This document shows positions 1 to 64,000 of a stretch of 64,000 bases of DNA, one piece after another (positions within the stretch are counted from its first letter, which is position 1; each line of letters starts with the position of its first letter). The notes under the pieces were generated by a model. It saw only the letters and a list, made by a program, of their open reading frames with translations. It ran no database searches and was not told where the DNA came from. The position numbers were made by a program, and so were the translations under genes. The stretch comes from Ralstonia sp. SET104 (GTDB lineage Bacteria; Pseudomonadota; Gammaproteobacteria; Burkholderiales; Burkholderiaceae): NCBI RefSeq assembly GCF_003851545.1, contig NZ_BHVX01000001.1, positions 1 to 64,000 of the forward strand, in the 5' to 3' direction.

Positions 1-185
1 GCCGTTATGTATCGCGCTCAGCCTGGGCAGAGCACGACCTCAACAGTTTATTCAGACATAGCCTTTTTTATTGCCCGCAGAAAGCCTGCGTGAACGAAGC
101 CACGCGGCACTGCGCGGTCATGGATGCCCGCATCCAGCTCGAACGCGGCCAGCGCTCGGCAAGCCATCCCTCACGCGGCGGGCCC
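1..185. other. Window edge without a recognisable gene
   Basis: I see no supported coding region between the window start and the LysR stop codon. The short open frames here overlap the LysR gene in other frames and resemble nothing I know. Confidence 0.5.
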
Positions 186-1049
186 TTACGCGTGCAGCTC
201 GGCGACGATGCGCTCGGCAAGGAAATCGCAGGGCGGCCGGTTCGACGTGACGCTGCGCGCAAGAACAATCTCGAGCGAGCCGATCTCTGGCAAGCCGTGC
301 GTGGCCCCGAGCAACGTAAAGTCAGACGGCACGGCACACCGTGCCAGCGGCGTGATGGCCAGGCCCGCTCGGGCCATTGTCAGCAGGCCCAGCAGGCTCG
401 GGCTCTCATACGAGGTGCGGTACGCGATCTTTGCGCGCTCAAGGCTGCGGATCGCCTTCTCGCGTGCGACGCTTCCCGGTAAAAACACGGCGATGGGCAG
501 GGGACGTTCACGCCAGATTTCCGTTGCCCCAGGGCCGGCTGCCCACACCATCGGCTCATGCCGCAAGAACTCGCCAGTCAGCCCTTTGACCCGCGTCGCG
601 CAGACCAGATCCACCGTACCCTCGCGCAGCATTGGCGCCAGTGCAACGCTTGGCAGGCCGATCACCTGGATTTCGACCTTGGGATAGCTGGCCGAAAATT
701 TCTTGAGAATCGGCGGAAACAACGACGACGCATAGTCGTCCGGTACGCCAATCACCACACGGCCCGTCACATCCGGCCGGACAACCGCCGCCCACGCCTC
801 ATCGCGCAGCGCAATGATCCGGCGCGCATAGGCCAGCAGCACCTCTCCGTCTTGTGTAGGCACCACGCTACGCGGCTTGCGTACAAAGAGTGCCTTGCCC
901 AGCGCAGATTCCAGCGTCTTGATCTGCATGCTCACCGCTGACTGCGAACGGTACACAAGCTCAGCAGCGCGGCTGATCGTGCCCGTGTCTGCAACAGCAA
1001 CGATCATGGTGAGAACGTCGACGTCAAGGGCCTTCATCTCGGTACGCAT
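186..1049 (-). CDS. LysR-family transcriptional regulator
   Basis: This 287-aa protein has the LysR layout. A winged helix-turn-helix lies at about residues 10-68, with the typical run GTISRAAELVYRSQSAVSMQ. An effector-binding periplasmic-fold domain follows from about residue 95. Length is normal for the family. It lies divergently next to the alpha/beta hydrolase gene with about 110 bp between starts, the usual arrangement for a LysR protein and its target; that link is inferred. An alternative ATG at codon 5 is possible. The effector is not predictable. Confidence 0.9.
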   Translation of the reverse strand: MRTEMKALDVDVLTMIVAVADTGTISRAAELVYRSQSAVSMQIKTLESALGKALFVRKPRSVVPTQDGEVLLAYARRIIALRDEAWAAVVRPDVTGRVVIGVPDDYASSLFPPILKKFSASYPKVEIQVIGLPSVALAPMLREGTVDLVCATRVKGLTGEFLRHEPMVWAAGPGATEIWRERPLPIAVFLPGSVAREKAIRSLERAKIAYRTSYESPSLLGLLTMARAGLAITPLARCAVPSDFTLLGATHGLPEIGSLEIVLARSVTSNRPPCDFLAERIVAELHA

Positions 1050-1160
1050 GTGCAGTCGCCTGTTTTTTGGTATCAGAAAAACTGAAAGATCCCATCAATA
1101 TTATGCGATTTTCTTTTCTATCGCGGTGCAGCAAAGTCTGGGAAAAATGGAATTTCAACA

Positions 1161-2027
1161 ATGAACGCGCGAACGCCCCTGACGACACTGGCCCTTGCCG
1201 GTGTATGGCCCCAACCCGCTTTTGCTTCCACAGCTTCAGGCACCTCCGTGCCCTACGTGGAGGCCGGGAGCGGCGAGCCGATGGTCTTTGTGCATGGGTC
1301 GTTGTGCGACTACCGCTATTGGGATCCGCAACTCGCCGCGTTGTCGAAGCACTTCCGCTGCGTTGCGCCGAGCCTGGGCCACTATTGGCCGGAAACCCAC
1401 GCGTTTGGACACGGCGATTTCAGCTGGGCGGGGCATGTGACAGAGATGGCGGAGTTCATTGAAGCGCTGCGCCTGGGCCCCGTGCATCTGGTCGGCCACT
1501 CGCGCGGCGGCTGCGTGGCGTTTCATCTGGCGCGCCAATACCCACACCTGGTGAAGACGCTCACGCTTGCCGACCCCGGCGGACCATTGCAGGCCACACC
1601 GTCGGCCGCTACCGGCCAATTGCCGCCCGCCACCCAGGCGTTGCGAGCACAGGCCGCAGACCTGATCGAGCAAGGCGAATTCGACGCCGGCCTGAATCTG
1701 TTTGTGGACTCTGTCACCATGCCCGGCTTCTGGGGCAAGAGCACGCAGAGCTTCCGCACGATGGCGCTCGACAACGCGCTCACGCTGCCCAAGCAGTTGC
1801 GCGATCCGCTGCCCGCCTATACGCCCGAAGCCGCCAGTGAAATCCAGTGCCCGACATTGTTGATCGACGGGCAGAAGAGCCCGCGCATGTTCCGGAACAC
1901 CGTCGAAAAGCTCCAGACATGGATCAAGGGTGCTGAGCGCCAAACCATCGCCGGTGCCTCTCATGGCATGAACATCGCCAACCCTGGCGCATTCAACCGC
2001 GCGGTTGCGGCGCTGGCTGGCCAATAG
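1161..2027 (+). CDS. Alpha/beta hydrolase
   Basis: A 288-aa alpha/beta-hydrolase-fold enzyme. The oxyanion region is FVHGSLCDYRYW, the nucleophile elbow is GHSRGG, the acid is probably the Asp of LLIDGQ, and the catalytic His lies in GASHGMN. The first 23 residues are mildly hydrophobic and end in Ala-Phe-Ala-Ser, so export is possible. It is divergent from the LysR gene, which may control it. The substrate is unknown; esterase or C-C hydrolase activity is compatible with the fold. Confidence 0.85.
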   Translation: MNARTPLTTLALAGVWPQPAFASTASGTSVPYVEAGSGEPMVFVHGSLCDYRYWDPQLAALSKHFRCVAPSLGHYWPETHAFGHGDFSWAGHVTEMAEFIEALRLGPVHLVGHSRGGCVAFHLARQYPHLVKTLTLADPGGPLQATPSAATGQLPPATQALRAQAADLIEQGEFDAGLNLFVDSVTMPGFWGKSTQSFRTMALDNALTLPKQLRDPLPAYTPEAASEIQCPTLLIDGQKSPRMFRNTVEKLQTWIKGAERQTIAGASHGMNIANPGAFNRAVAALAGQ

Positions 2028-2079
2028 CCCAAAGCCCCATAGCCGCCCCACAGCCCCACAGCCAATGCACCGCGCACCC

Positions 2080-2110
2080 AAGGCGCCTGCCTGATCAGCA
2101 GGCGCCTTTT
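2080..2110. terminator. Rho-independent terminator, probably bidirectional
   Basis: AAGGCGCCTGC and GCAGGCGCCTT form an 11-bp stem around a 6-nt loop, flanked by A and T runs. It lies between the convergent hydrolase and MerR genes and can serve both. Confidence 0.85.
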
Positions 2111-2128
2111 CACAACACACTTGCCCGC

Positions 2129-2936
2129 TTACGCCGCCGCCGTCAGCCCTTGCATCGCCTCACGCACATAGGCGATCAGATCAGGCCCCATCCACGGGCT
2201 GTCAGAAAGCTCTGGCTCGCGCTCCATCGCCACGCGCATCTTGGCCTGCGTTTGCGGATCGTCGCCTGCATACGCGCGAAACAGATCAACCCAGTGCCGG
2301 GCAAGCTGTTGCATGGCAGATGCGTGCGGCGGCGTGCCGTTGGCCAGATGCTGCCGCACCTCCGCAATAAGGGCCGGCCATTCATTGGCACGCTTGCCGA
2401 AGTTCTCGCGCATGAATTGCAGCTCTCGTGGCGACAGGTACTTCGCATAGATCGTCAGCTTGGTTTCGTTGGCCGCCTCCATGATGAAGTCGAGCATCTG
2501 CAGGCTGATGCCCGTGCGCTCCTGCAATGCGGGCTCGTTAATGTGCATCGTGTGCAGCTTGGCCGCGAGGATCGGGGCCGGCGCTGCGTCCTGCGCGAGC
2601 AGTGCCATCCACTGCTTGGCCAGCGCCTGCGCTTCGTTGCTGCGCGAGGCCACTTGGCGCGTCATCGCATCCTGCACGGTCGACACCAGCGCCGCTCTAC
2701 GATCGTGGTCAGGGGAATGTCCGGATTGGCCAGGAAAGCCCCGACGTCGGCCAGCGACATGCCGAAGCGCGCAACGCCTGGATCTGGTGCAGACGAGCAA
2801 TGTCAGCCTTGTCGTACAGCCGGTAGCCGCTGTTGGAGCGGGCCGAAGGCGTGAGCAGACCGATGGCGTCGTAGTGATGCAGCATGCGCACCGTCAGGCC
2901 GCAGCGTTTGGCGAGATCACCCACTTTCAACAACAT
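2129..2936 (-). pseudogene. MerR-family regulator broken by two frameshifts
   Basis: The N-terminal MerR helix-turn-helix (MLLKVGDLAKRCGLTVRMLH, then HQIQALR) is in one frame and starts at ATG 2936 behind AGGAGC. The next 25 or so codons, reading FGMSLADVGAFLANPDIPL, are in a second frame. The C-terminal TipAS-like effector region, with a stop at 2129, is in a third. Two single-base losses near 2768 and 2693 would explain this and restore about 270 aa. Either the gene is decaying or the assembly has indel errors. Confidence 0.85.
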
Positions 2937-3174
2937 GGTTGCTCCTGTCACCTGGCTTGGACACAGGCTAGGACCTCACACAATGCGAGGGTCAAACACA
3001 ACATCAACGGATCACATTGGGCGGCGCCCGAAGAAGACGCAGGCGCGCCCCGCATTCTGAACCACGCCCCTCTTTGGTGGGGGCCGTCACCCGCCAACCC
3101 GCGTCGCTCCTAGCGTCATAAAAATTTCATTTAATACTGTGTTCAGGCCTCCCTCAGGAGTCCGTTTAGGCGGA

Positions 3175-4989
3175 ATGTCCGATCTTGCGTCTGCTGCCAA
3201 CGTCATGACTTTTTCACCGCTTCCCCTGCCCGCGGGTCTTGCACCCGAGATGTTGCGCACGGTGTTTCAACCGATCTTCCGCTTGTCCACCACCGAGGTG
3301 CTTGGCTACGAGGCACTGCTGCGCGGGCCGCCCGGCTCGGCCATGGAATCGCCCGCGGCGCTGTTTGCCGCAGCGTCGGACACCGCGGGCACGATTGCCC
3401 TGGAGACCACCGCCGCGCGGCTGGCCATCGCCAGCTTCTCGGCGATGCGCCTGCCGGGCAAGCTGTTTCTGAATTTCAGCGCACAAGGCGTGCGCCAGCT
3501 GCTGCAAGACCATGCCCGCCTGCTGCACGCGATTGCCGACCACGACCTGCACCCCTCGCGCATCGTCATCGAGCTGACCGAGCAGACACCCATCGACGAT
3601 CTGGCCAGCTTTGCCGAGGCGTTGTCGATGGCGCGCGACTTTGGGCTGCAATGCGCACTGGACGACTTCGGCACCGGCAATGCCAACCTGAACCTGCTGA
3701 TCGAACTCACACCCGACTTCATCAAGCTGGACAAATACTTCGTGCGCGACATCGCCAAGCACCCGGCCAAGCTGGACATAGCGCGCACGCTGCAGCAAAC
3801 GCTCAACGGCGGCGCGACCAGCATCATTGCCGAAGGGCTGGAGACCGAAGACGAGCTGGGCGTGGTGCGCGATCTGGGCATCCGCTTTGGGCAGGGCTTC
3901 TTCCTTGCACGCCCGCAAGACAAACCCGCCATCGACATGTCGAGCCACGCAGCGCGCGTGCTGCAATCTTCACAGATTGCGGTGTTTCCGCAGGCGGTGC
4001 GCGTAGGCTGGCGCGCCATTACGGCCAGCAAGCTGTTGCGCCTGGCCCCCACGCTGCCCCTGCGCTGCAGCAATGACGACGTGCTGCATCTGTTCAACCG
4101 CCACCCCGATCTGCCCGCGGTGGCGCTGCTCGATGAAGACGAACGCCCGCTCGCGCTCATCGCGCGCCGCGCCTTTATCGACCGCTATGCGATGCCGTAT
4201 CACCGCGAGCTGTACGGCAAGAAACCCGCCCTGACGTTTGCCAACCGGCAGCCGGTGCTGGTGGAGAAATCCGCTTCATTGGAAGACATGTCGGCGCTGC
4301 TGATGAACGAAGACCAGCGCTACCTGACCGACGGTTTCATCATCACCGAGCACGGCCGCTACCTGGGCCTGGGCACCGGTGAAGAGTTGGTGCGCACCGT
4401 AACCGAAATCCGCATCGAGGCCGCACGCTACGCCAACCCGCTCACGTTCCTGCCGGGCAACATCCCGTTGAACCTGCACATTGAACGGTTGCTGGAAGCG
4501 CGGGCGGAGTTCTACGCCTGCTATGTTGACCTCAACCACTTCAAACCCTTCAACGACCAGTACGGCTACTGGCAGGGCGACGAAATGCTCAAGATGGGTG
4601 CCGCTGTGCTGGCCGCCGCGTGCGAGCCCACGCGCGATTTTCTCGGCCACGTGGGCGGGGATGACTTCCTGATCCTGTTTCAGAGTGCCGACTGGCAAGC
4701 GCGCATCACGCAAGCCATGGCGGCGTTCAATGCCAACGCGCTTGCCATGTACACGCCCACAGACCGCGCAGCCGGCGGCATCCACGCTGAAGATCGCAAG
4801 GGCCTGCCGGCGTTCTTCCGCTTCGTGACGATGGCCGTAGGCGCGCTGCACGTGCACCCGGGCGCCGCGCGCAACAGCGACGACATCGGCACCGCTGCGG
4901 CGCTGGCCAAACGGCGTGCCAAGCAAAGCGACGACGGTTTCTATCTGGAAGCCATGCACCCGGCCCCGCCCGTGCGCGCCACGGCCTGA
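3175..4989 (+). CDS. EAL-CBS-GGDEF cyclic-di-GMP signalling protein
   Basis: About 604 aa and apparently cytosolic. The EAL phosphodiesterase domain comes first (about residues 20-255) with YEALLRG, ELTEQ, DDFGTG and IAEGLE, so the catalytic set looks complete. A central section (about 270-400) resembles a CBS pair. The C-terminal GGDEF domain (about 420-590) carries GGDDF, a permitted variant of the active-site motif. This order is known in proteins that degrade c-di-GMP under CBS or GGDEF control; whether the GGDEF half synthesises is uncertain. ATG 3175 was chosen because homologous sequence begins soon after. Confidence 0.88.
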   Translation: MSDLASAANVMTFSPLPLPAGLAPEMLRTVFQPIFRLSTTEVLGYEALLRGPPGSAMESPAALFAAASDTAGTIALETTAARLAIASFSAMRLPGKLFLNFSAQGVRQLLQDHARLLHAIADHDLHPSRIVIELTEQTPIDDLASFAEALSMARDFGLQCALDDFGTGNANLNLLIELTPDFIKLDKYFVRDIAKHPAKLDIARTLQQTLNGGATSIIAEGLETEDELGVVRDLGIRFGQGFFLARPQDKPAIDMSSHAARVLQSSQIAVFPQAVRVGWRAITASKLLRLAPTLPLRCSNDDVLHLFNRHPDLPAVALLDEDERPLALIARRAFIDRYAMPYHRELYGKKPALTFANRQPVLVEKSASLEDMSALLMNEDQRYLTDGFIITEHGRYLGLGTGEELVRTVTEIRIEAARYANPLTFLPGNIPLNLHIERLLEARAEFYACYVDLNHFKPFNDQYGYWQGDEMLKMGAAVLAAACEPTRDFLGHVGGDDFLILFQSADWQARITQAMAAFNANALAMYTPTDRAAGGIHAEDRKGLPAFFRFVTMAVGALHVHPGAARNSDDIGTAAALAKRRAKQSDDGFYLEAMHPAPPVRATA

Positions 4990-5004
4990 AACATTGAGGC
5001 AACG

Positions 5005-5400
5005 CTACAGCATTAACGGAATCGGCCCAGGCAGCGCGGCTTTCACCACCACTGGCGTCTTGTTGGCGGCGTGGAGCCTGGTGATGGCATTGCGGATGTG
5101 GAAGTTCACGTTGCGCTCGGTCATCTCCGGGATGGCCGCGACTTTGGCTGCCGCGTTGCCTTCGGGCAGCTAGTGCAGCGTCTGGCGCTTGATGCCTTTC
5201 AGGGGCGCGGCGGCATCCGGCAAGATTTTTGTTGGCCATCAGCACGCCGATGCTGGCGTGCGCGTGTTGGCCGCATTGCCACGCCGGGTCGATGGCCGCA
5301 TAGCTGCGCGCAGATTATGAGCGCCCATCCCGTCGGTGGTTTTCATATTTCCAGCGCGGCGAAAAGCGTGATCAGCCTTGCGTTTTGCTGGCGGCACTCG
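5005..5400 (-). pseudogene. Remnant of a LuxR/SolR-type quorum-sensing regulator
   Basis: Reading the minus strand, the last 50 codons encode a LuxR-type helix-turn-helix (VAAIPEMTERNVNFHIRNAI followed by TRLHAANKT), ending with a stop at 5005. Upstream, a piece of an autoinducer-binding domain (SYAAIDPAWQCGQHAHASIG) is visible in another frame. An in-frame amber codon at 5170-5172, a frameshift near 5222 and the loss of most of the N-terminal domain show it is dead. No acyl-homoserine-lactone synthase is visible next to it. Confidence 0.7.
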
Positions 5401-6207
5401 CTGGCGTGCTCGAGCCATCAATAATCCGAGCGAATTACCCAGCATTCGTGGTTAATGCATGCATTTGGTTTTATCGAATATATAAACAACGCAAAACATC
5501 GATAAACATCCAGATAATCGCCATGCCTTGCGCAAGAAACAGAGCGATTATTTAAATGCGATCGTAATGCGACATTCGGGCGTGATTACCACTGCAGCTT
5601 TCCGCCCCTGACAATTCCTCCTACAGCGTCCGGGGTAAGCGAAATTCGTATTCTCGGTTTCCCGTTTTGCGCGCGACCTTTGCCTGAGTGCCCACCTGTG
5701 CACATGTCTAGGCGCGGTGTCGAAAACGCCGCAAAGCGTGCGCTGGCGCCACATCCGAATGATGCGAGAGTGCGACACACAGCAAGGATTGCGCCCCAGC
5801 CACGCGACAAAGTGTCGCAGTAAAAATAACAATAACGACGTTATACGTGCAGGCTAATCGACGTTTGAAAAAATTGACGTGTCAGATTTACACATGTATG
5901 TGGCGCGCCGCTCCCACGGCGGCAATTTAGGCTGAAAACGCCTTTCTTATTGCGCTTTCAGATAGTCAGCGAAACCCTTACAGTCTCGCCCGTGACTCGC
6001 CTTCTCGATGTAGTCGAGACCCCGACAAGAAACACGACGGTACGAAGCAACAGGGTTTTTTGGCGCGTCCTTCACGCTCGTCACTCCCCCGGTTTGTGGC
6101 GCTTTTTCAACTCGGATCTTTCCGGGATTGGCGAAGCTTTGCCCAAATTCAGAAAAGTGATGAGTGATTACCGCGGCGGCTCCCGCCATTAACTCACTTT
6201 GCACAGG
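5401..6207. other. Long gap without a convincing gene
   Basis: About 800 bases, AT-richer than their surroundings, especially 5450-5545 and 5820-5900. The open frames present match no family I know and lack clear ribosome-binding sites. The 3' part must hold the promoter of the secreted propeller protein at 6208. Confidence 0.5.
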
Positions 6208-7644
6208 ATGTCCCGTTTCATGCGTACCCGATTCCTCTCTCTGGGCCTGGTTGCCGGCGCAGCGCTTGCGCTCTTTTCTGCGCCCACCCTGGCCAACTGC
6301 GTTGCTAATCCCGCCACGCAATCCAACAGCACATTCCCGGCCAGCCTGACCGGCAAGCTGGCGTACCACAGCTACGTCAGCTACGGCGACGGCACCAGCC
6401 AGATCTTCATTTACGACTTCGCCGCACGCTCGCTCACGCAGGTATCAAAGGCGGCCTGGGGCATCCAGGACCCGATGAACGCGGTGTTCAGCCCCGACGG
6501 CAAGTGGATTGCCTTCATGGGCATCACCAACGGCGCGTGGAACGTGTTCTTCTGGCAAGTCGGCTCGACCAGCATGCCGATCAACCTGACCAACAGCACC
6601 GGCCAGACGCGCAATGAAGATCCGAAGTTCAGCGCCGACGGCAAGTCGCTGCTGTTCAAGCAGAACGGCGACGTGATGCAGGCGGCGCTGTCGTACACCA
6701 GTTCGGGCCCGGTGTTCACCTCGCTCGTGAACTTGACGCGCACCGCGCCGACGGTGGAAGACTCGATGCCGTTCCCGACGCCGGACGGCACCGCCATGTA
6801 CTACGCCACGGGCACGGGCGCAGGCATGGGCCTGTACAAGCAGACGATGGGCAGCACCACCAAGGTGGCCTTTGACACCCCGGCGGGCCTGGCTACGTAC
6901 TACCCGATCGTGCGCGCCGATGGCACCGTGTTCTACGCCCGCTGGCTCGACGCCGCCAGCCAGGCCGATCAGATTTACACCAAGCTCAACCCGAGCGATG
7001 CACCGAACCAGTTGCCGCTCAACGACTGCAACAGCAACAACTCAGACCCATCGCCCGTGAACAACACGAACTACGTGTTCTTCTCGTCGACCACCAACGG
7101 CGGCTATCAGCTCTTCCTGGGCGACGCGACCACCGGCCAGCGCTGGAGCCTGTCGCAGTTTGGCGTGAACTCGGACACAACCAAGGCCAAGCTCGGCTCG
7201 AACTACTATGCCGGCGCCGCCACGTCGAACGTCGCACAGCAGACGGTGCTGCTCTCGCAAGGCCGACCGGCCAGCGCATCGTCCAGCTACGACGACACCG
7301 TCGCCCCCGCCAACGCCTTTGACGGCGACACCGTCAACACGCGCTGGGACTCGATCGAAGGTAGCGCCGCCGGCACGCAGTGGCTGATGGTGGATCTGGG
7401 CTCGACCCGCACCATCAACGGCGTCGACCTGTACTGGGACGCGGGCGCCAAGGTGTATTCGATCCAGACCTCCAACGACGGCGTGAACTGGACGAACATC
7501 TACTCGACCACCAACGGCGCAGCGTGGGGTCACGCAGTCCTCTCCAACCTCAAGGGCAGCGGCCGCTATGTACGCATGTACGGCACGCAACGCGCCACGG
7601 AGTGGGGTTACTCGCTGGATGAAATGCAGGTGTGGGGCTACTAA
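6208..7644 (+). CDS. Secreted beta-propeller protein with discoidin (F5/8 type C) domain
   Basis: About 478 aa with a clear signal peptide (hydrophobic LSLGLVAGAALALFSAPTLA, cut before NC). Residues 50-330 contain TolB/PD40-like repeats such as NAVFSPDGKWIAFMG and PKFSADGKSLLFK. The last 140 residues look like an F5/8 type C domain: NAFDGDTVNTRW, WLMVDLGS, IQTSNDGVNW, RYVRMYG. Such domains bind carbohydrate or surface ligands. A TTG start at 6199 is also open; ATG 6208 or 6220 fits the signal peptide better. A terminator follows. Adhesion or polysaccharide binding is an inference. Confidence 0.8.
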   Translation: MSRFMRTRFLSLGLVAGAALALFSAPTLANCVANPATQSNSTFPASLTGKLAYHSYVSYGDGTSQIFIYDFAARSLTQVSKAAWGIQDPMNAVFSPDGKWIAFMGITNGAWNVFFWQVGSTSMPINLTNSTGQTRNEDPKFSADGKSLLFKQNGDVMQAALSYTSSGPVFTSLVNLTRTAPTVEDSMPFPTPDGTAMYYATGTGAGMGLYKQTMGSTTKVAFDTPAGLATYYPIVRADGTVFYARWLDAASQADQIYTKLNPSDAPNQLPLNDCNSNNSDPSPVNNTNYVFFSSTTNGGYQLFLGDATTGQRWSLSQFGVNSDTTKAKLGSNYYAGAATSNVAQQTVLLSQGRPASASSSYDDTVAPANAFDGDTVNTRWDSIEGSAAGTQWLMVDLGSTRTINGVDLYWDAGAKVYSIQTSNDGVNWTNIYSTTNGAAWGHAVLSNLKGSGRYVRMYGTQRATEWGYSLDEMQVWGY

Positions 7645-7670
7645 GCCGAAACATCAGCGTCGCCTGACAT

Positions 7671-7715
7671 GACAACGCCCCGGCGGCTTCGGCCATCGGG
7701 GCGTTGTCTTTTTTT
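7671..7715 (+). terminator. Rho-independent terminator
   Basis: GACAACGCCCC pairs with GGGGCGTTGTC across a 16-nt loop and is followed by seven T. It ends the transcript of the propeller-discoidin gene. Confidence 0.9.
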
Positions 7716-7918
7716 GGGGCATTGGCACGCCACGCAGGCGAACGACGTGGCAATACGGTTTCAGGTGTTCATCTGCCCGGCATATATGGCGCTGCCTGCA
7801 CAACGGGTGCGATGCACCCGTCGCATTGGGGGCTACCCCTAAATTGTCAAAAGCTGAACATTCAGCCCGTGCACGACTCGGCACGATGGCGTCTCCGCAC
7901 CACGCCAGAGAATGGACG

Positions 7919-9607
7919 ATGCCCTCCCGTACACCACCGCACCACACCCCACCGCACGGCATGAGCCGGCGCAATTTCCTGACCCTCGGCGCCGCCGTCG
8001 CTGGCCTTGGCGCGCTGGGCCTGAACCTGCCCGAAGGCGCGCTGGCAGCCACACATGCCGCCACCGATGCAACCGATGCAACCGACACCAAATGGCACGC
8101 CGGTCAGCTCGCACACCTGATTCCGGCTGCCAGCCATGATCGCTTTCTCATCAAGGCATCGTTTCAGGCTCCGCTCGCGCATGCGCCCTGGCTGCTGGTC
8201 AACGGCAAGCGTGTCGCCGGCGAGCAAACGGATGCGACCGGCCGCTTCTGGCGCTTTGACGTGCGCGGCCTGCAGCCCGCCACGCAATACACACTGCGCA
8301 TTGTCGATGGGGGTGGCAAGCCGCTGGCTGACGCGTGGCCGCTGCGTACTTTCCCTGCCCCCGATGCCACACCCGCACGTCTGCGCATCCTCGCTTACAC
8401 ATGTGCGGGCGGCTACGACGGGCCGCCAGTGGCCGGCAAGACTGCGTGGCTCGACATGGCCGCACGCCGCCGTCTGCTGGCACGCGGCATGTCGTTCGCG
8501 CCCGATACCGTCATCGCCAACGGCGACCACATCTACTGGGATCTGCAAACCTCGCAGAACAAACCCTTCGCCCGCCAGGTGCGCGAGCTGATGTGGGCCA
8601 GGTTTGGCGGCGCACTCGACATGTCGGTGCCGATGTCGCACCCGAAAAACGAAGCGATCTTCACCCGCGTGTGCGACTACCAGATCAGCGGGCTGTACGG
8701 CACCACACTGCGCTCCACGCCCGCGTATTTCCTGACCGATGACCACGACACGTTCGAGAACGACGAGTTTGACGACAAGGTCGCCACGCTTCCGCCCGAG
8801 CCGTACGGGCTGGTGGGCGCGGAGCTTACGCAGCATCGCTATTACCCTGAGTTCCTGCCCGACACCAATCGCCCCGTATGGCTGCCCGGCGGTGACAAAG
8901 CCGGCATGCCTGCCGACACCAACAGCGCCTTCGGCACCCTGCGCTACGGCGCGCTGCTCGAAGCCGTTCTGTACGACTGCCGGCGCTTTCTCGACAACAA
9001 GGGCATCCACGCACGCGTGGTGCCGCAGTGGGTAGAAGACTGGCTGGTCGCACGCACCCGTGCGGAAGATACGGCGCACTTCTTCCACGTGCCGTCGCTG
9101 CCATTTGCATATTCATCGGGCAAGCTGGGCGACTGGTATCCGGACCTGCTCGACAGAAAGACGGGGCGCCTGGTCGCCAACCAACCGAAGCCCGGCTGGC
9201 AGGCCGGCTGGCACACGCAGCATCAGCGCCTGGTGGCTGCGCTTGCCGGGCAGAAGCAGCGTGCGGCCGTGATCGTGCAGGGCGACTTCCACGCGTCGGC
9301 GGCCGGGTCGATGTCGCGCTCGGGCGATCTGGCGTTTGCACACCCGGTCCACACGGTCATGACTGGCACGCTGGGCACCGGCGACCTCGCCTTTCCCTCG
9401 GCGTTTCGCAGCATCGAAACCACACCCGCGCTGTCCGTCGCCATGCAGGAAGCCTTGCGCCCGACCGAGAAGAACGGCTTTACCATCATCGACGTGACGC
9501 CCGAGAAAATGACCTTCTCGCTGTTCATGTGGCGCCCGCCAGAGCCGGTGGAAGCCATCGACACCCTCCAGCCGTCTCTCGTGTACGAGGTGCCGCGCCT
9601 GGCTTGA
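7919..9607 (+). CDS. PhoD-like alkaline phosphatase, Tat-exported
   Basis: About 562 aa. A twin-arginine signal (SRRNFLTLGAAVAGLGALGL) begins 14 residues from ATG 7919. The body carries PhoD-family metallophosphatase motifs: ANGDHIYWD, LTDDHDTFENDEFDD and VQGDFHA, which supply metal-binding Asp, His and Asn residues. PhoD enzymes are Ca/Fe phosphodiesterases or alkaline phosphatases of the periplasm. Starts at 7826 (TTG) and 7886 are open but would put the Tat motif unusually deep. The next gene starts 26 bp downstream and may be co-transcribed. Confidence 0.85.
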   Translation: MPSRTPPHHTPPHGMSRRNFLTLGAAVAGLGALGLNLPEGALAATHAATDATDATDTKWHAGQLAHLIPAASHDRFLIKASFQAPLAHAPWLLVNGKRVAGEQTDATGRFWRFDVRGLQPATQYTLRIVDGGGKPLADAWPLRTFPAPDATPARLRILAYTCAGGYDGPPVAGKTAWLDMAARRRLLARGMSFAPDTVIANGDHIYWDLQTSQNKPFARQVRELMWARFGGALDMSVPMSHPKNEAIFTRVCDYQISGLYGTTLRSTPAYFLTDDHDTFENDEFDDKVATLPPEPYGLVGAELTQHRYYPEFLPDTNRPVWLPGGDKAGMPADTNSAFGTLRYGALLEAVLYDCRRFLDNKGIHARVVPQWVEDWLVARTRAEDTAHFFHVPSLPFAYSSGKLGDWYPDLLDRKTGRLVANQPKPGWQAGWHTQHQRLVAALAGQKQRAAVIVQGDFHASAAGSMSRSGDLAFAHPVHTVMTGTLGTGDLAFPSAFRSIETTPALSVAMQEALRPTEKNGFTIIDVTPEKMTFSLFMWRPPEPVEAIDTLQPSLVYEVPRLA

Positions 9608-9633
9608 GGGGGTGCACAACAACAAGGAGACGC

Positions 9634-10656
9634 ATGACGAAGATCTGTATCGTGGGGGCCGGTTCGATCGGCTGCTATCTGGGGGGCCGCCTGCTGGCCG
9701 CGGGCGCAGACGTCACGCTGGTCGGCCGCGCGCGCATCGGCGACGAGCTGCGCGCACACGGCCTGACACTGACGGACTATCGCAACGGCCGCTGGCAAGT
9801 GCCGGCTGCCGGCGCGCGCTACGTGACCGACCCCAACGCGGCAGCCGATGCTGACCTCGTGCTGGTGACGGTCAAATCCGCCGCCACGCCATCCGTTGGC
9901 AATGCGCTGAGCCCTGTGCTGCGCACGGGTGCAATCGTCATCAGCTTCCAGAACGGCCTGGGCAATGCCGATGTGCTGCGCGCCGCCTTGCCGCATCACA
10001 CCGTGCTGGCCGGCATGGTGCCTTTCAACGTCATGCAGCCGGAACCCGGCGCCTTCCACCAAGGCACGGGCGGTGAGCTGCAGGTGGCGGCATCCCCCAT
10101 GCTGCAGCCATTTCTGGATGACTTCCGCCGCGCGGGTCTGCCACTCATGGAACAGGCCAACATGGCAGCAGTGCAATGGGCCAAGCTGCTGCTCAACCTG
10201 AACAACGCCATCAACGCACTGGCCAACCGGCCGTTGAAAGAAGAGCTGTCGCAGCGCGCGTATCGGCGTTGCCTGGCGCTGGCGCAAACCGAAGCGCTGC
10301 GGTTGCTGGCGCGCGCGGGCATCCAACCCGCCAAGCTGACGCCCGTGCCACCCACGTGGATTCCGCGCCTGCTGGCCACGCCCGATGCAGTGTTTGCACG
10401 ACTGGGCGGCAAGATGCTCGCCATGGATCCGCTGGCGCGCTCGTCCATGTCCGACGATCTGGCTGCGGGGCGCCCCACTGAAGTCGACTGGATCAACGGC
10501 GAGGTTGTACGCCTGGCGGAACGTCTGGGCCAACGCGCCCCGGTGAATGCGCAACTGTGTGCGCTGGTGCATGCCGCCGAATCTGCCACCGAATCATCCA
10601 AACGCCCGAGCTGGCCGGGCCACGATCTGCTGGCGGCATTGCGTGCGGTGGGCTAG
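9634..10656 (+). CDS. 2-dehydropantoate 2-reductase family protein (PanE/ApbA-like)
   Basis: 340 aa, starting at ATG 9634 behind AAGGAGA. The N-terminal Rossmann fold has VGAGSIGCYLGG for NADP binding. A catalytic Lys probably lies in LVTVKSA or WAKLLLNLNNAINAL, the latter being the ketopantoate-reductase signature region. PTEVDWINGEVVRLAERLG matches the C-terminal domain of the family. It may make pantoate for coenzyme A synthesis, but genomes of this group hold several PanE paralogues and this copy is not beside other pan genes, so the exact substrate is open. Confidence 0.85.
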   Translation: MTKICIVGAGSIGCYLGGRLLAAGADVTLVGRARIGDELRAHGLTLTDYRNGRWQVPAAGARYVTDPNAAADADLVLVTVKSAATPSVGNALSPVLRTGAIVISFQNGLGNADVLRAALPHHTVLAGMVPFNVMQPEPGAFHQGTGGELQVAASPMLQPFLDDFRRAGLPLMEQANMAAVQWAKLLLNLNNAINALANRPLKEELSQRAYRRCLALAQTEALRLLARAGIQPAKLTPVPPTWIPRLLATPDAVFARLGGKMLAMDPLARSSMSDDLAAGRPTEVDWINGEVVRLAERLGQRAPVNAQLCALVHAAESATESSKRPSWPGHDLLAALRAVG

Positions 10657-11345
10657 TCTGCGCCGGCCTCGCTCGCGCCTAGCAACAGCGCCATGTCTTG
10701 AATCTCGATGTGGCCATACCGCAGGCGAATCGCACCGAGTTTAACGAGTGCCTGCAGCTCTTTGCTGAGCGTCTGCCGACTGATGCCCAGCATCATGGCC
10801 AGCGCGTCTTGCGAAGTGGAGATGCTTGCGCGCCCTTGCGCCGATAGCGACACGTCGCCATGCGCCAGCGAAGCAATACGCCGCGCCACACGCGCCCGCG
10901 TGCCCTGCAGTGCCGCACTCGCCAGTGATCCATAAGCAAGCCGCAAACGCGTCGCCACCAGCCGCGCAATCGCGCCGGCAAATGCCGCATCGCACATCAA
11001 CGCTTCAAAGCACGCCACGCTCACAGCCAGCACTCCGGAATCTTCCAGCGCGATGGCGCAATGGCCGCGCGGCCGCTGGTCAAGTGTCGACACACCGCCA
11101 ACCCAGTTGCCCGGCTCAACCAGGGTGAGAATCGCCTCGTCGCCCTCGGCATTGAAGATCGACAACTTGAGCGCGCCGCTCGCCACGCCAAAGAAGGCGT
11201 GCGAACCGGCGTCCATCGGATCGCCCTGACGGAACAGGAATGCGCCCGCCGCAACAGGCACGGGCGTGGCGGCCTCGAGCAAGGCATCAGCAACGCGGGG
11301 CGGCAGACTTTGGAACCAGGGGTTGGCAGCAAACGCATTCGTCAT
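10653..11345 (-). CDS. Crp/Fnr-family transcriptional regulator
   Basis: 230 aa from ATG 11345. A cyclic-nucleotide-binding jelly roll (about residues 30-140, GAFLFRQGDPMD, ILTLVEPGNWVGG) is followed by a Crp-type helix-turn-helix (about 165-215, STSQDALAMMLGISRQTLSK). There is no N-terminal Fnr Cys cluster, so oxygen sensing by an iron-sulfur cluster is unlikely. It is convergent with the PanE-like gene, the two overlapping by 4 bp. Target genes are not evident. Confidence 0.88.
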   Translation of the reverse strand: MTNAFAANPWFQSLPPRVADALLEAATPVPVAAGAFLFRQGDPMDAGSHAFFGVASGALKLSIFNAEGDEAILTLVEPGNWVGGVSTLDQRPRGHCAIALEDSGVLAVSVACFEALMCDAAFAGAIARLVATRLRLAYGSLASAALQGTRARVARRIASLAHGDVSLSAQGRASISTSQDALAMMLGISRQTLSKELQALVKLGAIRLRYGHIEIQDMALLLGASEAGAD

Positions 11346-11362
11346 GATTCCACCCTCAACCG

Positions 11363-11734
11363 TCAGCCGCGTCGTCCCAACACCCATCCCACCGAGAACA
11401 CATATCGGCTGCCACCCACCACACGCGTCACACTGTGCTCGCACGCATCGGGCCGGAACAGTTTGATGCGCGGTGTCTCGAAGATCGGGTTGGCGCAGAC
11501 AAACTCGCCGCCCGCACGCGGCGATTTCAGCACGATGTTCAGGCGATAGTGCCGGCCGTTGGAGACCGGATCGGTATGCGGCGCAATCTCTGCGCCGTCC
11601 GGATAGCGGAGCAGATAACTGTCGAACGGTATGGGCCACACCGCGGTGGCCAGCAGCATCTTGTCGTAGCCCGTGCCCTGCCGGCCGCACTGCCAGCGCA
11701 AGGCCGTGCTGAAGAATGTACGCAAGGAAGACAT
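11363..11734 (-). CDS. Small 2OG-Fe(II) oxygenase-like protein
   Basis: 123 aa from ATG 11734; ATG 11764 is also open. The sequence APHTDP supplies an HxD iron ligand pair. A second His in CEHSVTRV and the Arg after it fit the 2-oxoglutarate/Fe(II) double-stranded beta-helix core, and HYRLNIVL resembles aspartyl/asparaginyl hydroxylase-like proteins. The protein is short but seems to hold the full metal site. Substrate unknown. It lies just upstream of the Crp/Fnr gene on the same strand. Confidence 0.7.
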   Translation of the reverse strand: MSSLRTFFSTALRWQCGRQGTGYDKMLLATAVWPIPFDSYLLRYPDGAEIAPHTDPVSNGRHYRLNIVLKSPRAGGEFVCANPIFETPRIKLFRPDACEHSVTRVVGGSRYVFSVGWVLGRRG

Positions 11735-11776
11735 GAGAACAACCGGGCGATGGAATCCGGGCATGGTAGCCGGGAA

Positions 11777-12040
11777 CTATCGGCGTTTGTCGAATTTATT
11801 CCCGTACGCGAAGGGCGCCTGGTAGCACGCGTGATCCAGCTCGGCCACGCGCGCGTGCAGGCGTTCCTGCACCTCTTGTACGGCGAGGTTGTCGGCCACG
11901 GGGCCGATCTCTTCCAGAAAGAAGCTCAGCAGCGCACCGGCCTGGATGTTGCCGATGCGCGCTTCCATGTGCGCGGTGAAATAACGCTGGATGGATTGAA
12001 CGGCCTCTTCGCGGACGCCGCCTTCAAGTTCGATGGGTAT
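11777..12040 (-). CDS. DUF2164 family protein with unclear start
   Basis: The frame ends at 11777 and shows the DUF2164 pattern: IPIELEGGVREEAVQSIQRY, then ARIGNIQAG and LLSFFLEEIGPVADNLAVQE. Homologues usually begin Met-Pro-Ile-Glu-Leu; here the matching codon at 12040-12038 is ATA, and no ATG, GTG or TTG lies just upstream in frame. The ATG at 11968 would give only 63 aa and cut off the conserved N-terminus. Either ATA is used, or the start has been lost. Function unknown. Confidence 0.6.
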   Translation of the reverse strand: MPIELEGGVREEAVQSIQRYFTAHMEARIGNIQAGALLSFFLEEIGPVADNLAVQEVQERLHARVAELDHACYQAPFAYGNKFDKRR

Positions 12041-12050
12041 GCACTGCGCC

Positions 12051-12082
12051 GGCGGTGGAGGTGAAGGTGAAGGTGGAGGTGG
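12051..12082 (+). repeat. Purine-rich hexamer repeat
   Basis: Tandem GGTGGA/GGTGAA units lie between the trehalase stop and the DUF2164 frame. Runs of GG at short spacing could fold into a two-layer G-quadruplex; the repeat could also slip during replication and shift the DUF2164 start. Confidence 0.6.
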
Positions 12083-12099
12083 CGCAGGAGCCCGCCAGC

Positions 12100-13719
12100 T
12101 TACTGCCCGCGACCGTACACATCGAGCAGCTTGAGCGTGACGCCGTTGGTCCAGCCGAACCCATCCTGCAGTGGATATTCACCCCCGCCGCCACCCGTGC
12201 CGGTTCCATCGACGATATATTTCTCGACGAGTTTCTGCTGGCTGGCATATAGCTGCTCGACACTGCCGAGAAAGCGCTCACCAATCGCCTGCGCGAGTGG
12301 TTGCCAGCCGTATCGCTGCGCACCTCGCAGTGCAATCCATTGGAGCGGCGCCCAACCGTTCGGGGCGTCCCACTGCTGGCCGGTCTTGAATGTCGTGGTC
12401 GACAGCCCGCCCACCTGCAGCAGCGCTTGCTGCGTCCACCACAACGTCGCCCATGCGCGATCGGGCCGCGCGGCGCCGACGAACAGCGGATACGTCATCG
12501 CGGCAGAACGGTTGTCACGGATGCGGCCGAGCTGCCAGTCGTAATCGGCGTAGTAGCCGGCGGGATGCCACAGGTAGCGCTCGATGGCGATGGCGCGTTT
12601 GCCCGCGTGCACGGAATACTCCACCGTGCACGCAAAATCGCGCGCCGCAGTGCAGCCGCGCGCGATGGTCTTCTCCAGCTGGAACATCAGGCTGTTCAAG
12701 TCCACCGGCACGATGGACGTGGTGCGGATGCTGCCCAGCGTGGCGTTGTCACCAAACCAGCGCGAGCTGAAATCCCAACCGCTTTCGGCCGCCGCGCGCA
12801 AGTCTCGCCAGATCTCGTTGGCGGGGCGTCCGGGTGTTTGCTGCGCGGTGGTCACGTCTTGCAGATAAGACTCTGGGCGCGGGGTGTCCTGGTCATCCCA
12901 GTAGCGGTTGAGCATGGCGCCATCACGCATGACAACGACATTGTTGTTCGCCTTCCCAGCCGGTGTGGTGGCGGCACCGCGCATCCAGTACGCGTATTCC
13001 TTGCGCAACTGCGGGAGGTAGCGCTTGAGCGCCGCGTCGCCTTCCTGCTGCGCGGCCAGCTCTACCATCAGCGCAAAAAACGGCGGCTGTGAGCGGCTCA
13101 GGTAATACGTGCGATTGCCGTTGGGGATGTGGCCAAACTGATCAATGGCATAGGCGAAGTTGTCGAGCATGTTGTCGACCAGGTCTTCGCGGCCGGCTTC
13201 CTGCAGGCCGAGCATGGTGAAGTAGGTGTCCCAGTAATAGCCCTCGCGAAAGCGGCCGCCGGGCACCACATAGGGTTTCGGCAGTGGAATGAGCGAGCTA
13301 TTGTCGGGCGCGGTAGTGGTGGTGCGCGTGAGCGCTGGCCATAGCCAGTTGATATGCGCGCGCAGGGACTGCCCCGTGGGCGGCGTCACCGGCGTGTCTA
13401 CCGGCGGCGTGAAGTACTGATCGACAAACGCCTTGAGCGAGAAGCCCGGCACGCTCCTCTGCACCTGATACGCCTGCACGATGACGGCCGGCGCGGCCTT
13501 GGGCAGCGCATCGACAAAGGTCTTCTGATCCGGATACACCTGCGCGGTCTGCACAGCCACAAACAGATCGCCGTAAAGCTTGTCGGGCGATGGCGGCAGG
13601 GCCGCACCCACGCCCACATCGGCCAGCGCTGGCGCTGCCGCGAAACCGAATGCCAGCCATGCAACCACGTTGGCCGCGCGGCGCCGGATCAAAAAGTGAA
13701 CCTGTCGATACATCGTCAT
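12100..13719 (-). CDS. treA: Periplasmic trehalase (GH37)
   Basis: 539 aa with a signal peptide ([13 protein letters not shown]) and the GH37 signatures [15 protein letters not shown] near residue 160 and [13 protein letters not shown] near the C-terminus. It hydrolyses trehalose to two glucose molecules in the periplasm, which links it to the glucokinase and Entner-Doudoroff genes in this window. A LacI-type palindrome lies 44 bp before the start. Length fits the E. coli TreA family. The gene stands alone; no trehalose transporter is adjacent. Confidence 0.93.
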
Positions 13720-13762
13720 CTCCTGCCTGGTGGACGGAAAGCCAGTCCAGAAAAGGAGACAC

Positions 13763-13776
13763 TGACAGCGTTGTCA
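13763..13776. promoter_or_regulatory. LacI-family operator candidate before treA
   Basis: TGACAGCGTTGTCA is a near-perfect palindrome with the central CG typical of LacI/GalR operators. It sits 44 bp upstream of the trehalase start. No LacI-type gene is present in the window, so the regulator would be elsewhere. Confidence 0.6.
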
Positions 13777-13883
13777 AATCGAGAGGTTTTGCGCAACACG
13801 GTTGCGCGCCCAAGCGCCAGCCATGGCGCCAAACCAAGCTCCGCTGGCAAGCAACTTGCTGGCGCGCCCCGTCGCCTTGTGCA

Positions 13884-14657
13884 TCAAGCGCGCCCGGAAA
13901 GCTGCGAAACAATCGCACTCGGGTTCTTGATTGCCGGCGCCACTGACACCCCTGCCACCCCATGCCGCAGCAACGCCTGCGCAACAAACCCTGACGCTTT
14001 CATCTCTTCCACAAAGCCCGCGACCAATGCCGCGGCTTGCGTGCCCCGGCTGGCCGGCACGCCCATCGCCTGACGAATCACCATGAAGCGCTCGTCCAGC
14101 AGGCGCAGGCCCGGCACGTTGGCGGCATCGGCTTCAAGCTGTTGTTTGACGCCCGCGGCGACCTCGCTATGCGTGTCGATAAAGGTCTGCACCACCGTCG
14201 GCGACGTGGGGGCACGCACGATCGCTGCATGCTGCAGTTCGCGCGTGAGAAACAGATCATATGCACTGCCCTTGCCGACAACGACACGGTTGCCCGCGTG
14301 ATCCACATCGGCATTGGTGCGGATGGGCGAATCGTTGTGCACGAGGTAGTAGCCTTCGATGAGCACATACGGTTCAGTGAAAGAGATACTTGCAGCGCGG
14401 CGTGGGTCGATGGCGAAGAAGCCGATATCGGCCTGCTCTTGCGACACCACATCGACCGACTTGCCAGCCGCATCGACCACGACCAGTTTCAACGCCACGT
14501 CCAACCGCTGCGCCAGCGCATGCGCCAGATCAACGGATACGCCGGCGGCCTGCCCCTGCGCATCCAGCCTCGCAAGGATCGGGTTGCCCGTATTGATGGA
14601 GGCACGCAGAACGCCGGTGGGCGCGAGTGCAGCAAGCAGGGTCGAGTCGATAGGCAT
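13884..14657 (-). CDS. Amino-acid ABC transporter substrate-binding-like protein, no signal peptide
   Basis: 257 aa from ATG 14657. It has the bacterial extracellular solute-binding family 3 fold: GVLRASINTGNPILARLD, SVDLAHALAQRL, then QEQADIGFFAIDPRRA and FTEPYVLIEG. No signal peptide or lipobox is visible and no permease or ATPase is adjacent, so this may be a cytosolic ligand-binding enzyme-like relative instead of a transport component. It follows the GntR gene by 10 bp and is probably in its operon. Confidence 0.8.
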   Translation of the reverse strand: MPIDSTLLAALAPTGVLRASINTGNPILARLDAQGQAAGVSVDLAHALAQRLDVALKLVVVDAAGKSVDVVSQEQADIGFFAIDPRRAASISFTEPYVLIEGYYLVHNDSPIRTNADVDHAGNRVVVGKGSAYDLFLTRELQHAAIVRAPTSPTVVQTFIDTHSEVAAGVKQQLEADAANVPGLRLLDERFMVIRQAMGVPASRGTQAAALVAGFVEEMKASGFVAQALLRHGVAGVSVAPAIKNPSAIVSQLSGRA

Positions 14658-14667
14658 GGTGCGCGTG

Positions 14668-15564
14668 TTAAGGGGTGAGGATGCGGGAGATCTTAGAGAT
14701 GGCATCGAGCGTGTGGCGCAGGTGTGCGCGCATCATGTCCGATGCCTCTTCGTTGCGCTCGCGTTCGAGCAGTTCAAGGATGTAAAGGTGCTGCCTGGCG
14801 TGTTCTGGATAGCGCTCGCGGTGCTGCATCGAGCGATACGACAGCAGCCGGCGCACGCGGTTGACGCGGCGGATGGTGTCGATAAAGAACGCGTTGCCAG
14901 ACGCCTCCACCAGCGATTCATGGAAGCGCACGCCGCGGTCGTGGAGCTGGTCTGCCGTATCGGTTTCGATACCGCCATTGAGCAGGTGATTCTCTGCAGC
15001 CCGCAGCCGTTCAATGACACGGGCATCCAGCCGATACGTGGGCTCCAGCAAGGCCGCAGGCTCCAGCGCCAGCCGCAAGCGGTACGACTGCAGCAGGCTG
15101 TCGGGCGTGGTCAGCATGGTCGAAAACTGCCAGCCGTAACCCGGCTTGCGCTCGGCCCAGCCTTCCTGCGCGATGCGGCCGAGCACAGCGCCCAGTTGCG
15201 TGGCAGTCAGGCCATAGCGCGCGCGGATCGTCTGCTCGGCAAATTCGTCGGGCAGCAGGCCCTTGAGGCGGTCATCCGCGATCTGGAAGTACGCGCGGCT
15301 CACCACGTCGTCTTCATCCAGGCCCAGCTCGATGGCGACGACCGAAGCAGGTGCTGTCACCGGCTTGGCAACAAAGTAACCGCGGTTCTTCTCGCGCGCG
15401 AGGATGCCCTTCTCGTGCAGCAGCGCCAGTGCCTCGTTCACGGGCGAGCGCGACACGCGCAGCCGGTCGGCAATCATCTGCGCGGGCAGATGCGCGCCGA
15501 CCTCCAGGCCCTCGGCCTGGATGAGATCAACGATTTGCGTAGCGATGGGGCGGTCGTGCTTCAT
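14668..15564 (-). CDS. GntR/FCD-family regulator with a second winged-helix-like segment
   Basis: 298 aa from ATG 15564. A GntR winged helix occupies about residues 5-65 (ADRLRVSRSPVNEALALLHE). A second degenerate winged-helix-like stretch lies at about 105-150 (YGLTATQLGAVLGRIAQEGW). An all-helical FCD-type domain follows (RLALEPAALLEP, FHESLVEASGN, RAHLRHTLDAI). FCD GntR proteins sense organic acids. It sits downstream of the aconitase gene on the same strand and probably controls the divergent aconitase/lactonase promoters. Confidence 0.85.
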   Translation of the reverse strand: MKHDRPIATQIVDLIQAEGLEVGAHLPAQMIADRLRVSRSPVNEALALLHEKGILAREKNRGYFVAKPVTAPASVVAIELGLDEDDVVSRAYFQIADDRLKGLLPDEFAEQTIRARYGLTATQLGAVLGRIAQEGWAERKPGYGWQFSTMLTTPDSLLQSYRLRLALEPAALLEPTYRLDARVIERLRAAENHLLNGGIETDTADQLHDRGVRFHESLVEASGNAFFIDTIRRVNRVRRLLSYRSMQHRERYPEHARQHLYILELLERERNEEASDMMRAHLRHTLDAISKISRILTP

Positions 15565-15608
15565 GGCCTTCAATAGCGTAGCGTCATGGGCACGGGCATC
15601 TGCGGCAA

Positions 15609-18224
15609 TCACGCTGCGGCCAACGTATCGCCAAGGATCGAGGGGATCACGCCTCCGCGTCGGAGCAACGTCGCTTCGAGCTGTGTCTCCACGGCGGCGG
15701 CGGCGGCGAACGTCTCCTCGCTGCCATCTGCACGCCGGATACGAACCGGAACAGTGCAACGCGGTTCGATCCGCTCCGGCAACGCCGAGATGTGAATCGT
15801 GTCCCAAGCGCGAATGTTCAGCGTCTGCGGATTCACCCCCGCCGGAAACCGCAGCGGCAAGATGCCCATGCCAATCAGATTGGAACGGTGAATGCGCTCG
15901 AAGCTTACCGCAATGACCGCCCGGATTCCGAGCAGCCGCTGCCCCTTGGCGGCCCAGTCGCGCGACGAGCCGGTGCCATAGCGCGCGCCCGCCAGCAGCA
16001 CGACCGAAGCACCTTCATCGTGATAGCACTGCGCCGCTTCGTGGATCGGCATAACCTTGCCGCTCGGCACATGCACGGTGTGGGCGACAGGCGCGCCGGG
16101 CACCAGCAGGTTCACCAACGTCCTGTTGTAGAACGCGGCACGCACCATCACTTCCCAGTTACCGCGGCGCGATGCAAAGACGTTGAGGTCATTGCGGTCA
16201 TCCCCTCGGTCGACAAGAAAATCGGCGACGAAGCTGTCTTTCGGAATCGCGCTGGCGGGTGAGATGTGGTCAGTCGTGATGTCATCACCCAGCACGAGCA
16301 GCGGGTGGGCGTCGAACTCGCCGAGCTGGCTGCCGGCGTCCAGCGATGCAAATGGCGGGCGACGCAGCGCGGTGGATTGCGCATCCCACGGGTAACGGGC
16401 GGCTGTGGGGGCATCGATGGCGGCCCACATTGGGTTGGCGGTGGCAACGGCAAAGGCGCGACGATAGTCCATTGGCGATGTACCTTGCCGGACCAGCGCG
16501 TCGATCTCTTCGTGCATCGGCCACAGGTCGCGCAGATAGACGGGGGTGCCGTCTGCGGTGGTTTGCAGCGGCTGGTTGCTCAAATCGAGCGCGGCATCAC
16601 CCGCCAGTGCAAACGCAATCACCAGCGGCGGCGACATGATGAAGCCGAGGCTCAGGTCCGGATGCACGCGGCCCGGGAAGTTACGGTTGCCCGAGAGCAC
16701 GGCCACCGGCGCTGTCTCGCCCTTCGCAACCGCCTGCTGGATCGGCGCCGTAAGCGGGCCGGAGTTGCCGATGCACGTCGTGCAGCCGAAGCCGACGATG
16801 TTGAAGCCCACCGCCGACAGGTCGTCCATCAGGCCAGCGCGTTGGAGGTATTCGGCGGCAGCGGGTGAACCTGGACCCAGTGACGTCTTCACCCACGCGG
16901 GCACGCGCAAGCCGCGTTCACGTGCACGGCGCGCAACCAACCCCGCCGCGATCAGCTGCGCCGGGTCCGACGTGTTGGTACAGCTCGTGATCGCGGCAAT
17001 CGCAACGGGGTACGCGGGCAGCGTCGCGCTCGGTTGTGCGGCGCCCGCGATGGCGGACAACGCCCGCCCCGTCTGCGCATAGGGCAGCAGATCCTGCGGC
17101 CGGCGCGGGCCTGCCACGTGCAGATGCACGGTGTTCAGGTCGATCTCGACCACGCGCGTGTAGCGCGGCGTGTTATCTGGGTCGAACCACAAACCTGCAT
17201 GGCGGTGCAATGCTTCCACCCGCGCGATGGCGCCTTCCGTACGGCCGGTCGTGCGCAGGTAGGCCAGCGTCTGCGTATCCACGGGGAAGAAGCCCGTGGT
17301 CGCACCGTATTCGGGTGCCATGTTGGCAACGACAGAACGCTCGCCTGCAGAGAGCGCGGCAACGCCAGGGCCGAAGAACTCCACAAACTCGCCCGACACG
17401 CCGATGTCGCGCAGCGCCTTCGTCGCCGTCAATGCCAGATCGGTGGCGGATGAGCCTGCCGGCAGCGCGCCGGTCAGTCGCACGCCAATCACATCCGGAA
17501 TGCGCTGCATGACCGGCATGCCGAACATCACGGTCTGCGCCTCCAGGCCGCCCACGCCCCAGCCGAGCACGCCGATGCCGTTGATCATCGGCGTATGGCT
17601 ATCGGTGCCGATCAGGGTATCGGGCACGAGCCACCGGGCACCGTCGATGGTCTGCACGGTGGCGACCGTCGCCAGTTGCTCCAGGTTGATGGTGTGCATG
17701 ATCCCCGTGCCCGGCGGGTGGATGCGTACGCCGCGCAGCGTGTTCGATGCCCAGCGCAGGAAGCGATAGCGCTCGGCGTTGCGGCGCATCTCGATCTGCA
17801 GGTTGCGCGTGGCGGCATCGGGCTGCGCGTAGGCCTCGACGGCCAGCGAGTGGTCGACCGACACATCCACGGGCAGCACCGGGTTGAGCGTGGTCGGGTC
17901 GGCCCCGGCTTCAGCCAATGCATCGCGCATGGCAGCGATGTCCACCAGCGCGGGCGTGCTCGTCGTGTCGTGCATCAGCACGCGGTTCGGCTGGAAGGCG
18001 ATCTCTTCTTCGCTGGTGCCGTTGTTCAGCCAGCGCAGCACACCGTTCACTGCACGCTGGCGTTCTTCGCCTTGTGTGTTGCGGATGACGTTCTCCAGCA
18101 ACAGCCGCAGCACAACCGGCAGTCGCGTGAGCACGCTGCCAAACATCGCCGGCAGATCGACATAGCGATAAGTGGTGCCGCCAACGCTTAGCGACGCTTC
18201 AGGTGGGGTGTAGGTGTTTTCCAT
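15609..18224 (-). CDS. acnA: Aconitate hydratase family protein (AcnA type)
   Basis: 871 aa from ATG 18224. Iron-sulfur ligands are in SCTNTSDP and GFGCTTCIGNSGPL; GVGGLEAQ, GTDSHT and the C-terminal swivel domain with GARYGTGSSRDWAAKG are all present. The family interconverts citrate and isocitrate, or acts on 2-methylaconitate-type substrates. Its genomic setting (GntR regulator, lactonase, permease and porin) suggests a paralogue used in an organic-acid catabolic pathway and not the housekeeping enzyme; that is inference. A start at 18260 is open but lacks support. Confidence 0.85.
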   Translation of the reverse strand: MENTYTPPEASLSVGGTTYRYVDLPAMFGSVLTRLPVVLRLLLENVIRNTQGEERQRAVNGVLRWLNNGTSEEEIAFQPNRVLMHDTTSTPALVDIAAMRDALAEAGADPTTLNPVLPVDVSVDHSLAVEAYAQPDAATRNLQIEMRRNAERYRFLRWASNTLRGVRIHPPGTGIMHTINLEQLATVATVQTIDGARWLVPDTLIGTDSHTPMINGIGVLGWGVGGLEAQTVMFGMPVMQRIPDVIGVRLTGALPAGSSATDLALTATKALRDIGVSGEFVEFFGPGVAALSAGERSVVANMAPEYGATTGFFPVDTQTLAYLRTTGRTEGAIARVEALHRHAGLWFDPDNTPRYTRVVEIDLNTVHLHVAGPRRPQDLLPYAQTGRALSAIAGAAQPSATLPAYPVAIAAITSCTNTSDPAQLIAAGLVARRARERGLRVPAWVKTSLGPGSPAAAEYLQRAGLMDDLSAVGFNIVGFGCTTCIGNSGPLTAPIQQAVAKGETAPVAVLSGNRNFPGRVHPDLSLGFIMSPPLVIAFALAGDAALDLSNQPLQTTADGTPVYLRDLWPMHEEIDALVRQGTSPMDYRRAFAVATANPMWAAIDAPTAARYPWDAQSTALRRPPFASLDAGSQLGEFDAHPLLVLGDDITTDHISPASAIPKDSFVADFLVDRGDDRNDLNVFASRRGNWEVMVRAAFYNRTLVNLLVPGAPVAHTVHVPSGKVMPIHEAAQCYHDEGASVVLLAGARYGTGSSRDWAAKGQRLLGIRAVIAVSFERIHRSNLIGMGILPLRFPAGVNPQTLNIRAWDTIHISALPERIEPRCTVPVRIRRADGSEETFAAAAAVETQLEATLLRRGGVIPSILGDTLAAA

Positions 18225-18242
18225 GACTGTATTTTTGCATGT

Positions 18243-18248
18243 GTATAC
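18243..18248. promoter_or_regulatory. GTATAC palindrome in the acnA/lactonase divergent promoter
   Basis: GTATAC lies within TGTGTATACGAAA, midway between the two divergent genes. FCD-type GntR proteins often bind TNGTATACNA-like palindromes, so this is a candidate operator for the GntR protein encoded at 14668-15564. It rests on this match alone. Confidence 0.4.
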
Positions 18249-18304
18249 GAAAAAATGCAATCAAGTGGAAACCCCAATCACGAAAAACACGCACGGAGAC
18301 GCGT

Positions 18305-19513
18305 ATGAAACCGGCCCCCGCCGAGCCCCATTCTTCCGAGCCGAACCGCCTGCGGCGGCGCCTGCTGCACGCCGCCGCGTTGGCGTCCATGGGCACGCCC
18401 ACCATGGCCGCGGCCGCCACGCACCTTACCTCTACGACTTCGAAACCCATGACTATGTATGCCTACGTTGGCTCGCGCACCACGCGCGAGCGCAACGCCC
18501 GCGGCGACGGGATCAGCGTGTTCCGCGTCGACACGCACACCGCCGCGCTTGAGCCGGTGCAGCTCGTCAACAACCTGGTGAACCCCTCGTTCCTGGCGCT
18601 GAACCACGCAGGCGACCGGCTCTACACCGTGCATGGCGACCTGAGCGACATCAGTGCCTTCGCCGTCGACCGCGCCAGCGGTCAGCTCACTTTCCTTAAC
18701 AAGCAGAGCACGCAGGGCAAGAACCCCGTGCATCTGGCAATCGACCCGTCGGGCAAATTCATCGTGGTGACGAACCACATCGGCGCAAGTCTGGCCGTGC
18801 TGCCGATTGCCGGCGACGGCGCGCTCGGTGCGGTCACGCAATTGGTCAAGCTCGACGGCCCCGTCGGCCCGCACCGGGTTGAGCAGAAACAGGCCAAGCC
18901 GCACTTCAACCCGTTCGACCCGGCGGGCCGCTTTGTCATCGTCCCGGACAAGGGGCTGGACCGCACCTTCGCCTTCCGCTTTGCCGACGGCCGCCTGACG
19001 CCCGCAGCGCCCAGTTTTGTGGAAGCGCGCGAAGGCGCGGGCCCGCGCCATGTGGCGTTCCACCCGAACGGCCGCTTTGCCTATGTCGTCAACGAGCTGG
19101 ATTCGACCGTCACCACCTACGGCTATGACGCTGCCACCGCCACGCTCACACCGCGTCAGGTGCTGTCATCGCTGCCGGACAGCTTTACCGGCAACAGCCG
19201 CGCGTCAGAAATCGCAGTGGATACCGCAGGCCGCTTCGTCTATGCATCCAACCGCGGCGACGACAGCATCGCCGTGTTCCGCATCGACGCCGCCACGGGC
19301 CTGCTGCACTTCACTGGCGCGGACAAGACCGGCGGGCGCACACCGCGCTTCTTCACCATCGCCCCCGACGGCCGCTTCCTGTACGCACTGAACGAAGACA
19401 GCGACACCATCGTCGCTTTCGGCATCGATGCGCACAGCGGGCGCCTGCGCCCCACCGGCCTGAGCGTGCAGAGCGGCAGCCCCGTCTGCATGGTGTTCTC
19501 GCATCCGGCTTGA
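18305..19513 (+). CDS. Lactonase family protein (seven-bladed propeller), exported
   Basis: 402 aa from ATG 18305 behind GGAG. The N-terminus has Arg-rich RLRRRLLHAAALASMG, a Tat-like or Sec-like export signal. The rest is a 7-bladed propeller of the 6-phosphogluconolactonase/muconate-cycloisomerase-like family: GARHVAFHPNGRF-like repeats (GPRHVAFHPNGRFAYVVNEL, RFFTIAPDGRFLYALNEDSD). It is probably a periplasmic sugar- or organic-acid lactonase. It is the first gene of the plus-strand unit with a permease 1 bp downstream and a porin. Confidence 0.85.
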   Translation: MKPAPAEPHSSEPNRLRRRLLHAAALASMGTPTMAAAATHLTSTTSKPMTMYAYVGSRTTRERNARGDGISVFRVDTHTAALEPVQLVNNLVNPSFLALNHAGDRLYTVHGDLSDISAFAVDRASGQLTFLNKQSTQGKNPVHLAIDPSGKFIVVTNHIGASLAVLPIAGDGALGAVTQLVKLDGPVGPHRVEQKQAKPHFNPFDPAGRFVIVPDKGLDRTFAFRFADGRLTPAAPSFVEAREGAGPRHVAFHPNGRFAYVVNELDSTVTTYGYDAATATLTPRQVLSSLPDSFTGNSRASEIAVDTAGRFVYASNRGDDSIAVFRIDAATGLLHFTGADKTGGRTPRFFTIAPDGRFLYALNEDSDTIVAFGIDAHSGRLRPTGLSVQSGSPVCMVFSHPA

Positions 19514-19514
19514 G

Positions 19515-20882
19515 GTGAAGGTGAACGACGTGTCCAATTCCCCCGCTTCGGTGCCCACCAACACGATGAATATGCAAGCGCTTGCCACGCCCGACGAACA
19601 GGCGATCGTGCGCAAGATCACCTGGCGCATCATCCCGTTCGTGTTCGTGCTTTACATCATTTCGTATCTCGACCGCGCCAACATCGGCTACGCGGCGCTG
19701 CAGATGAACAAGGAGCTGGCGCTCAGCAGCGAGGCCTTCGGCTTCGTCTCGGGCATCTTCTTCATCGGCTACTTTCTGTTCGAGGTGCCCAGCAACGTCA
19801 TGCTCAACCGCTTCGGTGCGCGCCGCTGGATCGCGCGCATCCTGGTCACCTGGGGCATCGTGGCGATGGTCTCCGCCTTTGTGCAGAGCGCAACGCAGTT
19901 GTATGTGCTGCGCTTTTTGCTGGGCGTGGCGGAGGCCGGCTTCTTCCCAGGCATCATCGTCTACCTGACGTACTGGTTTCGCGCACGCGAGTTGGCGACC
20001 ACGGTGGCGCTATTCACGGCAGCGATTCCTGTTTCGTACATCATCGGTGCGCCGCTTTCCACGTGGATCATGGACAACGTCCACTGGCTGCAATGGAGCG
20101 GCTGGCGCTGGATGCTGCTGCTCGAGGGCGCACCGGCAGTCATCGGTGGCGTGCTGTGCTACCTCTACCTCGCCGATCGCCCCAAGGATGCCCGCTGGCT
20201 GTCCGAAGCCGAGCGCGACTGGCTGCTGGCGGAGCTGGAGCGCGATAAAAAAGCACGCCCCGCCGCCGCACACCTCGGCACGCTCAAGGTGATGGCAAAT
20301 CCGAAGGTGCTGTACCTGTCGTTCATCTACTTCGTCTACCAGTGCGGCAGCCTTGGCATCGGTTACTGGATGCCGCAGATCATCAAGGGCTTCTCGTCCA
20401 CGCTGTCGCACACGCAGGTGGGGCTGATCGCCATGCTGCCGTATGTGTTTGCGACGGTGGTGATGATCTGGTGGTCGCGCCGCTCCGACAAGCGCGCAGA
20501 GCGCAGGCTGCATTCAGCGATTCCGCTGGGCGTGGCGGCACTCACCTTCGTAGGCGCGGGCTTCATTGGCAACCCCGTTATGGCCATGGTGATGATCTGC
20601 CTGAGCCTAGCCGGTCTGTATGCGTTCAAGTCGCCGTTCTGGGCGTTGCCGACGCTGTTTCTCACGCGTTCCACTGCGGCCGTATCGATTGCCGTCATCA
20701 ACTCGGTGGGCAACCTCGGCGGCTTTGTCGGGCCATTCGCCATCGGGTATCTGAAAGGCCAGACGCATAGCACCACGGCGGGGCTGCTGTTTCTCGCCGG
20801 GCTGTTGGCTATCTCTTTTGTCATGACGGTGCTTGTGCGAGTGACGGAAACCGCCATTACCGAGCCGACGCAAGGCGACTGA
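19515..20882 (+). CDS. MFS transporter, anion:cation symporter (phthalate permease) type
   Basis: 455 aa if GTG 19515 is used; ATG 19566 is an alternative. Twelve hydrophobic segments are visible. RIIPFVFVLYIISYLDRANI and GYAALQMNKEL are signature-like for the ACS family, which takes up organic anions such as glucarate, tartrate or phthalate. The start follows the lactonase stop directly, so the two are translationally linked. It probably imports the product or substrate handled by the lactonase and aconitase. Confidence 0.88.
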   Translation: MKVNDVSNSPASVPTNTMNMQALATPDEQAIVRKITWRIIPFVFVLYIISYLDRANIGYAALQMNKELALSSEAFGFVSGIFFIGYFLFEVPSNVMLNRFGARRWIARILVTWGIVAMVSAFVQSATQLYVLRFLLGVAEAGFFPGIIVYLTYWFRARELATTVALFTAAIPVSYIIGAPLSTWIMDNVHWLQWSGWRWMLLLEGAPAVIGGVLCYLYLADRPKDARWLSEAERDWLLAELERDKKARPAAAHLGTLKVMANPKVLYLSFIYFVYQCGSLGIGYWMPQIIKGFSSTLSHTQVGLIAMLPYVFATVVMIWWSRRSDKRAERRLHSAIPLGVAALTFVGAGFIGNPVMAMVMICLSLAGLYAFKSPFWALPTLFLTRSTAAVSIAVINSVGNLGGFVGPFAIGYLKGQTHSTTAGLLFLAGLLAISFVMTVLVRVTETAITEPTQGD

Positions 20883-20983
20883 GCACCCATTCCCATTGTT
20901 CCCATCCAGCTGCCGGGCATCGCGCCGCCCGGCGGGCGGGCTGCTGCCTGCTCACTACACCAACACACCCCAGGGAGAATTTC

Positions 20984-22087
20984 ATGAAACACCTGCAATC
21001 GGCCGCACTGGCCACACTGGCCACACTGGCCGTCGGCATGACCGCCGGCTTCGCACACGCCCAATCGAGCGTCACGGTCTATGGCGTGGCGGACATCGGC
21101 ATCGAAGTCATCAACAACGTGCCGAAGACCGGCGGCGGCAGCGCATCCGTCGTGCGCATGCAACCGGGCAATCAGTCAGGCTCGCGCTTCGGCCTGCGTG
21201 GCGTGGAAGACCTCGGCGGCGGGATGAAGGCGCTGTTCCTGCTGGAGAACGGCACCAACCTCGACACCGGCACGCTGGCCAACGGCACCGGCAGCACATC
21301 GCGCCTGTTCGGCCGCAGTGCGTATGGCGGGCTGCAGGGCAGCGCTGGCACCGTCACGCTTGGCCGCCAGGATGCACCCATCTACGACTTCGCCAAGACG
21401 TATGACTTGCTGGGCGTTGCAGCGCGCTATTCGATCACGTCAATGGACGCAGTATTCGCCCAGCGCATCGACAACGCGATCAAGTATCTCGGCATCTTTG
21501 GCGGGCTGACGGTCGAAGCCACCTACAGCACAGGCTGGGACGCCGGCTTGGGCGCAGAAATCGCCGGTGCCAGCAAGGCGGGCCGACAGATCGGCGGACA
21601 GCTTGCGTATGCCATGGGCGCGACCAGCTTTGCGCTGGCGTATGACCAGACGCAAGGCTCCAGCGTGGCCTCGCAAGACTTGTCGAACAAGAATCTCGCC
21701 TTTGGCGCAGCGACTGCGCTCGGGCCGGTCAAGCTGGTGGGGGGGTATCGATGGGCACGCTCGCAGTACGGCGGTTCGACCGGCAGCACCGCGTTGACCA
21801 CGGCGCTGCGCTCGAACATGTATTGGCTTGGCGCCACGTACAACTTCACACCGGCGTGGTCCGTAACCGGCTCGGCCTACTACCTGGACAACCGCGCCAA
21901 CAATCAGGACCCGTGGCTGTTTATCGTGCAGGCCGATTACGCGCTCTCCAAGCGAACCGATCTGTACTTCACCGCAGCCCGTGCGCTGAACCGCAACGGT
22001 TCATCCATGGCGCTGGGCAGCGGCGGAGCGGCCCTGGCGGGCAGCAGTCAGACGGGCGCACTCATTGGCATGCGCCACAAGTTCTAA
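20984..22087 (+). CDS. Outer-membrane porin (Burkholderiales OmpC-like)
   Basis: 367 aa from ATG 20984 behind AGGGAG. It has a signal peptide (LATLATLAVGMTAGFAHA) and a mature start QSSVTVYGVADIGIEV, typical of trimeric 16-stranded porins of this order. SGSRFGLRGVEDLGGGMKAL and a C-terminal ...GMRHKF ending in Phe, needed for BamA recognition, are present. It lies 101 bp after the permease gene and is likely to give outer-membrane entry to the same solute. Confidence 0.92.
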   Translation: MKHLQSAALATLATLAVGMTAGFAHAQSSVTVYGVADIGIEVINNVPKTGGGSASVVRMQPGNQSGSRFGLRGVEDLGGGMKALFLLENGTNLDTGTLANGTGSTSRLFGRSAYGGLQGSAGTVTLGRQDAPIYDFAKTYDLLGVAARYSITSMDAVFAQRIDNAIKYLGIFGGLTVEATYSTGWDAGLGAEIAGASKAGRQIGGQLAYAMGATSFALAYDQTQGSSVASQDLSNKNLAFGAATALGPVKLVGGYRWARSQYGGSTGSTALTTALRSNMYWLGATYNFTPAWSVTGSAYYLDNRANNQDPWLFIVQADYALSKRTDLYFTAARALNRNGSSMALGSGGAALAGSSQTGALIGMRHKF

Positions 22088-22207
22088 GCGCGACAAGCGC
22101 CGACAGGCTGTCCTGATCTAACAGCCGGTGGCGCACGGGCAACGACCGGTTCGGCGAATGCAGTCCTTGCCTTCCAGAATCGCCGCACGTGCGCATGCGT
22201 TCAGCGT

Positions 22208-22540
22208 TCAGCGTTCGGGCGTAGGGCCAAGGTCGTCCACGGCGTGTCCGCCGGCTGGCTGGAGCGCGGCCTCGGTGGCGTCCACCTGAGCCGGTTCGGC
22301 ATCGATGGTCAGCAGGAAGCGGCCGCCAATGACTACGTTCTGGAATTTGCGCTCGTAGGTCTCGGCGTTTTCTCCGCCGGGCTCGTAGTCGCCGCAAAGG
22401 AAGTTGCCGCACAAGGCACCTGCTTCGTCACCTTGATGCGACAGCGCCACACGCTCCAGCGTGAGACCGGTATTCAGCACGGCCTGCCGGGCGGCTTCAG
22501 CGGCGGCGTGGTCTGTGAAAATGCGGACGATGGTCGGCAT
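22208..22540 (-). CDS. Conserved hypothetical protein, 110 aa
   Basis: Start ATG 22540 follows AGGAGA. The chain begins PTIVRIFTDHAAAEAARQAV and continues with alternating strands and helices, giving a ferredoxin-like or stress-protein-like small domain (TDHAAAEAARQAVLNTG resembles repeats in general stress-type proteins). Two Cys (ALCGNFLCG) are four residues apart. No signal or membrane segment is seen. I cannot assign a function. Confidence 0.65.
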   Translation of the reverse strand: MPTIVRIFTDHAAAEAARQAVLNTGLTLERVALSHQGDEAGALCGNFLCGDYEPGGENAETYERKFQNVVIGGRFLLTIDAEPAQVDATEAALQPAGGHAVDDLGPTPER

Positions 22541-22611
22541 GGGTTTCTCCTGGTCGTGGTGAACCCAGAGGCGACGCATCCACCGTGCCTGACGGCGCGG
22601 CTGGCTGGCGC

Positions 22612-22962
22612 TTAGAACAGCGCCATCTGCCGCATCCCAAACCCGATCGCCTCTTCCACCCGCATACGTGCGTGCGTGAGCGACCCTTCGATGCCCGAGA
22701 GCGTGCCGGCCAGCCAGCGATAGAGCAGCGGCGCCTGACCGCGCGGGCTCAGGTGGATTTCACCGAGTTTCTTGCCGCGCTTGTCGCGATAGTAGTGGGA
22801 GCGGTAGCCGCGTTCCCAATGCGTGATCGGGCCGCGCCATCGGCGCAGGCGGCGAGGTTTGATGGGGGAAATTTCGGCTGGTGATACCGACGCCTGTTCC
22901 TCCCAGCCGAAAGCGGGTTTGGCGAACAGCGGCAAACCTTCCAGATCGGGGTAGAAATCCAT
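22612..22962 (-). CDS. Conserved hypothetical protein, 116 aa
   Basis: Start ATG 22962 (MDFYPDLEGLPLFAKPAFGW). The chain is basic, with KPRRLRRWRGPITHWERGYR, and ends in a helical part (SGIEGSLTHARMRVEEAIGFG). No transmembrane segment and no familiar motif. The gene lies between two other minus-strand hypotheticals and the divergent chorismate mutase. Coding character (third-position GC) supports a real gene; role unknown. Confidence 0.6.
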   Translation of the reverse strand: MDFYPDLEGLPLFAKPAFGWEEQASVSPAEISPIKPRRLRRWRGPITHWERGYRSHYYRDKRGKKLGEIHLSPRGQAPLLYRWLAGTLSGIEGSLTHARMRVEEAIGFGMRQMALF

Positions 22963-23180
22963 CGTCGTATGCTCAGCTAGCCGCGCCGCCGCAGGCTTTA
23001 CAGACAAACACGGCGCGTAGCCCGCATGATACCTGGGTTTGTGGCAGACAGCACGTGCAAACGGCCTAACGGCGCGCACTGGCGCGCATCGGAACAACGT
23101 TGTCCACGCCGAGTCATCGGGGCTTCGGTATGATGGCCGCTCCCATCCGCAAGACACGCGGCAATCGTCGGGTACCGAGC

Positions 23181-23759
23181 ATGAAGACCGTCTTTAACAC
23201 ATTGATGACACCCCGAATCGCCTGTGCCCTGTTGTTGGCGGCAGCCTGCGCCGCCCAGGCCCACGCCCAGGAAAACACCTTCGCACCGCTGCTCCGCCAT
23301 CTGGCGGATCGCCTCGTCACCGCAGATCAGGTGGCGCTGAGCAAATGGGATAGCGGGCAGCCGGTCTACGACCCGGCGCGCGAGGCCAAGGTCATTGCCA
23401 ATGTCTCGGCAGAGGCGCCCGGCTACGGCTTGGCGGCGGCGGACGCAGGGAATGTCTTCACAGACCAGATCGAGGCAAACAAGGAAGTGCAGTACGCGCT
23501 GCTGAACGACTGGCGCCGGGCCGGTGCCGCACCCACCGCGCAGCGGCAGAGCCTGCCGGAGGTGATCCGGCCCAAGCTGGACGGGCTGCAGAAATCCATC
23601 CTGCAAGCGTTGCGCGATGCCGCCCCGGCCCGCAGCCAGACGGATTGCCCGACACAGGTGGCGAATGCAATCGGCCGTGTGGCGCATGAGAAATCGCTCG
23701 ATACGCTGCACCGTATCGCATTGGACCGCGCAATGGCACGGCTCTGCACGGCACGCTGA
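23181..23759 (+). CDS. Secreted chorismate mutase (AroQ gamma type)
   Basis: 192 aa from ATG 23181. A signal peptide (RIACALLLAAACAAQAHA) precedes an all-helical AroQ domain. LLRHLADRLVTADQVALSKWDSG resembles the first helix with its catalytic Arg and Lys, and FTDQIEANKEVQYALLNDWR the second. Periplasmic AroQ-gamma enzymes convert chorismate to prephenate outside the cytoplasm; their purpose is not settled. The single Cys pair near the C-terminus (DCPT, LCTAR) may form a disulfide. Confidence 0.88.
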   Translation: MKTVFNTLMTPRIACALLLAAACAAQAHAQENTFAPLLRHLADRLVTADQVALSKWDSGQPVYDPAREAKVIANVSAEAPGYGLAAADAGNVFTDQIEANKEVQYALLNDWRRAGAAPTAQRQSLPEVIRPKLDGLQKSILQALRDAAPARSQTDCPTQVANAIGRVAHEKSLDTLHRIALDRAMARLCTAR

Positions 23760-23809
23760 TCCCATGAAAGAAGCGGCGCGGCCTTCATCGTCCGAAGAGC
23801 AGGAAGGTC

Positions 23810-23893
23810 ATGGCAGACCTGATTGACGCCCCCCCTGCCCGCACCGCAACCTTGAACCCCGGTGGCCGTTGCGCAAGTTGCAATTGCGGCTGA
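23810..23893 (+). CDS. 27-residue Cys-rich peptide
   Basis: An ATG at 23810 preceded by AGGAAGG at good spacing opens a 27-codon frame. It begins MADLIDAPPARTATLNP and ends GGRCASCNCG before a TGA. The CxxCxC tail could bind a metal or be modified. It lies 50 bp after the chorismate mutase and is convergent with the sulfurtransferase gene. I do not recognise it; evidence for a gene is the strong ribosome-binding site plus the unusual Cys spacing. Confidence 0.4.
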   Translation: MADLIDAPPARTATLNPGGRCASCNCG

Positions 23894-23916
23894 CGCCGGC
23901 CAGCCCGTTACACAGT

Positions 23917-24888
23917 TCAGCGCACCGGTACGCTGACCATAGGCCGATTCTCCTGCGTCCATTCCATCGTTGAGCCGTCGTACAGGCGAACGTTCGGCAT
24001 CTTGAGGATTTCTGACATCACGAACCAAGCCCCTGAGCCCAGGTGCCCAGTGTTGCAGTACGTGATGGCCGGTGCAGTTGTCCGAATTCCGGATTGCTCC
24101 AAGACAGACTGGTAAGCGGCAGATGGCAGAAATTTGGCGACACCGCCTTCCATCTTGACTTGAACGTCGGGAGGAAAGACGCGAGCCCCCGGAATATGTC
24201 CGTAGTCCTTGACGTCGGAGCGCTTGGCTAGCCCGAAGTACTGGAGCAAGTCACGCGCGTCCACCAACTGCGTCTTATGGCTCTTCATCGCTTGCGCTAC
24301 ATCTTTCGATTCAGCCACCAGCGCTTTGTCCTCAGCCGTGCTGACCCAATCCCCTTTCGTGGGGGCACTGGCTGCACTGCTGACGCTGCGCCCTTCGTTG
24401 AGCCAGCCGGCCAACCCGCCGTCGAGAATGGCCATGTTCTTCTCGCCGTAGTATTTAAACTGCCAATACAGCCGCGTCGCCTGGTCGATATCCGAGGCGC
24501 TCTGCCCCATGGCAACAAGCACAATCGGCTTGTTCGCGACCACGCCTGCGGCCTGCATCAGGTGCTCGAATTCCGGCTTCTCCGGGTTCATGTACTTCAC
24601 AACCAGATTGCCAATCTTCCTGTCCGTTCGGATGGTCTGAAAGTCAATCAGCAGGGCTCCCGGGATGTGGCCGCCAACGCCCACAAGAACCTTGCCACCA
24701 GCCTTCGTGTCGGTTTCGTAGGCGGGCTGTGTCGTGAATGATTGTGTGTCGCTGCGGATATCGACGATCTGCACCTCGCTGCTATGCTGCGCCAACCAGG
24801 CCGCGTCGACGACCGGCCCTGGCACCTCAAGCGCAAGCGCCGAGCCAGAAAGGGTCAACCCGAGCAACAGAAACCGAATTCGGTCCAT
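23917..24888 (-). CDS. Exported sulfurtransferase (tandem rhodanese)
   Basis: 323 aa from ATG 24888 behind AGGAGA, with a signal peptide (IRFLLLGLTLSGSALA). Two rhodanese domains: the first (about 25-165) has VLVAMGQSASD where the active Cys would be, so it is probably inactive. The second (about 190-320) has TYCNTGHLGSGAW with the persulfide-forming Cys. It would move sulfane sulfur from thiosulfate or a polysulfide in the periplasm. It is the last gene of a minus-strand run that includes YeeE/YedE sulfur transporters. Confidence 0.88.
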   Translation of the reverse strand: MDRIRFLLLGLTLSGSALALEVPGPVVDAAWLAQHSSEVQIVDIRSDTQSFTTQPAYETDTKAGGKVLVGVGGHIPGALLIDFQTIRTDRKIGNLVVKYMNPEKPEFEHLMQAAGVVANKPIVLVAMGQSASDIDQATRLYWQFKYYGEKNMAILDGGLAGWLNEGRSVSSAASAPTKGDWVSTAEDKALVAESKDVAQAMKSHKTQLVDARDLLQYFGLAKRSDVKDYGHIPGARVFPPDVQVKMEGGVAKFLPSAAYQSVLEQSGIRTTAPAITYCNTGHLGSGAWFVMSEILKMPNVRLYDGSTMEWTQENRPMVSVPVR

Positions 24889-24905
24889 GACCAGTCTCCT
24901 CGCGT

Positions 24906-25571
24906 TCAGATAACAACGCACCCTGCAGAATCGAACGCTTCTTCGATTTGCAGCAGGCGTTTCGGAACATCAATCATCTGCTGACTCAGAACCTGGAGTT
25001 CCTTGCTTGCCAGCACGGCCTCTTTCCCTTCTGCGCGGGCGTGTGACTCGACAACAGCGTCGCGTTGTTCAAGCAAAGCGCCGATGTCTGCGGCATAAAT
25101 GCAGGTCATTGCGGTTAGCCAGCGCGCCACGGGCGCCAACCTGCCAGCCGTGGCCAATCGGAATCCGGCCAGTCTTGGAACGATGTGCGTTGCCGGCAGC
25201 CAGTCCTCGTCAGTCACCCAGCGATTCGTCGTAAACAATCGGAACGCCTCGCCCCGCGCATTCACCGAAATGCCGACAAGATGGCTATAGCCGCTGGCGT
25301 CCGGCCGTTTGCTGCCGCTGGAAACAAAGAGATGAAAGTGCCCATGCTCGTTGACTGGCCGGTCTGACGCTGCATGGGCGTGGTAGTAGGCAATCGTCCC
25401 TGCTGCTTCATCGCGGAGATCGAATGCCGGATAGTGATTCCATTCCATGAAGCGATGACTGCCCGCCATCGCGGCCAGAGCGATGCTCTTTCCTTGCCGC
25501 GCGTAGGCGGCTTGCACCTGCACCAGACTTTCAGCGGCCCGGTATCGGCGGACGGTCGCACGCTGCGGCAT
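24906..25571 (-). CDS. DUF6969-like protein of the sulfur island
   Basis: 221 aa from ATG 25571, starting 6 nt after the stop of the upstream SPCxP-repeat gene, so translation is likely coupled. Notable stretches are AMAGSHRFMEWNHYPAFDLR, HAHAASDRPVNEHGHFHLFV (His-rich) and LVGISVNARGEAFRLFTTNR. The His cluster could bind a metal. No signal peptide. I believe it matches the uncharacterised DUF6969 family, but this is from memory. Role presumably linked to thiosulfate or persulfide handling by gene neighbours. Confidence 0.7.
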   Translation of the reverse strand: MPQRATVRRYRAAESLVQVQAAYARQGKSIALAAMAGSHRFMEWNHYPAFDLRDEAAGTIAYYHAHAASDRPVNEHGHFHLFVSSGSKRPDASGYSHLVGISVNARGEAFRLFTTNRWVTDEDWLPATHIVPRLAGFRLATAGRLAPVARWLTAMTCIYAADIGALLEQRDAVVESHARAEGKEAVLASKELQVLSQQMIDVPKRLLQIEEAFDSAGCVVI

Positions 25572-25577
25572 CTTTGT

Positions 25578-25895
25578 TCAGCGCCTGGGCGCGCATGGGC
25601 TTTCTGAACCCTGCGAACCACGAGCCTTTGCCGGCGCGCAAGGGCTGTCTTTGGCGTTGCGTCGAGACGGCGCGCATGGACTTCCTGAAGCCCCTGACTT
25701 CGACTCACGCTTAGGCGAACACGGGCTGCCCGGCTGCCCCTTCGTGGCCGACGCGACATCCGGCCCCTCTCGGACTGCCGCGTCCGCTGCGACGGCAGTG
25801 GCAGCAGTGGGAGCAGCGGCGGCACAGCTCATCGCAATAGCGAGTGCCGGCAACGCGCGTGATAGCCGCTGTTTTGAACTGCACACGGATTTCAT
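25578..25895 (-). CDS. Exported protein with four SPC(A/S)P repeats
   Basis: 105 aa. It begins MKSVCSSKQRLSRALPALAI with a hydrophobic export signal that ends near AVAADA. The mature part is low in complexity and basic. It carries four evenly spaced units: SPCSP, SPCAP, SPCAP and SPCAP, about 15 residues apart, each with one Cys between prolines. Its ATG overlaps the stop of the upstream YeeE/YedE gene (ATGA). No known family recognised. A periplasmic sulfane-sulfur or metal carrier is a reasonable guess. Confidence 0.7.
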   Translation of the reverse strand: MKSVCSSKQRLSRALPALAIAMSCAAAAPTAATAVAADAAVREGPDVASATKGQPGSPCSPKRESKSGASGSPCAPSRRNAKDSPCAPAKARGSQGSESPCAPRR

Positions 25896-26530
25896 ATACG
25901 GGCCCCTTCAGACGATGATGTTTCGGCAGCGCTGTCGATATCCATGACTTGGTCGGCGGTCATTGGGCCCTTGAGACGGCGCTCAAAGTACGCACCAACC
26001 GCGAACAACACGAATGCAATGAAGACCAGGCTTGCCAATACCCCCCACACGGGCGCGCCGAGCACCTCGGGCAACGTATCCTTGCCTCCCGTGTCTCCCA
26101 AGGTGGTCCAGGGCTCGACAAGCCGGAACACAATGGCAAATGCCCCCGTGCCGATGACCATGCCAGCACCGAACAGCAGCGCATCCAGCCGCCCGGAGAA
26201 CAAACCCACGACAGATGTCCCGGGGCAATAGCCGCCCATGGCGAAGCCAGCACCAAGCAAGGCGCCACCGATGGCAACGGCGCCAAGATAGGCAGGCGGG
26301 ACGAATACGTTGTCTAAATTGACGACGCCGCCCTGCGCGAGGATTTGCAGCCCAAGCGCGGCAACAACGATGGCGGTAAACATGACTTTGAACACTGACC
26401 AGTCCGAAAGCCTGAACTGCGCCGTCAGTTTGCACGGGCTGCCAAAGCCGGCGTTCTCCAGCACGTACCCAAACAGGACACCGCACAACAGCCCGGAAGC
26501 CAGGCCAGCATCATTTGCCGGAAAGCTCAT
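25892..26530 (-). CDS. YeeE/YedE-family sulfur transporter, second component
   Basis: 212 aa from ATG 26530 behind GGAGG. About five membrane segments with the family Cys motifs in GFGSPCKLTAQF and AMGGYCPGTSVVG. YeeE/YedE (TsuA-like) proteins import thiosulfate or sulfane sulfur by relaying it between membrane Cys residues. It overlaps the preceding gene by 4 bp (ATGA) and pairs with it as the two halves of a split transporter. It ends in a soluble acidic tail. Confidence 0.88.
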   Translation of the reverse strand: MSFPANDAGLASGLLCGVLFGYVLENAGFGSPCKLTAQFRLSDWSVFKVMFTAIVVAALGLQILAQGGVVNLDNVFVPPAYLGAVAIGGALLGAGFAMGGYCPGTSVVGLFSGRLDALLFGAGMVIGTGAFAIVFRLVEPWTTLGDTGGKDTLPEVLGAPVWGVLASLVFIAFVLFAVGAYFERRLKGPMTADQVMDIDSAAETSSSEGARI

Positions 26531-27057
26531 TGCGGACCTCCCTTGACCAAGCGACTGACAACCAGTCCAGCAACGAAGAAGGCGACCAGGAACATGAATC
26601 CGGCGACGCCAAGAACTGCTGAACCGGAAAGCCCCATCCCACTCGTGCAGCCCGCAGCAACGCGGGCCCCGAAGCCAGACAACACGCCGCCGAATAACGC
26701 GAGAACCGCGCGAAGCGCCGCACCGTAAGGTCGAGTCCCGTCGAGGCGAATCCGAAACCGCCCAGCGCTCAAACTTGCCGCGAAGGCGCCCAGCCCGACC
26801 CCAACCACTTCCCACGTAATCCAGTTGGCCAGCGGATTGCTGTCAGCCACCAGCGGCCCCAGGTACGCATTGCTTTGCGTGGCGGAAGGAGCCACCTCCA
26901 CGCCGAACCATGCGGTCACGCGCGTCACGAACCCCGAGGCGCCAAGTCCGTGCCCTGTCAACAGAAATGTCAGGAGCAGAACCAGCCCCAAAGCAACGCC
27001 CGCAAGAAGGGGTGGCCAGAACGGACGAACAACATGCTCGGAGGCTGGCGTTTTCAT
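26527..27057 (-). CDS. YeeE/YedE-family sulfur transporter, first component
   Basis: 176 aa with about four membrane segments and the conserved Cys motif GARVAAGCTSGMGLSGSAVL. It is shorter than the fused E. coli YeeE and is complemented by the next gene, which overlaps it by 4 bp. Together they would form the full 8-9 helix importer for thiosulfate or related sulfur species. ATG 27057 lies 27 bp after the Met-rich protein gene. Confidence 0.87.
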   Translation of the reverse strand: MKTPASEHVVRPFWPPLLAGVALGLVLLLTFLLTGHGLGASGFVTRVTAWFGVEVAPSATQSNAYLGPLVADSNPLANWITWEVVGVGLGAFAASLSAGRFRIRLDGTRPYGAALRAVLALFGGVLSGFGARVAAGCTSGMGLSGSAVLGVAGFMFLVAFFVAGLVVSRLVKGGPQ

Positions 27058-27084
27058 GGTGTCGCACCATTCATCGAATCGACG

Positions 27085-27594
27085 TTACCGTGGCGCCTGC
27101 CTCCACATCTGATGGTTCAGCATCATCTGCTCCATCATCTGGTAGTGGAGGTTCATGTACTGGTCAGCCATGTACTGGCGTTCCTTCATCTGCTCGGGCG
27201 TGAGCCGTGAGTAGTAGCCTCCCATCCCCCGCCACCCCATCATTGGGCCGCCGCCCATCATGGGACCACCGCGCATTCCAGGGCCGCCCATCATTCCCGG
27301 CCCCCACAGCTCGCGCATCATGCTCATCGTGCTCTGCATCGTCACCCAATGCTCATCGAGCAATCGCTGGCGCTCTTTTGGGTCTTGGGTTTGCCGAATC
27401 TTGTCCATTTCTTCTTGCATCTTCTTCATGTTTTCCCGAACAACCGCAGTCTTCTTGTCGAACTCGGCCACGTTCGTTTGCGCTTGTGCAGCTTGACTGC
27501 CCTTGTTCGCACCTGCGGTCGGCTGGGCAAGAACGGAGGCATTGGAAAGGACCACGGCAGACAGCGTGGCTAGCAGAACGGCTTTTCTCATCAT
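27085..27594 (-). CDS. Exported Met/Gly-rich protein
   Basis: 169 aa from ATG 27594 behind AGGAGAT. A signal peptide ends near SVLAQP. A charged helical part (KKMQEEMDKIRQTQDPKERQ) is followed by a Gly-Met-rich tract (GPGMMGGPGMRGGPMMGGGP) and a Met-rich helix (MADQYMNLHYQMMEQMML). The pattern is close to periplasmic Cu-handling and Spy/CnrR-like helical proteins. Inside a sulfur island it may bind Cu(I) or shield the membrane from it. Function not established. Confidence 0.7.
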   Translation of the reverse strand: MMRKAVLLATLSAVVLSNASVLAQPTAGANKGSQAAQAQTNVAEFDKKTAVVRENMKKMQEEMDKIRQTQDPKERQRLLDEHWVTMQSTMSMMRELWGPGMMGGPGMRGGPMMGGGPMMGWRGMGGYYSRLTPEQMKERQYMADQYMNLHYQMMEQMMLNHQMWRQAPR

Positions 27595-27667
27595 GTATCT
27601 CCTCAGGCGAAAGATGGATGCCAACATGCCCGCGCCGGTGTGCGATGGCGATGGCTGCGCACTGCAA

Positions 27668-28528
27668 TCAGTAGGGCAGTCCCGCTTCGATGGAAAGCGA
27701 AGGGTCCCGCGACCACTCGTTCCAGGAACCGAGATATAGCCGCACGTCTTTGATGCCGGCTTCCTCAAGCGCGACGAACGTATTTGACGCGCGCGCCCCC
27801 TTGAAGCAGAAGACGATGACGGGGGTATCCGGGCGAATCCCGACCGTCGCGCATTCGGCAAGTATTTCTGCTGCTGACTTGAACATCGGCCCCGTGGGGG
27901 TCGGCTTCATCATGCGATACCACTCAAGCCAAACCGAGCCGGGAATACGGCCTTTTCGCGGGCAGAAATCCTTGCCGTAGGGGGATGAACTCTCGCCAAT
28001 CCACTCATCGACATCCCGCACATCGAGCTTCACGACACGCGGGTCTGCGACGGCCTGCTTCATGTCTTCCAGATCCACGAGGACGCGACCTCCTTGCGTT
28101 ACCAGCGGAAACTGGACGGGCTTCGGGGGCGGTACGTCTGTCGTGCTGGGTAGCGCCGCTGCGCGCCATGCGCTGAAGCCGCCATGGAGCACCTTGATCT
28201 TGTCTCTTGGGTAGCCGAGGTAACGGAGCAGAACGTAGCCCCGGCAGGACTGCCCAAAGCCGGTCGTCATCGACTGCTCGTAGACGACTGCTGTTTCCTT
28301 CCCGGACAAACCAGCCTTGCCAAAGGCTTCGGTAAATGCCTGCCGCAAAGCTGCCACGCCTTGCGGCGTTGACGTCGCCAAATAAGTAAAGATTTCATGG
28401 ATATTCACCGCACCAGGCAAATGCGCTTCGGCATAGCTGGCCGCGTCTCTGGTATCGATGAGTACCAGTGGCCCGGTTTTCATCATCTCCGCCAGTTCGA
28501 CGGGAGAAATGAGAACTCTCTCATGCAT
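27668..28528 (-). CDS. Sulfurtransferase (tandem rhodanese), cytosolic
   Basis: 286 aa from ATG 28528, no signal peptide. The first domain (about 5-125) lacks the active Cys at the standard loop (VVYEQSMTTG). The second (about 150-280) has IVFCFKGARASNTFVALEEA with the catalytic Cys. DPRVVKLDVRDVDEW and KGRIPGSVWLEW are rhodanese signatures. It would accept sulfur from thiosulfate or glutathione persulfide inside the cell, complementing the exported sulfurtransferase at the other end of the run. Confidence 0.88.
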   Translation of the reverse strand: MHERVLISPVELAEMMKTGPLVLIDTRDAASYAEAHLPGAVNIHEIFTYLATSTPQGVAALRQAFTEAFGKAGLSGKETAVVYEQSMTTGFGQSCRGYVLLRYLGYPRDKIKVLHGGFSAWRAAALPSTTDVPPPKPVQFPLVTQGGRVLVDLEDMKQAVADPRVVKLDVRDVDEWIGESSSPYGKDFCPRKGRIPGSVWLEWYRMMKPTPTGPMFKSAAEILAECATVGIRPDTPVIVFCFKGARASNTFVALEEAGIKDVRLYLGSWNEWSRDPSLSIEAGLPY

Positions 28529-28588
28529 GGCCGACCTCACCGTGGGTTGAACAAACACGCTCTCGACGCAGGCGGTCTTCAACCACGC

Positions 28589-28608
28589 GCCTACAAAAAA
28601 ATGTAGGC
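28589..28608. promoter_or_regulatory. Palindrome upstream of the cytosolic sulfurtransferase
   Basis: GCCTAC and GTAGGC are separated by eight bases rich in A. The site lies about 60 bp before the sulfurtransferase start and could be an operator or a leader hairpin. It does not resemble a known box that I can name. Confidence 0.35.
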
Positions 28609-28753
28609 ACTGTGGCGGTATCGATGTTGATGTTCGTCAACCGCACATGCGAGTGCAGTGTTTTTTGGCTATATGCGGCATCGACAGAGCACGCTTGAGG
28701 TTTTTCACGTGAATCCTCTAACCGTGGATGCGTCGCAAGCGGGGCCTGCGCTA

Positions 28754-30031
28754 TCAGCCGGCCGGATTCAAACGCGGATGGGTCTCCTCACCCCACACAT
28801 AGAGCAAGAGTCCAGACAGGAACATGGCGCCGGCGACAAACCAGAACGCGCTTTGAAGGCTGCCGCCCAGCGCAGCACTGATGCCCAGTCCGAGTCCGCC
28901 AATGCCATAACCCAGATCACGCCAGAAGCGATAGATGCCGATGGCCGAGGCCCGCCAGTTCGGATGCGCGATGTCAGCAACCGCTGCACTCAGGTTCGGG
29001 TAGAGCATGGCCATGCCGAGCCCCGCGATCGCGGCGCAGACGCTCCACCACGTTGAGCCCGCACCCAGCGGCATCAGCACGACCCCGCCACCGCACATCC
29101 ACATCCCAAGGACGTTGAGCAGATGACGGCCCAGTCGGTCAGACAGTTTTCCAGTAAGGAACTGCGCGGCGCCCCACGTAAAGCCGTAGATGCCCACAAT
29201 CCAGCCGATGCCTGGCAAGCCTACCCCGTGCTGATGCAGATAAACGGGCCAGAACACCCAGACCAGGGCATCGACGAATTTCTCGACCATACCCGCCTGG
29301 CTGAGTGCAGCCATCCGTCGGTCCCGCCACGTCATCAGCGCAAACATCTCTGCGGTGGTCGGTTGCGCCCCGACCGCCGTCGGATATTTTGGTCGCAGTG
29401 CCTCTGCGGCTGACGTCGCATGACGCCTGACTTCGTCGCGGGCCCAGGGCAGCGTTTCAGCGACGGACAGCCACGCAAGAATCGTGGCCAATCCGATGAC
29501 CATACTGCCGAACCACAGGAGGCCCTGCCGCGGGCCAAACATTGAGGCAAGGTATCCCGTGACGACGCCCGCAAAGGCCACGCCCACGTATCCGGAGAAC
29601 TCGTTCAGACCAATCACCAGCCCGCGCTGATCGGCCCGCGTGATATCGAGCTTTGCGGTCTGGGTCATGGACCAGGTCAATCCCTGGTTGATGCCCAGCA
29701 AGATGGTCGCGAACACAACCCACGACCAGTTGGGTGCGAGATAGACCAGAGGAGGAATGGGCAATGCAACGAGCCAACCCAACACCAGCACGCGCTTGCG
29801 GCCCATCTGTTCGGCCAGGCGCCCCGCGATGAAATTCATCGCGCCCTTCACAAAACCGAAGGCAACAACAAACGCCACCAAGAGCATGAACGACCCACGC
29901 GGCACACCGAACTCAGACTCCGCCAAGGCCGGGACGACGTTGCGCATCATGCCAATGGTCAAGCCGACCAGCAGCACTTGCAGAAGCTGCTGCAAGAACT
30001 GACCCAGATTTGCTCGGATGCCGAATTGCAT
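28754..30031 (-). CDS. MFS transporter of the sulfur island
   Basis: 425 aa from ATG 30031. Twelve hydrophobic segments, with RLAEQMGRKRVLVLGW between helices 2 and 3 and KLSDRLGRHLLNVLG in the second half, both MFS loop motifs. It probably exports or imports a sulfur compound or organic anion; the specificity cannot be read. It lies 64 bp downstream of the metallo-hydrolase gene on the same strand and may belong to the BigR-controlled transcript. Confidence 0.85.
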   Translation of the reverse strand: MQFGIRANLGQFLQQLLQVLLVGLTIGMMRNVVPALAESEFGVPRGSFMLLVAFVVAFGFVKGAMNFIAGRLAEQMGRKRVLVLGWLVALPIPPLVYLAPNWSWVVFATILLGINQGLTWSMTQTAKLDITRADQRGLVIGLNEFSGYVGVAFAGVVTGYLASMFGPRQGLLWFGSMVIGLATILAWLSVAETLPWARDEVRRHATSAAEALRPKYPTAVGAQPTTAEMFALMTWRDRRMAALSQAGMVEKFVDALVWVFWPVYLHQHGVGLPGIGWIVGIYGFTWGAAQFLTGKLSDRLGRHLLNVLGMWMCGGGVVLMPLGAGSTWWSVCAAIAGLGMAMLYPNLSAAVADIAHPNWRASAIGIYRFWRDLGYGIGGLGLGISAALGGSLQSAFWFVAGAMFLSGLLLYVWGEETHPRLNPAG

Positions 30032-30095
30032 GCTTCTCTCAGACCTCAGTGACTGCGGGCAAAACGCCGCGCGGGTTCGCGTCTGCGATGTGACC

Positions 30096-30956
30096 TCAGA
30101 CGGCATTAAGCGGGATCTTCAGGTAGCGCACGCCGTTCTCTTCAGGCGGAGGCAGCTCCCCTGCCCGGATGTTGACCTGCACCGAAGGCAGAATCAGCGT
30201 CGGCATTGCCAGCGTCGCGTCACGCGCCTGCCGCATGGCGACAAACTGCGCCTCGGTCACACCGTCGTGCACGTGGATATTGCGATTCCGTTCGTCACGC
30301 ACCGTCGTTTCCCAGGCCGGACCACGTCCTTCGGGCGGATAGTCGTGACACATGAAAAGCCGCGTCTCGCCTGGCATGTCCAGCACCTTGCGGATGGAGC
30401 GATACAGCTCGTGCGCGTTTCCACCCGGGAAGTCACAACGCGCCGTGCCAACGTCCGGCATGAACAGCGTATCGCCGACGAAAACCGCATCCCCGATCTG
30501 ATACGCCATGTCGGCAGGCGTGTGGCCTGGCACGTGAATCGCCTTGCCGGTCAGCCCGCCGATGGCGAACGTCTCGCCATCTTCAAACAGGTGGTCGAAC
30601 TGTGATCCGTCCTGCCGGAACTCCGGCTCCAGATTGAAGAGTTTCTTGAACACACCCTGCACGCGCCGGATGTCTTGCCCGATAGCGAGACGGCCGCCCA
30701 GATGGTGCTTGAGATAGGGCGCAGCCGAGAGGTGGTCGGCGTGCGCGTGCGTCTCGAGAATCCACGCGACGCGCAGTCCATGCTCGCGCACGAATGCGAT
30801 GACCTTATCGGCACTCACTGTCGACGTGCGCCCCGACTTTGGGTCGTAGTCCAACACCGAGTCGATGATGGCGCACTCGATATGCCCTTCCAGATAAACC
30901 ACGTAGGTCACCGTCCAGGTTGCAGGGTCGAAGAACGGCTGAACAATCGGCTGCAT
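30096..30956 (-). CDS. Persulfide dioxygenase-like metallo-beta-lactamase-fold hydrolase (Blh type)
   Basis: 286 aa from ATG 30956 behind AGGAGG. The metal motif THAHADH, a downstream His in VPGHTPADMAY and an Asp in VGDTLFMPD fit the glyoxalase-II/persulfide-dioxygenase group. The sequence matches the Blh proteins controlled by BigR in Xylella and Agrobacterium, which oxidise glutathione persulfide to sulfite. It is divergent from the BigR-like gene with an 83-bp AT-rich promoter region, as in those bacteria. No rhodanese is fused. Confidence 0.88.
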   Translation of the reverse strand: MQPIVQPFFDPATWTVTYVVYLEGHIECAIIDSVLDYDPKSGRTSTVSADKVIAFVREHGLRVAWILETHAHADHLSAAPYLKHHLGGRLAIGQDIRRVQGVFKKLFNLEPEFRQDGSQFDHLFEDGETFAIGGLTGKAIHVPGHTPADMAYQIGDAVFVGDTLFMPDVGTARCDFPGGNAHELYRSIRKVLDMPGETRLFMCHDYPPEGRGPAWETTVRDERNRNIHVHDGVTEAQFVAMRQARDATLAMPTLILPSVQVNIRAGELPPPEENGVRYLKIPLNAV

Positions 30957-31039
30957 GGAGCCTCCTATGGCGCACATCAATCTACTGGAAAATAATTTAT
31001 TTTTTTATATACTATCTTTATTGAAATTGAAAGCAAGCC
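30957..31039. promoter_or_regulatory. Divergent promoter/operator between blh-like gene and bigR-like gene
   Basis: The 83-bp gap is strikingly AT-rich (30991-31020, including TAATTTATTTTTTTATA). TATACT at 31008-31013 is a good -10 for the regulator gene. BigR-type repressors bind AT-rich imperfect palindromes that cover the -10 box, so an operator here is expected by analogy; the exact half-sites are not resolved. Confidence 0.6.
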
Positions 31040-31378
31040 ATGGACACGACACACGCCACTATCGACCTCGCCAGCATGCAGGCCGCCGCGACGAACGCCT
31101 GCGCCTTGCTCAAGGTGCTGGCCAATCCTGCCCGACTGCTGCTGATGTGCCAGTTGTCGCAAGAGGAACTGTCTGTGGGCGAACTGGAAGAGCGGCTGGG
31201 TATCCGGCAGCCGACGCTTTCACAGCAGCTAGGCATCCTGCGCGAAAACGGATTGGTGGCGACCCGCCGCGACGGCAAGAGCATCTTCTATTCGGTCGCA
31301 AGTGGGCCGGCGCTTGCCGTCATGAACGTCCTTTACGAACAGTTCTGCGCCGATGGCGAAGAGGAGAAGACATGCTGA
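31040..31378 (+). CDS. bigR: BigR/SqrR/YgaV-type ArsR-family sulfur-responsive repressor
   Basis: 112 aa. A winged helix (about 25-85) holds IRQPTLSQQLGILRENGLV. Cys37 (LLMCQLS) and Cys103 (EQFCADG) are 66 residues apart, the same spacing as the redox pair Cys41/Cys107 of SqrR, which forms a tetrasulfide bridge with persulfides and releases DNA. Extra Cys21 and Cys112 are present. Its stop overlaps the start of the following transporter gene. It should repress both divergent transcripts until sulfane sulfur appears. Confidence 0.88.
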   Translation: MDTTHATIDLASMQAAATNACALLKVLANPARLLLMCQLSQEELSVGELEERLGIRQPTLSQQLGILRENGLVATRRDGKSIFYSVASGPALAVMNVLYEQFCADGEEEKTC

Positions 31379-31806
31379 TTGACGTTGCCAACTTCACACC
31401 TGGCCTGTCACTGGGCGGGGGGCTCATCATCGGGGCGGCCGCCGCCGTGCTGGTGCTGTTTAACGGCCGTATCGCCGGTATCAGCGGCATCCTGGGAGGC
31501 CTATTGAGCCTGCCACGCAACGACTGGGCTTGGCGCCTGACCTTCGTTGCCGGTCTGGTCGGTGCCCCTGTTATTGCAGGCGTGCTCGGCAGGCCGGCCA
31601 TTGCGGATATCCAGGCCGGCTGGGGCGAAATCCTGGTCGCCGGCTTTCTGGTGGGCCTGGGCACGCGCTACGCCAGCGGCTGCACCAGCGGCCACGGGGT
31701 GTGCGGCATCTCGCGCGGCTCCATCCGCTCGCTGGTTGCCACCCTGACCTTCATGGCGGCGGGCTTCCTGACCGTCTTCGTGCAACGGCACCTGATTGGA
31801 GGCTGA
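31372..31806 (+). CDS. YeeE/YedE-family protein, PmpA-like
   Basis: 144 aa from ATG 31372, overlapping the bigR stop (ATGCTGA). About four membrane segments, with the conserved Cys pair in [20 protein letters not shown]. In other bacteria PmpA and PmpB are small membrane proteins co-regulated with the dioxygenase by BigR. It pairs with the next gene, 1 bp downstream. Likely part of a sulfur-compound channel. Confidence 0.88.
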
Positions 31807-31807
31807 C

Positions 31808-32239
31808 ATGACCGCCATTACCGCATTGTTCGCGGGCCTGCTTTTCGGCATCGGCCTAATGATTTCCGGGATGGCCAACCCGGCCAAGGTACAGGGCTTT
31901 CTCGACTTGGCAGGCCGGTGGGACCCCTCTCTGGCCTTTGTGATGGTCGGTGCGATTGTTATCGGTTCACTCGCGTTCCTCATTGCCAAACGCCGCAAAC
32001 GCTCATTCCTTGGGTTGCCCGTGCAGTTGCCGGCAAGCACAACCGTGACGCCGAGGCTGGTGCTGGGTAGCGCCGCGTTCGGTATCGGCTGGGGCCTGGC
32101 GGGCTTCTGCCCTGGCCCCGCGCTCGTCGCCCTTGGTGCGGGCTATCCGAAGGCGGTCGGCTTCGTGGCGGCCATGGTGGCCGGCATGGTGGTCTTCGAG
32201 ATCATCGAACGGACGAAATCCAGCATGCAGCGCGCGTAA
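31808..32239 (+). CDS. YeeE/YedE-related protein, PmpB-like (DUF6691)
   Basis: 143 aa from ATG 31808. Four membrane segments; [19 protein letters not shown] and [19 protein letters not shown] with the conserved Cys are characteristic of the second half of split YeeE/YedE transporters. It follows the PmpA-like gene by 1 bp. The two make a second importer or exporter besides the pair at 25892-27057. Confidence 0.88.
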
Positions 32240-32267
32240 TCGCCCCCGGTGAATCCATGGAAAACAT

Positions 32268-32302
32268 CGTTGCCTCGTCCGACTGCGCGCCCCGAGGCAA
32301 CG
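32268..32302. repeat. Inverted repeat after pmpB
   Basis: CGTTGCCTCG and CGAGGCAACG form a perfect 10-bp stem with a 15-nt loop, 28 bp after the pmpB-like stop. There is no T run behind it, so it is a hairpin of unknown use (mRNA end protection or factor-dependent termination) and not an intrinsic terminator. Confidence 0.5.
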
Positions 32303-32534
32303 ACTGGCGGCCCCAGGGCGACAGACCGAAAGATGCACGCTGGCAGGCCCCGGGCGGCGACGCTGCAACGCGACTTCGCAATTCGTTGCGTTACATCATG
32401 TCCCCATCTTTGATAAGGGCTAAGAATTTTTCTAAGGGCGCGCAGCGCAGCGCCCATTCGCTGAACGGAATGCGCGAACCGTTTGGCCTTGGTGAATGAA
32501 CCCGCGCAATCCATTTTGTGAGAAGGAACCCGCC

Positions 32535-32738
32535 ATGCAAGTCAATGTTGGAACAGTCGACCGCATCCTCCGAATCGTTGTTGGGCTGGTCTTGATTGGC
32601 CTAGCCGCGACGGGACACATTGGTGCTTGGGGCTGGATTGGCATCGTGCCACTCCTGACCGGCATCGTGCGCGTTTGCCCTGCCTACAGCATCCTCGGCG
32701 TGAAAACCTGCGCCGCGCCAAAGGCTGACGCAAAGTAA
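32535..32738 (+). CDS. DUF2892 small membrane protein
   Basis: 67 aa from ATG 32535 behind AGAAGGA. It begins MQVNVGTVDRILRIVVGLVL, the DUF2892 signature, then has two membrane helices and RVCPAYSILGVKTC with two Cys. The same domain ends the inner-membrane rhodanese YgaP of E. coli, so a place in sulfur handling is consistent with the neighbourhood. The 295-bp gap before it contains only the inverted repeat noted above. Confidence 0.85.
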   Translation: MQVNVGTVDRILRIVVGLVLIGLAATGHIGAWGWIGIVPLLTGIVRVCPAYSILGVKTCAAPKADAK

Positions 32739-32818
32739 CCTCACTTCAACTGGCCCGGCAGCCGACCAGTTGCCGGGCCCCATTGAATGGCATTTCCCAA
32801 AGGACGGAGATAGCTTCC

Positions 32819-33166
32819 ATGAGCGGTATCCCGGAGTTCAAGACCATAGTCAAAGACGTATCAACACAGATGCGTCACATGCGCGAGACTCAACCGGATT
32901 TGATGACGGCTTTCAGCCAGTTGGCTGCCGCAGGCACGAAAGAAGGTGCACTGAGCAAGAAGACGCGGGAGTTTGTGGCGCTAGGTATTGCGATTGCCAG
33001 CCGCTGCGATGACTGCATTGGCTTTCATGTCCAGGCGCTTGTCAAACTGGGCACCACGCGAGCCGAGCTTGAGGAAGTGCTTGGAACAGCGGTGTACATG
33101 GGGGGCGGCCCATCGATGATGTACGCGACACATGCGCTCGCAGCATTTGAACAGTTCTCACCCTGA
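32819..33166 (+). CDS. Carboxymuconolactone decarboxylase/AhpD-like protein
   Basis: 115 aa from ATG 32819. LSKKTREFVALGIAIASRCD, then DCIGFHVQALVKLGTTRAEL gives the AhpD CxxC...H motif (Cys-Asp-Asp-Cys plus His four residues later). AhpD-type proteins are thiol peroxidases or disulfide reductants. It closes the plus-strand arm of the sulfur island and may reduce thiol adducts formed with reactive sulfur; this role is inferred. Confidence 0.85.
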   Translation: MSGIPEFKTIVKDVSTQMRHMRETQPDLMTAFSQLAAAGTKEGALSKKTREFVALGIAIASRCDDCIGFHVQALVKLGTTRAELEEVLGTAVYMGGGPSMMYATHALAAFEQFSP

Positions 33167-33254
33167 CGCGGACAGCCAGCCGGTCAGGGTGCGGAAAACG
33201 TTGTTTTCGCTATGAGCGCTGTCTTTTCTTCCGGCAACGGCGCCAGGATTTACG

Positions 33255-34736
33255 TCAACCCAGATCCACCGGCACAAAGATCTTCGTATCGTCACGCTGC
33301 ACCAGCAGGGCGACATGCTTGCCGGCGCGATCCACCAGCGTGCGCAGCTCTTGCACCGATGACACCGGCGTACCGTTGAGCGACAGGATCACATCCCCCG
33401 GTTGGATGCCGACCTTGGCCGACGGGCCGGTGACGTCCATCACCACCAAGCCGCCGGGCAGACCGTTCTGGCGCCTCTCTTCCGGTTGCAGCGGGCGCAC
33501 TGCCAGGCCCAGGCGGCCTTGGTCGGGCGCAGCTTTCTCACTGGATGCCACCTTCGCGTCCTTGGCGGCGCCGACGGTCACAGTCAGCGTGGTCGGCTTG
33601 CCCTGGCGGATGATCTGCAGCGGCACGGTAGACCCCGGCTTGATGTCAGCCACCTGCTCAGGCAGATCGCCCGAACGGTCGATGCGTGCACCGCCAATCT
33701 GCAGAATCACGTCGCCCGGCTGCAGGCCAGCCTTGGCAGCGGGGCCACCGTCTTCGACCGAATTGACCAGCGCACCTTCGGGCCGCGGCAGCTTGAAGGA
33801 ATCGGCCAGCGACTGATCGACCTCCTGCACCGCAATGCCCAGGCGGCCACGCGTGACCTTGCCGGTGGACACAAGCTGCTGCTCCACCTTCATTGCCACA
33901 TCAATCGGCACGGCAAACGACAGGCCCTGATAGCCGCCGGTCTGGCTGTAGATCTGCGAGTTGATGCCAATCACCTCGCCGCGCTGATTGAACAGCGGGC
34001 CGCCCGAGTTGCCGGGGTTCACGGCCACGTCGGTCTGGATAAAGGGCACATACGTATCGTCGGGCAGCGAACGCGACTTGGCACTCACGATGCCCGCCGT
34101 GACCGTGTTCTCAAAACCATACGGCGAACCAATGGCCAGCACGGGCTCACCCACCTTAGTGTTGGCAGGGCTGCCGATCTGCACCACCGGCAGGTTCTTG
34201 GCCGAGATGCGCAGCACGGCCACATCGGACTGCTTGTCCACACCCAGCACCTTGGCCTTGAACTCGCGGCGATCGGTCAGCTTGACGTTGACCTCCTGCG
34301 CGCCATCCACCACGTGGGCGTTGGTCAGGATCAGACCATCAGCCGAGACGATGAAGCCCGAGCCCAGCCCGCGCACGATCTGGTCGCCGCGCTGCTGCGG
34401 CATCTGCGGCATGAACCGCTTGAAGAATTCGGAGAACGGATCATCCGGGCTCATGCCGGGCGGCAGACCTTGCATGCTGGTGCGCTGCGCATGCGCGGTG
34501 GTGCTGATATTGACCACCGCCGGGCCATAGCGCTCGACGATGCCGGAGAAATCCATCGGTGCGGCCACGGCCACCGGAGCCGCGCCGGAGGCCGGGGCAG
34601 TCGTTGCCGTGGCGGTGGCCACGGGGGCAGCAACCGCGCGTGAAATCATGTCTTTCTGCAGATAGGCATAGCCGCCCGCAACGGCGACTACAGCGGCCAG
34701 GCCAGCCGCACTGCGTGCCAGTGTTTGACGCGTCAT
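33255..34736 (-). CDS. DegP/HtrA-family periplasmic serine protease
   Basis: 493 aa with an N-terminal membrane anchor or signal (ARSAAGLAAVVAVAGGYAYL). The catalytic triad is visible: His141 in TNAHVVDG, Asp171 in SDVAVLRI, Ser244 in NPGNSGGPLF. Two PDZ domains follow (about 290-385 and 400-490). An LA-loop-like segment with DPFSEFFKRFMPQMPQQ is present. It is of the MucD/DegP size class and should degrade misfolded envelope proteins. It precedes, in the same orientation, the two-component genes but is separated from them by pseudogene remnants. Confidence 0.92.
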   Translation of the reverse strand: MTRQTLARSAAGLAAVVAVAGGYAYLQKDMISRAVAAPVATATATTAPASGAAPVAVAAPMDFSGIVERYGPAVVNISTTAHAQRTSMQGLPPGMSPDDPFSEFFKRFMPQMPQQRGDQIVRGLGSGFIVSADGLILTNAHVVDGAQEVNVKLTDRREFKAKVLGVDKQSDVAVLRISAKNLPVVQIGSPANTKVGEPVLAIGSPYGFENTVTAGIVSAKSRSLPDDTYVPFIQTDVAVNPGNSGGPLFNQRGEVIGINSQIYSQTGGYQGLSFAVPIDVAMKVEQQLVSTGKVTRGRLGIAVQEVDQSLADSFKLPRPEGALVNSVEDGGPAAKAGLQPGDVILQIGGARIDRSGDLPEQVADIKPGSTVPLQIIRQGKPTTLTVTVGAAKDAKVASSEKAAPDQGRLGLAVRPLQPEERRQNGLPGGLVVMDVTGPSAKVGIQPGDVILSLNGTPVSSVQELRTLVDRAGKHVALLVQRDDTKIFVPVDLG

Positions 34737-34849
34737 TGTCGTGTCCTCTCATGCTCAGCACGTGGGCCACGGCCTGCGGAGTCGCCTGTCGTGCCCATCG
34801 GTTGGAGGCATCGTAGGCGCGCAGACTTAATCCAAACTTAAACGCACAC

Positions 34850-34960
34850 TTAGGCACCTTTGGCGTGCGCCTCAGCCCACAAGCGTGCTTTCGCGGCAAC
34901 CGCCTCCCAGCCGGGTCCAACGATCAGCCAATGGCTGCGACCCGGAAATTCGATCAGATC
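34850..34960 (-). pseudogene. C-terminal remnant of an alpha/beta hydrolase
   Basis: The last 35 codons of the minus-strand frame ending at 34850 read PDLIEFPGRSHWLIVGPGWE, then AVAAKARLWAEAH. This is the C-terminal region of alpha/beta hydrolases, including the catalytic His (RSHW). Nothing of the rest of the gene is found upstream; the sequence runs straight into an opposite-strand AraC remnant. Confidence 0.55.
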
Positions 34961-34966
34961 AGGCGG

Positions 34967-35074
34967 GTGAGGCGAGGCCGGGTCGGCTACACCTCTGAGG
35001 CGGCGTTCAGCCGAGCGTTCAAGGGGCGCCATGTGTTGTCGCCCATGCAGTCACGCAAGCGCAATCCCCGTTAG
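34967..35074 (+). pseudogene. C-terminal remnant of an AraC-family regulator
   Basis: The plus strand encodes GRVGYTSEAAFSRAFKGRHV followed by LSPMQSRKRNPR and a stop. This is the second helix-turn-helix of AraC/XylS proteins (consensus GYxSxxxFxRxFkrxxGxSPxxYR). The rest of the regulator is missing. Its 3' end touches the sensor-kinase gene on the other strand. Confidence 0.65.
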
Positions 35075-36387
35075 ACGTCGGCCTTGAACGGAAAGCGCAG
35101 CACGACGCGCAACCCGCCGCCCTCGCGCGCTTCCAGCGCCAGCGTGGCGTCATGCGCCTGTGCAATCTCCCGGACGATGGCCAGACCCAGGCCGCTACCG
35201 CCAGAGGGCGCCTGCGCCGGACGGTAGAAGCGATCGAGCACACGTTCGCGCTCTTCGGCGGGGATGCCGGGGCCGTTGTCTTCCACCACAAGCTGCGCAC
35301 CACCGCCGGGCGTGTGCCCCGTCGACACATCAACACGGGCACCGCGCGGGCAATAGCTGAGCGCGTTGTCGACAAGATTGACCATCAGGACGCGCAGTGC
35401 ATCGGCATTGCCGATGACGGCCGCAGGCTGCGATTCCACCGCGATCCCCAGATCAATGCCTTTGTGCACAGCCGCCGGAGACAGTTCGGCCACCACGTCG
35501 GCGGCCACGGCATCGAGTGCAACCGATGCACGCTGCGTATCGGCCGCACCCGGCTCTTGGCGCGCGAGCGTCAGCAACTGGCCGACGAGGCGGATCATGC
35601 GCTCCACACCGCGATGCAGATCGGCATGGGCGGCGCGGCGTTCGTCTTCGTCCTCGGCGCGGTCAGCCACCTGCAACTGGAGCTTGAGCGCGGCCAGCGG
35701 CGTGCGCAAAGCGTGCGCGGCATCGGCCACGAACGCGCGCTGGTGCGCAAGCGCGGTGCCCAGACGCGCGAGCAGATCGTTCAACGCATTGGTCAGCGGG
35801 CGAATCTCGTCAGGCAACCCCTGCGTGGGCAACGGCGACAGCGCCGCTGCATCGCGCGCCTGCACCTGCTTGGCTACCGAACCCAGCGGCGCCAGCCCGC
35901 GCCCAACCGCCAGCCACACTATCCAGCCCAGCAGCGGCAGCAGAATCAGCAGCGGCGCCACCGTACGCAGCGCCATGCGCGCCGCCACCTCGTGCCGCGC
36001 GCTATACGGCTGTGCGATCTGCACCACGGCAGGCCCGAACGCGACGCTGTAGATGCGCCACGGGCCCTCCGGCGTATTCGCATCGGAAAAACCCAGCTCC
36101 GCCTGGTCCGGCAGATCGGGCCGCGCGTGCGAGAGATACAGGCTGCGGCCGGTGCCATCCCAGATACGGATCACGACATCATCGTCGCGCGCAATGCCGG
36201 CCAGCGCCGGCGGCGGCGGGTCGATCCACTGGCTTGGCAGCGCAGCGGCCACCTGCTGCATCTGGTAATCGAACAGCGCGTTGGCTTCCTGGCGTGCCTG
36301 CGTGTAGATCAGGCCGGTGGCAATGGCGATGCCTGCCAGCAGGCCGCCGGCCAGCCACCACAGCAGGGTTTTGCGGATGGATTGCAT
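35071..36387 (-). CDS. QseC-like sensor histidine kinase
   Basis: 438 aa with two membrane segments (about 8-30 and 145-170) enclosing a periplasmic domain. A HAMP-like linker precedes the H-box DAAHALRTPLAALKLQL with the phosphorylated His, then N-box NLVDNALSYCPRG and G-boxes EDNGPGIP and GGSGLGLAIV. It resembles QseC/TctE kinases of beta-proteobacteria. The response-regulator gene lies 3 bp upstream on the same strand, so they form an operon. The signal sensed is unknown. Confidence 0.9.
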   Translation of the reverse strand: MQSIRKTLLWWLAGGLLAGIAIATGLIYTQARQEANALFDYQMQQVAAALPSQWIDPPPPALAGIARDDDVVIRIWDGTGRSLYLSHARPDLPDQAELGFSDANTPEGPWRIYSVAFGPAVVQIAQPYSARHEVAARMALRTVAPLLILLPLLGWIVWLAVGRGLAPLGSVAKQVQARDAAALSPLPTQGLPDEIRPLTNALNDLLARLGTALAHQRAFVADAAHALRTPLAALKLQLQVADRAEDEDERRAAHADLHRGVERMIRLVGQLLTLARQEPGAADTQRASVALDAVAADVVAELSPAAVHKGIDLGIAVESQPAAVIGNADALRVLMVNLVDNALSYCPRGARVDVSTGHTPGGGAQLVVEDNGPGIPAEERERVLDRFYRPAQAPSGGSGLGLAIVREIAQAHDATLALEAREGGGLRVVLRFPFKADV

Positions 36388-36390
36388 GGT

Positions 36391-37125
36391 TTATTGGTGC
36401 GCTTCGCCGCCGTCAGGTTCCGCAGGCGACGCGGGCGCCTCACGTGGAATCACATACCCCACGCCGCGGATGTTCTGGATGAAATGGCTGCCGAGTTTCT
36501 TGCGCAGTGCGTGGATGTAGACCTCCACCGTGTTGCTGCCGACTTCCTCATCCCAGCCGTAGAGGTTGTCCTGCAACTGCGCGATCGACCACACCTTGCC
36601 CGGCCGCGCGAGCAGTGCATGCAGCACTGCAAACTCGCGCCCCGACAGCTTGACGGGCAGGCCGGCGCGCAGCACCTCGCGCGTGACGGGGTTGAGCAGC
36701 ACCTCGCCATGGCGCATGAGTGGATCCGCGCGGCCCCCTTGTCGGCGCAATAGCGCGTGCATGCGTGCCGCCAGTTCCTGCAAGTCGAAGGGCTTGACGA
36801 GGTAGTCGTCTGCGCCGGCATTGAGACCTGCCACGCGGTCGGCCACCGCATCGCGCGCGGTCAGGATCAGGATGGGGATGGCGATGCCGCGCTGGCGCAC
36901 CTCGCGCACCACGTCGAGCCCGTCGCGCTTGGGCAAGCCGAGGTCGAGCAGCATGAGGTCGAACATGGAAGCGCCAAGGTCTGCGCCAGCGGCGCCAGGT
37001 GCGGTGACAGCCTGCACGGCGGCCTCACCATCGCGCACCCAGTCAATGGCAAAACCGTCGTGACGCAAGCCCTTGCGCACGCTGTCGCCAATCATCTCGT
37101 CGTCTTCTACGAGCAGTACGCGCAT
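36391..37125 (-). CDS. OmpR-family response regulator (QseB-like)
   Basis: 244 aa. The receiver has EDDEMIGDSV (acidic pocket), phospho-acceptor Asp in MLLDLGLPKRDG, Thr in ILTARD and Lys in DDYLVKPFD. The OmpR winged helix starts at about residue 140 (LSGREFAVLHALLARPGKVW, RKKLGSHFIQNIRGVGYVI). An insertion around residues 40-50 (TAPGAAGADLGASM) lengthens the receiver. Partner of the adjacent kinase. Confidence 0.92.
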   Translation of the reverse strand: MRVLLVEDDEMIGDSVRKGLRHDGFAIDWVRDGEAAVQAVTAPGAAGADLGASMFDLMLLDLGLPKRDGLDVVREVRQRGIAIPILILTARDAVADRVAGLNAGADDYLVKPFDLQELAARMHALLRRQGGRADPLMRHGEVLLNPVTREVLRAGLPVKLSGREFAVLHALLARPGKVWSIAQLQDNLYGWDEEVGSNTVEVYIHALRKKLGSHFIQNIRGVGYVIPREAPASPAEPDGGEAHQ

Positions 37126-37134
37126 GACAAAAGA

Positions 37135-37157
37135 AATGAGCCAGAGAAAGGCTCATT
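37135..37157 (-). promoter_or_regulatory. Leader hairpin just before the qseB-like start
   Basis: AATGAGCC and GGCTCATT form an 8-bp stem with a 7-nt loop. On the minus strand it is followed by TTCTTTTGTC and then the start codon at 37125, with no evident Shine-Dalgarno sequence in between. The layout could act as an attenuator or limit ribosome access. Confidence 0.45.
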
Positions 37158-37275
37158 GTAGAACCGCCGCGCAGACGGCCCCACTGCGCGCAGAAGCCGA
37201 CCAAGATTTGCGACAACGGTATCGCTTTCGCAGAGCTTGCTCGCATAGCCGTGCATGCCAGCGTTGGCGGGCTTC

Positions 37276-37303
37276 ATGCGCTCACCATGCGCTCACCATG
37301 CGC

Positions 37304-37308
<5 letters not shown>
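37276..37308. repeat. 11-bp tandem repeat, three copies
   Basis: ATGCGCTCACC occurs three times in a row, followed by another ATG. It overlaps the stop codon of the response-regulator gene that ends at 37304. Copy-number change would alter only sequence beyond the stop. Confidence 0.85.
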
Positions 37309-38017
<709 letters not shown>

Positions 38018-38023
38018 GGCGGC

Positions 38024-38266
38024 CTACCGATCCGCGCCATCCCACACGGTGAGTGCGTTGAATGCCGCATCGGCCCACGCAGAACAGGTGCCGAGGTATT
38101 CAGCCTTGCAGACCTCGTCCATGGTGAGGAAGTGGTCCAGCGCGTTGGCATGCAGCATGCCAAGGAAGGTGCGCAGCTTTGACAGCTTGTCGAACAGCTC
38201 CGCATGCGCTTCAAGGCGCACGGCGATATAGGCTTCGGGGCGGGAATCGTGGGTGGGATGGGTCAC
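38024..38266 (-). CDS. Small protein behind C4-like RNA, copy 1
   Basis: 80 aa from GTG 38266, with GGAG seven bases upstream. It is soluble and helical: RLEAHAELFDKLSKLRTFLG, LHANALDHFLTMDEVCKAEY, then LGTCSAWADAAFNAL. An identical protein is encoded at 38780-39022 and a related one (RLEAHDALYDKLGKLRTMLS) at 53058-53315. All three follow the same structured RNA. No family name is known to me. The helix pattern recalls small Pseudomonas proteins such as DUF3077, but that is only a resemblance in layout. Confidence 0.75.
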   Translation of the reverse strand: MTHPTHDSRPEAYIAVRLEAHAELFDKLSKLRTFLGMLHANALDHFLTMDEVCKAEYLGTCSAWADAAFNALTVWDGADR

Positions 38267-38310
38267 GCTCGGTCTCCGTTAATTGGAACGATGCGCGCCA
38301 CCCAAAATGA

Positions 38311-38503
38311 GGGGTGGGCGAGCACAGACGAGGTGGAACACCGATGAACACCAGTCGGGGCGGCCAAAGCCGCGCTCGCCCGGCTCGCCCATGAAGGCAA
38401 ACCAGGCCATAGCAGACAGAGGGCAAGTGTCTATGCTCGACTCTTGCCCGGTGTTCACGAGGGTTCCACGCCTCGGCCCCTTTCTCTATGGCACGAAAGG
38501 GAC
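38311..38503 (-). ncRNA. C4-antisense-like structured RNA, copy 1
   Basis: On the minus strand the RNA starts near 38503. GCCAUAG/CUAUGGC close a first domain with hairpin GAGG-CCUC, loop GUGGAAC (38463-38469), and hairpin GGGCAAG-CUUGCCC, loop CGAGCAUAGAC (38429-38439). The second domain is closed by GGGCGAGC/GCUCGCCC. It contains GUUCCAC (38333-38339) and GUCUGUGCUCG (38319-38329), exact or near-exact complements of the two loops. This is the a'/b'-a/b layout of phage P1/P7 C4 RNA. Covariation with copy 3 supports the pairings. Confidence 0.75.
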
Positions 38504-38509
38504 GCGGAG

Positions 38510-38539
38510 AGTCTAGCGATGAATGGCCTGGGTCGCCAA
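38510..38539 (-). promoter_or_regulatory. Promoter of structured RNA copy 1
   Basis: Minus-strand -35 TTGGCG (38534-38539) and -10 TAGACT (38510-38515) are 18 bp apart, placing the start site at the 5' edge of the structured RNA. The same arrangement recurs at the other two copies. Confidence 0.6.
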
Positions 38540-38773
38540 GGCAATCCAGAGAAAGTGACAATTATGGCAGAGGGGGATGGGGTGGCCTGCGGGCGGCTCC
38601 GCCCGGCCCCGCTTGCCTTTATCGTGATCAGGCGAGACGACCTGCACGGCGGCTTGCGCCTGCGCGAGGTTATCGACCCATTGCACATGATGGCCGCTGC
38701 CATATAGCGCTTGCGATAGCTGTTGGGCTGCTGCTGCGTCGGCTTCAACCAACAAGATTCGATTGCCAGCCAT
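38513..38773 (-). pseudogene. Truncated duplicate of the atypical response regulator
   Basis: The first 49 codons (MAGNRILLVEADAAAAQQLS to VVSPD) repeat the gene at 37304-38017 with one or two changes. At about 38630 the frame passes the duplication joint and continues into unrelated sequence (HDKGKRGRAEPP...) until a stop at 38513. The product would be half a receiver domain and no DNA-binding domain. Confidence 0.85.
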
Positions 38774-38779
38774 GGCGGC

Positions 38780-39022
38780 CTACCGATCCGCGCCGTCCCA
38801 CACGGTGAGCGCGTTGAATGCCGCATCGGCCCACGCAGAACAGGTGCCGAGGTATTCAGCTTTGCAGACCTCGTCCATGGTGAGGAAGTGGTCCAGCGCG
38901 TTGGCATGCAGCATGCCAAGGAAGGTGCGCAGCTTTGACAGCTTGTCGAACAGCTCCGCATGCGCTTCAAGGCGCACGGCGATATAGGCTTCGGGGCGGG
39001 AATCGTGGGTGGGATGGGTCAC
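38780..39022 (-). CDS. Small protein behind C4-like RNA, copy 2
   Basis: 80 aa, identical to copy 1 despite several silent or non-coding changes in the duplicated DNA (for example GTGAGTGCG against GTGAGCGCG), which hints at selection on the protein or a recent duplication. GTG start at 39022 with GGAG upstream. It is followed by the truncated response regulator in place of an intact one. Confidence 0.75.
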   Translation of the reverse strand: MTHPTHDSRPEAYIAVRLEAHAELFDKLSKLRTFLGMLHANALDHFLTMDEVCKAEYLGTCSAWADAAFNALTVWDGADR

Positions 39023-39066
39023 GCTCGGTCTCCGTTAATTGGAACGATGCGCGCCACCCAAAATGA

Positions 39067-39258
39067 GGGTGGGCGAGCACAGACGAGGTGGAACACCGAC
39101 ACATACCAATCGGGGCGGCCAAAGCCGCGCTCGCCCGGCTCGCCCATGAAGGCAAACCAGGCCATAGCAGACAGAGGGCAAGTGTCTATGCTCGACTCTT
39201 GCCCGGTACGTGCGAGGGTTCCACGCCTCGGCCCCTTTCTCTATGGCACGAAAGGGAC
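39067..39258 (-). ncRNA. C4-antisense-like structured RNA, copy 2
   Basis: Same fold and same loop/target sequences as copy 1, with small changes confined mostly to the hairpin between them (CCGACACATACCAATCGG here). Promoter TTGGCG (39289-39294), 18 bp, TAGACT (39265-39270) on the minus strand. Confidence 0.75.
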
Positions 39259-39413
39259 GCGGAGAGTCTAGCGATGAATGGCCTGGGTCGCCAAGGCAAT
39301 CCAGAGAAAGTGACAATTATGGCAGAGGGGGATGGGGTGGCCTGCGGGCGGTTGCGCCCGGCCCCGCTTGCCTTTATCGTGACGCGATTGTACCCACCGA
39401 CACCCGCGCCCAG

Positions 39414-40259
39414 ATGAGCGCCCAGCAAGCCACTTCCTCCGCCGCATCCGATTCACCGGCCGACCTGCGCGAGCGCATCCGCGCCGCGCGCCCGTCGCTC
39501 TCTCCGGCCGAACGCCAGGTGGCCGACTGGGTGCTGCGCCAGCCAGGCACCGTGCTGAGTCTGCCGGTGGCGGCCATCGCACGTGAAGCCGGGGTCAGCC
39601 AGCCCACGGTCATCCGCTTCTGCCGCTCAATGGGCTGCCATGGCCTGTCAGATTTTAAGCTGCGGCTGGCGCAAGGCAACGTGGCCCGCGATACGGCACC
39701 CGCCCATGCACACGCCCATGCGGCACCTCCCTCGGGCACACGCGTGTTGCAGAACGCCATCGACGCGCTCACCGCGCTGCAAGACCGCTTCGACCCGCGC
39801 GCGCTCGACGCGGCCGTCGCGCTGGTTGACAGCGCCCACCGCATTGACCTGTACGGTTTCGGTAGCTCCGGCGTGGTCGCGGCGGACGCCCAGACGAAGT
39901 TCTTCCGCTACGGCATTCCCGCGAATGCGTATAGCGATCCGTATCTCGTGTCGATGTCGTTGAACGTGCTGCAGGCGGGCGACGTGGTGATCGCCATTTC
40001 CAAATCGGGCGCGTTGCCCGAACTGCAGACGGCCGTGGAACGCGTGCGCGAACTGGGTGTGCGCGTGATTGCCGTAACGGCACCCGACAGCCCGCTGGCC
40101 GCGCTGGCCGATGTCGTGTTGCCCGCTGGCGTGGACGATGCCGTGGCCGACCGCTCGATGGTCGCGCGGCTATTGCACCTGGCGCTGCTCGATGCGCTGG
40201 TGCTGGAAGTGGCGCTGCGCAAGGGCAGCGCCGTCCAGCACGCCGATCAACCTGAGTAA
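39414..40259 (+). CDS. hexR: HexR, RpiR-family repressor of central carbon metabolism
   Basis: 281 aa from ATG 39414. N-terminal RpiR helix-turn-helix (SLSPAERQVADWVLRQPG, then IAREAGVSQPTVIRFCRSMG) and a C-terminal SIS sugar-phosphate-binding domain (LYGFGSSGVVAADAQTKFFR, AISKSGALPELQTA). HexR proteins bind KDPG, which releases them from TGTARTWWWAYTACA sites. Two such sites lie between zwf and edd in this window. Convergent with glk, 7 bp apart. Confidence 0.92.
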   Translation: MSAQQATSSAASDSPADLRERIRAARPSLSPAERQVADWVLRQPGTVLSLPVAAIAREAGVSQPTVIRFCRSMGCHGLSDFKLRLAQGNVARDTAPAHAHAHAAPPSGTRVLQNAIDALTALQDRFDPRALDAAVALVDSAHRIDLYGFGSSGVVAADAQTKFFRYGIPANAYSDPYLVSMSLNVLQAGDVVIAISKSGALPELQTAVERVRELGVRVIAVTAPDSPLAALADVVLPAGVDDAVADRSMVARLLHLALLDALVLEVALRKGSAVQHADQPE

Positions 40260-40266
40260 AGCCGAG

Positions 40267-41322
40267 TCAGTGCCCCTGCGCCACCGCGTGGTCCATGGCG
40301 GCACACAACCCGATCAGCGCCGGGTACGGCGAGCGAATCACGTACACCGGCATTGACGCCACGTAGGCCGAGAAACGGCCCTTGTCTTCAAAGCGCCGCC
40401 GGAACGGTGAGTTGGCAAACGCCGGCCCCAGGCGCGGCACGATGCCGCCACCGATGTACACGCCACCGCGCGCACCCAGCGTGACCGCCAGATTGGCCGC
40501 AATCGTGCCCAGAAACGCGCAGAACGTATCGACGGCGTAGCGGCAGCGCGCGTGGTCGCCAGCGGCGTCTTCCATCTCGCCGAGTGCGATGGCGGTGATG
40601 TCAGCCGCGCGGCGCAGCGTGGGGCCTTGCTGCCAGAGATCAAAGCATGCGCCCAGCGCCTCGTAGATCAACTCCAGGCCCATGCCCGAAATCAGCCGCT
40701 CGGCCGACACGTGGCCAAAGCGCTCGCGCGCAAAACGCCAGATGACGGCTTCCTCGTCGTTCATTGGCGGAAAGGCAACATGACCGCCCTCGCCAGCCAC
40801 GGCGATGAAACGGCCGTTCGGCGTCGGCAGCAATGACGCCACGCCCAACCCCGTGCCAGCGCCAAGCAGTGCGCGCGGTGCATCGGCCAGGCTGGTGCCG
40901 CCGCCCACCTGCTCCAGCTCTTGCGCCGGCAGATATGGCAGCGCATGCGCCAGCGCCGCAAAATCGTTGAGCACGACAAGCGTGTCGAAGCCCAGCGATT
41001 GCCGCATCGCTTCAATGGAAAATGCCCAGTCACGATTGGTCATGCGGATCTGGTCGCCCAGCACCGGGTTGGCGATACCGATTGCACCGTGGCGCACGCC
41101 GGCCGCCGCAATCTCGGGCGGCAGCGATGCCAGATACGCGCGCATCGCCGCTTCCAGCGATGGGTAGTCGTCGCCCGCCAGCACGCCGATGTGGGCCAGG
41201 CGCATCGGCGCCATCTCCAGCGCAAAACGCGCATTGGTGCCGCCCACGTCGGCCACCAGCCGCGGATAGGCCGTCACATCGGCCACGGGGCCCGCGCCCA
41301 CTTCATGCAGTCCAATAGACAT
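40267..41322 (-). CDS. glk: Glucokinase
   Basis: 351 aa. ATP-binding ADVGGTNARFAL at about residue 25, catalytic Asp in VLNDFAALAHALPYL, GAGTGLGVASLL, GEGGHVAFPP and a C-terminal GVYIGGGIVPRLG are the bacterial glucokinase motifs. Phosphorylates cytosolic glucose. Its start lies 20 bp inside the pgl gene, so it is coupled to pgl in a zwf-pgl-glk operon. In some Burkholderiales glk is fused to an RpiR/HexR domain; here hexR is a separate neighbouring gene. Confidence 0.95.
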   Translation of the reverse strand: MSIGLHEVGAGPVADVTAYPRLVADVGGTNARFALEMAPMRLAHIGVLAGDDYPSLEAAMRAYLASLPPEIAAAGVRHGAIGIANPVLGDQIRMTNRDWAFSIEAMRQSLGFDTLVVLNDFAALAHALPYLPAQELEQVGGGTSLADAPRALLGAGTGLGVASLLPTPNGRFIAVAGEGGHVAFPPMNDEEAVIWRFARERFGHVSAERLISGMGLELIYEALGACFDLWQQGPTLRRAADITAIALGEMEDAAGDHARCRYAVDTFCAFLGTIAANLAVTLGARGGVYIGGGIVPRLGPAFANSPFRRRFEDKGRFSAYVASMPVYVIRSPYPALIGLCAAMDHAVAQGH

Positions 41323-42007
41323 CGAGCGGCACCTCCCGCTGATGAATGACGTAGCTCACCGGCAGCGCGTGCTGTGCCACGCCGTGCGCGGCCTGCTCGA
41401 ACACGCTGCGCTTGAGCGGCCCCGTGATGAACAGGAACAGCCGCCGCGCCGCACACAGCGCAGACAGGTTCAGGCTGATACGCCGATGCGGTGCCGCGCC
41501 GGGGCGTACCGGCAGATAGGCCGGCGCATGCGCGCGATCGACGCCATCACCCAGTTCAACCGCGTCGGGAAACAACGAGGCTGTATGCCCATCGTCGCCC
41601 ATGCCGAGAATCACTACGTCAGGTTGCTGAAACGGATCATTGGCAGTTGCCACGCATGCATCCACGTCAACCGATTCGCCATGCACGTGCGGCGGCAACA
41701 CCAACGGAAAGAAGCGCGCAACGGCCGCCGCATCCCGCAGCAGATGTTCGCGCACCAGGCGTGCGTTGCTGTCGGCATGTTCGGGCGGCACGGCCCGCTC
41801 GTCGACCAGGGTGATCGACACATCGGCCCAGCGCAGCGGCAACACGCGCAGCGCGGCAAACAGCGCGATGGGCGAACGCCCGCCCGAAACCGCCAGGCAT
41901 GCGCTGCCCTGCTCGTTGATCACGTGCGTGAGCGTGCTGGCGATTGATTCTGCCAACGCCTGCACTTGGGCCGTTGCATCTGGAACTGCGTGCCAGCGCA
42001 TCGCCAT
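41303..42007 (-). CDS. pgl: 6-phosphogluconolactonase
   Basis: 234 aa from ATG 42007. LAVSGGRSPIALFAAL, TLVDERAVPPEHADSNARLV, and ILGMGDDGHTASLFPDA are the signatures of the DevB-type enzyme, which opens 6-phosphogluconolactone. The start overlaps the zwf stop (TAATG) and the end overlaps glk by 20 bp, so the three genes form one tightly coupled transcript. Confidence 0.95.
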   Translation of the reverse strand: MAMRWHAVPDATAQVQALAESIASTLTHVINEQGSACLAVSGGRSPIALFAALRVLPLRWADVSITLVDERAVPPEHADSNARLVREHLLRDAAAVARFFPLVLPPHVHGESVDVDACVATANDPFQQPDVVILGMGDDGHTASLFPDAVELGDGVDRAHAPAYLPVRPGAAPHRRISLNLSALCAARRLFLFITGPLKRSVFEQAAHGVAQHALPVSYVIHQREVPLDVYWTA

Positions 42008-43476
42008 TACATCTCCTCGTGCCAGGCGGCGTTGTCGCGCGAGAGCAGCGCGCTCGATGCCGCCGGGCCCCAACTGCCCGCCGTATAGCCCTTGGGCGGA
42101 ATGCGCGCCTCGTTCCACGCCTCGATGATGGGCTCGACCCAGCGCCAGGCTTCGGCCTGCTCATCGCGGCGCACAAACAAACCGAGCTTGCCGTTAACGG
42201 CGTCCATCAGCAGGCGTTCGTACGCACCCGCGTGGCGCACGCCACCGTGGTCGGTAAAGTCCAGGTCCAGCGTAGAAGGCTGCAAACCCAGCGCCGCGCC
42301 CGGCGCCTTGGTCAGGAACTGCAGGCGGATGCTTTCTTCCGGCTGCAGGCGAATGACGAGACGGTTCTCCGGAAACTGAATGAGCGGCTTGGGAAACAGC
42401 GCGTGCGGCACGTCGTGGAATCGCACCACGATCTCCGCCAGCCGCTGCGGCATGCGCTTGCCGGTGCGCAGGTAGAACGGCACACCCGCCCAGCGCCAGT
42501 TGGCGATCTCCGCCTTGATGGCGACGAACGTTTCAGTACGGCTGTCCGGCGGAATGCCCTGCTCATGCAAGTAGCCCTGCACCGGCTGCCCGGCGATGGC
42601 GCCTTCCAGATACTGGCCGCGCACCGTCTTCTCGGGCACTTCCTGCAGCGGGATCGGCTTGAGCGCCTTGAGAATCTTCAGCTTCTCGTCGCGGATGGCG
42701 TCTTGCGACAGGCTCGACGGCGGCTCCATTGCCACGATGCACAGCAGTTGCAGCAGGTGGTTCTGCACCATGTCGCGCAGCGCGCCAACACCGTCGTAGA
42801 AATCGCCGCGCTTTTCCACGCCAAGCTGCTCGGCAATGGTGATCTGCACGTCTTTGATCCACTCACGGCGCCACAGCGGCTCGAACAGCGCGTTGCCAAA
42901 GCGGATTGCCATCAGGTTCTGCACCGACTCTTTGCCGAGGTAGTGGTCGATGCGATAGATCTGGTCTTCGGCAAAGAACTCGGCCACGGCAGAGTTGATG
43001 CGCTCGTTTGATGCCAGATCCGTGCCCAGCGGCTTTTCCAGCACCAGCCGCACGTTGGGCGTGTTCAGGCCAACGCGGGCAAGCTGCGCGCAGATATCGA
43101 TGAAGAAGCCGGGGGCGGTCGCGAGGTAGCAGACCGTTACGGGGGCGCGATCCTCGCCCAGCGCGGTAGCCAGCGCATCGAACTGCTCAGGTTTGCGGGC
43201 ATCAACCTGCTGATAGACGATGCGCTCGGCAAACGAGGCCCAGGCGTCGTCAGAGACAGGCGCGCCGGAGTACAGGCGCATGGTCGGACGCGTTTCGCGC
43301 TCAAGCAGGGCGAGGTAGCCCGCGGTCTCCAGCGGCTGCGTGCCGATGGCGAAGATCCGCCCGCGCGGGTGCAGTTCGCCGCCCTGGTGCGCATCGAACA
43401 AGGCCGGAATCAGCTTGCGGCGGGCAAGATCGCCCGTACCGCCGAACAACACCATGTCGAATGCGGGCACCGACAT
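42007..43476 (-). CDS. zwf: Glucose-6-phosphate dehydrogenase
   Basis: 489 aa from ATG 43476, chosen because AGGAG sits 7 bp before it; ATG 43500 is also open. GGTGDLARRKLIPAL binds NADP; RIDHYLGKE is the glucose-6-phosphate signature with catalytic His and Lys. Length equals that of E. coli Zwf. It opens the oxidative branch to 6-phosphogluconate, feeding edd across the divergent HexR-controlled promoter region. Confidence 0.96.
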   Translation of the reverse strand: MSVPAFDMVLFGGTGDLARRKLIPALFDAHQGGELHPRGRIFAIGTQPLETAGYLALLERETRPTMRLYSGAPVSDDAWASFAERIVYQQVDARKPEQFDALATALGEDRAPVTVCYLATAPGFFIDICAQLARVGLNTPNVRLVLEKPLGTDLASNERINSAVAEFFAEDQIYRIDHYLGKESVQNLMAIRFGNALFEPLWRREWIKDVQITIAEQLGVEKRGDFYDGVGALRDMVQNHLLQLLCIVAMEPPSSLSQDAIRDEKLKILKALKPIPLQEVPEKTVRGQYLEGAIAGQPVQGYLHEQGIPPDSRTETFVAIKAEIANWRWAGVPFYLRTGKRMPQRLAEIVVRFHDVPHALFPKPLIQFPENRLVIRLQPEESIRLQFLTKAPGAALGLQPSTLDLDFTDHGGVRHAGAYERLLMDAVNGKLGLFVRRDEQAEAWRWVEPIIEAWNEARIPPKGYTAGSWGPAASSALLSRDNAAWHEEM

Positions 43477-43553
43477 CGTCATCTCCTGTGTGTGAGCCAT
43501 CGATTAGGCTAGCCTAGCTGACTAGCAGGACAACACGTGTTTTAAGCTCATTT

Positions 43554-43568
43554 TGTAGTATTACTACA
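43554..43568. promoter_or_regulatory. HexR operator 1 (zwf side)
   Basis: TGTAGTATTACTACA is a perfect palindrome and an exact match to the HexR consensus TGTARTWWWAYTACA. It lies 78 bp before the zwf start. Confidence 0.88.
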
Positions 43569-43740
43569 TCGCAGGCAAGGTGTTCGTGAGCCTGCCAAGG
43601 CAAGCGTGTTTGGCGCGCCTTTTGTCGCAGGTCCGGCCATTGGTGCGTCTTCTGGCACGCAATTCGCGTGCTCGACGGTGCTATCGGCGTTGCACCCGAT
43701 TCGACACCTGTGGAAAACCCTGCACCATTTCCGGCTCGTT

Positions 43741-43755
43741 TGTAGGAAAATTACA
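43741..43755. promoter_or_regulatory. HexR operator 2 (edd side)
   Basis: TGTAGGAAAATTACA differs from the HexR consensus at one position (G for T at position 6). It lies 41 bp before the edd start, suitable for repression of edd. Confidence 0.75.
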
Positions 43756-43796
43756 GCATTCCGTCCCGCCCGGACTTACCCCCCAGGAGAACCCGC

Positions 43797-45626
<1,830 letters not shown>

Positions 45627-45635
45627 GCTGACGGC

Positions 45636-45673
45636 AACGCGGCCAGCCCGACGCCGGGGCCGGCCGCGTTTTT
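45636..45673 (+). terminator. Rho-independent terminator after edd
   Basis: AACGCGGCC pairs with GGCCGCGTT and is followed by further T. It touches the last codons of the convergent yceH gene. Confidence 0.85.
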
Positions 45674-46379
45674 ACAGCATCGACTTGTCGATCGAAATAC
45701 CCAGCTCACCTGCCATCTGCTCGACAAGCGCCTGAAGCCTGGCCACCTTGTCGGCCAATTGCTTCTGCTGCGCCTTCAGCGCTTCAAATTCGGAAGGCGC
45801 GATGGTCTCGTCAATGGCGCCGCTGTGCCGCACGTCTGCTTGCATGGCTTGCGTGACTTCACCGCACAGCAAGTGCATCCAACGGCTTTCGCGCTCGCCC
45901 GGCATGCGCGGCAGCTTCACGACAGTGGGCGGATCGCTCTCGGCCATCTCATCCAGAAACGCTTCAACGGACGAGACGTCAGCAAAGGCATGGAACCGCG
46001 CGGCGTTCAGTCGCAACTCGGCAGCTGTCTGCGGGCCACGCAGCAACAGCGTGGCGAGCAATGCGATGGATTGGCTCGGCACACCGAGTACACGGTTCAT
46101 GTTGTGCTCGAAGCGCGGGACGCGGCTGCTGCTGCCTTCCATCACGAGGCTCTGCGATTTCAGCCCGTCGATGGCGGTGAGGATTTCCGCCTCGGTCACG
46201 GACATGACCGGCGCACGCGCGGTTTTCTGATTGCAACCGGCGGCCAATGCGTTGAGTGTCAGCGGATAGGTGTCGGGCACCGTGTGCTGCTTCTCGACCA
46301 GAACGCCGAGCACGCGTCCTTCAAGTGCGGTCAGGGTACGGATGGCGCGACGCTGTGCGGCGTCGGGATGGATATTCAT
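45672..46379 (-). CDS. yceH: YceH-family protein (DUF480)
   Basis: 235 aa from ATG 46379. LEGRVLGVLVEKQHTVPDTY, PLTLNALAAGCNQKTARAPV and RFEHNMNRVLGVPSQSIALL are the DUF480 signatures of two winged-helix domains. The C-terminus is a coiled coil (AQQKQLADKVARLQALVEQM). Widely conserved in proteobacteria; molecular role unknown, thought to bind nucleic acid because of the fold. Confidence 0.92.
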   Translation of the reverse strand: MNIHPDAAQRRAIRTLTALEGRVLGVLVEKQHTVPDTYPLTLNALAAGCNQKTARAPVMSVTEAEILTAIDGLKSQSLVMEGSSSRVPRFEHNMNRVLGVPSQSIALLATLLLRGPQTAAELRLNAARFHAFADVSSVEAFLDEMAESDPPTVVKLPRMPGERESRWMHLLCGEVTQAMQADVRHSGAIDETIAPSEFEALKAQQKQLADKVARLQALVEQMAGELGISIDKSML

Positions 46380-46514
46380 GGCGGGATGGCAACGGATACG
46401 TTTGTCTGGGGCAATCTGGGCGTGCGCCTGTGCGTTCGCAACGCTTGAGCCCCGCATGATATCCGGCAGGCGCAGGCAGGAGACTTCCTGCCTGCCTAAC
46501 GTACAACCCGATGC

Positions 46515-46970
46515 TCAGCCCTTGGCCGGGCCGCGCACCAGCAACACCGGCGTGGTCGCCTGGCGGATGAACTTCTCGGCCACGCTGCCCAGCATGACAT
46601 GCGCCAAGCCACGGCGGCCATGCGTGCCGATCACTACCACATCGGCGCCGCTGCGCACCGCTTCGGCCTGCAGGGCAGCCGCCACATCCTCACCTACGTT
46701 CTGGGTTTCCACCAGCACGGTTTCCTGCTCCAGACCGGCAGAGGTGAGCATCGCGGCGGTGTCGGCCAGCAGCGCGGTGCCGGCTTCGATGAAGGACTTG
46801 CGCAGCTCCGTCGGGTCGTAATAGCCAACGTCGAACAGCATGGCTGGGCTGTCAACGATATAGACCGCACGTACGGCGCTCTGAAATGCCTTGGCCAGGC
46901 GCACAGCCTCGGCCAGGGCCAGCTTGCTGGTTTCGCTGCCGTCAACGGCGACCAGGATTTTCTTGTACAT
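46515..46970 (-). CDS. Universal stress protein (UspA family)
   Basis: 151 aa, single Usp domain. It starts KKILVAVDGSETSKLALAEA and has the ATP-binding pattern GTHGRRGLAHVMLGSVAEKF (G-2x-G-9x-G-S). Cytosolic, probably induced in stress or stationary phase. No partner gene evident. Confidence 0.93.
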   Translation of the reverse strand: MYKKILVAVDGSETSKLALAEAVRLAKAFQSAVRAVYIVDSPAMLFDVGYYDPTELRKSFIEAGTALLADTAAMLTSAGLEQETVLVETQNVGEDVAAALQAEAVRSGADVVVIGTHGRRGLAHVMLGSVAEKFIRQATTPVLLVRGPAKG

Positions 46971-47107
46971 GGTTCAAGCCTCGCAGGAGAGTGGTTGTCG
47001 GAATACCGTGCCGGGGCCGCATCTTGGCGGCCCACACGCTATTCTGTGACATCCACCGCCCTTTTGCGTTGCGCCAAATCAGATGGCCGCGACCATGCGA
47101 CGCAACA

Positions 47108-47566
47108 ATGCACCGCCATCCACCCGCCCCCACGCCCGAGCTGATTGCCGCTTACCGCAGCGCGCGGTATCGCGTCAGCGCGCCGCAGGGCGACGTGCTG
47201 CTGCGCATCGATGCCGTCAACCCCTGCGTGGCTGCATTGCTCGCGCAAGCCAGTGCACCGTGGGCGGTGTTCGTGACGGCGCATCAGCCGTTCTCGCACG
47301 CGGTGTCTGCTGATGAAAACGCTGCGCGGCAAGCCGAGCTGCTTGCCTGGGCCATCGCCCGCGGAATGTCGTGGCTCTCGGGCGAAGGCGGCCCGCCAGA
47401 AGGTGCGCCCACCCATGCGTGGCAACCGGAGCCAAGCCTGCTCCTGTTCATCGACCACCCGGCCATTGCCGACACGCTGATGCTCACGTTCGAGCAAAAC
47501 GCCGTAGTGCTGTGCGACGCGCATGGATTTTGTACCTTGCGTTGGCACCCGTATCTGCCAGACTGA
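47108..47566 (+). CDS. DUF3293 family protein
   Basis: 152 aa from ATG 47108. AVFVTAHQPFSHAVSADENA and LLAWAIARGMSWLSGEG fit DUF3293 proteins, which share the motif T-A-x-(N/H)-P-x-S and are of unknown function. No ribosome-binding site is obvious. It is divergent from the universal stress protein gene. Confidence 0.75.
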   Translation: MHRHPPAPTPELIAAYRSARYRVSAPQGDVLLRIDAVNPCVAALLAQASAPWAVFVTAHQPFSHAVSADENAARQAELLAWAIARGMSWLSGEGGPPEGAPTHAWQPEPSLLLFIDHPAIADTLMLTFEQNAVVLCDAHGFCTLRWHPYLPD

Positions 47567-47662
47567 TTTGGCAAGGGCACGTGGCGCGCGGCGCTTTGCA
47601 GCACCGCAAGTGGCGCTTCCGATGCCTAAGTGCTGACGTAGATACATCGGCAGGAGGTTCGT

Positions 47663-48175
47663 ATGGAACTGCACATGCAATCGCATCATTGGGAGCGCCG
47701 CATGCCGGATTGGCTCGCAGCCAGCGTGGCCGGGATCGTGGGCGGCGCACTGGTCATCGTGCTGGAGTTCTTCTGGTCAACCATGGTGCTCAATGAAAGC
47801 CCCTGGCGCCCGACCCACAAGATCGCCGCCATGGTGATGGGCCGAGGCGCGCTGGAAGAGATGTCATTGTTCAGCTACAGCATCGTGGCCGTGGCTCTCG
47901 TGCTGCACTTCGTGCTGGGCGCCATCATGGGAATGATTCTCGGGGCCATCATCGCGCCCTTCCACTTCGATTCGAGCCCCGGCATGCTGGCGGCCATCGG
48001 CCTGGCGTTCGGGATCGTGGCGTACGTGGTGAATTTCTACGGCATGACAGCGGTGTTTCCGTGGTTTGCGTCGGAGCGCGGCTCGGGGCCATTGCTGGCA
48101 AACCTGCTGTTTGGCGTAGTTGCCGCCATGACCTACGGCATGCTGGAGCGGCGTGCGCAGCAGATGGGCCAATGA
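47663..48175 (+). CDS. Conserved membrane protein, 170 aa
   Basis: ATG 47663 follows AGGAGG. Four hydrophobic segments (about 17-40, 72-98, 105-128, 135-155), with a loop LNESPWRPTHKIAAMVMGRG between the first two. No transport or enzyme motif is recognised. A terminator follows, so it is a single-gene unit. Confidence 0.75.
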   Translation: MELHMQSHHWERRMPDWLAASVAGIVGGALVIVLEFFWSTMVLNESPWRPTHKIAAMVMGRGALEEMSLFSYSIVAVALVLHFVLGAIMGMILGAIIAPFHFDSSPGMLAAIGLAFGIVAYVVNFYGMTAVFPWFASERGSGPLLANLLFGVVAAMTYGMLERRAQQMGQ

Positions 48176-48242
48176 GGATGCACTGACACGCTGATCGTCT
48201 TTCTTTCCCGCAGCGCCGCAAGCGGAGCGGCGCCAACGGAAG

Positions 48243-48282
48243 ACGGCCGCCTCTTGCAACACATGCCGGAGGCGGCCGTTTT
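48243..48282. terminator. Rho-independent terminator
   Basis: ACGGCCGCCTC pairs with GAGGCGGCCGT and ends in TTTT. It separates the membrane-protein gene from the oxidase operon. Confidence 0.85.
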
Positions 48283-48424
48283 GCATTGCGGCGCAGCACA
48301 CAGATGGCGCATCGGCGCGATCCGCGCGCGGGGTGCGCCTCGTCCTTACGTTGCCTTGCACGATCCATATGCACGACCTAGCCTGTCTGTAGCGTGTTGA
48401 GGGATTCCCTCTGCGGAGGCGCGC

Positions 48425-49582
48425 ATGGCCCTTGCGATTGCGCTCGTGCTGATCGTCGTGCTGGCGGTGGGGTTTCACTTTGCCAGCCCGTGGTGGATCA
48501 CCCCGATCGCCTCCAACTGGGTGCGCATGGACGACACGCTGACGATCACCATCGTCATCACCGGCGTGCTGTTTGTCGCCATCAATCTCTTTGTGGTTGC
48601 CGCCCTGCTGCGCTACCGCCATCGCGATGGCCAGCCCAATCAACGCGCCGCTTACGAGCCGCACAACAAGCGCCTGGAATGGTGGCTGATCGGCATCACC
48701 ACCGTGGGGGTGGCGGCGCTGCTGGCGCCCGGCCTGTTCGTGTATGCCGACTACGTGCGGCCCCCACCCAACGCATTGCAGATGGAAGTGCTCGGCCAGC
48801 AATGGCAATGGCGCTTCCGCTTTGCCGGCCCCGGCGGCAAGCTCGGCGCCACCGACGTGCGCTACATGAGCAACGACAACCCGTTCGGCATGAACCCCGC
48901 CGACCCGAACGGGCGCGACAACTACCTGATCGAAACGCCCGAGCTGCACTTGCCGATCAACCGGCCGATCCAGGTGCTGGCGCGCTCGCGCGACGTGCTG
49001 CACGACTTTTATGTGCCGCCGTTCCGCGCGCGGATGAACATGGTGCCGGGCATGATCACCACGTTCTGGTTCACGCCCACCAAGGCGGGCCGCTACGACA
49101 TCCTGTGCGCACAGCTTTGCGGCATCGGGCACTCCAACATGCGCGGCGTGGTGGTGGTGGAAGATGAGGCATCGTTCGCGCGCTGGCTCGCGCAGCAGGC
49201 CACGTTTGAGCAAAGCCAGAAAGCGAAGGTGCAGGCCGCGCCGCCGGCTGCGGGCGGCAGTGCACAGGCTTTGGCCGCACAAGGCCAGACACTTGCTCAG
49301 GCCAAGGGCTGCGTTGCCTGCCACAGCGTAGACGGCAGCCCGCGTGTGGGCCCCACCTGGAAGGGCCTTTACGGCAAGACAGAAACCATGGCCGACGGCA
49401 GCACCGCGCACGTCGACGAGGCGTATTTGCGCGCGTTCATCCGCGACCCGAAAGCGCGCGTGGTCAAAGGCTTCACGCCGATCATGCCGACGTTCGATCT
49501 GAGCGAGCAGGAGCTGTCAGCGCTGGTGGCGTACATCAAGTCGCAAGGTGGCGAGGCTGCCGCCACCACCGCGAAACCGTAG
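48425..49582 (+). CDS. coxB: caa3-type cytochrome c oxidase subunit II with fused cytochrome c
   Basis: 385 aa. Two N-terminal membrane helices, then the cupredoxin domain with the CuA site (His in VLHDFYVPPF; Cys-x3-Cys-x3-His-x2-Met in LCAQLCGIGHSNM). The C-terminal 90 residues are a class I cytochrome c with CVACHSVDG and a distal Met in FTPIMPTF. This fusion defines the caa3 group, which takes electrons from soluble cytochrome c in the periplasm. First gene of a five-gene operon. Confidence 0.95.
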   Translation: MALAIALVLIVVLAVGFHFASPWWITPIASNWVRMDDTLTITIVITGVLFVAINLFVVAALLRYRHRDGQPNQRAAYEPHNKRLEWWLIGITTVGVAALLAPGLFVYADYVRPPPNALQMEVLGQQWQWRFRFAGPGGKLGATDVRYMSNDNPFGMNPADPNGRDNYLIETPELHLPINRPIQVLARSRDVLHDFYVPPFRARMNMVPGMITTFWFTPTKAGRYDILCAQLCGIGHSNMRGVVVVEDEASFARWLAQQATFEQSQKAKVQAAPPAAGGSAQALAAQGQTLAQAKGCVACHSVDGSPRVGPTWKGLYGKTETMADGSTAHVDEAYLRAFIRDPKARVVKGFTPIMPTFDLSEQELSALVAYIKSQGGEAAATTAKP

Positions 49583-49594
49583 CGAGGAGGATCA

Positions 49595-51355
49595 ATGTCC
49601 TACGCCCACACCGATCACGACCACACCCCCCAGAGCTTCTGGACGCGCTACGTCTGGAGCCAGGACCACAAGGTCATTGCGGTGCAGTATTCGCTCACGG
49701 CCATCGCCATCGGGCTGGTGGGGCTCGTGTTGTCAAACCTGATGCGGCTGCAGTTGGGCTTTCCGGGCAAGTTTGCCTTTATTGACGCCAACCACTACTA
49801 CCAGTTCGTCACCATGCACGGAATGATCATGGTGATCTACCTGCTCACGGCGCTGTTCCTGGGCGGCTTCGGCAACTACCTGATCCCGCTGATGCTGGGC
49901 GCGCGCGACATGGTGTTTCCGTTTCTGAACATGCTCAGCTACTGGGTGTACCTGCTGGCCGTGCTGGTGCTGGTGGCGAGTTTCTTCGTGCCGGGCGGGC
50001 CGACCGGCGCGGGGTGGACGCTGTATCCACCGCAGGCGATTCTGCCGGGCACACCGGGCACCGAATGGGGCATCGTGCTGATGCTGGTGTCGCTCGCCAT
50101 CTTCATCGTCGCGGCCACGATGGGCGGGCTCAACTACGTGACCACCACGCTGCAAGCGCGCACACGCGGCATGACGCTGATGCGCATGCCGCTCACGGTG
50201 TGGGGCATTTTTACAGCGACGGTGCTGGCGTTGCTGGCGTTTCCGGCGCTGTTCGTGTCGGCCATCATGATGCTGCTCGACAAAACGCTGGGCACGAGCT
50301 TCTTTGTGCCTGCGGTGGTGTCGATGGGGCAGCATCTGCCGCATGCCGGCGGCAGCCCGTTGCTGTTCCAGCATCTGTTCTGGTTCTTTGGGCACCCGGA
50401 GGTGTACATCGTCGCGCTGCCCGCGTTCGGCATCGTGTCAGACCTCATCAGCACGCACGCGCGCAAGAACATCTTTGGCTACCGGATGATGGTATGGGCC
50501 ATTCTCATCATCGGTGTGCTGTCGTTTGTCGTGTGGGCGCACCACATGTTCGTATCGGGCATGAACCCGTACTTCGGCTTCTTCTTTGCCACCACCACGC
50601 TCATCATCGCCATCCCGACCGCGCTCAAGGTCTACAACTGGGTGCTCACGCTGTGGCGCGGCAACATCCACCTGACCGTGCCGATGCTGTTTGCCATCGG
50701 CTTTATCAGCACGTTCGTCATTGGCGGGTTGACGGGGCTGTTTCTTGGCAACGTGAGCGTAGACATTCCGCTGTCCAACACGTACTTCGTGGTGGCGCAC
50801 TTTCACATGGTGATGGGCGTGTCGCCAATCCTGGTGGTATTTGGCGGCCTTTACCACTGGTACCCCAAGGTGACGGGCCGCATGCTGAACGACACGCTGG
50901 GCCGCGCGCATTTCTGGATCACCTTCATCGGCACGTACCTGATCTACTTCCCGATGCACTACCTGGGCGTGCTGGGCATGCCGCGCCGGTATTACGCATA
51001 CGAGGGCTATAGCTTCATCCCGCCGTCTGCGCAGACGCTGAACACGTTCATCAGCGTTATTGCGTTTGTCGTGGGGGTGGCGCAGTTGCTGTTCCTCTTC
51101 AACCTGGCCTGGAGCCTTGCGCGCGGCAAGAAGGCCGACGCCAACCCGTGGCGCGCCACCACGCTCGAATGGCAGACCCCGCAGACCCCGCCCGTGCACG
51201 GCAACTGGGGGCCGGCGCTGCCCGTGGTGTACCGCTGGGCATATGAGTACAGCCCGCCCGGCCGCGCAGATGACTTCGTACCGCAGAACGAGCCGCCGTC
51301 CGGAGCACCGGAAACCGAAGCGGACATCCTCCACGCCAGCGGGGTGCGCGCATGA
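49595..51355 (+). CDS. coxA: Cytochrome c oxidase subunit I
   Basis: 586 aa with 12 membrane helices. Haem and CuB ligands are visible: MHGMIMVIYL, WFFGHPEVYIVALPAFG with the His-Tyr pair, WAHHMF with two His, and VAHFHMVMG. It is the haem-copper catalytic subunit that reduces oxygen to water and pumps protons. Starts 12 bp after coxB; its stop overlaps the next start (ATGA). Confidence 0.96.
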   Translation: MSYAHTDHDHTPQSFWTRYVWSQDHKVIAVQYSLTAIAIGLVGLVLSNLMRLQLGFPGKFAFIDANHYYQFVTMHGMIMVIYLLTALFLGGFGNYLIPLMLGARDMVFPFLNMLSYWVYLLAVLVLVASFFVPGGPTGAGWTLYPPQAILPGTPGTEWGIVLMLVSLAIFIVAATMGGLNYVTTTLQARTRGMTLMRMPLTVWGIFTATVLALLAFPALFVSAIMMLLDKTLGTSFFVPAVVSMGQHLPHAGGSPLLFQHLFWFFGHPEVYIVALPAFGIVSDLISTHARKNIFGYRMMVWAILIIGVLSFVVWAHHMFVSGMNPYFGFFFATTTLIIAIPTALKVYNWVLTLWRGNIHLTVPMLFAIGFISTFVIGGLTGLFLGNVSVDIPLSNTYFVVAHFHMVMGVSPILVVFGGLYHWYPKVTGRMLNDTLGRAHFWITFIGTYLIYFPMHYLGVLGMPRRYYAYEGYSFIPPSAQTLNTFISVIAFVVGVAQLLFLFNLAWSLARGKKADANPWRATTLEWQTPQTPPVHGNWGPALPVVYRWAYEYSPPGRADDFVPQNEPPSGAPETEADILHASGVRA

Positions 51356-51960
51356 CGACCCTGCCCCGCCATTTCGTTCCCGATGCGTCGCCCGCATCAC
51401 CGTATGCGGCGCGCATTGGCTTGCGCGTCTTCATGGCCGTGGTGACGGCGTTGTTCTCGCTGCTGATCCTGGCCTATGCGATGCGCATGCGCGAGCCCGA
51501 CTGGATGCCTGTGCCGCACCCGGTGCTGCTGTGGTGGAACACAGGCGTGCTGGCGCTGGCCAGTGTGGCGATGGAGTTGGCGCGCCGCACAGACGCGCGC
51601 CGCACGATCTGGTTGCTGGCAGGCGGCGTGCTGGCAGCGCTGTTCGTCTTTGGCCAATGGGCGGCGTGGCAGCAACTGTCGGCCAGCGGGCAGGGCGTGG
51701 CGGTCAACCCGTCCAACAGTTTTCTCTACGTGTTCACCGGCCTGCATGCGGCGCACGTGGCTGGCGGCCTCGTCGTCTGGGCGGTCACGGTTGCACGCCT
51801 GCGCAGCAATGCTGACCGCACCCAACGTGCCATCGCCCTGTGCGCGACGTACTGGCACTTCCTGCTGGCCGTGTGGCTTGTGCTGCTGGCGGCCATGTGG
51901 TGGATCACGCCCGCGTTTGTCAGCGCCATCTGCGGGCCGCTGTATGGAGCCACGCCATGA
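51352..51960 (+). CDS. Cytochrome oxidase subunit III-like protein, five-helix form
   Basis: 202 aa with about five membrane helices. WNTGVLALASVAMELARRTD, FLYVFTGLHAAHVAGGLVVW and YWHFLLAVWLVLLAAMWW match the subunit III pattern. A second subunit III gene follows directly, so this cluster carries two copies, an arrangement seen in caa3 operons of this order. Overlaps both neighbours by 4 bp. Confidence 0.85.
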   Translation: MTTLPRHFVPDASPASPYAARIGLRVFMAVVTALFSLLILAYAMRMREPDWMPVPHPVLLWWNTGVLALASVAMELARRTDARRTIWLLAGGVLAALFVFGQWAAWQQLSASGQGVAVNPSNSFLYVFTGLHAAHVAGGLVVWAVTVARLRSNADRTQRAIALCATYWHFLLAVWLVLLAAMWWITPAFVSAICGPLYGATP

Positions 51961-52661
51961 GCAACCCCACGCTCCCGACCCATTCGGCCGACGCCCTGCA
52001 AGACGGACTGCCGCAGGGCTGGCCCGGCATCGTCAATGACTGGTCGGCCGACCGCGAAACCTTCAAGGTGCCGTGGGGCAAGGCCATGATGTGGATCTTC
52101 CTGCTGTCGGACACCTTCGTCTTCAGCAGCTTCCTCATCGGCTACATGACGGTGCGCATGTCAACCACGGCGCCCTGGCCCGACACCGCCGAGGTGTTCG
52201 GCATGAAGATCGGCAGCGTGGAAGTGCCGTTACTGCTGATCGCCATCATGACGTTCGTGCTCATCAGCAGCAGCGGCACCATGGCGATGGCCGTCAACTT
52301 TGGCTACCGGCGCAACGCCAAACGTGCCGCCGCGCTCATGCTGGCCACAGCGCTGCTGGGCGTCAGCTTTGTGTGCCTGCAGGCGTTTGAATGGACCAAG
52401 CTGATCGTGATTGAAGGCGTGCGCCCGTGGGGCAACCCGCTGGGCGCAGCGCAGTTTGGTGCGTGCTTTTTCATGATTACGGGGTTCCACGGTTTTCACG
52501 TGACATGCGGCGTGATCTACCTGCTGCTGATTGCGCGCAAGATCGTGCAGCCCGGCTTTGCCGAACACGGCAACTTCCAGATTGTGGAGATCGCGGGCCT
52601 GTACTGGCACTTTGTCGATCTCGTCTGGGTGTTCATCTTTGCGTTGTTCTATTTGTGGTGA
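51957..52661 (+). CDS. Cytochrome c oxidase subunit III
   Basis: 234 aa from ATG 51957. Several membrane helices with KAMMWIFLLSDTFVFSSFLI, QAFEWTKLI, GFHGFHVTCGVIYLLLIARK and GLYWHFVDLVWVFIFALFYL, the classic subunit III motifs. A soluble N-terminus of about 40 residues is present. Supports assembly and proton uptake of the oxidase. Confidence 0.92.
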   Translation: MSNPTLPTHSADALQDGLPQGWPGIVNDWSADRETFKVPWGKAMMWIFLLSDTFVFSSFLIGYMTVRMSTTAPWPDTAEVFGMKIGSVEVPLLLIAIMTFVLISSSGTMAMAVNFGYRRNAKRAAALMLATALLGVSFVCLQAFEWTKLIVIEGVRPWGNPLGAAQFGACFFMITGFHGFHVTCGVIYLLLIARKIVQPGFAEHGNFQIVEIAGLYWHFVDLVWVFIFALFYLW

Positions 52662-52669
52662 GGCATGGC

Positions 52670-53017
52670 ATGGACCACAGCGACCTTTCTTCTGCGCCGC
52701 AAACGCCAAAGGCCCACGGCCAGCAGCACAGCATCAGCGTCTATCTGAAAATCTGGGGCCTGCTGTTCGTGCTGAGCACGCTGTCGTATCTGGTGGACTA
52801 CTTTCGCGTGGAAGGGCTCACGCGCTGGGTGCTGATTGTCGTGTTGATGATTGCCAAGGCGGGGCTGATCGTATCCGTGTTCATGCACATGATGTGGGAG
52901 CGGCTGGCGCTGGTGTACGCCATCCTGATGCCGCCGCTCGCGTTGCTGGTGCTGATGGTGTTGATGGCGGCCGAAGCGCATCACACCTTTGACATGCGCA
53001 TGTTGTTTTTCCACTGA
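52670..53017 (+). CDS. Cytochrome c oxidase subunit IV (prokaryotic type)
   Basis: 115 aa from ATG 52670. Three hydrophobic segments, with IWGLLFVLSTLSYLVDYF, KAGLIVSVFMHMMWERLAL and a C-terminal helix, fit the COX4_pro family. Last gene of the oxidase operon; convergent with the small-ORF copy 3. Confidence 0.88.
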   Translation: MDHSDLSSAPQTPKAHGQQHSISVYLKIWGLLFVLSTLSYLVDYFRVEGLTRWVLIVVLMIAKAGLIVSVFMHMMWERLALVYAILMPPLALLVLMVLMAAEAHHTFDMRMLFFH

Positions 53018-53057
53018 ACACCGGCGCGCGTGGCGCCATCAACACGCGGCGCGCAGC

Positions 53058-53315
53058 CTACCCGGCAAATCCATCGGCCGTCAGCATGGCCGCATACGCG
53101 CTGTCGGCCAGCTCCATGCACGCCCCCAGGTAGTCCGCTTGTCGGTGTTCCTCCATGCGGCGGAAGTGTTCAAAACCGCTGGCGTGCAACATGCTCAGCA
53201 TCGTGCGCAGCTTGCCGAGCTTGTCATACAGCGCGTCGTGCGCTTCCAGGCGGCGAGCGTCAAAGGGTTCGGAGGGTTCGGAGGATTCGGGGGTTCGGGG
53301 GGTGGCTTGGGTCAT
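53058..53315 (-). CDS. Small protein behind C4-like RNA, copy 3
   Basis: 85 aa from ATG 53315. The core, RLEAHDALYDKLGKLRTMLS to DYLGACMELADSAYAAML, is clearly related to the identical 80-aa proteins at 38 and 38.9 kb. The N-terminus differs and contains a short SSEPSEP run from a GGAGGGTTCG repeat. No response regulator follows; the next gene downstream is on the opposite strand. Confidence 0.75.
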   Translation of the reverse strand: MTQATPRTPESSEPSEPFDARRLEAHDALYDKLGKLRTMLSMLHASGFEHFRRMEEHRQADYLGACMELADSAYAAMLTADGFAG

Positions 53316-53374
53316 TGGGCGTCCTGTTCATGGGATGAATGGAACCGTGTGCCCGACCCTGCTGATGCAGCTAA

Positions 53375-53571
53375 GAAGGGTGGGCGAGCACAGGCAAGGT
53401 GGAAGACCGATAACTAGCAATCGGCACGGCCGAAGCCGTTCAAGCCTGGCTCGCCCTTTGAAGACGAAGCCAAGCCATAGCAAATGAGGACAAGCGCCTA
53501 TGCTCAGCACTTGCCCGCTAGTCACGAGGCTTCCACACCTCGACCACTTTCTCTATGGCACCGAAAGCAGT
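53375..53571 (-). ncRNA. C4-antisense-like structured RNA, copy 3
   Basis: Diverged copy of the element at 38.3 kb. Loop GUGGAAG (53530-53536) pairs with CUUCCAC (53399-53405); loop GAGCAUAGGC (53496-53505) pairs with GCCUGUGCUC (53386-53395). Compared with copies 1 and 2, one pair in the first helix flips C-G to G-C, and one in the second changes A-U to G-C. The inner hairpin changes from GCGGC/GCCGC to ACGGC/GCCGU (as read on plus). Compensatory change argues for a conserved RNA fold. Confidence 0.75.
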
Positions 53572-53577
53572 GCGCAG

Positions 53578-53607
53578 AGTTTAGGGGCTATGGCTTAGTT
53601 AAAACAA
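53578..53607 (-). promoter_or_regulatory. Promoter of structured RNA copy 3
   Basis: Minus-strand -35 TTGTTT (53602-53607), 18 bp, -10 TAAACT (53578-53583). Position and spacing match those at copies 1 and 2 although the DNA around them has diverged. Confidence 0.65.
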
Positions 53608-53687
53608 TGGGCGGAACTATAAATCAGAATTTGCTGAGGCTAAGGCGCGCGCGGCGCAGGCTTGTCGTTCTGGCAGAACAAAAAAAA

Positions 53688-53700
53688 CCTCGCTTTTGGC
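53688..53700 (-). terminator. Left half of a terminator split by the insertion sequence
   Basis: AACCTCGCTTTTGGC here and GAGGGG from 56296 would together form CCTCGC-TTTTG-GCGAGG. On the minus strand the rejoined hairpin is followed by eight T, a strong terminator for the catalase transcript. The insertion sequence sits in its loop. Confidence 0.65.
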
Positions 53701-53731
53701 GCTACCCGTTCTACAAAGGTGTTGGTAAACG
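53701..53731 (+). repeat. Left terminal inverted repeat of the insertion sequence
   Basis: 31 bp, identical in inverse to 56258-56288. Confidence 0.95.
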
Positions 53732-53787
53732 AGCGGCCCAAAGCGTCGGCGTCGCAGTTGATTGAAAGAGCCTAATTCGGCACAATA

Positions 53788-53820
53788 CCCCTGTAAGTTA
53801 TTGACTTACAGGGGTTTTTT
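53788..53820 (+). terminator. Inward-facing terminator near the left end of the insertion sequence
   Basis: CCCCTGTAAG pairs with CTTACAGGGG across seven bases, followed by six T. Reading inward it would stop host transcription from entering the element ahead of the passenger gene. Confidence 0.88.
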
Positions 53821-53872
53821 ATTTGATGCGTATTTGATGAGGCGACGGGACTCGCCGTCCAGAAGAATATCA

Positions 53873-54295
53873 ATGCCACACTACGTGAATGCGCCGCGAG
53901 GCAGCGCAGCGTTTCGGGAGCAGTTCAATGCCATCCGCGAAACTTTCATCTCCCGCTTCGCACAGCTTGTTGCTGCCGAACGGGTTGAACGGTTTCGAGT
54001 TTGCGATTGCGAAGGCCGCCCGGTCGATTGGATTTGGAACAACGAGACCTTCAAATACGAGGGGCAGGTCGGGACGGCAACCGATGCCCAACGGTATCTC
54101 GAGGCCATGTTCAATCAGGGCATGTACGTCGCTTGCATCGTAGTTGACTCAACCGATGGCGCCGAGATGTGGCTCACAGCATGGGAGACACCGGGAGATG
54201 CTCCGCCATGGCCGCCGGGGATTACTGGTAGGAACGAGCTCATTCACGATGGCGTTCAAATAGCCTCGCCGTTGCACCAGGTGCCGCGTCAGTGA
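53873..54295 (+). CDS. Passenger protein of the insertion sequence, unknown function
   Basis: 140 aa from ATG 53873 (MPHYVNAPRGSAAFREQFNA). Soluble; ISRFAQLVAAERVERFRVCD, VDWIWNNETFKYEGQVGTA and MYVACIVVDSTDGAEMWLTA are the main blocks. No family recognised. It lies wholly between the terminal repeats, is convergent with the transposase and overlaps its end by 7 bp. It could assist transposition, regulate the transposase, or be cargo. Confidence 0.65.
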   Translation: MPHYVNAPRGSAAFREQFNAIRETFISRFAQLVAAERVERFRVCDCEGRPVDWIWNNETFKYEGQVGTATDAQRYLEAMFNQGMYVACIVVDSTDGAEMWLTAWETPGDAPPWPPGITGRNELIHDGVQIASPLHQVPRQ

Positions 54296-56202
54296 GCGCC
54301 ATAAGGGTCGAAGTACACGATATCTTCGACATGGACGCGGCCCTTGGCCAGGCCGAGACGTTCGGCGGGAGTCTTCCCATCTTCGCTGCCCTTGGGCACG
54401 AAGCAGTAATTCCAGTACACCCGAAGGATAAGAAGTAGCTTCTCGATGATTTGGGGGTTGTACGGTGCATAGCCGTACCAGACTCGGCCGGCAGCGCTGG
54501 ACGTCGAGACGGCTCGCTCAAGAATACTCAGGCGCCGGCGGATGAGCTCCATAAACCGGTCTGCACCGTACATGGAGCCATACAGGAACATCTCGGCCAA
54601 TCGGTCTGCGTCAAGCTCGGGTTCAGGACGGCCCGTCAGATGGCACAAGGCCTTCTCGGGCTCGTTCATGGTCGGCAGCGGGTGCATAAGCCACCGGTCG
54701 CCGTAGCCGCCAATCTGGCGCATTAGGGGAAACTGGTCTTTGATGAGCTGGAGTTTGACTTTGAGCTCCTTCCGCTTAGGCATCCCCAGCATCGCATCCG
54801 CAAAGCGCTTTTTAGCCTCGTTGAAGGCCTTTAACTTCTGCCCCTTCGTCATTGTCTTGTTGACCGAGACAAAGAAGGCGTGAACCCGCCCCTCCATCAC
54901 TTCGTCCTTGAACGCCGCCAAACAAGCGGCATGTATCCCCGCATCCTGGTCAAGATAGAAGGTGATGCTTTTGGCTCCCTTCAGAAGTCGCTTCAGGACC
55001 TGGAAGTGTGCGTAGAGGGTGTACTCCGCATGTATCTGCATGCCCGCTTCTGGGAGCCGAAGGGCTTCATTAAACTCACCGGAGATTTCAACGTCATCCC
55101 GTGTTTCGGCGGTCTTGTAGACTGCCTCCGCGTGGTCCAATGCCTTTTTGCCACGGAAGACGCGCCGGTTCGCGCTTGCTGTTACCGAGGTCTCATAGTC
55201 ACTCTTCAGCCAGAACCGCGCGTTCCGGCGATATTCCTGCTGCCGCAAATCGTCATCGTCTGTGTGAACATCAGCCTCGACTGCGGCGGGCGTGAAGCGA
55301 GGGTCGAAGTTCAGATGGGCGCCAAACACGTACCCTGAGCGATTGTCAGCGGCAATCACAGCATGGAGTGGGACGTTTCGCTTGTCCTCCCGTCGAACCC
55401 AGTTTGTGTAGTAGTCCTGCCGGTCCACCGATATCGAGAGATGCTCGAGTGGCAGGCCGGCGGCCAATCGTCGCTCTCGCCTCGCGAGGAATCGCTTGCA
55501 CTGTTGAAACAGAAAGTCGATTTTTCCGTACAGCGTCGGCGCCGCAATATCCCGCTTCTCCATGATTCGACGGAACGGGGCCTTGTTAACCAGCTCCATG
55601 AATATCTCTCGGTTCTCATATGGCTTCTTCTGGCCAGTCGTCGGCGTTGGCACGGCGAAAGTGCAACCGCAGGCCTTGCAGTGGTAGCGTGGAGAGCCAT
55701 GGACGGTCTTGCCGTATCGTTGATAGGATTTGCGGCAGGCATAAATGCCCTGGCCGTGGTTCGGGCACGCCTCATCCGGACACGACGGCTCTGGCTCGGG
55801 AGCCAAGTACTCCATGAGTCGCTGAACCTCCTCGGCAATAGCGAGGTTGGATTTGACAGGTGGTGTGTCGCCACAAAGCTTGCAGCGCAGTGCAACCCTC
55901 GGCGTGCCGCGTTTTAGCCTGCCGCCCGATAGGACATAGGTGTCGTGGTTTCCTGAACCACGTCCCCGTTTGCTCACTGCCTTTGGGGGTACGCCGTAGT
56001 TCCAACAGACAGGGTCCTTACAGAAGTTGACCTGGATGCCGTCGACTTCAGGAGGGATACGGGGAGTGCCTGACGCAGCAGACCCTGCGGCAGGTCGATT
56101 GACGCGAGTACGGCTTACCGCACCTTGTGGTGGGGCAACTGACTGTTCGTTGGTGGGAGGGAGACCAGAGGGGCCGTCCTCTCCCGAAAATATCTTCGGC
56201 AA
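54289..56202 (-). CDS. Zinc-ribbon DDE transposase
   Basis: Up to 637 aa. Two Cys4 zinc ribbons: Cys61/66 with Cys107/110, and Cys141/146 with Cys175/178 (YHCKACGCTFAV), the latter like InsA-type domains. Likely catalytic Asp in SISVDRQDYY (about 260) and in TFYLDQDAG (about 418). The end, IEKLLLILRVYWNYCFVPKG then TPAERLGLAKG, is typical of integrase-like transposases. The only start near the N-terminus is TTG 56202, inside the T run of a hairpin; a downstream non-ATG start may be used. The first Met codons come after the first zinc ribbon. Confidence 0.8.
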   Translation of the reverse strand: MPKIFSGEDGPSGLPPTNEQSVAPPQGAVSRTRVNRPAAGSAASGTPRIPPEVDGIQVNFCKDPVCWNYGVPPKAVSKRGRGSGNHDTYVLSGGRLKRGTPRVALRCKLCGDTPPVKSNLAIAEEVQRLMEYLAPEPEPSCPDEACPNHGQGIYACRKSYQRYGKTVHGSPRYHCKACGCTFAVPTPTTGQKKPYENREIFMELVNKAPFRRIMEKRDIAAPTLYGKIDFLFQQCKRFLARRERRLAAGLPLEHLSISVDRQDYYTNWVRREDKRNVPLHAVIAADNRSGYVFGAHLNFDPRFTPAAVEADVHTDDDDLRQQEYRRNARFWLKSDYETSVTASANRRVFRGKKALDHAEAVYKTAETRDDVEISGEFNEALRLPEAGMQIHAEYTLYAHFQVLKRLLKGAKSITFYLDQDAGIHAACLAAFKDEVMEGRVHAFFVSVNKTMTKGQKLKAFNEAKKRFADAMLGMPKRKELKVKLQLIKDQFPLMRQIGGYGDRWLMHPLPTMNEPEKALCHLTGRPEPELDADRLAEMFLYGSMYGADRFMELIRRRLSILERAVSTSSAAGRVWYGYAPYNPQIIEKLLLILRVYWNYCFVPKGSEDGKTPAERLGLAKGRVHVEDIVYFDPYGAH

Positions 56203-56242
56203 AAAGGAATCCCCAGCAAACCGTTGAGCTTGCTGGGGATTC
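56201..56242 (-). terminator. Inward-facing terminator near the right end of the insertion sequence
   Basis: GAATCCCCAGCAA and TTGCTGGGGATTC form a perfect 13-bp stem with a 10-nt loop. On the minus strand it is followed by CTTTTT and then the possible transposase TTG start. It would block host transcripts from reading into the transposase. Confidence 0.85.
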
Positions 56243-56257
56243 TAGTGAATCAGGCCC

Positions 56258-56288
56258 CGTTTACCAACACCTTTGTAGAACGGGTAGC
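56258..56288 (-). repeat. Right terminal inverted repeat of the insertion sequence
   Basis: 31 bp, exact reverse complement of 53701-53731. Confidence 0.95.
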
Positions 56289-56454
56289 TTTTGGCGAGGG
56301 GTTTCAAGTCCTGGCTTTTTTGCCAGCAATTCAAACAAATCCCAGACGGACGGGTTGTAGACGTTGCGCCGATGCCAATCGGAAAGCGCCACGGAAAAAG
56401 CCCGCCGCCTGCGCAGGCAGTGCACTGGTAGACCGGTCGATTGGTCCCGCTCGA

Positions 56455-57984
56455 TCAGTCCTCCAGCTTTGCGGCCATGGCTTGCACGCGGGCCGGGTCA
56501 GCCTTTACGGCCTTGGCCAGCGCACGGCCATAGTTGGCATCGGCCTTCTGAAAGTACGACAGCATGGTGTACTTCACGCCCTCGTCCTTCACCTGCCCAA
56601 GATCACCGGCCAGATTACTCACCAGATTGGCCTGCTCTTGTGCGGATAGCGACCGGTAAAAGTCCCCCGCCTGCTTGAAGTTCTGCGTGCGGGCGATGCG
56701 CTGCTGCTGCGTGGTGCCCGACAACGGCAGGCGGCTGTACATGACGTTTGTATCGGCAGCCACATCGGTGCGTTTGCTGGGTTCATAGTTCACGTTGCCC
56801 TGCTTCATGCCGGGGTTCAGCGTGCCGTCCTGGTTGTAGTTGACGGCGGCCGTGCTCGGGCGGTTGACCGGCAATTGCAGACCATTTGTGCCCACGCGGT
56901 GGAGCTGCGTGTCGGCATACGAGAAGATGCGGCCTTGCAGCAGGCGGTCTTCCGAGGGCTCGATGCCCGGCACCAGGTTGGACGGCGCCAGCGCGGCCTG
57001 TTCGGTCTCCAGAAAGACGTTGCCCGGGTTTTTGTTCAGCGTCATGGTGCCGATTTTTGTTTCCGGCACATCCGGCCAGATCTTGGTGGCATCCAGCGGA
57101 TCAAAGTCGAACCCGGCAAGCTGCTCGGGCTTGAGCACCTGCACGTACAGATCCCACTTCGGATAGTCGCCCTTGTTGATGGCGGCAATCAGGTCCTGCG
57201 TCATGTGGTTGAAGTTCTTGCCCTGCACGGCTTCGGCCTGTTTGGCGGTCAGCGTCTTCTGGCCTTGCAGGCTCTTCCAGTGAAACTTCACGTAGTGGAT
57301 TTCGCCCTTGGCGTTCACGAACTTGTAGGCGTGCACGCTGTTGCCATCCATCTCGCGGTAGCTGGTGGGCGTGCCGTAGTCGCTGTACACACGGGTGAGC
57401 GTGTGCGTGGCTTCGGGCTGGTGCGAGAAGAAATCGAAAACGCGGTTCGGGTCTTGCACATTGGTGTCGGGCGCCGGCTTGAACGCGTGCACCATGTCCG
57501 GAAACTTGATCGCATCACGGATGAAGAACACCGGCAGGTTGTTGCCGACCAAGTCCCAATTGCCTTCGCGCGTGTAGAACTTGGTCCCAAAACCGCGCGG
57601 GTCACGCAGCGTCTCGGGCGAGTGGTTGCCGTGCACGACGCTGGAGAAGCGCACGAACACCGGCGTCTCTTCACCCGGCATGAAGACCTTGGCGCGGGTC
57701 AGGTCCGAGATGTCTTTGCTGGCGACAAACACGCCGTAAGCGCCGGTGCCGCGTGCGTGCACCACACGCTCGGGAATGCGCTCGCGGTCAAAGCGCTGCA
57801 GCTTCTGGATGAGCTGTACGTCTTGCAGCAGCACGGGGCCGTTGGGGCCCGCGGTCTGGGAGTTCTGGTTGTCGCCCACGGGCGCGCCGTTGTCGCGCGT
57901 GAGCGTGGCGGCACCGGCGTGGAAGGCGGTGAGCGCAGCCAGTGCGGCTAGCGAACAGCGCAGAGGTCGGGAAAGGGATGCCAT
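56455..57984 (-). CDS. Exported clade 1/3-type monofunctional catalase
   Basis: 509 aa with a signal peptide (RCSLAALAALTAFHAGAA), so it works in the periplasm like KatB of Pseudomonas. Catalytic His76 in VVHARGTGAYG, Asn in GNWDLVGNNLPVFFIRD, and proximal haem Tyr in RIFSYADTQLHRVG. It decomposes hydrogen peroxide at the cell envelope. Its terminator appears to have been split by the insertion sequence; a GC-rich hairpin at about 56398-56425 may still end the transcript. Confidence 0.94.
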   Translation of the reverse strand: MASLSRPLRCSLAALAALTAFHAGAATLTRDNGAPVGDNQNSQTAGPNGPVLLQDVQLIQKLQRFDRERIPERVVHARGTGAYGVFVASKDISDLTRAKVFMPGEETPVFVRFSSVVHGNHSPETLRDPRGFGTKFYTREGNWDLVGNNLPVFFIRDAIKFPDMVHAFKPAPDTNVQDPNRVFDFFSHQPEATHTLTRVYSDYGTPTSYREMDGNSVHAYKFVNAKGEIHYVKFHWKSLQGQKTLTAKQAEAVQGKNFNHMTQDLIAAINKGDYPKWDLYVQVLKPEQLAGFDFDPLDATKIWPDVPETKIGTMTLNKNPGNVFLETEQAALAPSNLVPGIEPSEDRLLQGRIFSYADTQLHRVGTNGLQLPVNRPSTAAVNYNQDGTLNPGMKQGNVNYEPSKRTDVAADTNVMYSRLPLSGTTQQQRIARTQNFKQAGDFYRSLSAQEQANLVSNLAGDLGQVKDEGVKYTMLSYFQKADANYGRALAKAVKADPARVQAMAAKLED

Positions 57985-58109
57985 GTCGGTACTCCTAAGG
58001 TGAGACGACCCGCCACCTTAATGGCCCCGACATGGGCTGAGAATTTGATTGTTTAAATTCCCGTGATAGGCGCGCTAAATACGCGTCAATATTTGTGATT
58101 TAAATCACA

Positions 58110-59345
58110 TTAAGCCACGCTGATGGCGTCCAGCGCCTGCGTGAAATCGGCCACCAGATCGGCTTCGTCTTCAATGCCAACCGACACGCGCACCAGCGAA
58201 TCTGCAATGCCCATCGAGGCGCGGCGCTCGGCGCCCATTTCCCAGTAAATGGTGGGGGCCACCGGAATCACCAGCGTGCGCGTGTCGCCCAGGTGCGTGG
58301 CGCGCACGGCGTAGCGCAGGTGGTCGAGCATGTCGACGTAATCCGCGCCGTCCACCAGTTCGAAGCTCAGCAACCCGCCGTAATGGCGGAACAGCTCGGT
58401 TGCGCGGGCGTGCTCGGGGTGCTCGGGCAGCCCAGGGTAGTACACGCGTGCCACCTTCGGGTGCGCGGCCAGCGTGCGGGCCAGTGCCAGCGCGTTGCTG
58501 CAGGTGCGGTCAATGCGCAGGGCCATCGTTTCAGCGCCCACGGCAATGCGGTGTGCGGCGTCGGCAATGAGCGTCGCGCCCTGGTCGCGCAGGCCCTTCT
58601 TGCGGATCTGCTGAATGCCCTGCATTTCCGGCTTGGCCTTGCGATATGCGGGGTAGATGTTCGGATACGCGGTCCAGTCGAACAGGCCCGTATCCACCAC
58701 GGCGCCGCCCAGCGCGTTGCCGTGCCCGCCGATGTACTTGGACAGCGAGTGCACCACCAGGCTCGCCTGCGCGTCGCGCCCGCGGAACAACCACGGCGAG
58801 GTCATCGTGCCGTCGATCACGTAGATCAAGCCACGCGCCTTGCAGATATCGCCAATGCCCTTCAAGTCCGCCACCTGCGTGCGCGGGTTGGCAATGGTTT
58901 CCACAAAGACGAGGCGCGTGTTGGGCTGCACCGCATCGGCCACGGCCTGGGCGGATGTCGCATCAACGAAGGTCACTTCCACGCCCAGGTTGCGCAGCGT
59001 CTCAAACACGCTGTTGGTGTTGCCGAACAGGAAGCCGCTGGAGACCACGTGGTCCCCCGCGCGCAGCATGGTCGAGAACACCGCCATGATGGCCGCCATG
59101 CCGGTGGCGAAGCACGCGGTGGCCACGCCCGCTTCCATCATCGTGATCTTGGCTTCCAGCGCGGCCGTGGTCGGGTTGCCCTGGCGCGCATAGGTGTAGC
59201 CGGGCTTGCCCTGAAACACGTCGATCAGCTCACGCGTGCCGGCATAGCCGTACGTGGTGGACGTGTGCAGCGGCTTGTGGACGGCGTAGTGCTCGATGCC
59301 GGCTTCGCGGTCGGCGTGCAGGAGGGCGGTGGTGAGTCCAGTCAT
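58110..59345 (-). CDS. Cys/Met-metabolism PLP-dependent enzyme (cystathionine gamma-synthase-like)
   Basis: 411 aa. PLP Lys in VHSLSKYIGGHGNALGG, YARQGNPT for phosphate binding, FATGMAAIMAVFSTML and VDGTMTSPWLF (Asp for the pyridine N) identify the family. The enzyme could be cystathionine beta-lyase, O-succinyl/acetylhomoserine sulfhydrylase or methionine gamma-lyase; motifs do not decide. The chain begins TALLHADREAGIEHYAVHKP, unlike canonical MetB, and resembles the group annotated as cystathionine gamma-synthase family proteins in this order. Confidence 0.85.
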   Translation of the reverse strand: MTGLTTALLHADREAGIEHYAVHKPLHTSTTYGYAGTRELIDVFQGKPGYTYARQGNPTTAALEAKITMMEAGVATACFATGMAAIMAVFSTMLRAGDHVVSSGFLFGNTNSVFETLRNLGVEVTFVDATSAQAVADAVQPNTRLVFVETIANPRTQVADLKGIGDICKARGLIYVIDGTMTSPWLFRGRDAQASLVVHSLSKYIGGHGNALGGAVVDTGLFDWTAYPNIYPAYRKAKPEMQGIQQIRKKGLRDQGATLIADAAHRIAVGAETMALRIDRTCSNALALARTLAAHPKVARVYYPGLPEHPEHARATELFRHYGGLLSFELVDGADYVDMLDHLRYAVRATHLGDTRTLVIPVAPTIYWEMGAERRASMGIADSLVRVSVGIEDEADLVADFTQALDAISVA

Positions 59346-59426
59346 GGCGGGCAGGGCGAAGGAAAGACGGGAAAGTCGGACATTATCGCGCGAATCCGGG
59401 GGCCCCTGCAGCCCCGCGCCGCCCGA

Positions 59427-60698
59427 TCATGCGCCCGTTCCCACGAGCACCAGGAACGCCACGGTGCCAGCACCCATGCACGCGGTGGCCGCCCACGCGG
59501 CGGCGCTCAGCCAGCGCGGGCTGGCGAATGCCCCCATGACTGCGGCACGGCGCGAGAGCAGTTGCAGGATGACCATCACCGGCGTGGCGGCAATACCGTT
59601 GAGCACCGCGCTCCAGTACAGCAGCTTGAACGGCTCGACAGGCAGAAAGACCACAAGCGTGGACACCACCATCACGAGTGCCAGGAAACCGTAGAAGCGA
59701 GGCGCGCGCGCGGGCCGGTCTTCCAGGCTGCGGCGCCAGCCGAACGCCTCCGCCGCCGCATAGGCCGAGGAACCGGCCAGCACGGGCACCGCCAGCATGC
59801 CGGTACCGATCACCCCCCATGCAAACAGCGCCTCGGCAAAGCGCCCCGCCACGGGCGCCAGCGCCAGCGCCGCCTGCTTGCAGGTTTCGATGTGCGTAAT
59901 GCCATGCGTGTGCAGTGCGTATGCCGCGGTCAGCATGATGCAGAACGCGATAAACGCCGAGCCCGCCATGCCGACCACCGTATCGATGCGAATGCGCTTG
60001 AGCTGACGTTCGGCCTGCTCCGGCACGTGCGTCAATGGCGCGGCGCGCGGGTCCAGCCTCGTCTCTTCCACTTCGCCTGCCGCCTGCCAGATGAACAGGT
60101 ACGGACTGATGGTGGTGCCGAACACCGCGATCAGCGTCGTTGCATAGTCCTTCGTGGCTAGCGGATGGGGCAGCACCGTGTCGTGCAGCGCACGCAGCCA
60201 GTCGACCCGCACCACAAAGGCGGTCCCCACATAAGCCAAGAGCGAAATCGCCATCCATTTGAGATACCGCGCATAACGGCGATATGGCAGCCAGACCTGC
60301 AACGCGAGTGAGAGCAGCGCGAAGCCGCAGGCATACAAGGCCCTCGGCCCGCCCAGCATCAGGTGCAGGCTATCGCCCATGGCGGCAATATCCGCACCGA
60401 TGTTGATGACGTTGGCCATCGTGACCAGCAACACAAAACCGCCAGCCAGCCAGGGCGATTGGTGGCGCCGTATGTTGGCAAACACACCGCCGCCCGACAC
60501 GCGCCCCAGCCGCGCGCTGACGAGCTGGATAGCAATCATGAGCGGCAAGGTCAGCAGCAACGTCCACAGCATCCCCGTGCCGAACTGCGCCCCGGCCTGC
60601 GCGTAGGTGGCGATACCGCTTGGGTCGTCATCCGCCGCCCCGGTCGTCAGCCCCGGGCCCAGATGGCGATACCACGGAGCGGAGTCGCGGTCGGTCAC
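59427..60698 (-). CDS. NRAMP-related membrane transporter lacking the classical metal motif
   Basis: 423 aa, about 11 helices. The helix 1 motif reads GAADDDPSGIATYAQAG in place of DPGN, and helix 6 reads FGTTISPYLFIWQA in place of MPH(N/M)LF, so the metal-binding Met and Asn are absent. Such sequences are known among NRAMP-related Mg(2+)-type or uncharacterised transporters. It overlaps the upstream DUF421 gene by 4 bp (ATGA), so the two are co-expressed. Confidence 0.85.
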   Translation of the reverse strand: MTDRDSAPWYRHLGPGLTTGAADDDPSGIATYAQAGAQFGTGMLWTLLLTLPLMIAIQLVSARLGRVSGGGVFANIRRHQSPWLAGGFVLLVTMANVINIGADIAAMGDSLHLMLGGPRALYACGFALLSLALQVWLPYRRYARYLKWMAISLLAYVGTAFVVRVDWLRALHDTVLPHPLATKDYATTLIAVFGTTISPYLFIWQAAGEVEETRLDPRAAPLTHVPEQAERQLKRIRIDTVVGMAGSAFIAFCIMLTAAYALHTHGITHIETCKQAALALAPVAGRFAEALFAWGVIGTGMLAVPVLAGSSAYAAAEAFGWRRSLEDRPARAPRFYGFLALVMVVSTLVVFLPVEPFKLLYWSAVLNGIAATPVMVILQLLSRRAAVMGAFASPRWLSAAAWAATACMGAGTVAFLVLVGTGA

Positions 60699-61204
60699 AG
60701 CGGCCTCGGTGTTCGTTGGCGCTTGCGGATCAGGCTCACCTGCCCGTTGCGCTCCAGAATGGCGGCCTCAACATCGTCCAGCGTGCGCGTGCCAAGCGTC
60801 TGCCGCACGCTTTCTTCCAGGTCGCCCATGGTGATGAGCGCCGCATCCATCTGGCTTTGGTTGAAGCGGCCCTCGCGGTAGACCTCACGTTCGCGGCCGG
60901 CAATGAGCCGGTCGAGCTTGGGCAGCCGCACGCACGCCCACCCCAGCAGACGATGCACCGCCACCAGCGCAAACGATGCCGACACCGTCGCCACAAACGG
61001 CGACACGCCGACAATCGCGCGGCTCAACGTCGCCCCGAGCAACACGGCAACAACGAAATCGAAAGGCGCGCGCTGCCCAAAGGAGCGCCGGCCCGACAGG
61101 CGCACCAGCACCAGCCCGATGGCGAACACCACCACCGCGCGCAGTGCGGTCTGCAGCGGGTTGAGATCCTTGCCTTCGCCAAACAGGAACAGCAGCGTGT
61201 CCAT
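60695..61204 (-). CDS. DUF421 (YetF-like) membrane protein
   Basis: 169 aa from ATG 61204. Three membrane helices (ALRAVVVFAIGLVLVRLSGR, FDFVVAVLLGATLSRAIVG, and a third), then a cytosolic domain with GRFNQSQMDAALITMGDLEE and the ending KRQRTPRPL. YetF/YcaP proteins are of unknown function. The partner NRAMP-related gene begins in its stop codon. Confidence 0.85.
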   Translation of the reverse strand: MDTLLFLFGEGKDLNPLQTALRAVVVFAIGLVLVRLSGRRSFGQRAPFDFVVAVLLGATLSRAIVGVSPFVATVSASFALVAVHRLLGWACVRLPKLDRLIAGREREVYREGRFNQSQMDAALITMGDLEESVRQTLGTRTLDDVEAAILERNGQVSLIRKRQRTPRPL

Positions 61205-61358
61205 GGCGCCCCCCTGTCGTCGATGTGGAGCCTTTTCCAGCACCGCAGCAAGCTGCGTGCCGGGCGGCATGCATGCAACCGTACCCATGCCGACACCCGC
61301 CCGCGATGGCATGCCGCGTGCTGAATGCGGGTATCCACACTCTCACAGCGAGCCCGCC

Positions 61359-62219
61359 ATGCCTGAGCAGCCACAACAGCAACCGCCACAGCATCAGGAC
61401 CACCAGCCCGGCACCGAGAGCGACATGACGCCGCGCCCGCGCGCAGAGATGGACGACTACATCGGCAGCGGCAAGCTGGCAGACAAGGTGGCCATCATCA
61501 CCGGCGGCGACAGCGGCATCGGGCGCGCGGTGGCCATCGGCTTTGCCAAGGAAGGTGCCGACGTGCTCATCGCCTATCTGAACGAAGAAGCCGATGCCAA
61601 CCAGACCTGCCGGCTCGTGCGCGCCACCGGCCGCCGCTGCGAAGCCATTGCCGGCGACCTGGGCGACGAAGCACATGCGCGCGCCGTAGTCACGCAGGCG
61701 GTGGCCACCTTCGGCAAGATCGATATCGTGGTGAGCAACGCGGCAGAGCAGCACCCGCAGCAGAGCCTGGCCGACATTGACGCAGCCCAGCTTGAGCGCA
61801 CGTTCCGCACCAACGTCTTTGCGATGTTCTATCTGGTGCGCGCCGCGCTGCCACATCTGCACGAAGGCGCGCGCATCATCACGACCACATCGGTCACAGC
61901 GTTTCGCGGCAGCGGGCATCTGGTTGACTACGCGGCCACCAAGGGCGCAATCGTGGCGTTCACGCGCTCGCTTGCGCAGCAACTGGCGGACAAGGGCATC
62001 CTGGTGAACGCCGTGGCGCCGGGGCCGATCTGGACGCCGCTGATTCCGTCCACCTTCGATGCGCAAGCGGTGGCCAAGTTTGGCAGCAAAGAGCCCTTGG
62101 GCCGCGCCGGGCAGCCAGATGAGGTTGCACCGTGCTACATCTTTCTGGCGTCGGCCGATGCGCGCTATATGACGGGGCAGACGCTGCACCCGAATGGGGG
62201 GGAAATTGTCAACGGATAG
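61359..62219 (+). CDS. Short-chain dehydrogenase/reductase (YhdF/GsiB-like class)
   Basis: 286 aa. A Gln/Pro-rich, disordered N-terminus (MPEQPQQQPPQHQDHQPGTE) precedes the Rossmann fold: IITGGDSGIGRAVAIGFAKE for NAD(P), SNAAEQ, Ser in TTSVTAF and catalytic YAATK. NAVAPGPIWTPLIP and ADARYMTGQTLHPNGG complete the class seen in stress-induced SDR proteins. Substrate unknown. Divergent from the DUF421 gene. Confidence 0.88.
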   Translation: MPEQPQQQPPQHQDHQPGTESDMTPRPRAEMDDYIGSGKLADKVAIITGGDSGIGRAVAIGFAKEGADVLIAYLNEEADANQTCRLVRATGRRCEAIAGDLGDEAHARAVVTQAVATFGKIDIVVSNAAEQHPQQSLADIDAAQLERTFRTNVFAMFYLVRAALPHLHEGARIITTTSVTAFRGSGHLVDYAATKGAIVAFTRSLAQQLADKGILVNAVAPGPIWTPLIPSTFDAQAVAKFGSKEPLGRAGQPDEVAPCYIFLASADARYMTGQTLHPNGGEIVNG

Positions 62220-62280
62220 TGATCAAGCACACACGGGGCTTGCTCTTGCCAAAGAGTAGTTTTTAAACCACAATCAAGCC

Positions 62281-62577
62281 GTGACCGAACTCAAGCAGAC
62301 CGAAACGTTCCGCAAGTGGCGCGCGAAACTCAAAGACGAACGCGCCCGTGCCGCCATCGCCTTGCGCCTGGCCCGTTTGGGCTACGGCCATGTTGGTGAC
62401 GCGGAGCCAGTGGGACAAGGCATTAGTGAACTTCGTATCCACTATGGACCTGGGTACCGCGTGTATTTTCAGCAGCGAGGCAGCACGATCATCATCCTGC
62501 TCTGCGGCGGCGACAAGAGTACCCAGGCCAAGGACATCAAGACAGCAAAGCACCTCGCCGAGCAATGGAGCGAATGA
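62281..62577 (+). CDS. RelE/HigB-family toxin (addiction module killer)
   Basis: 98 aa from GTG 62281. FRKWRAKLKDERARAAIALR, ELRIHYGPGYRVYFQQRGST and LLCGGDKSTQAKDIKTAKHL are the motifs of the RelE-fold killer proteins found with helix-turn-helix antitoxins. It probably cleaves mRNA at the ribosome. The antitoxin gene starts 1 bp downstream, toxin-first order as in HigBA. Confidence 0.9.
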   Translation: MTELKQTETFRKWRAKLKDERARAAIALRLARLGYGHVGDAEPVGQGISELRIHYGPGYRVYFQQRGSTIIILLCGGDKSTQAKDIKTAKHLAEQWSE

Positions 62578-62578
62578 C

Positions 62579-62872
62579 ATGACTGAAAAATTGACGACCT
62601 ATGATCCGGCTGAAGATCTGACCTCCGATGAAGCCATTGCAGCTTTCATGGCCGGTGCATTCGAGACCAACGATGCAGGCTTTATTTCGCACGCGTTGGG
62701 CATCGTCGCCCGTGCCAAAGGTATGGCACAAATCGCCAGCGAAACCGGTCTTTCCCGGGAACAGCTCTATCGCTCGTTCAGCGAGCAAGGCAACCCCACC
62801 TTGAAAACGTTGCTCGCCGTCATGCGGGCACTTGGCGTTGAATTGACTGCCAAAGTCCACGCTGCGCATTGA
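62579..62872 (+). CDS. HigA-like antitoxin of addiction module
   Basis: 97 aa from ATG 62579. A short acidic N-terminus (TYDPAEDLTSDEAIAAFMAG) binds the toxin; a helix-turn-helix (GMAQIASETGLSREQLYRSF, then PTLKTLLAVMRALGVEL) represses the operon. Co-translated with the toxin. About 280 bp without a recognised gene follow. Confidence 0.9.
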   Translation: MTEKLTTYDPAEDLTSDEAIAAFMAGAFETNDAGFISHALGIVARAKGMAQIASETGLSREQLYRSFSEQGNPTLKTLLAVMRALGVELTAKVHAAH

Positions 62873-63155
62873 GTGACATGCAACTTGCGGGCGGGCGCTG
62901 CATGCGCGCCCGCCTGCGTGTACGGGAGAATGGATCGTCTAAACCGCCCAAGCCTCGGAAGAAAACGAACTATCTGCCGAGGCAATCCAAAAGGGATCGT
63001 TGACAGTTGAGACGCGAGTGGGGCGACCTTCCGGCCAAGCCACCACACGGCAAATTGCCTAGGTAGTTGTCCGAGAAATGCTTGGCAACTGCCGCATGAC
63101 ACAAGAGCGTCCCACTTGGAAAACGAAGCAAAATCAGCTACATTCGTAGCCAATT

Positions 63156-63455
63156 ATGCTACACCCCCTCTCCGAAACCCTCTTCAGCGAGTACCGCCGC
63201 CGCGCACTGGGCCTGCTCTTGCTGCGGCCGGAAAACGCCTACCACGTGCGTGAAATCGCACGCCTGACAGGCACCCCGCCGGGCACCTTGCACAAAGAAC
63301 TCAGCAAACTTGCCAACGTCGGCATCCTCACCCGAGCGCGCAACGGCAACCAGGTCATTTATCAGGCTGATCGAACCTGCCCGATCTTTGAAGAGCTGGC
63401 GAGCATCATGCGCAAAACATCCGGCTTGGCTGACGTGCTGGCTCAAGCGTTGTAG
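63156..63455 (+). CDS. Winged-helix regulator, N-terminal half of a wHTH-nucleotidyltransferase protein
   Basis: 99 aa. ALGLLLLRPENAYHVREIAR, then LTGTPPGTLHKELSKLANVG, gives a winged helix. It ends at an amber codon (63453-63455). The same frame then runs on without another stop through a nucleotidyltransferase domain to 63764. In the family I know, wHTH and nucleotidyltransferase are one chain of about 200 aa, so this is probably the front half of a gene broken by one nonsense mutation. Confidence 0.75.
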   Translation: MLHPLSETLFSEYRRRALGLLLLRPENAYHVREIARLTGTPPGTLHKELSKLANVGILTRARNGNQVIYQADRTCPIFEELASIMRKTSGLADVLAQAL

Positions 63456-63476
63456 CCGTGCTCGGCGCACATTGAC

Positions 63477-63764
63477 GTGGCATTCGTATTTGGCTCCGTT
63501 GCGCGTGCCCAAGAGACGGCAAGCAGTGACATTGACGTGATGATTGTCGGCACAGTTGGCTTTGTCGATGTCATACGGCAGTTGTACGAAGCACAGACCT
63601 CCTTGGGACGCGAAATCAACCCAAAGGTCTTGTCGGCAGCCGAGTGGCGAAATGGCATCTCAACGCGAGAGCCTTTTCTACTAGACGTCCAGGCCAAGCC
63701 CAAGATCTTCCTGATCGGCAACGAACATGACCTTGCAGAACTTAGTGGGGATCAGTCTCGATGA
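63477..63764 (+). CDS. MNT-type nucleotidyltransferase domain, separated from its wHTH by an amber codon
   Basis: From GTG 63477 (95 aa if restarted there), in the same frame as the wHTH part. VFGSVARAQETASSDIDVMI has the GS-x10-DxD active site of minimal nucleotidyltransferases, which in MNT/HEPN systems AMPylate and silence the HEPN toxin. No Shine-Dalgarno sequence is visible for an independent start. The HEPN gene overlaps its end. Confidence 0.7.
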   Translation: MAFVFGSVARAQETASSDIDVMIVGTVGFVDVIRQLYEAQTSLGREINPKVLSAAEWRNGISTREPFLLDVQAKPKIFLIGNEHDLAELSGDQSR

Positions 63765-64000
63765 GGTGCGGCCCGCGCGCGAGCAGGTTGCAAAACTGCT
63801 TGCCGCCGCACAACGCAATCTGGCGGACGCGCAACTCGCGGCGTTGAGCAACGAGAACCGATTCGATGCTGCCTACAAGGCCATCATGCAATTGGCGATG
63901 CTGGCATTGCACGCCAATGGCTATCGCACGTTGACGAGCCGCCCAGGCCATCATCAGACCGCCATTCAAACGCTGCCGGAAACCATTGGCCTGGAGAAGC
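63727..64000 (+). CDS. HEPN-domain protein, truncated by the window end
   Basis: ATG 63727 lies inside the nucleotidyltransferase gene. The visible 91 codons read SLDEVRPAREQVAKLLAAAQ, FDAAYKAIMQLAMLALHANG and YRTLTSRPGHHQTAIQTLPE, typical of HEPN proteins paired with MNT nucleotidyltransferases. HEPN partners are commonly RNase toxins; the R-x4-6-H motif would lie beyond the window or is degenerate. Confidence 0.8.
   Translation, partial: MTLQNLVGISLDEVRPAREQVAKLLAAAQRNLADAQLAALSNENRFDAAYKAIMQLAMLALHANGYRTLTSRPGHHQTAIQTLPETIGLEK

What the first reader, a model, noticed from the sequence alone, without database searches (positions are those of the whole stretch)
38311..38503. C4-like antisense RNA with two intramolecular loop-target pairings, conserved in three copies
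Seen directly: on the minus strand, hairpin loops GUGGAAC and CGAGCAUAGAC are complementary to GUUCCAC and GUCUGUGCUCG about 100-130 nt further along the same RNA. In the diverged copy at 53375-53571 both members of each pair changed together (GUGGAAG/CUUCCAC and GAGCAUAGGC/GCCUGUGCUC). A matching -35/18 bp/-10 promoter precedes each copy. Established: phage P1/P7 C4 RNA uses two loops (a', b') against two targets (a, b) upstream of the regulated ORF. Inference: these are chromosomal C4-family RNAs controlling a small-protein gene.
Basis: partly seen in the sequence, partly recalled or inferred. Interest (0 to 1): 0.85.

Follow-up and report, generated by a model that had tools for sequence, protein, structure and literature searches.

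The report
Chromosomal C4 antisense RNAs, privately addressed
The window carries three copies of a phage-type antisense RNA (C4) in front of small-protein genes; each copy carries its own matching pair of RNA loops, and two neighbouring copies are nearly identical except at those loops.

Summary
Rfam C4 (RF01695) matches all three copies, minus strand: 46.5, 45.5 and, for 38310-38396, 43.3 bits (cut-off 45). The leader matches c4-a1b1 (RF03163) weakly.

Over 20 loci a1:a' and b1:b' co-vary (each 0 of 20,000 permutations). Both also hold in 16 further loci found with a leader-only model.

The tandem copies at 38 and 39 kb differ at 19 of 756 sites, 10 of them in or next to the two partner loops. 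The genome, a Ralstonia by inference, has at least 22 C4 loci; 16 of 16 genus genomes carry C4, and within genomes a' loops are almost never repeated.

One large class of Ralstonia C4 loci has second targets at the Shine-Dalgarno site (29 of 39 distinct loops); none was found for the window's type.

Likely mechanism: processed C4 silences transcripts bearing its own leader. No expression data. New variant of a known kind.

The parts
38510..38539 (-). promoter-like site TTGGCG-18-TAGACT, copy 1
   Evidence: same pattern in 13 of 20 type A loci
38406..38504 (-). structured leader, copy 1: hairpin 0, hairpin I (loop b1), linker a1, hairpin II, and loop-3' pairing GCCAUAG:CUAUGGC
   Evidence: hairpin 0, hairpin II and the loop-3' pairing co-vary over 20 loci (the stem of hairpin I was not tested); RF03163 sub-threshold match 38455-38516
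38463..38469 (-). b1, loop of hairpin I
   Evidence: co-varies with b'
38450..38457 (-). a1, variable linker
   Evidence: co-varies with a'
   Evidence: complementary to 38319-38329 but no co-variation over 20 loci
38310..38396 (-). C4 antisense RNA core, copy 1
   Evidence: RF01695 43.3 bits, cut-off 45
38345..38352 (-). a' (P3 loop), copy 1
38333..38339 (-). b' (strand between P3 and P1), copy 1
38024..38266 (-). 80-aa helical-hairpin protein (class A), GTG start
   Evidence: 18-member alignment, median dN/dS 0.22 over 99 of 136 pairs, AF2 mean pLDDT 86.8
37304..38017 (-). response regulator gene directly downstream, in the block absent from two relatives
   Evidence: Pfam Response_reg and Trans_reg_C
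37174..39346 (.). block with the response regulator and two C4 units, absent from G012 and G001
   Evidence: flanks 7-8 bp apart in L234 and L239; the left flank is another sequence in the other 13 of 15 relatives
39065..39151 (-). C4 core, copy 2 (tandem)
   Evidence: RF01695 45.5 bits
39205..39212 (-). a1 of copy 2, CACGTACC
   Evidence: 5 bases differ from copy 1; 4 have a matching change in a', the fifth turns A-U into G-U
39100..39107 (-). a' of copy 2, GGTATGTG
38780..39022 (-). class A protein, copy 2, same amino-acid sequence as copy 1
53376..53462 (-). C4 core, copy 3
   Evidence: RF01695 46.5 bits
53469..53571 (-). leader of copy 3
   Evidence: leader model R1, 110.1 bits (this copy is in the model)
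53058..53315 (-). class A protein, copy 3 (85 aa)

Best explanation
These are chromosomal C4-family antisense loci of a type seen here only in the host genus ('type A'). Shown by sequence: one minus-strand unit has a promoter-like site, a structured leader with targets b1 and a1, a C4 core with b' and a', and a small gene. b1:b' and a1:a' are kept by compensatory change, and a' loops are almost never shared between loci of one genome. Inferred: the core is cut out of the transcript (RNase P, as for phage C4), pairs in trans with b1 and a1 of new leaders of the same locus, and stops their expression before the small gene, most likely by premature termination since no convincing target lies at the ribosome-binding site. 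Private a1:a' addresses keep the many copies in one cell from silencing each other. Loci spread by insertion and duplication, and duplicated copies end up with different addresses.
For: Rfam C4 and weak c4-a1b1 matches. Co-variation of a1:a' and b1:b' in 20 loci; out-of-sample check in 16 loci found with a leader-only model: a1:a' 21.22 vs 12.97 (sd 1.11), b1:b' 17.12 vs 15.07 (sd 0.46), both 0 of 20,000. Among 17 distinct a1:a' pairs of 8 bases: 128 Watson-Crick, 5 G-U, 0 A-C, 3 other, which favours the minus-strand RNA. Tandem copies: 10 of 19 substitutions in 18 of 756 sites. Within-genome repeats of a' loops: 1, vs 10.8 (sd 2.5) shuffled, in 125 of 134 loci. Class B loci of the genus have a' targets at the Shine-Dalgarno site: 29 of 39 distinct loops vs 3.9 expected, at most 10 in 300 permutations. 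Both window sites lack the C4 unit in relatives.
Against: No expression, RNA-end or mutant data. No second target at the gene in 20 loci (p 0.58 for a', 0.77 for b'). In the 16 further loci b':downstream has p 0.25, but a':downstream shows a small excess (13.50 vs 12.78, p 0.008). Premature termination is borrowed from P4/P1 (recalled); the hairpin just after the core co-varies only weakly (p 0.001 in 18 loci, uninformative in 16) and is followed by only a few T. Locus G13b (L030) breaks the a1:a' rule. Some own-genome loci could cross-talk: C14 a1 with the 53-kb a' scores 18.5, C16 a1 with C8 a' 18.
Confidence: 0.6

Rival explanations
1. Cis folding: leader and core of the same molecule pair with each other (a pseudoknotted precursor). 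The pairing governs RNase P processing or read-through, with no action in trans in this type.
For: Both partners lie about 100 nt apart on one transcript; type A shows no convincing second target downstream. Co-variation cannot tell cis from trans.
Against: In sister Ralstonia loci the same a' also matches a second site at the Shine-Dalgarno sequence, and phage C4 acts in trans (PMC8546580, passages). Private a' loops per copy make most sense if RNAs meet in trans.
Confidence: 0.25
2. The main targets lie elsewhere: these RNAs guard against incoming phages, satellites or mobile elements with matching a/b targets, and the leader serves as autoregulation or decoy.
For: C4 sets P1/P7 heteroimmunity (PMC12197685, passage); Weiss 2016 raised the same idea for Acinetobacter (PMC5320573, passages). 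The two window sites lack the unit in relatives.
Against: No match of the 53-kb RNA in 50,697 phage or 72,556 plasmid records and no class A protein found in IMG/VR. Among 19 of 43 leader places examined one, L269, is half a leader without a core; no complete leader stood alone (the five weakest places were not examined).
Confidence: 0.1
3. Decayed phage immunity remnants without function.
For: Some remnants exist (L044; L268 and L269).
Against: Compensatory change, purifying selection on the small protein (median dN/dS 0.22), and 191 of 191 identical leader-core bases in two genomes whose adjacent gene differs with dS 0.45.
Confidence: 0.03

Closest known systems
C4 antisense RNA of phages P1/P7 (Rfam RF01695)
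   Same: P1-P2-P3 fold, a' in the P3 loop, b' beside it, targets upstream of the core (recalled for P1; RF03163 in Rfam), a' variable and specific
   Different: chromosomal and multi-copy, no phage gene among the seven neighbour proteins scanned, unrelated small protein, no convincing a2/b2 at the gene's ribosome-binding site
c4-a1b1 (Rfam RF03163)
   Same: leader with targets of C4, same position in the transcript
   Different: 19.8 bits vs cut-off 46.7; adds hairpin II and a loop-3' pairing
Group 1 C4-like sRNAs of Acinetobacter baumannii (Weiss 2016, PMC5320573)
   Same: 21 similar chromosomal copies, variable a' loop, processed from longer transcripts
   Different: in the parts I read the targets are left open and two antisense sRNAs are proposed to act on them; here each locus carries its own co-varying target
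isrK-C4 unit of Burkholderia cenocepacia (PMC4603805)
   Same: leader RNA and C4 in one transcription unit, seen by dRNA-seq
   Different: phage-related and on a genomic island; the isrK model matches the leader of a class C locus weakly (L009, 48.8 bits, cut-off 50), not the window's type

Membership tests
C4 antisense RNA (RF01695) | covariance model score at or above 45 bits | tested here: inconclusive
   46.5 and 45.5 bits pass, 43.3 bits does not
C4 antisense RNA (RF01695) | P1-P2-P3 fold over the whole model | tested here: met
   3 of 3 copies align to positions 1-87 of 87
C4 antisense RNA (RF01695) | a' and b' complementary to targets a1/b1 in the same transcript | tested here: met
   exception L030
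C4 antisense RNA (RF01695) | targets a2/b2 at the ribosome-binding site of the regulated gene (P1 type) | tested here: not met
   type A: p 0.58 / 0.77, 0.008 / 0.25; met in class B, 29 of 39 distinct loops
C4 antisense RNA (RF01695) | RNase P processing to about 77 nt | not testable with these tools
   needs RNA data; the core starts with GGGCG and ends CCAC in the type A alignment
c4-a1b1 (RF03163) | model score at or above 46.7 bits | tested here: not met
   19.8 bits, E 0.0058 in 231 bases
isrK (RF01394) | model score at or above 50 bits | tested here: not met
   no match in 38300-38530 at E 10
Rop (PF01815) for the small protein | Pfam score at or above 25 bits | tested here: not met
   no match in the own genome at E 10; weak profile hits E 0.085-0.37; hhalign probability 6.5 percent, E 0.0056

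The most novel reading that the evidence does not exclude
The Ralstonia C4 loci are a spreading set of privately addressed RNA modules: every copy silences only itself, and selection after duplication gives new copies a new loop-target address while the rest of the unit stays the same. A bolder add-on (about 5 percent) is that the class A helical-hairpin protein works like Rop of ColE1, steadying the loop-loop contacts of its own RNA.
Probability: 0.35. Interest if true: 0.75.

Novelty: new variant of a known kind. Interest (0 to 1): 0.55.

Why it matters
It gives a natural series of antisense addresses (64 distinct a' loops in 125 loci), many with a target that can be read from sequence, and two tandem copies that differ mostly at the address. 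That makes the evolution of insulation between paralogous antisense RNAs directly testable. It also puts C4 RNAs, known from phages and from Acinetobacter, in 16 of 16 genomes of the genus, with a class A or B small gene of unknown function behind 99 of the 134 loci collected.

Tried and rejected

Leader b1 freeing the ribosome-binding site by pairing with the GUUCC in front of it: rejected by reading the sequences, because that GUUCC does not follow the changes in b1; no separate test was run.

Rop homology of the small protein: weak only. Foldseek gave no match at E 0.001 or better; two-helix hairpins match unspecifically.

Pfam and NCBIfam gave nothing usable for the small proteins. PHROGs gave weak hits only, best E 0.0068 to a family of unknown function. 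No class A relatives in phages, plasmids or IMG/VR by protein; no class B in IMG/VR.

Literature: 'Ralstonia' with 'c4 antisense' found 0 papers in the held open-access library; a wider Ralstonia small-RNA search listed nothing on C4 by title or abstract start (12 of 19 seen). P1 papers of the 1990s were not held, so their details are recalled.

A first statistic on duplex energies with random non-cognate loci was blurred by orthologues: the own leader beat 95 percent of others in 47 of 125 loci, the own downstream stretch in 41 of 125. It was replaced by permutation of partners.

Full report
WHAT IS THERE. On the minus strand, three units share one layout: promoter-like site, about 100-nt leader, C4 core, small gene. 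Rfam C4 covers 53376-53462 (46.5 bits), 39065-39151 (45.5 bits) and 38310-38396 (43.3 bits, 1.7 below the cut-off). The part of the 38-kb leader that holds hairpins 0 and I is a weak match to Rfam's model of C4 targets, c4-a1b1 (38455-38516, 19.8 bits, E 0.0058).

PAIRINGS. I aligned the unit from 20 loci of the genus (two rows are identical in this stretch) and scored the best contiguous helix between own partners against permuted partners (20,000 permutations each). a1:a' gave 19.55 vs 11.06 (sd 0.73) and b1:b' 19.18 vs 15.73 (sd 0.59); hairpin 0, hairpin II and the loop-3' pairing were also never reached by permutation. The P1 stem hardly varies and says nothing (p 1.0). In 19 of 20 loci the own a1:a' helix is the best or tied best of the row; L030 (G13b) is the exception, with two A-G mismatches. 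Non-Watson-Crick cells in 17 distinct a1:a' pairs are 5 G-U, 0 A-C, 3 other, as expected for the minus-strand RNA. Some of the 20 loci are close relatives, so they are not 20 independent events.

OUT-OF-SAMPLE CHECK. A covariance model of the leader alone (A6, R1) found 43 places in 14 of 16 genus genomes at E 1. Of 19 places that I examined, one was already in the set (L030), two were decayed (L268, L269), and 16 were tested: 16 of 16 have a 9-11-nt a1:a' helix, G-U allowed, in 10 distinct forms; a1:a' 21.22 vs 12.97 (sd 1.11), b1:b' 17.12 vs 15.07 (sd 0.46), both 0 of 20,000. Two of the 16 (L246, L257) carry class A proteins that one search had listed. In the other 14 I saw no class A ORF; 13 of them show another small ORF with the motif YQKG. 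In 120 genomes of the family 9 had a match, all of the genus.

TANDEM COPIES. The 38- and 39-kb units align over 757 columns: 737 identical, 1 gap, 19 substitutions. Five lie in a1 and five in or next to a'. For 18 sites (8 of a1, 10 around a', set after looking) the chance of 10 of 19 is 2e-13. Four of the five a1 changes have a matching change in a'; the fifth turns A-U into G-U. Both copies pair with themselves over 8 of 8 bases, and cross-pairing is weakened (21 and 19.5 own, 14 and 11.5 crossed). Two histories fit: both loops changed after duplication, or two old addresses were kept apart while gene conversion made the rest alike. Relative G013 holds the 38-kb address at one locus and an a' like the 39-kb one at another, which leaves the second open.

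HOW MANY. The window's genome has at least 22 C4 loci: 19 (16 over the cut-off), the two at 38 and 39 kb that its first look missed, and one at C24 (38.0 bits, below the cut-off). C4 was found in 16 of 16 genus genomes, 2-20 each (lower bounds), and in 11 of 45 other relatives. The genus is Ralstonia by inference: the 8 named loci with a relative of the small protein come from two Ralstonia genomes. Of these, 125 could be parsed and 9 could not. Within genomes only 1 a' loop is repeated, against 10.8 (sd 2.5, minimum 2) when labels are shuffled; b' (30 vs 37.7, sd 2.9) and P2 (57 vs 51.5, sd 2.3) are repeated often.

OTHER TYPES. Of the 134 loci, 92 have a class B protein downstream, 7 class A, 35 neither. 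In 56 distinct non-class-A a' loops, a' and b' match the leader and a downstream site better than permuted partners do, 0 of 5,000 each; singly, the own partner beats at least 90 percent of others in 32 (a'-leader), 43 (a'-downstream), 22 (b'-leader) and 14 (b'-downstream) of 56. In class B the downstream a' site sits at the Shine-Dalgarno sequence in 29 of 39 distinct loops, against 3.9 expected. That is the P1 plan as I recall it. The window's type lacks it: a':downstream p 0.58, b':downstream p 0.77 in 20 loci; p 0.008 (13.50 vs 12.78) and 0.25 in 16.

THE SMALL PROTEIN. Class A occurs in 7 of 16 genus genomes and 0 of 85 others, class B in 16 of 16 and 0 of 85. Class A is under purifying selection (17 of 18 aligned proteins; median dN/dS 0.22 in 99 of 136 pairs; third positions vary most) and is predicted as a two-helix hairpin (residues 10-48 and 51-76, mean pLDDT 86.8). 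No Pfam or NCBIfam family covers it. Its best sequence hits among solved structures are a Salmonella protein (3soz, E 0.078) and Rop (E 0.085-0.37). Rop steadies antisense loop-loop contacts (recalled), which is suggestive, but the Rop model finds nothing in this genome.

SPREAD. In G012 and G001 the flanks of 37174-39346 lie 7-8 bp apart, so the block with the response regulator and both C4 units is absent there; in the other 13 of 15 relatives the left flank is another sequence, so insertion is likely but not proven. At 53 kb no match to the C4 unit was seen in 15 of 15 relatives within the 1.5 kb held: in 9 the oxidase gene is followed after 26-522 bp by the sequence of window 58.1 kb, and in G013 by the catalase gene after 55 bp, where the window has about 3.4 kb with the C4 unit and a transposase-like ORF. 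Seven neighbour proteins scanned with Pfam show no phage gene; the 637-aa one had no match. BLAST found no match of the 53-kb RNA in phages or plasmids; a class B locus matches 19 plasmid records, mostly Burkholderia, and 22 Pseudomonas phage records over part of its length.

LITERATURE. Weiss 2016 (PMC5320573, passages and one section) describes 21 similar C4-like sRNAs in A. baumannii with a variable a' loop and processing. Weinberg 2010 (PMC2864571, passages) lists C4 and c4-a1b1. PMC4603805 (passages) reports isrK and C4 in one transcription unit in B. cenocepacia. PMC8546580, PMC8198154 and PMC12197685 were seen as passages on P1 C4. 'Ralstonia' with 'c4 antisense' gave 0 papers in the held library, which is open-access only.

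VERDICT. A real, conserved C4 system whose copies are privately addressed; a new variant of a known kind. Identity is near certain; the mode of action in the window's type is inferred.

Noticed in passing
54289-56202 (-): 637-aa ORF with cysteine pairs like a zinc ribbon, looks like a transposase; no Pfam match at E 0.01. It lies in the stretch absent from G013.
   Followed up: no
upstream of type A leaders, e.g. L027, L020, L032: CTGATTT ahead of the promoter-like site in 13 of 20 loci; absent from the 38- and 39-kb copies. Perhaps a shared regulator site.
   Followed up: partly
L019 and 13 of the 14 loci among L242-L261 without class A ORF: Type A leader and C4 core in front of a different small ORF (motif YQKG or YQQG, then AREFLR-like), which resembles the start of class B proteins: RNA and ORF seem to be exchanged between types.
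   Followed up: partly
L269 (G005:C2:153068): Half a leader with hairpin I and no core: a remnant or a bare target.
   Followed up: no
L081:3385-3466: Rfam 'Pseudomonas sRNA P9' at 63.9 bits beside a class A locus of an uncultured Ralstonia.
   Followed up: no
class B loci, e.g. L001, L003, L004: The first reading frame after the core codes a short peptide with RPASYPSPP; perhaps like phage Icd/Ash proteins (recalled, untested; sequences).
   Followed up: no
L044 (G000:C1:139819): Truncated class A unit: 3' part of the core and start of the ORF without a leader.
   Followed up: no
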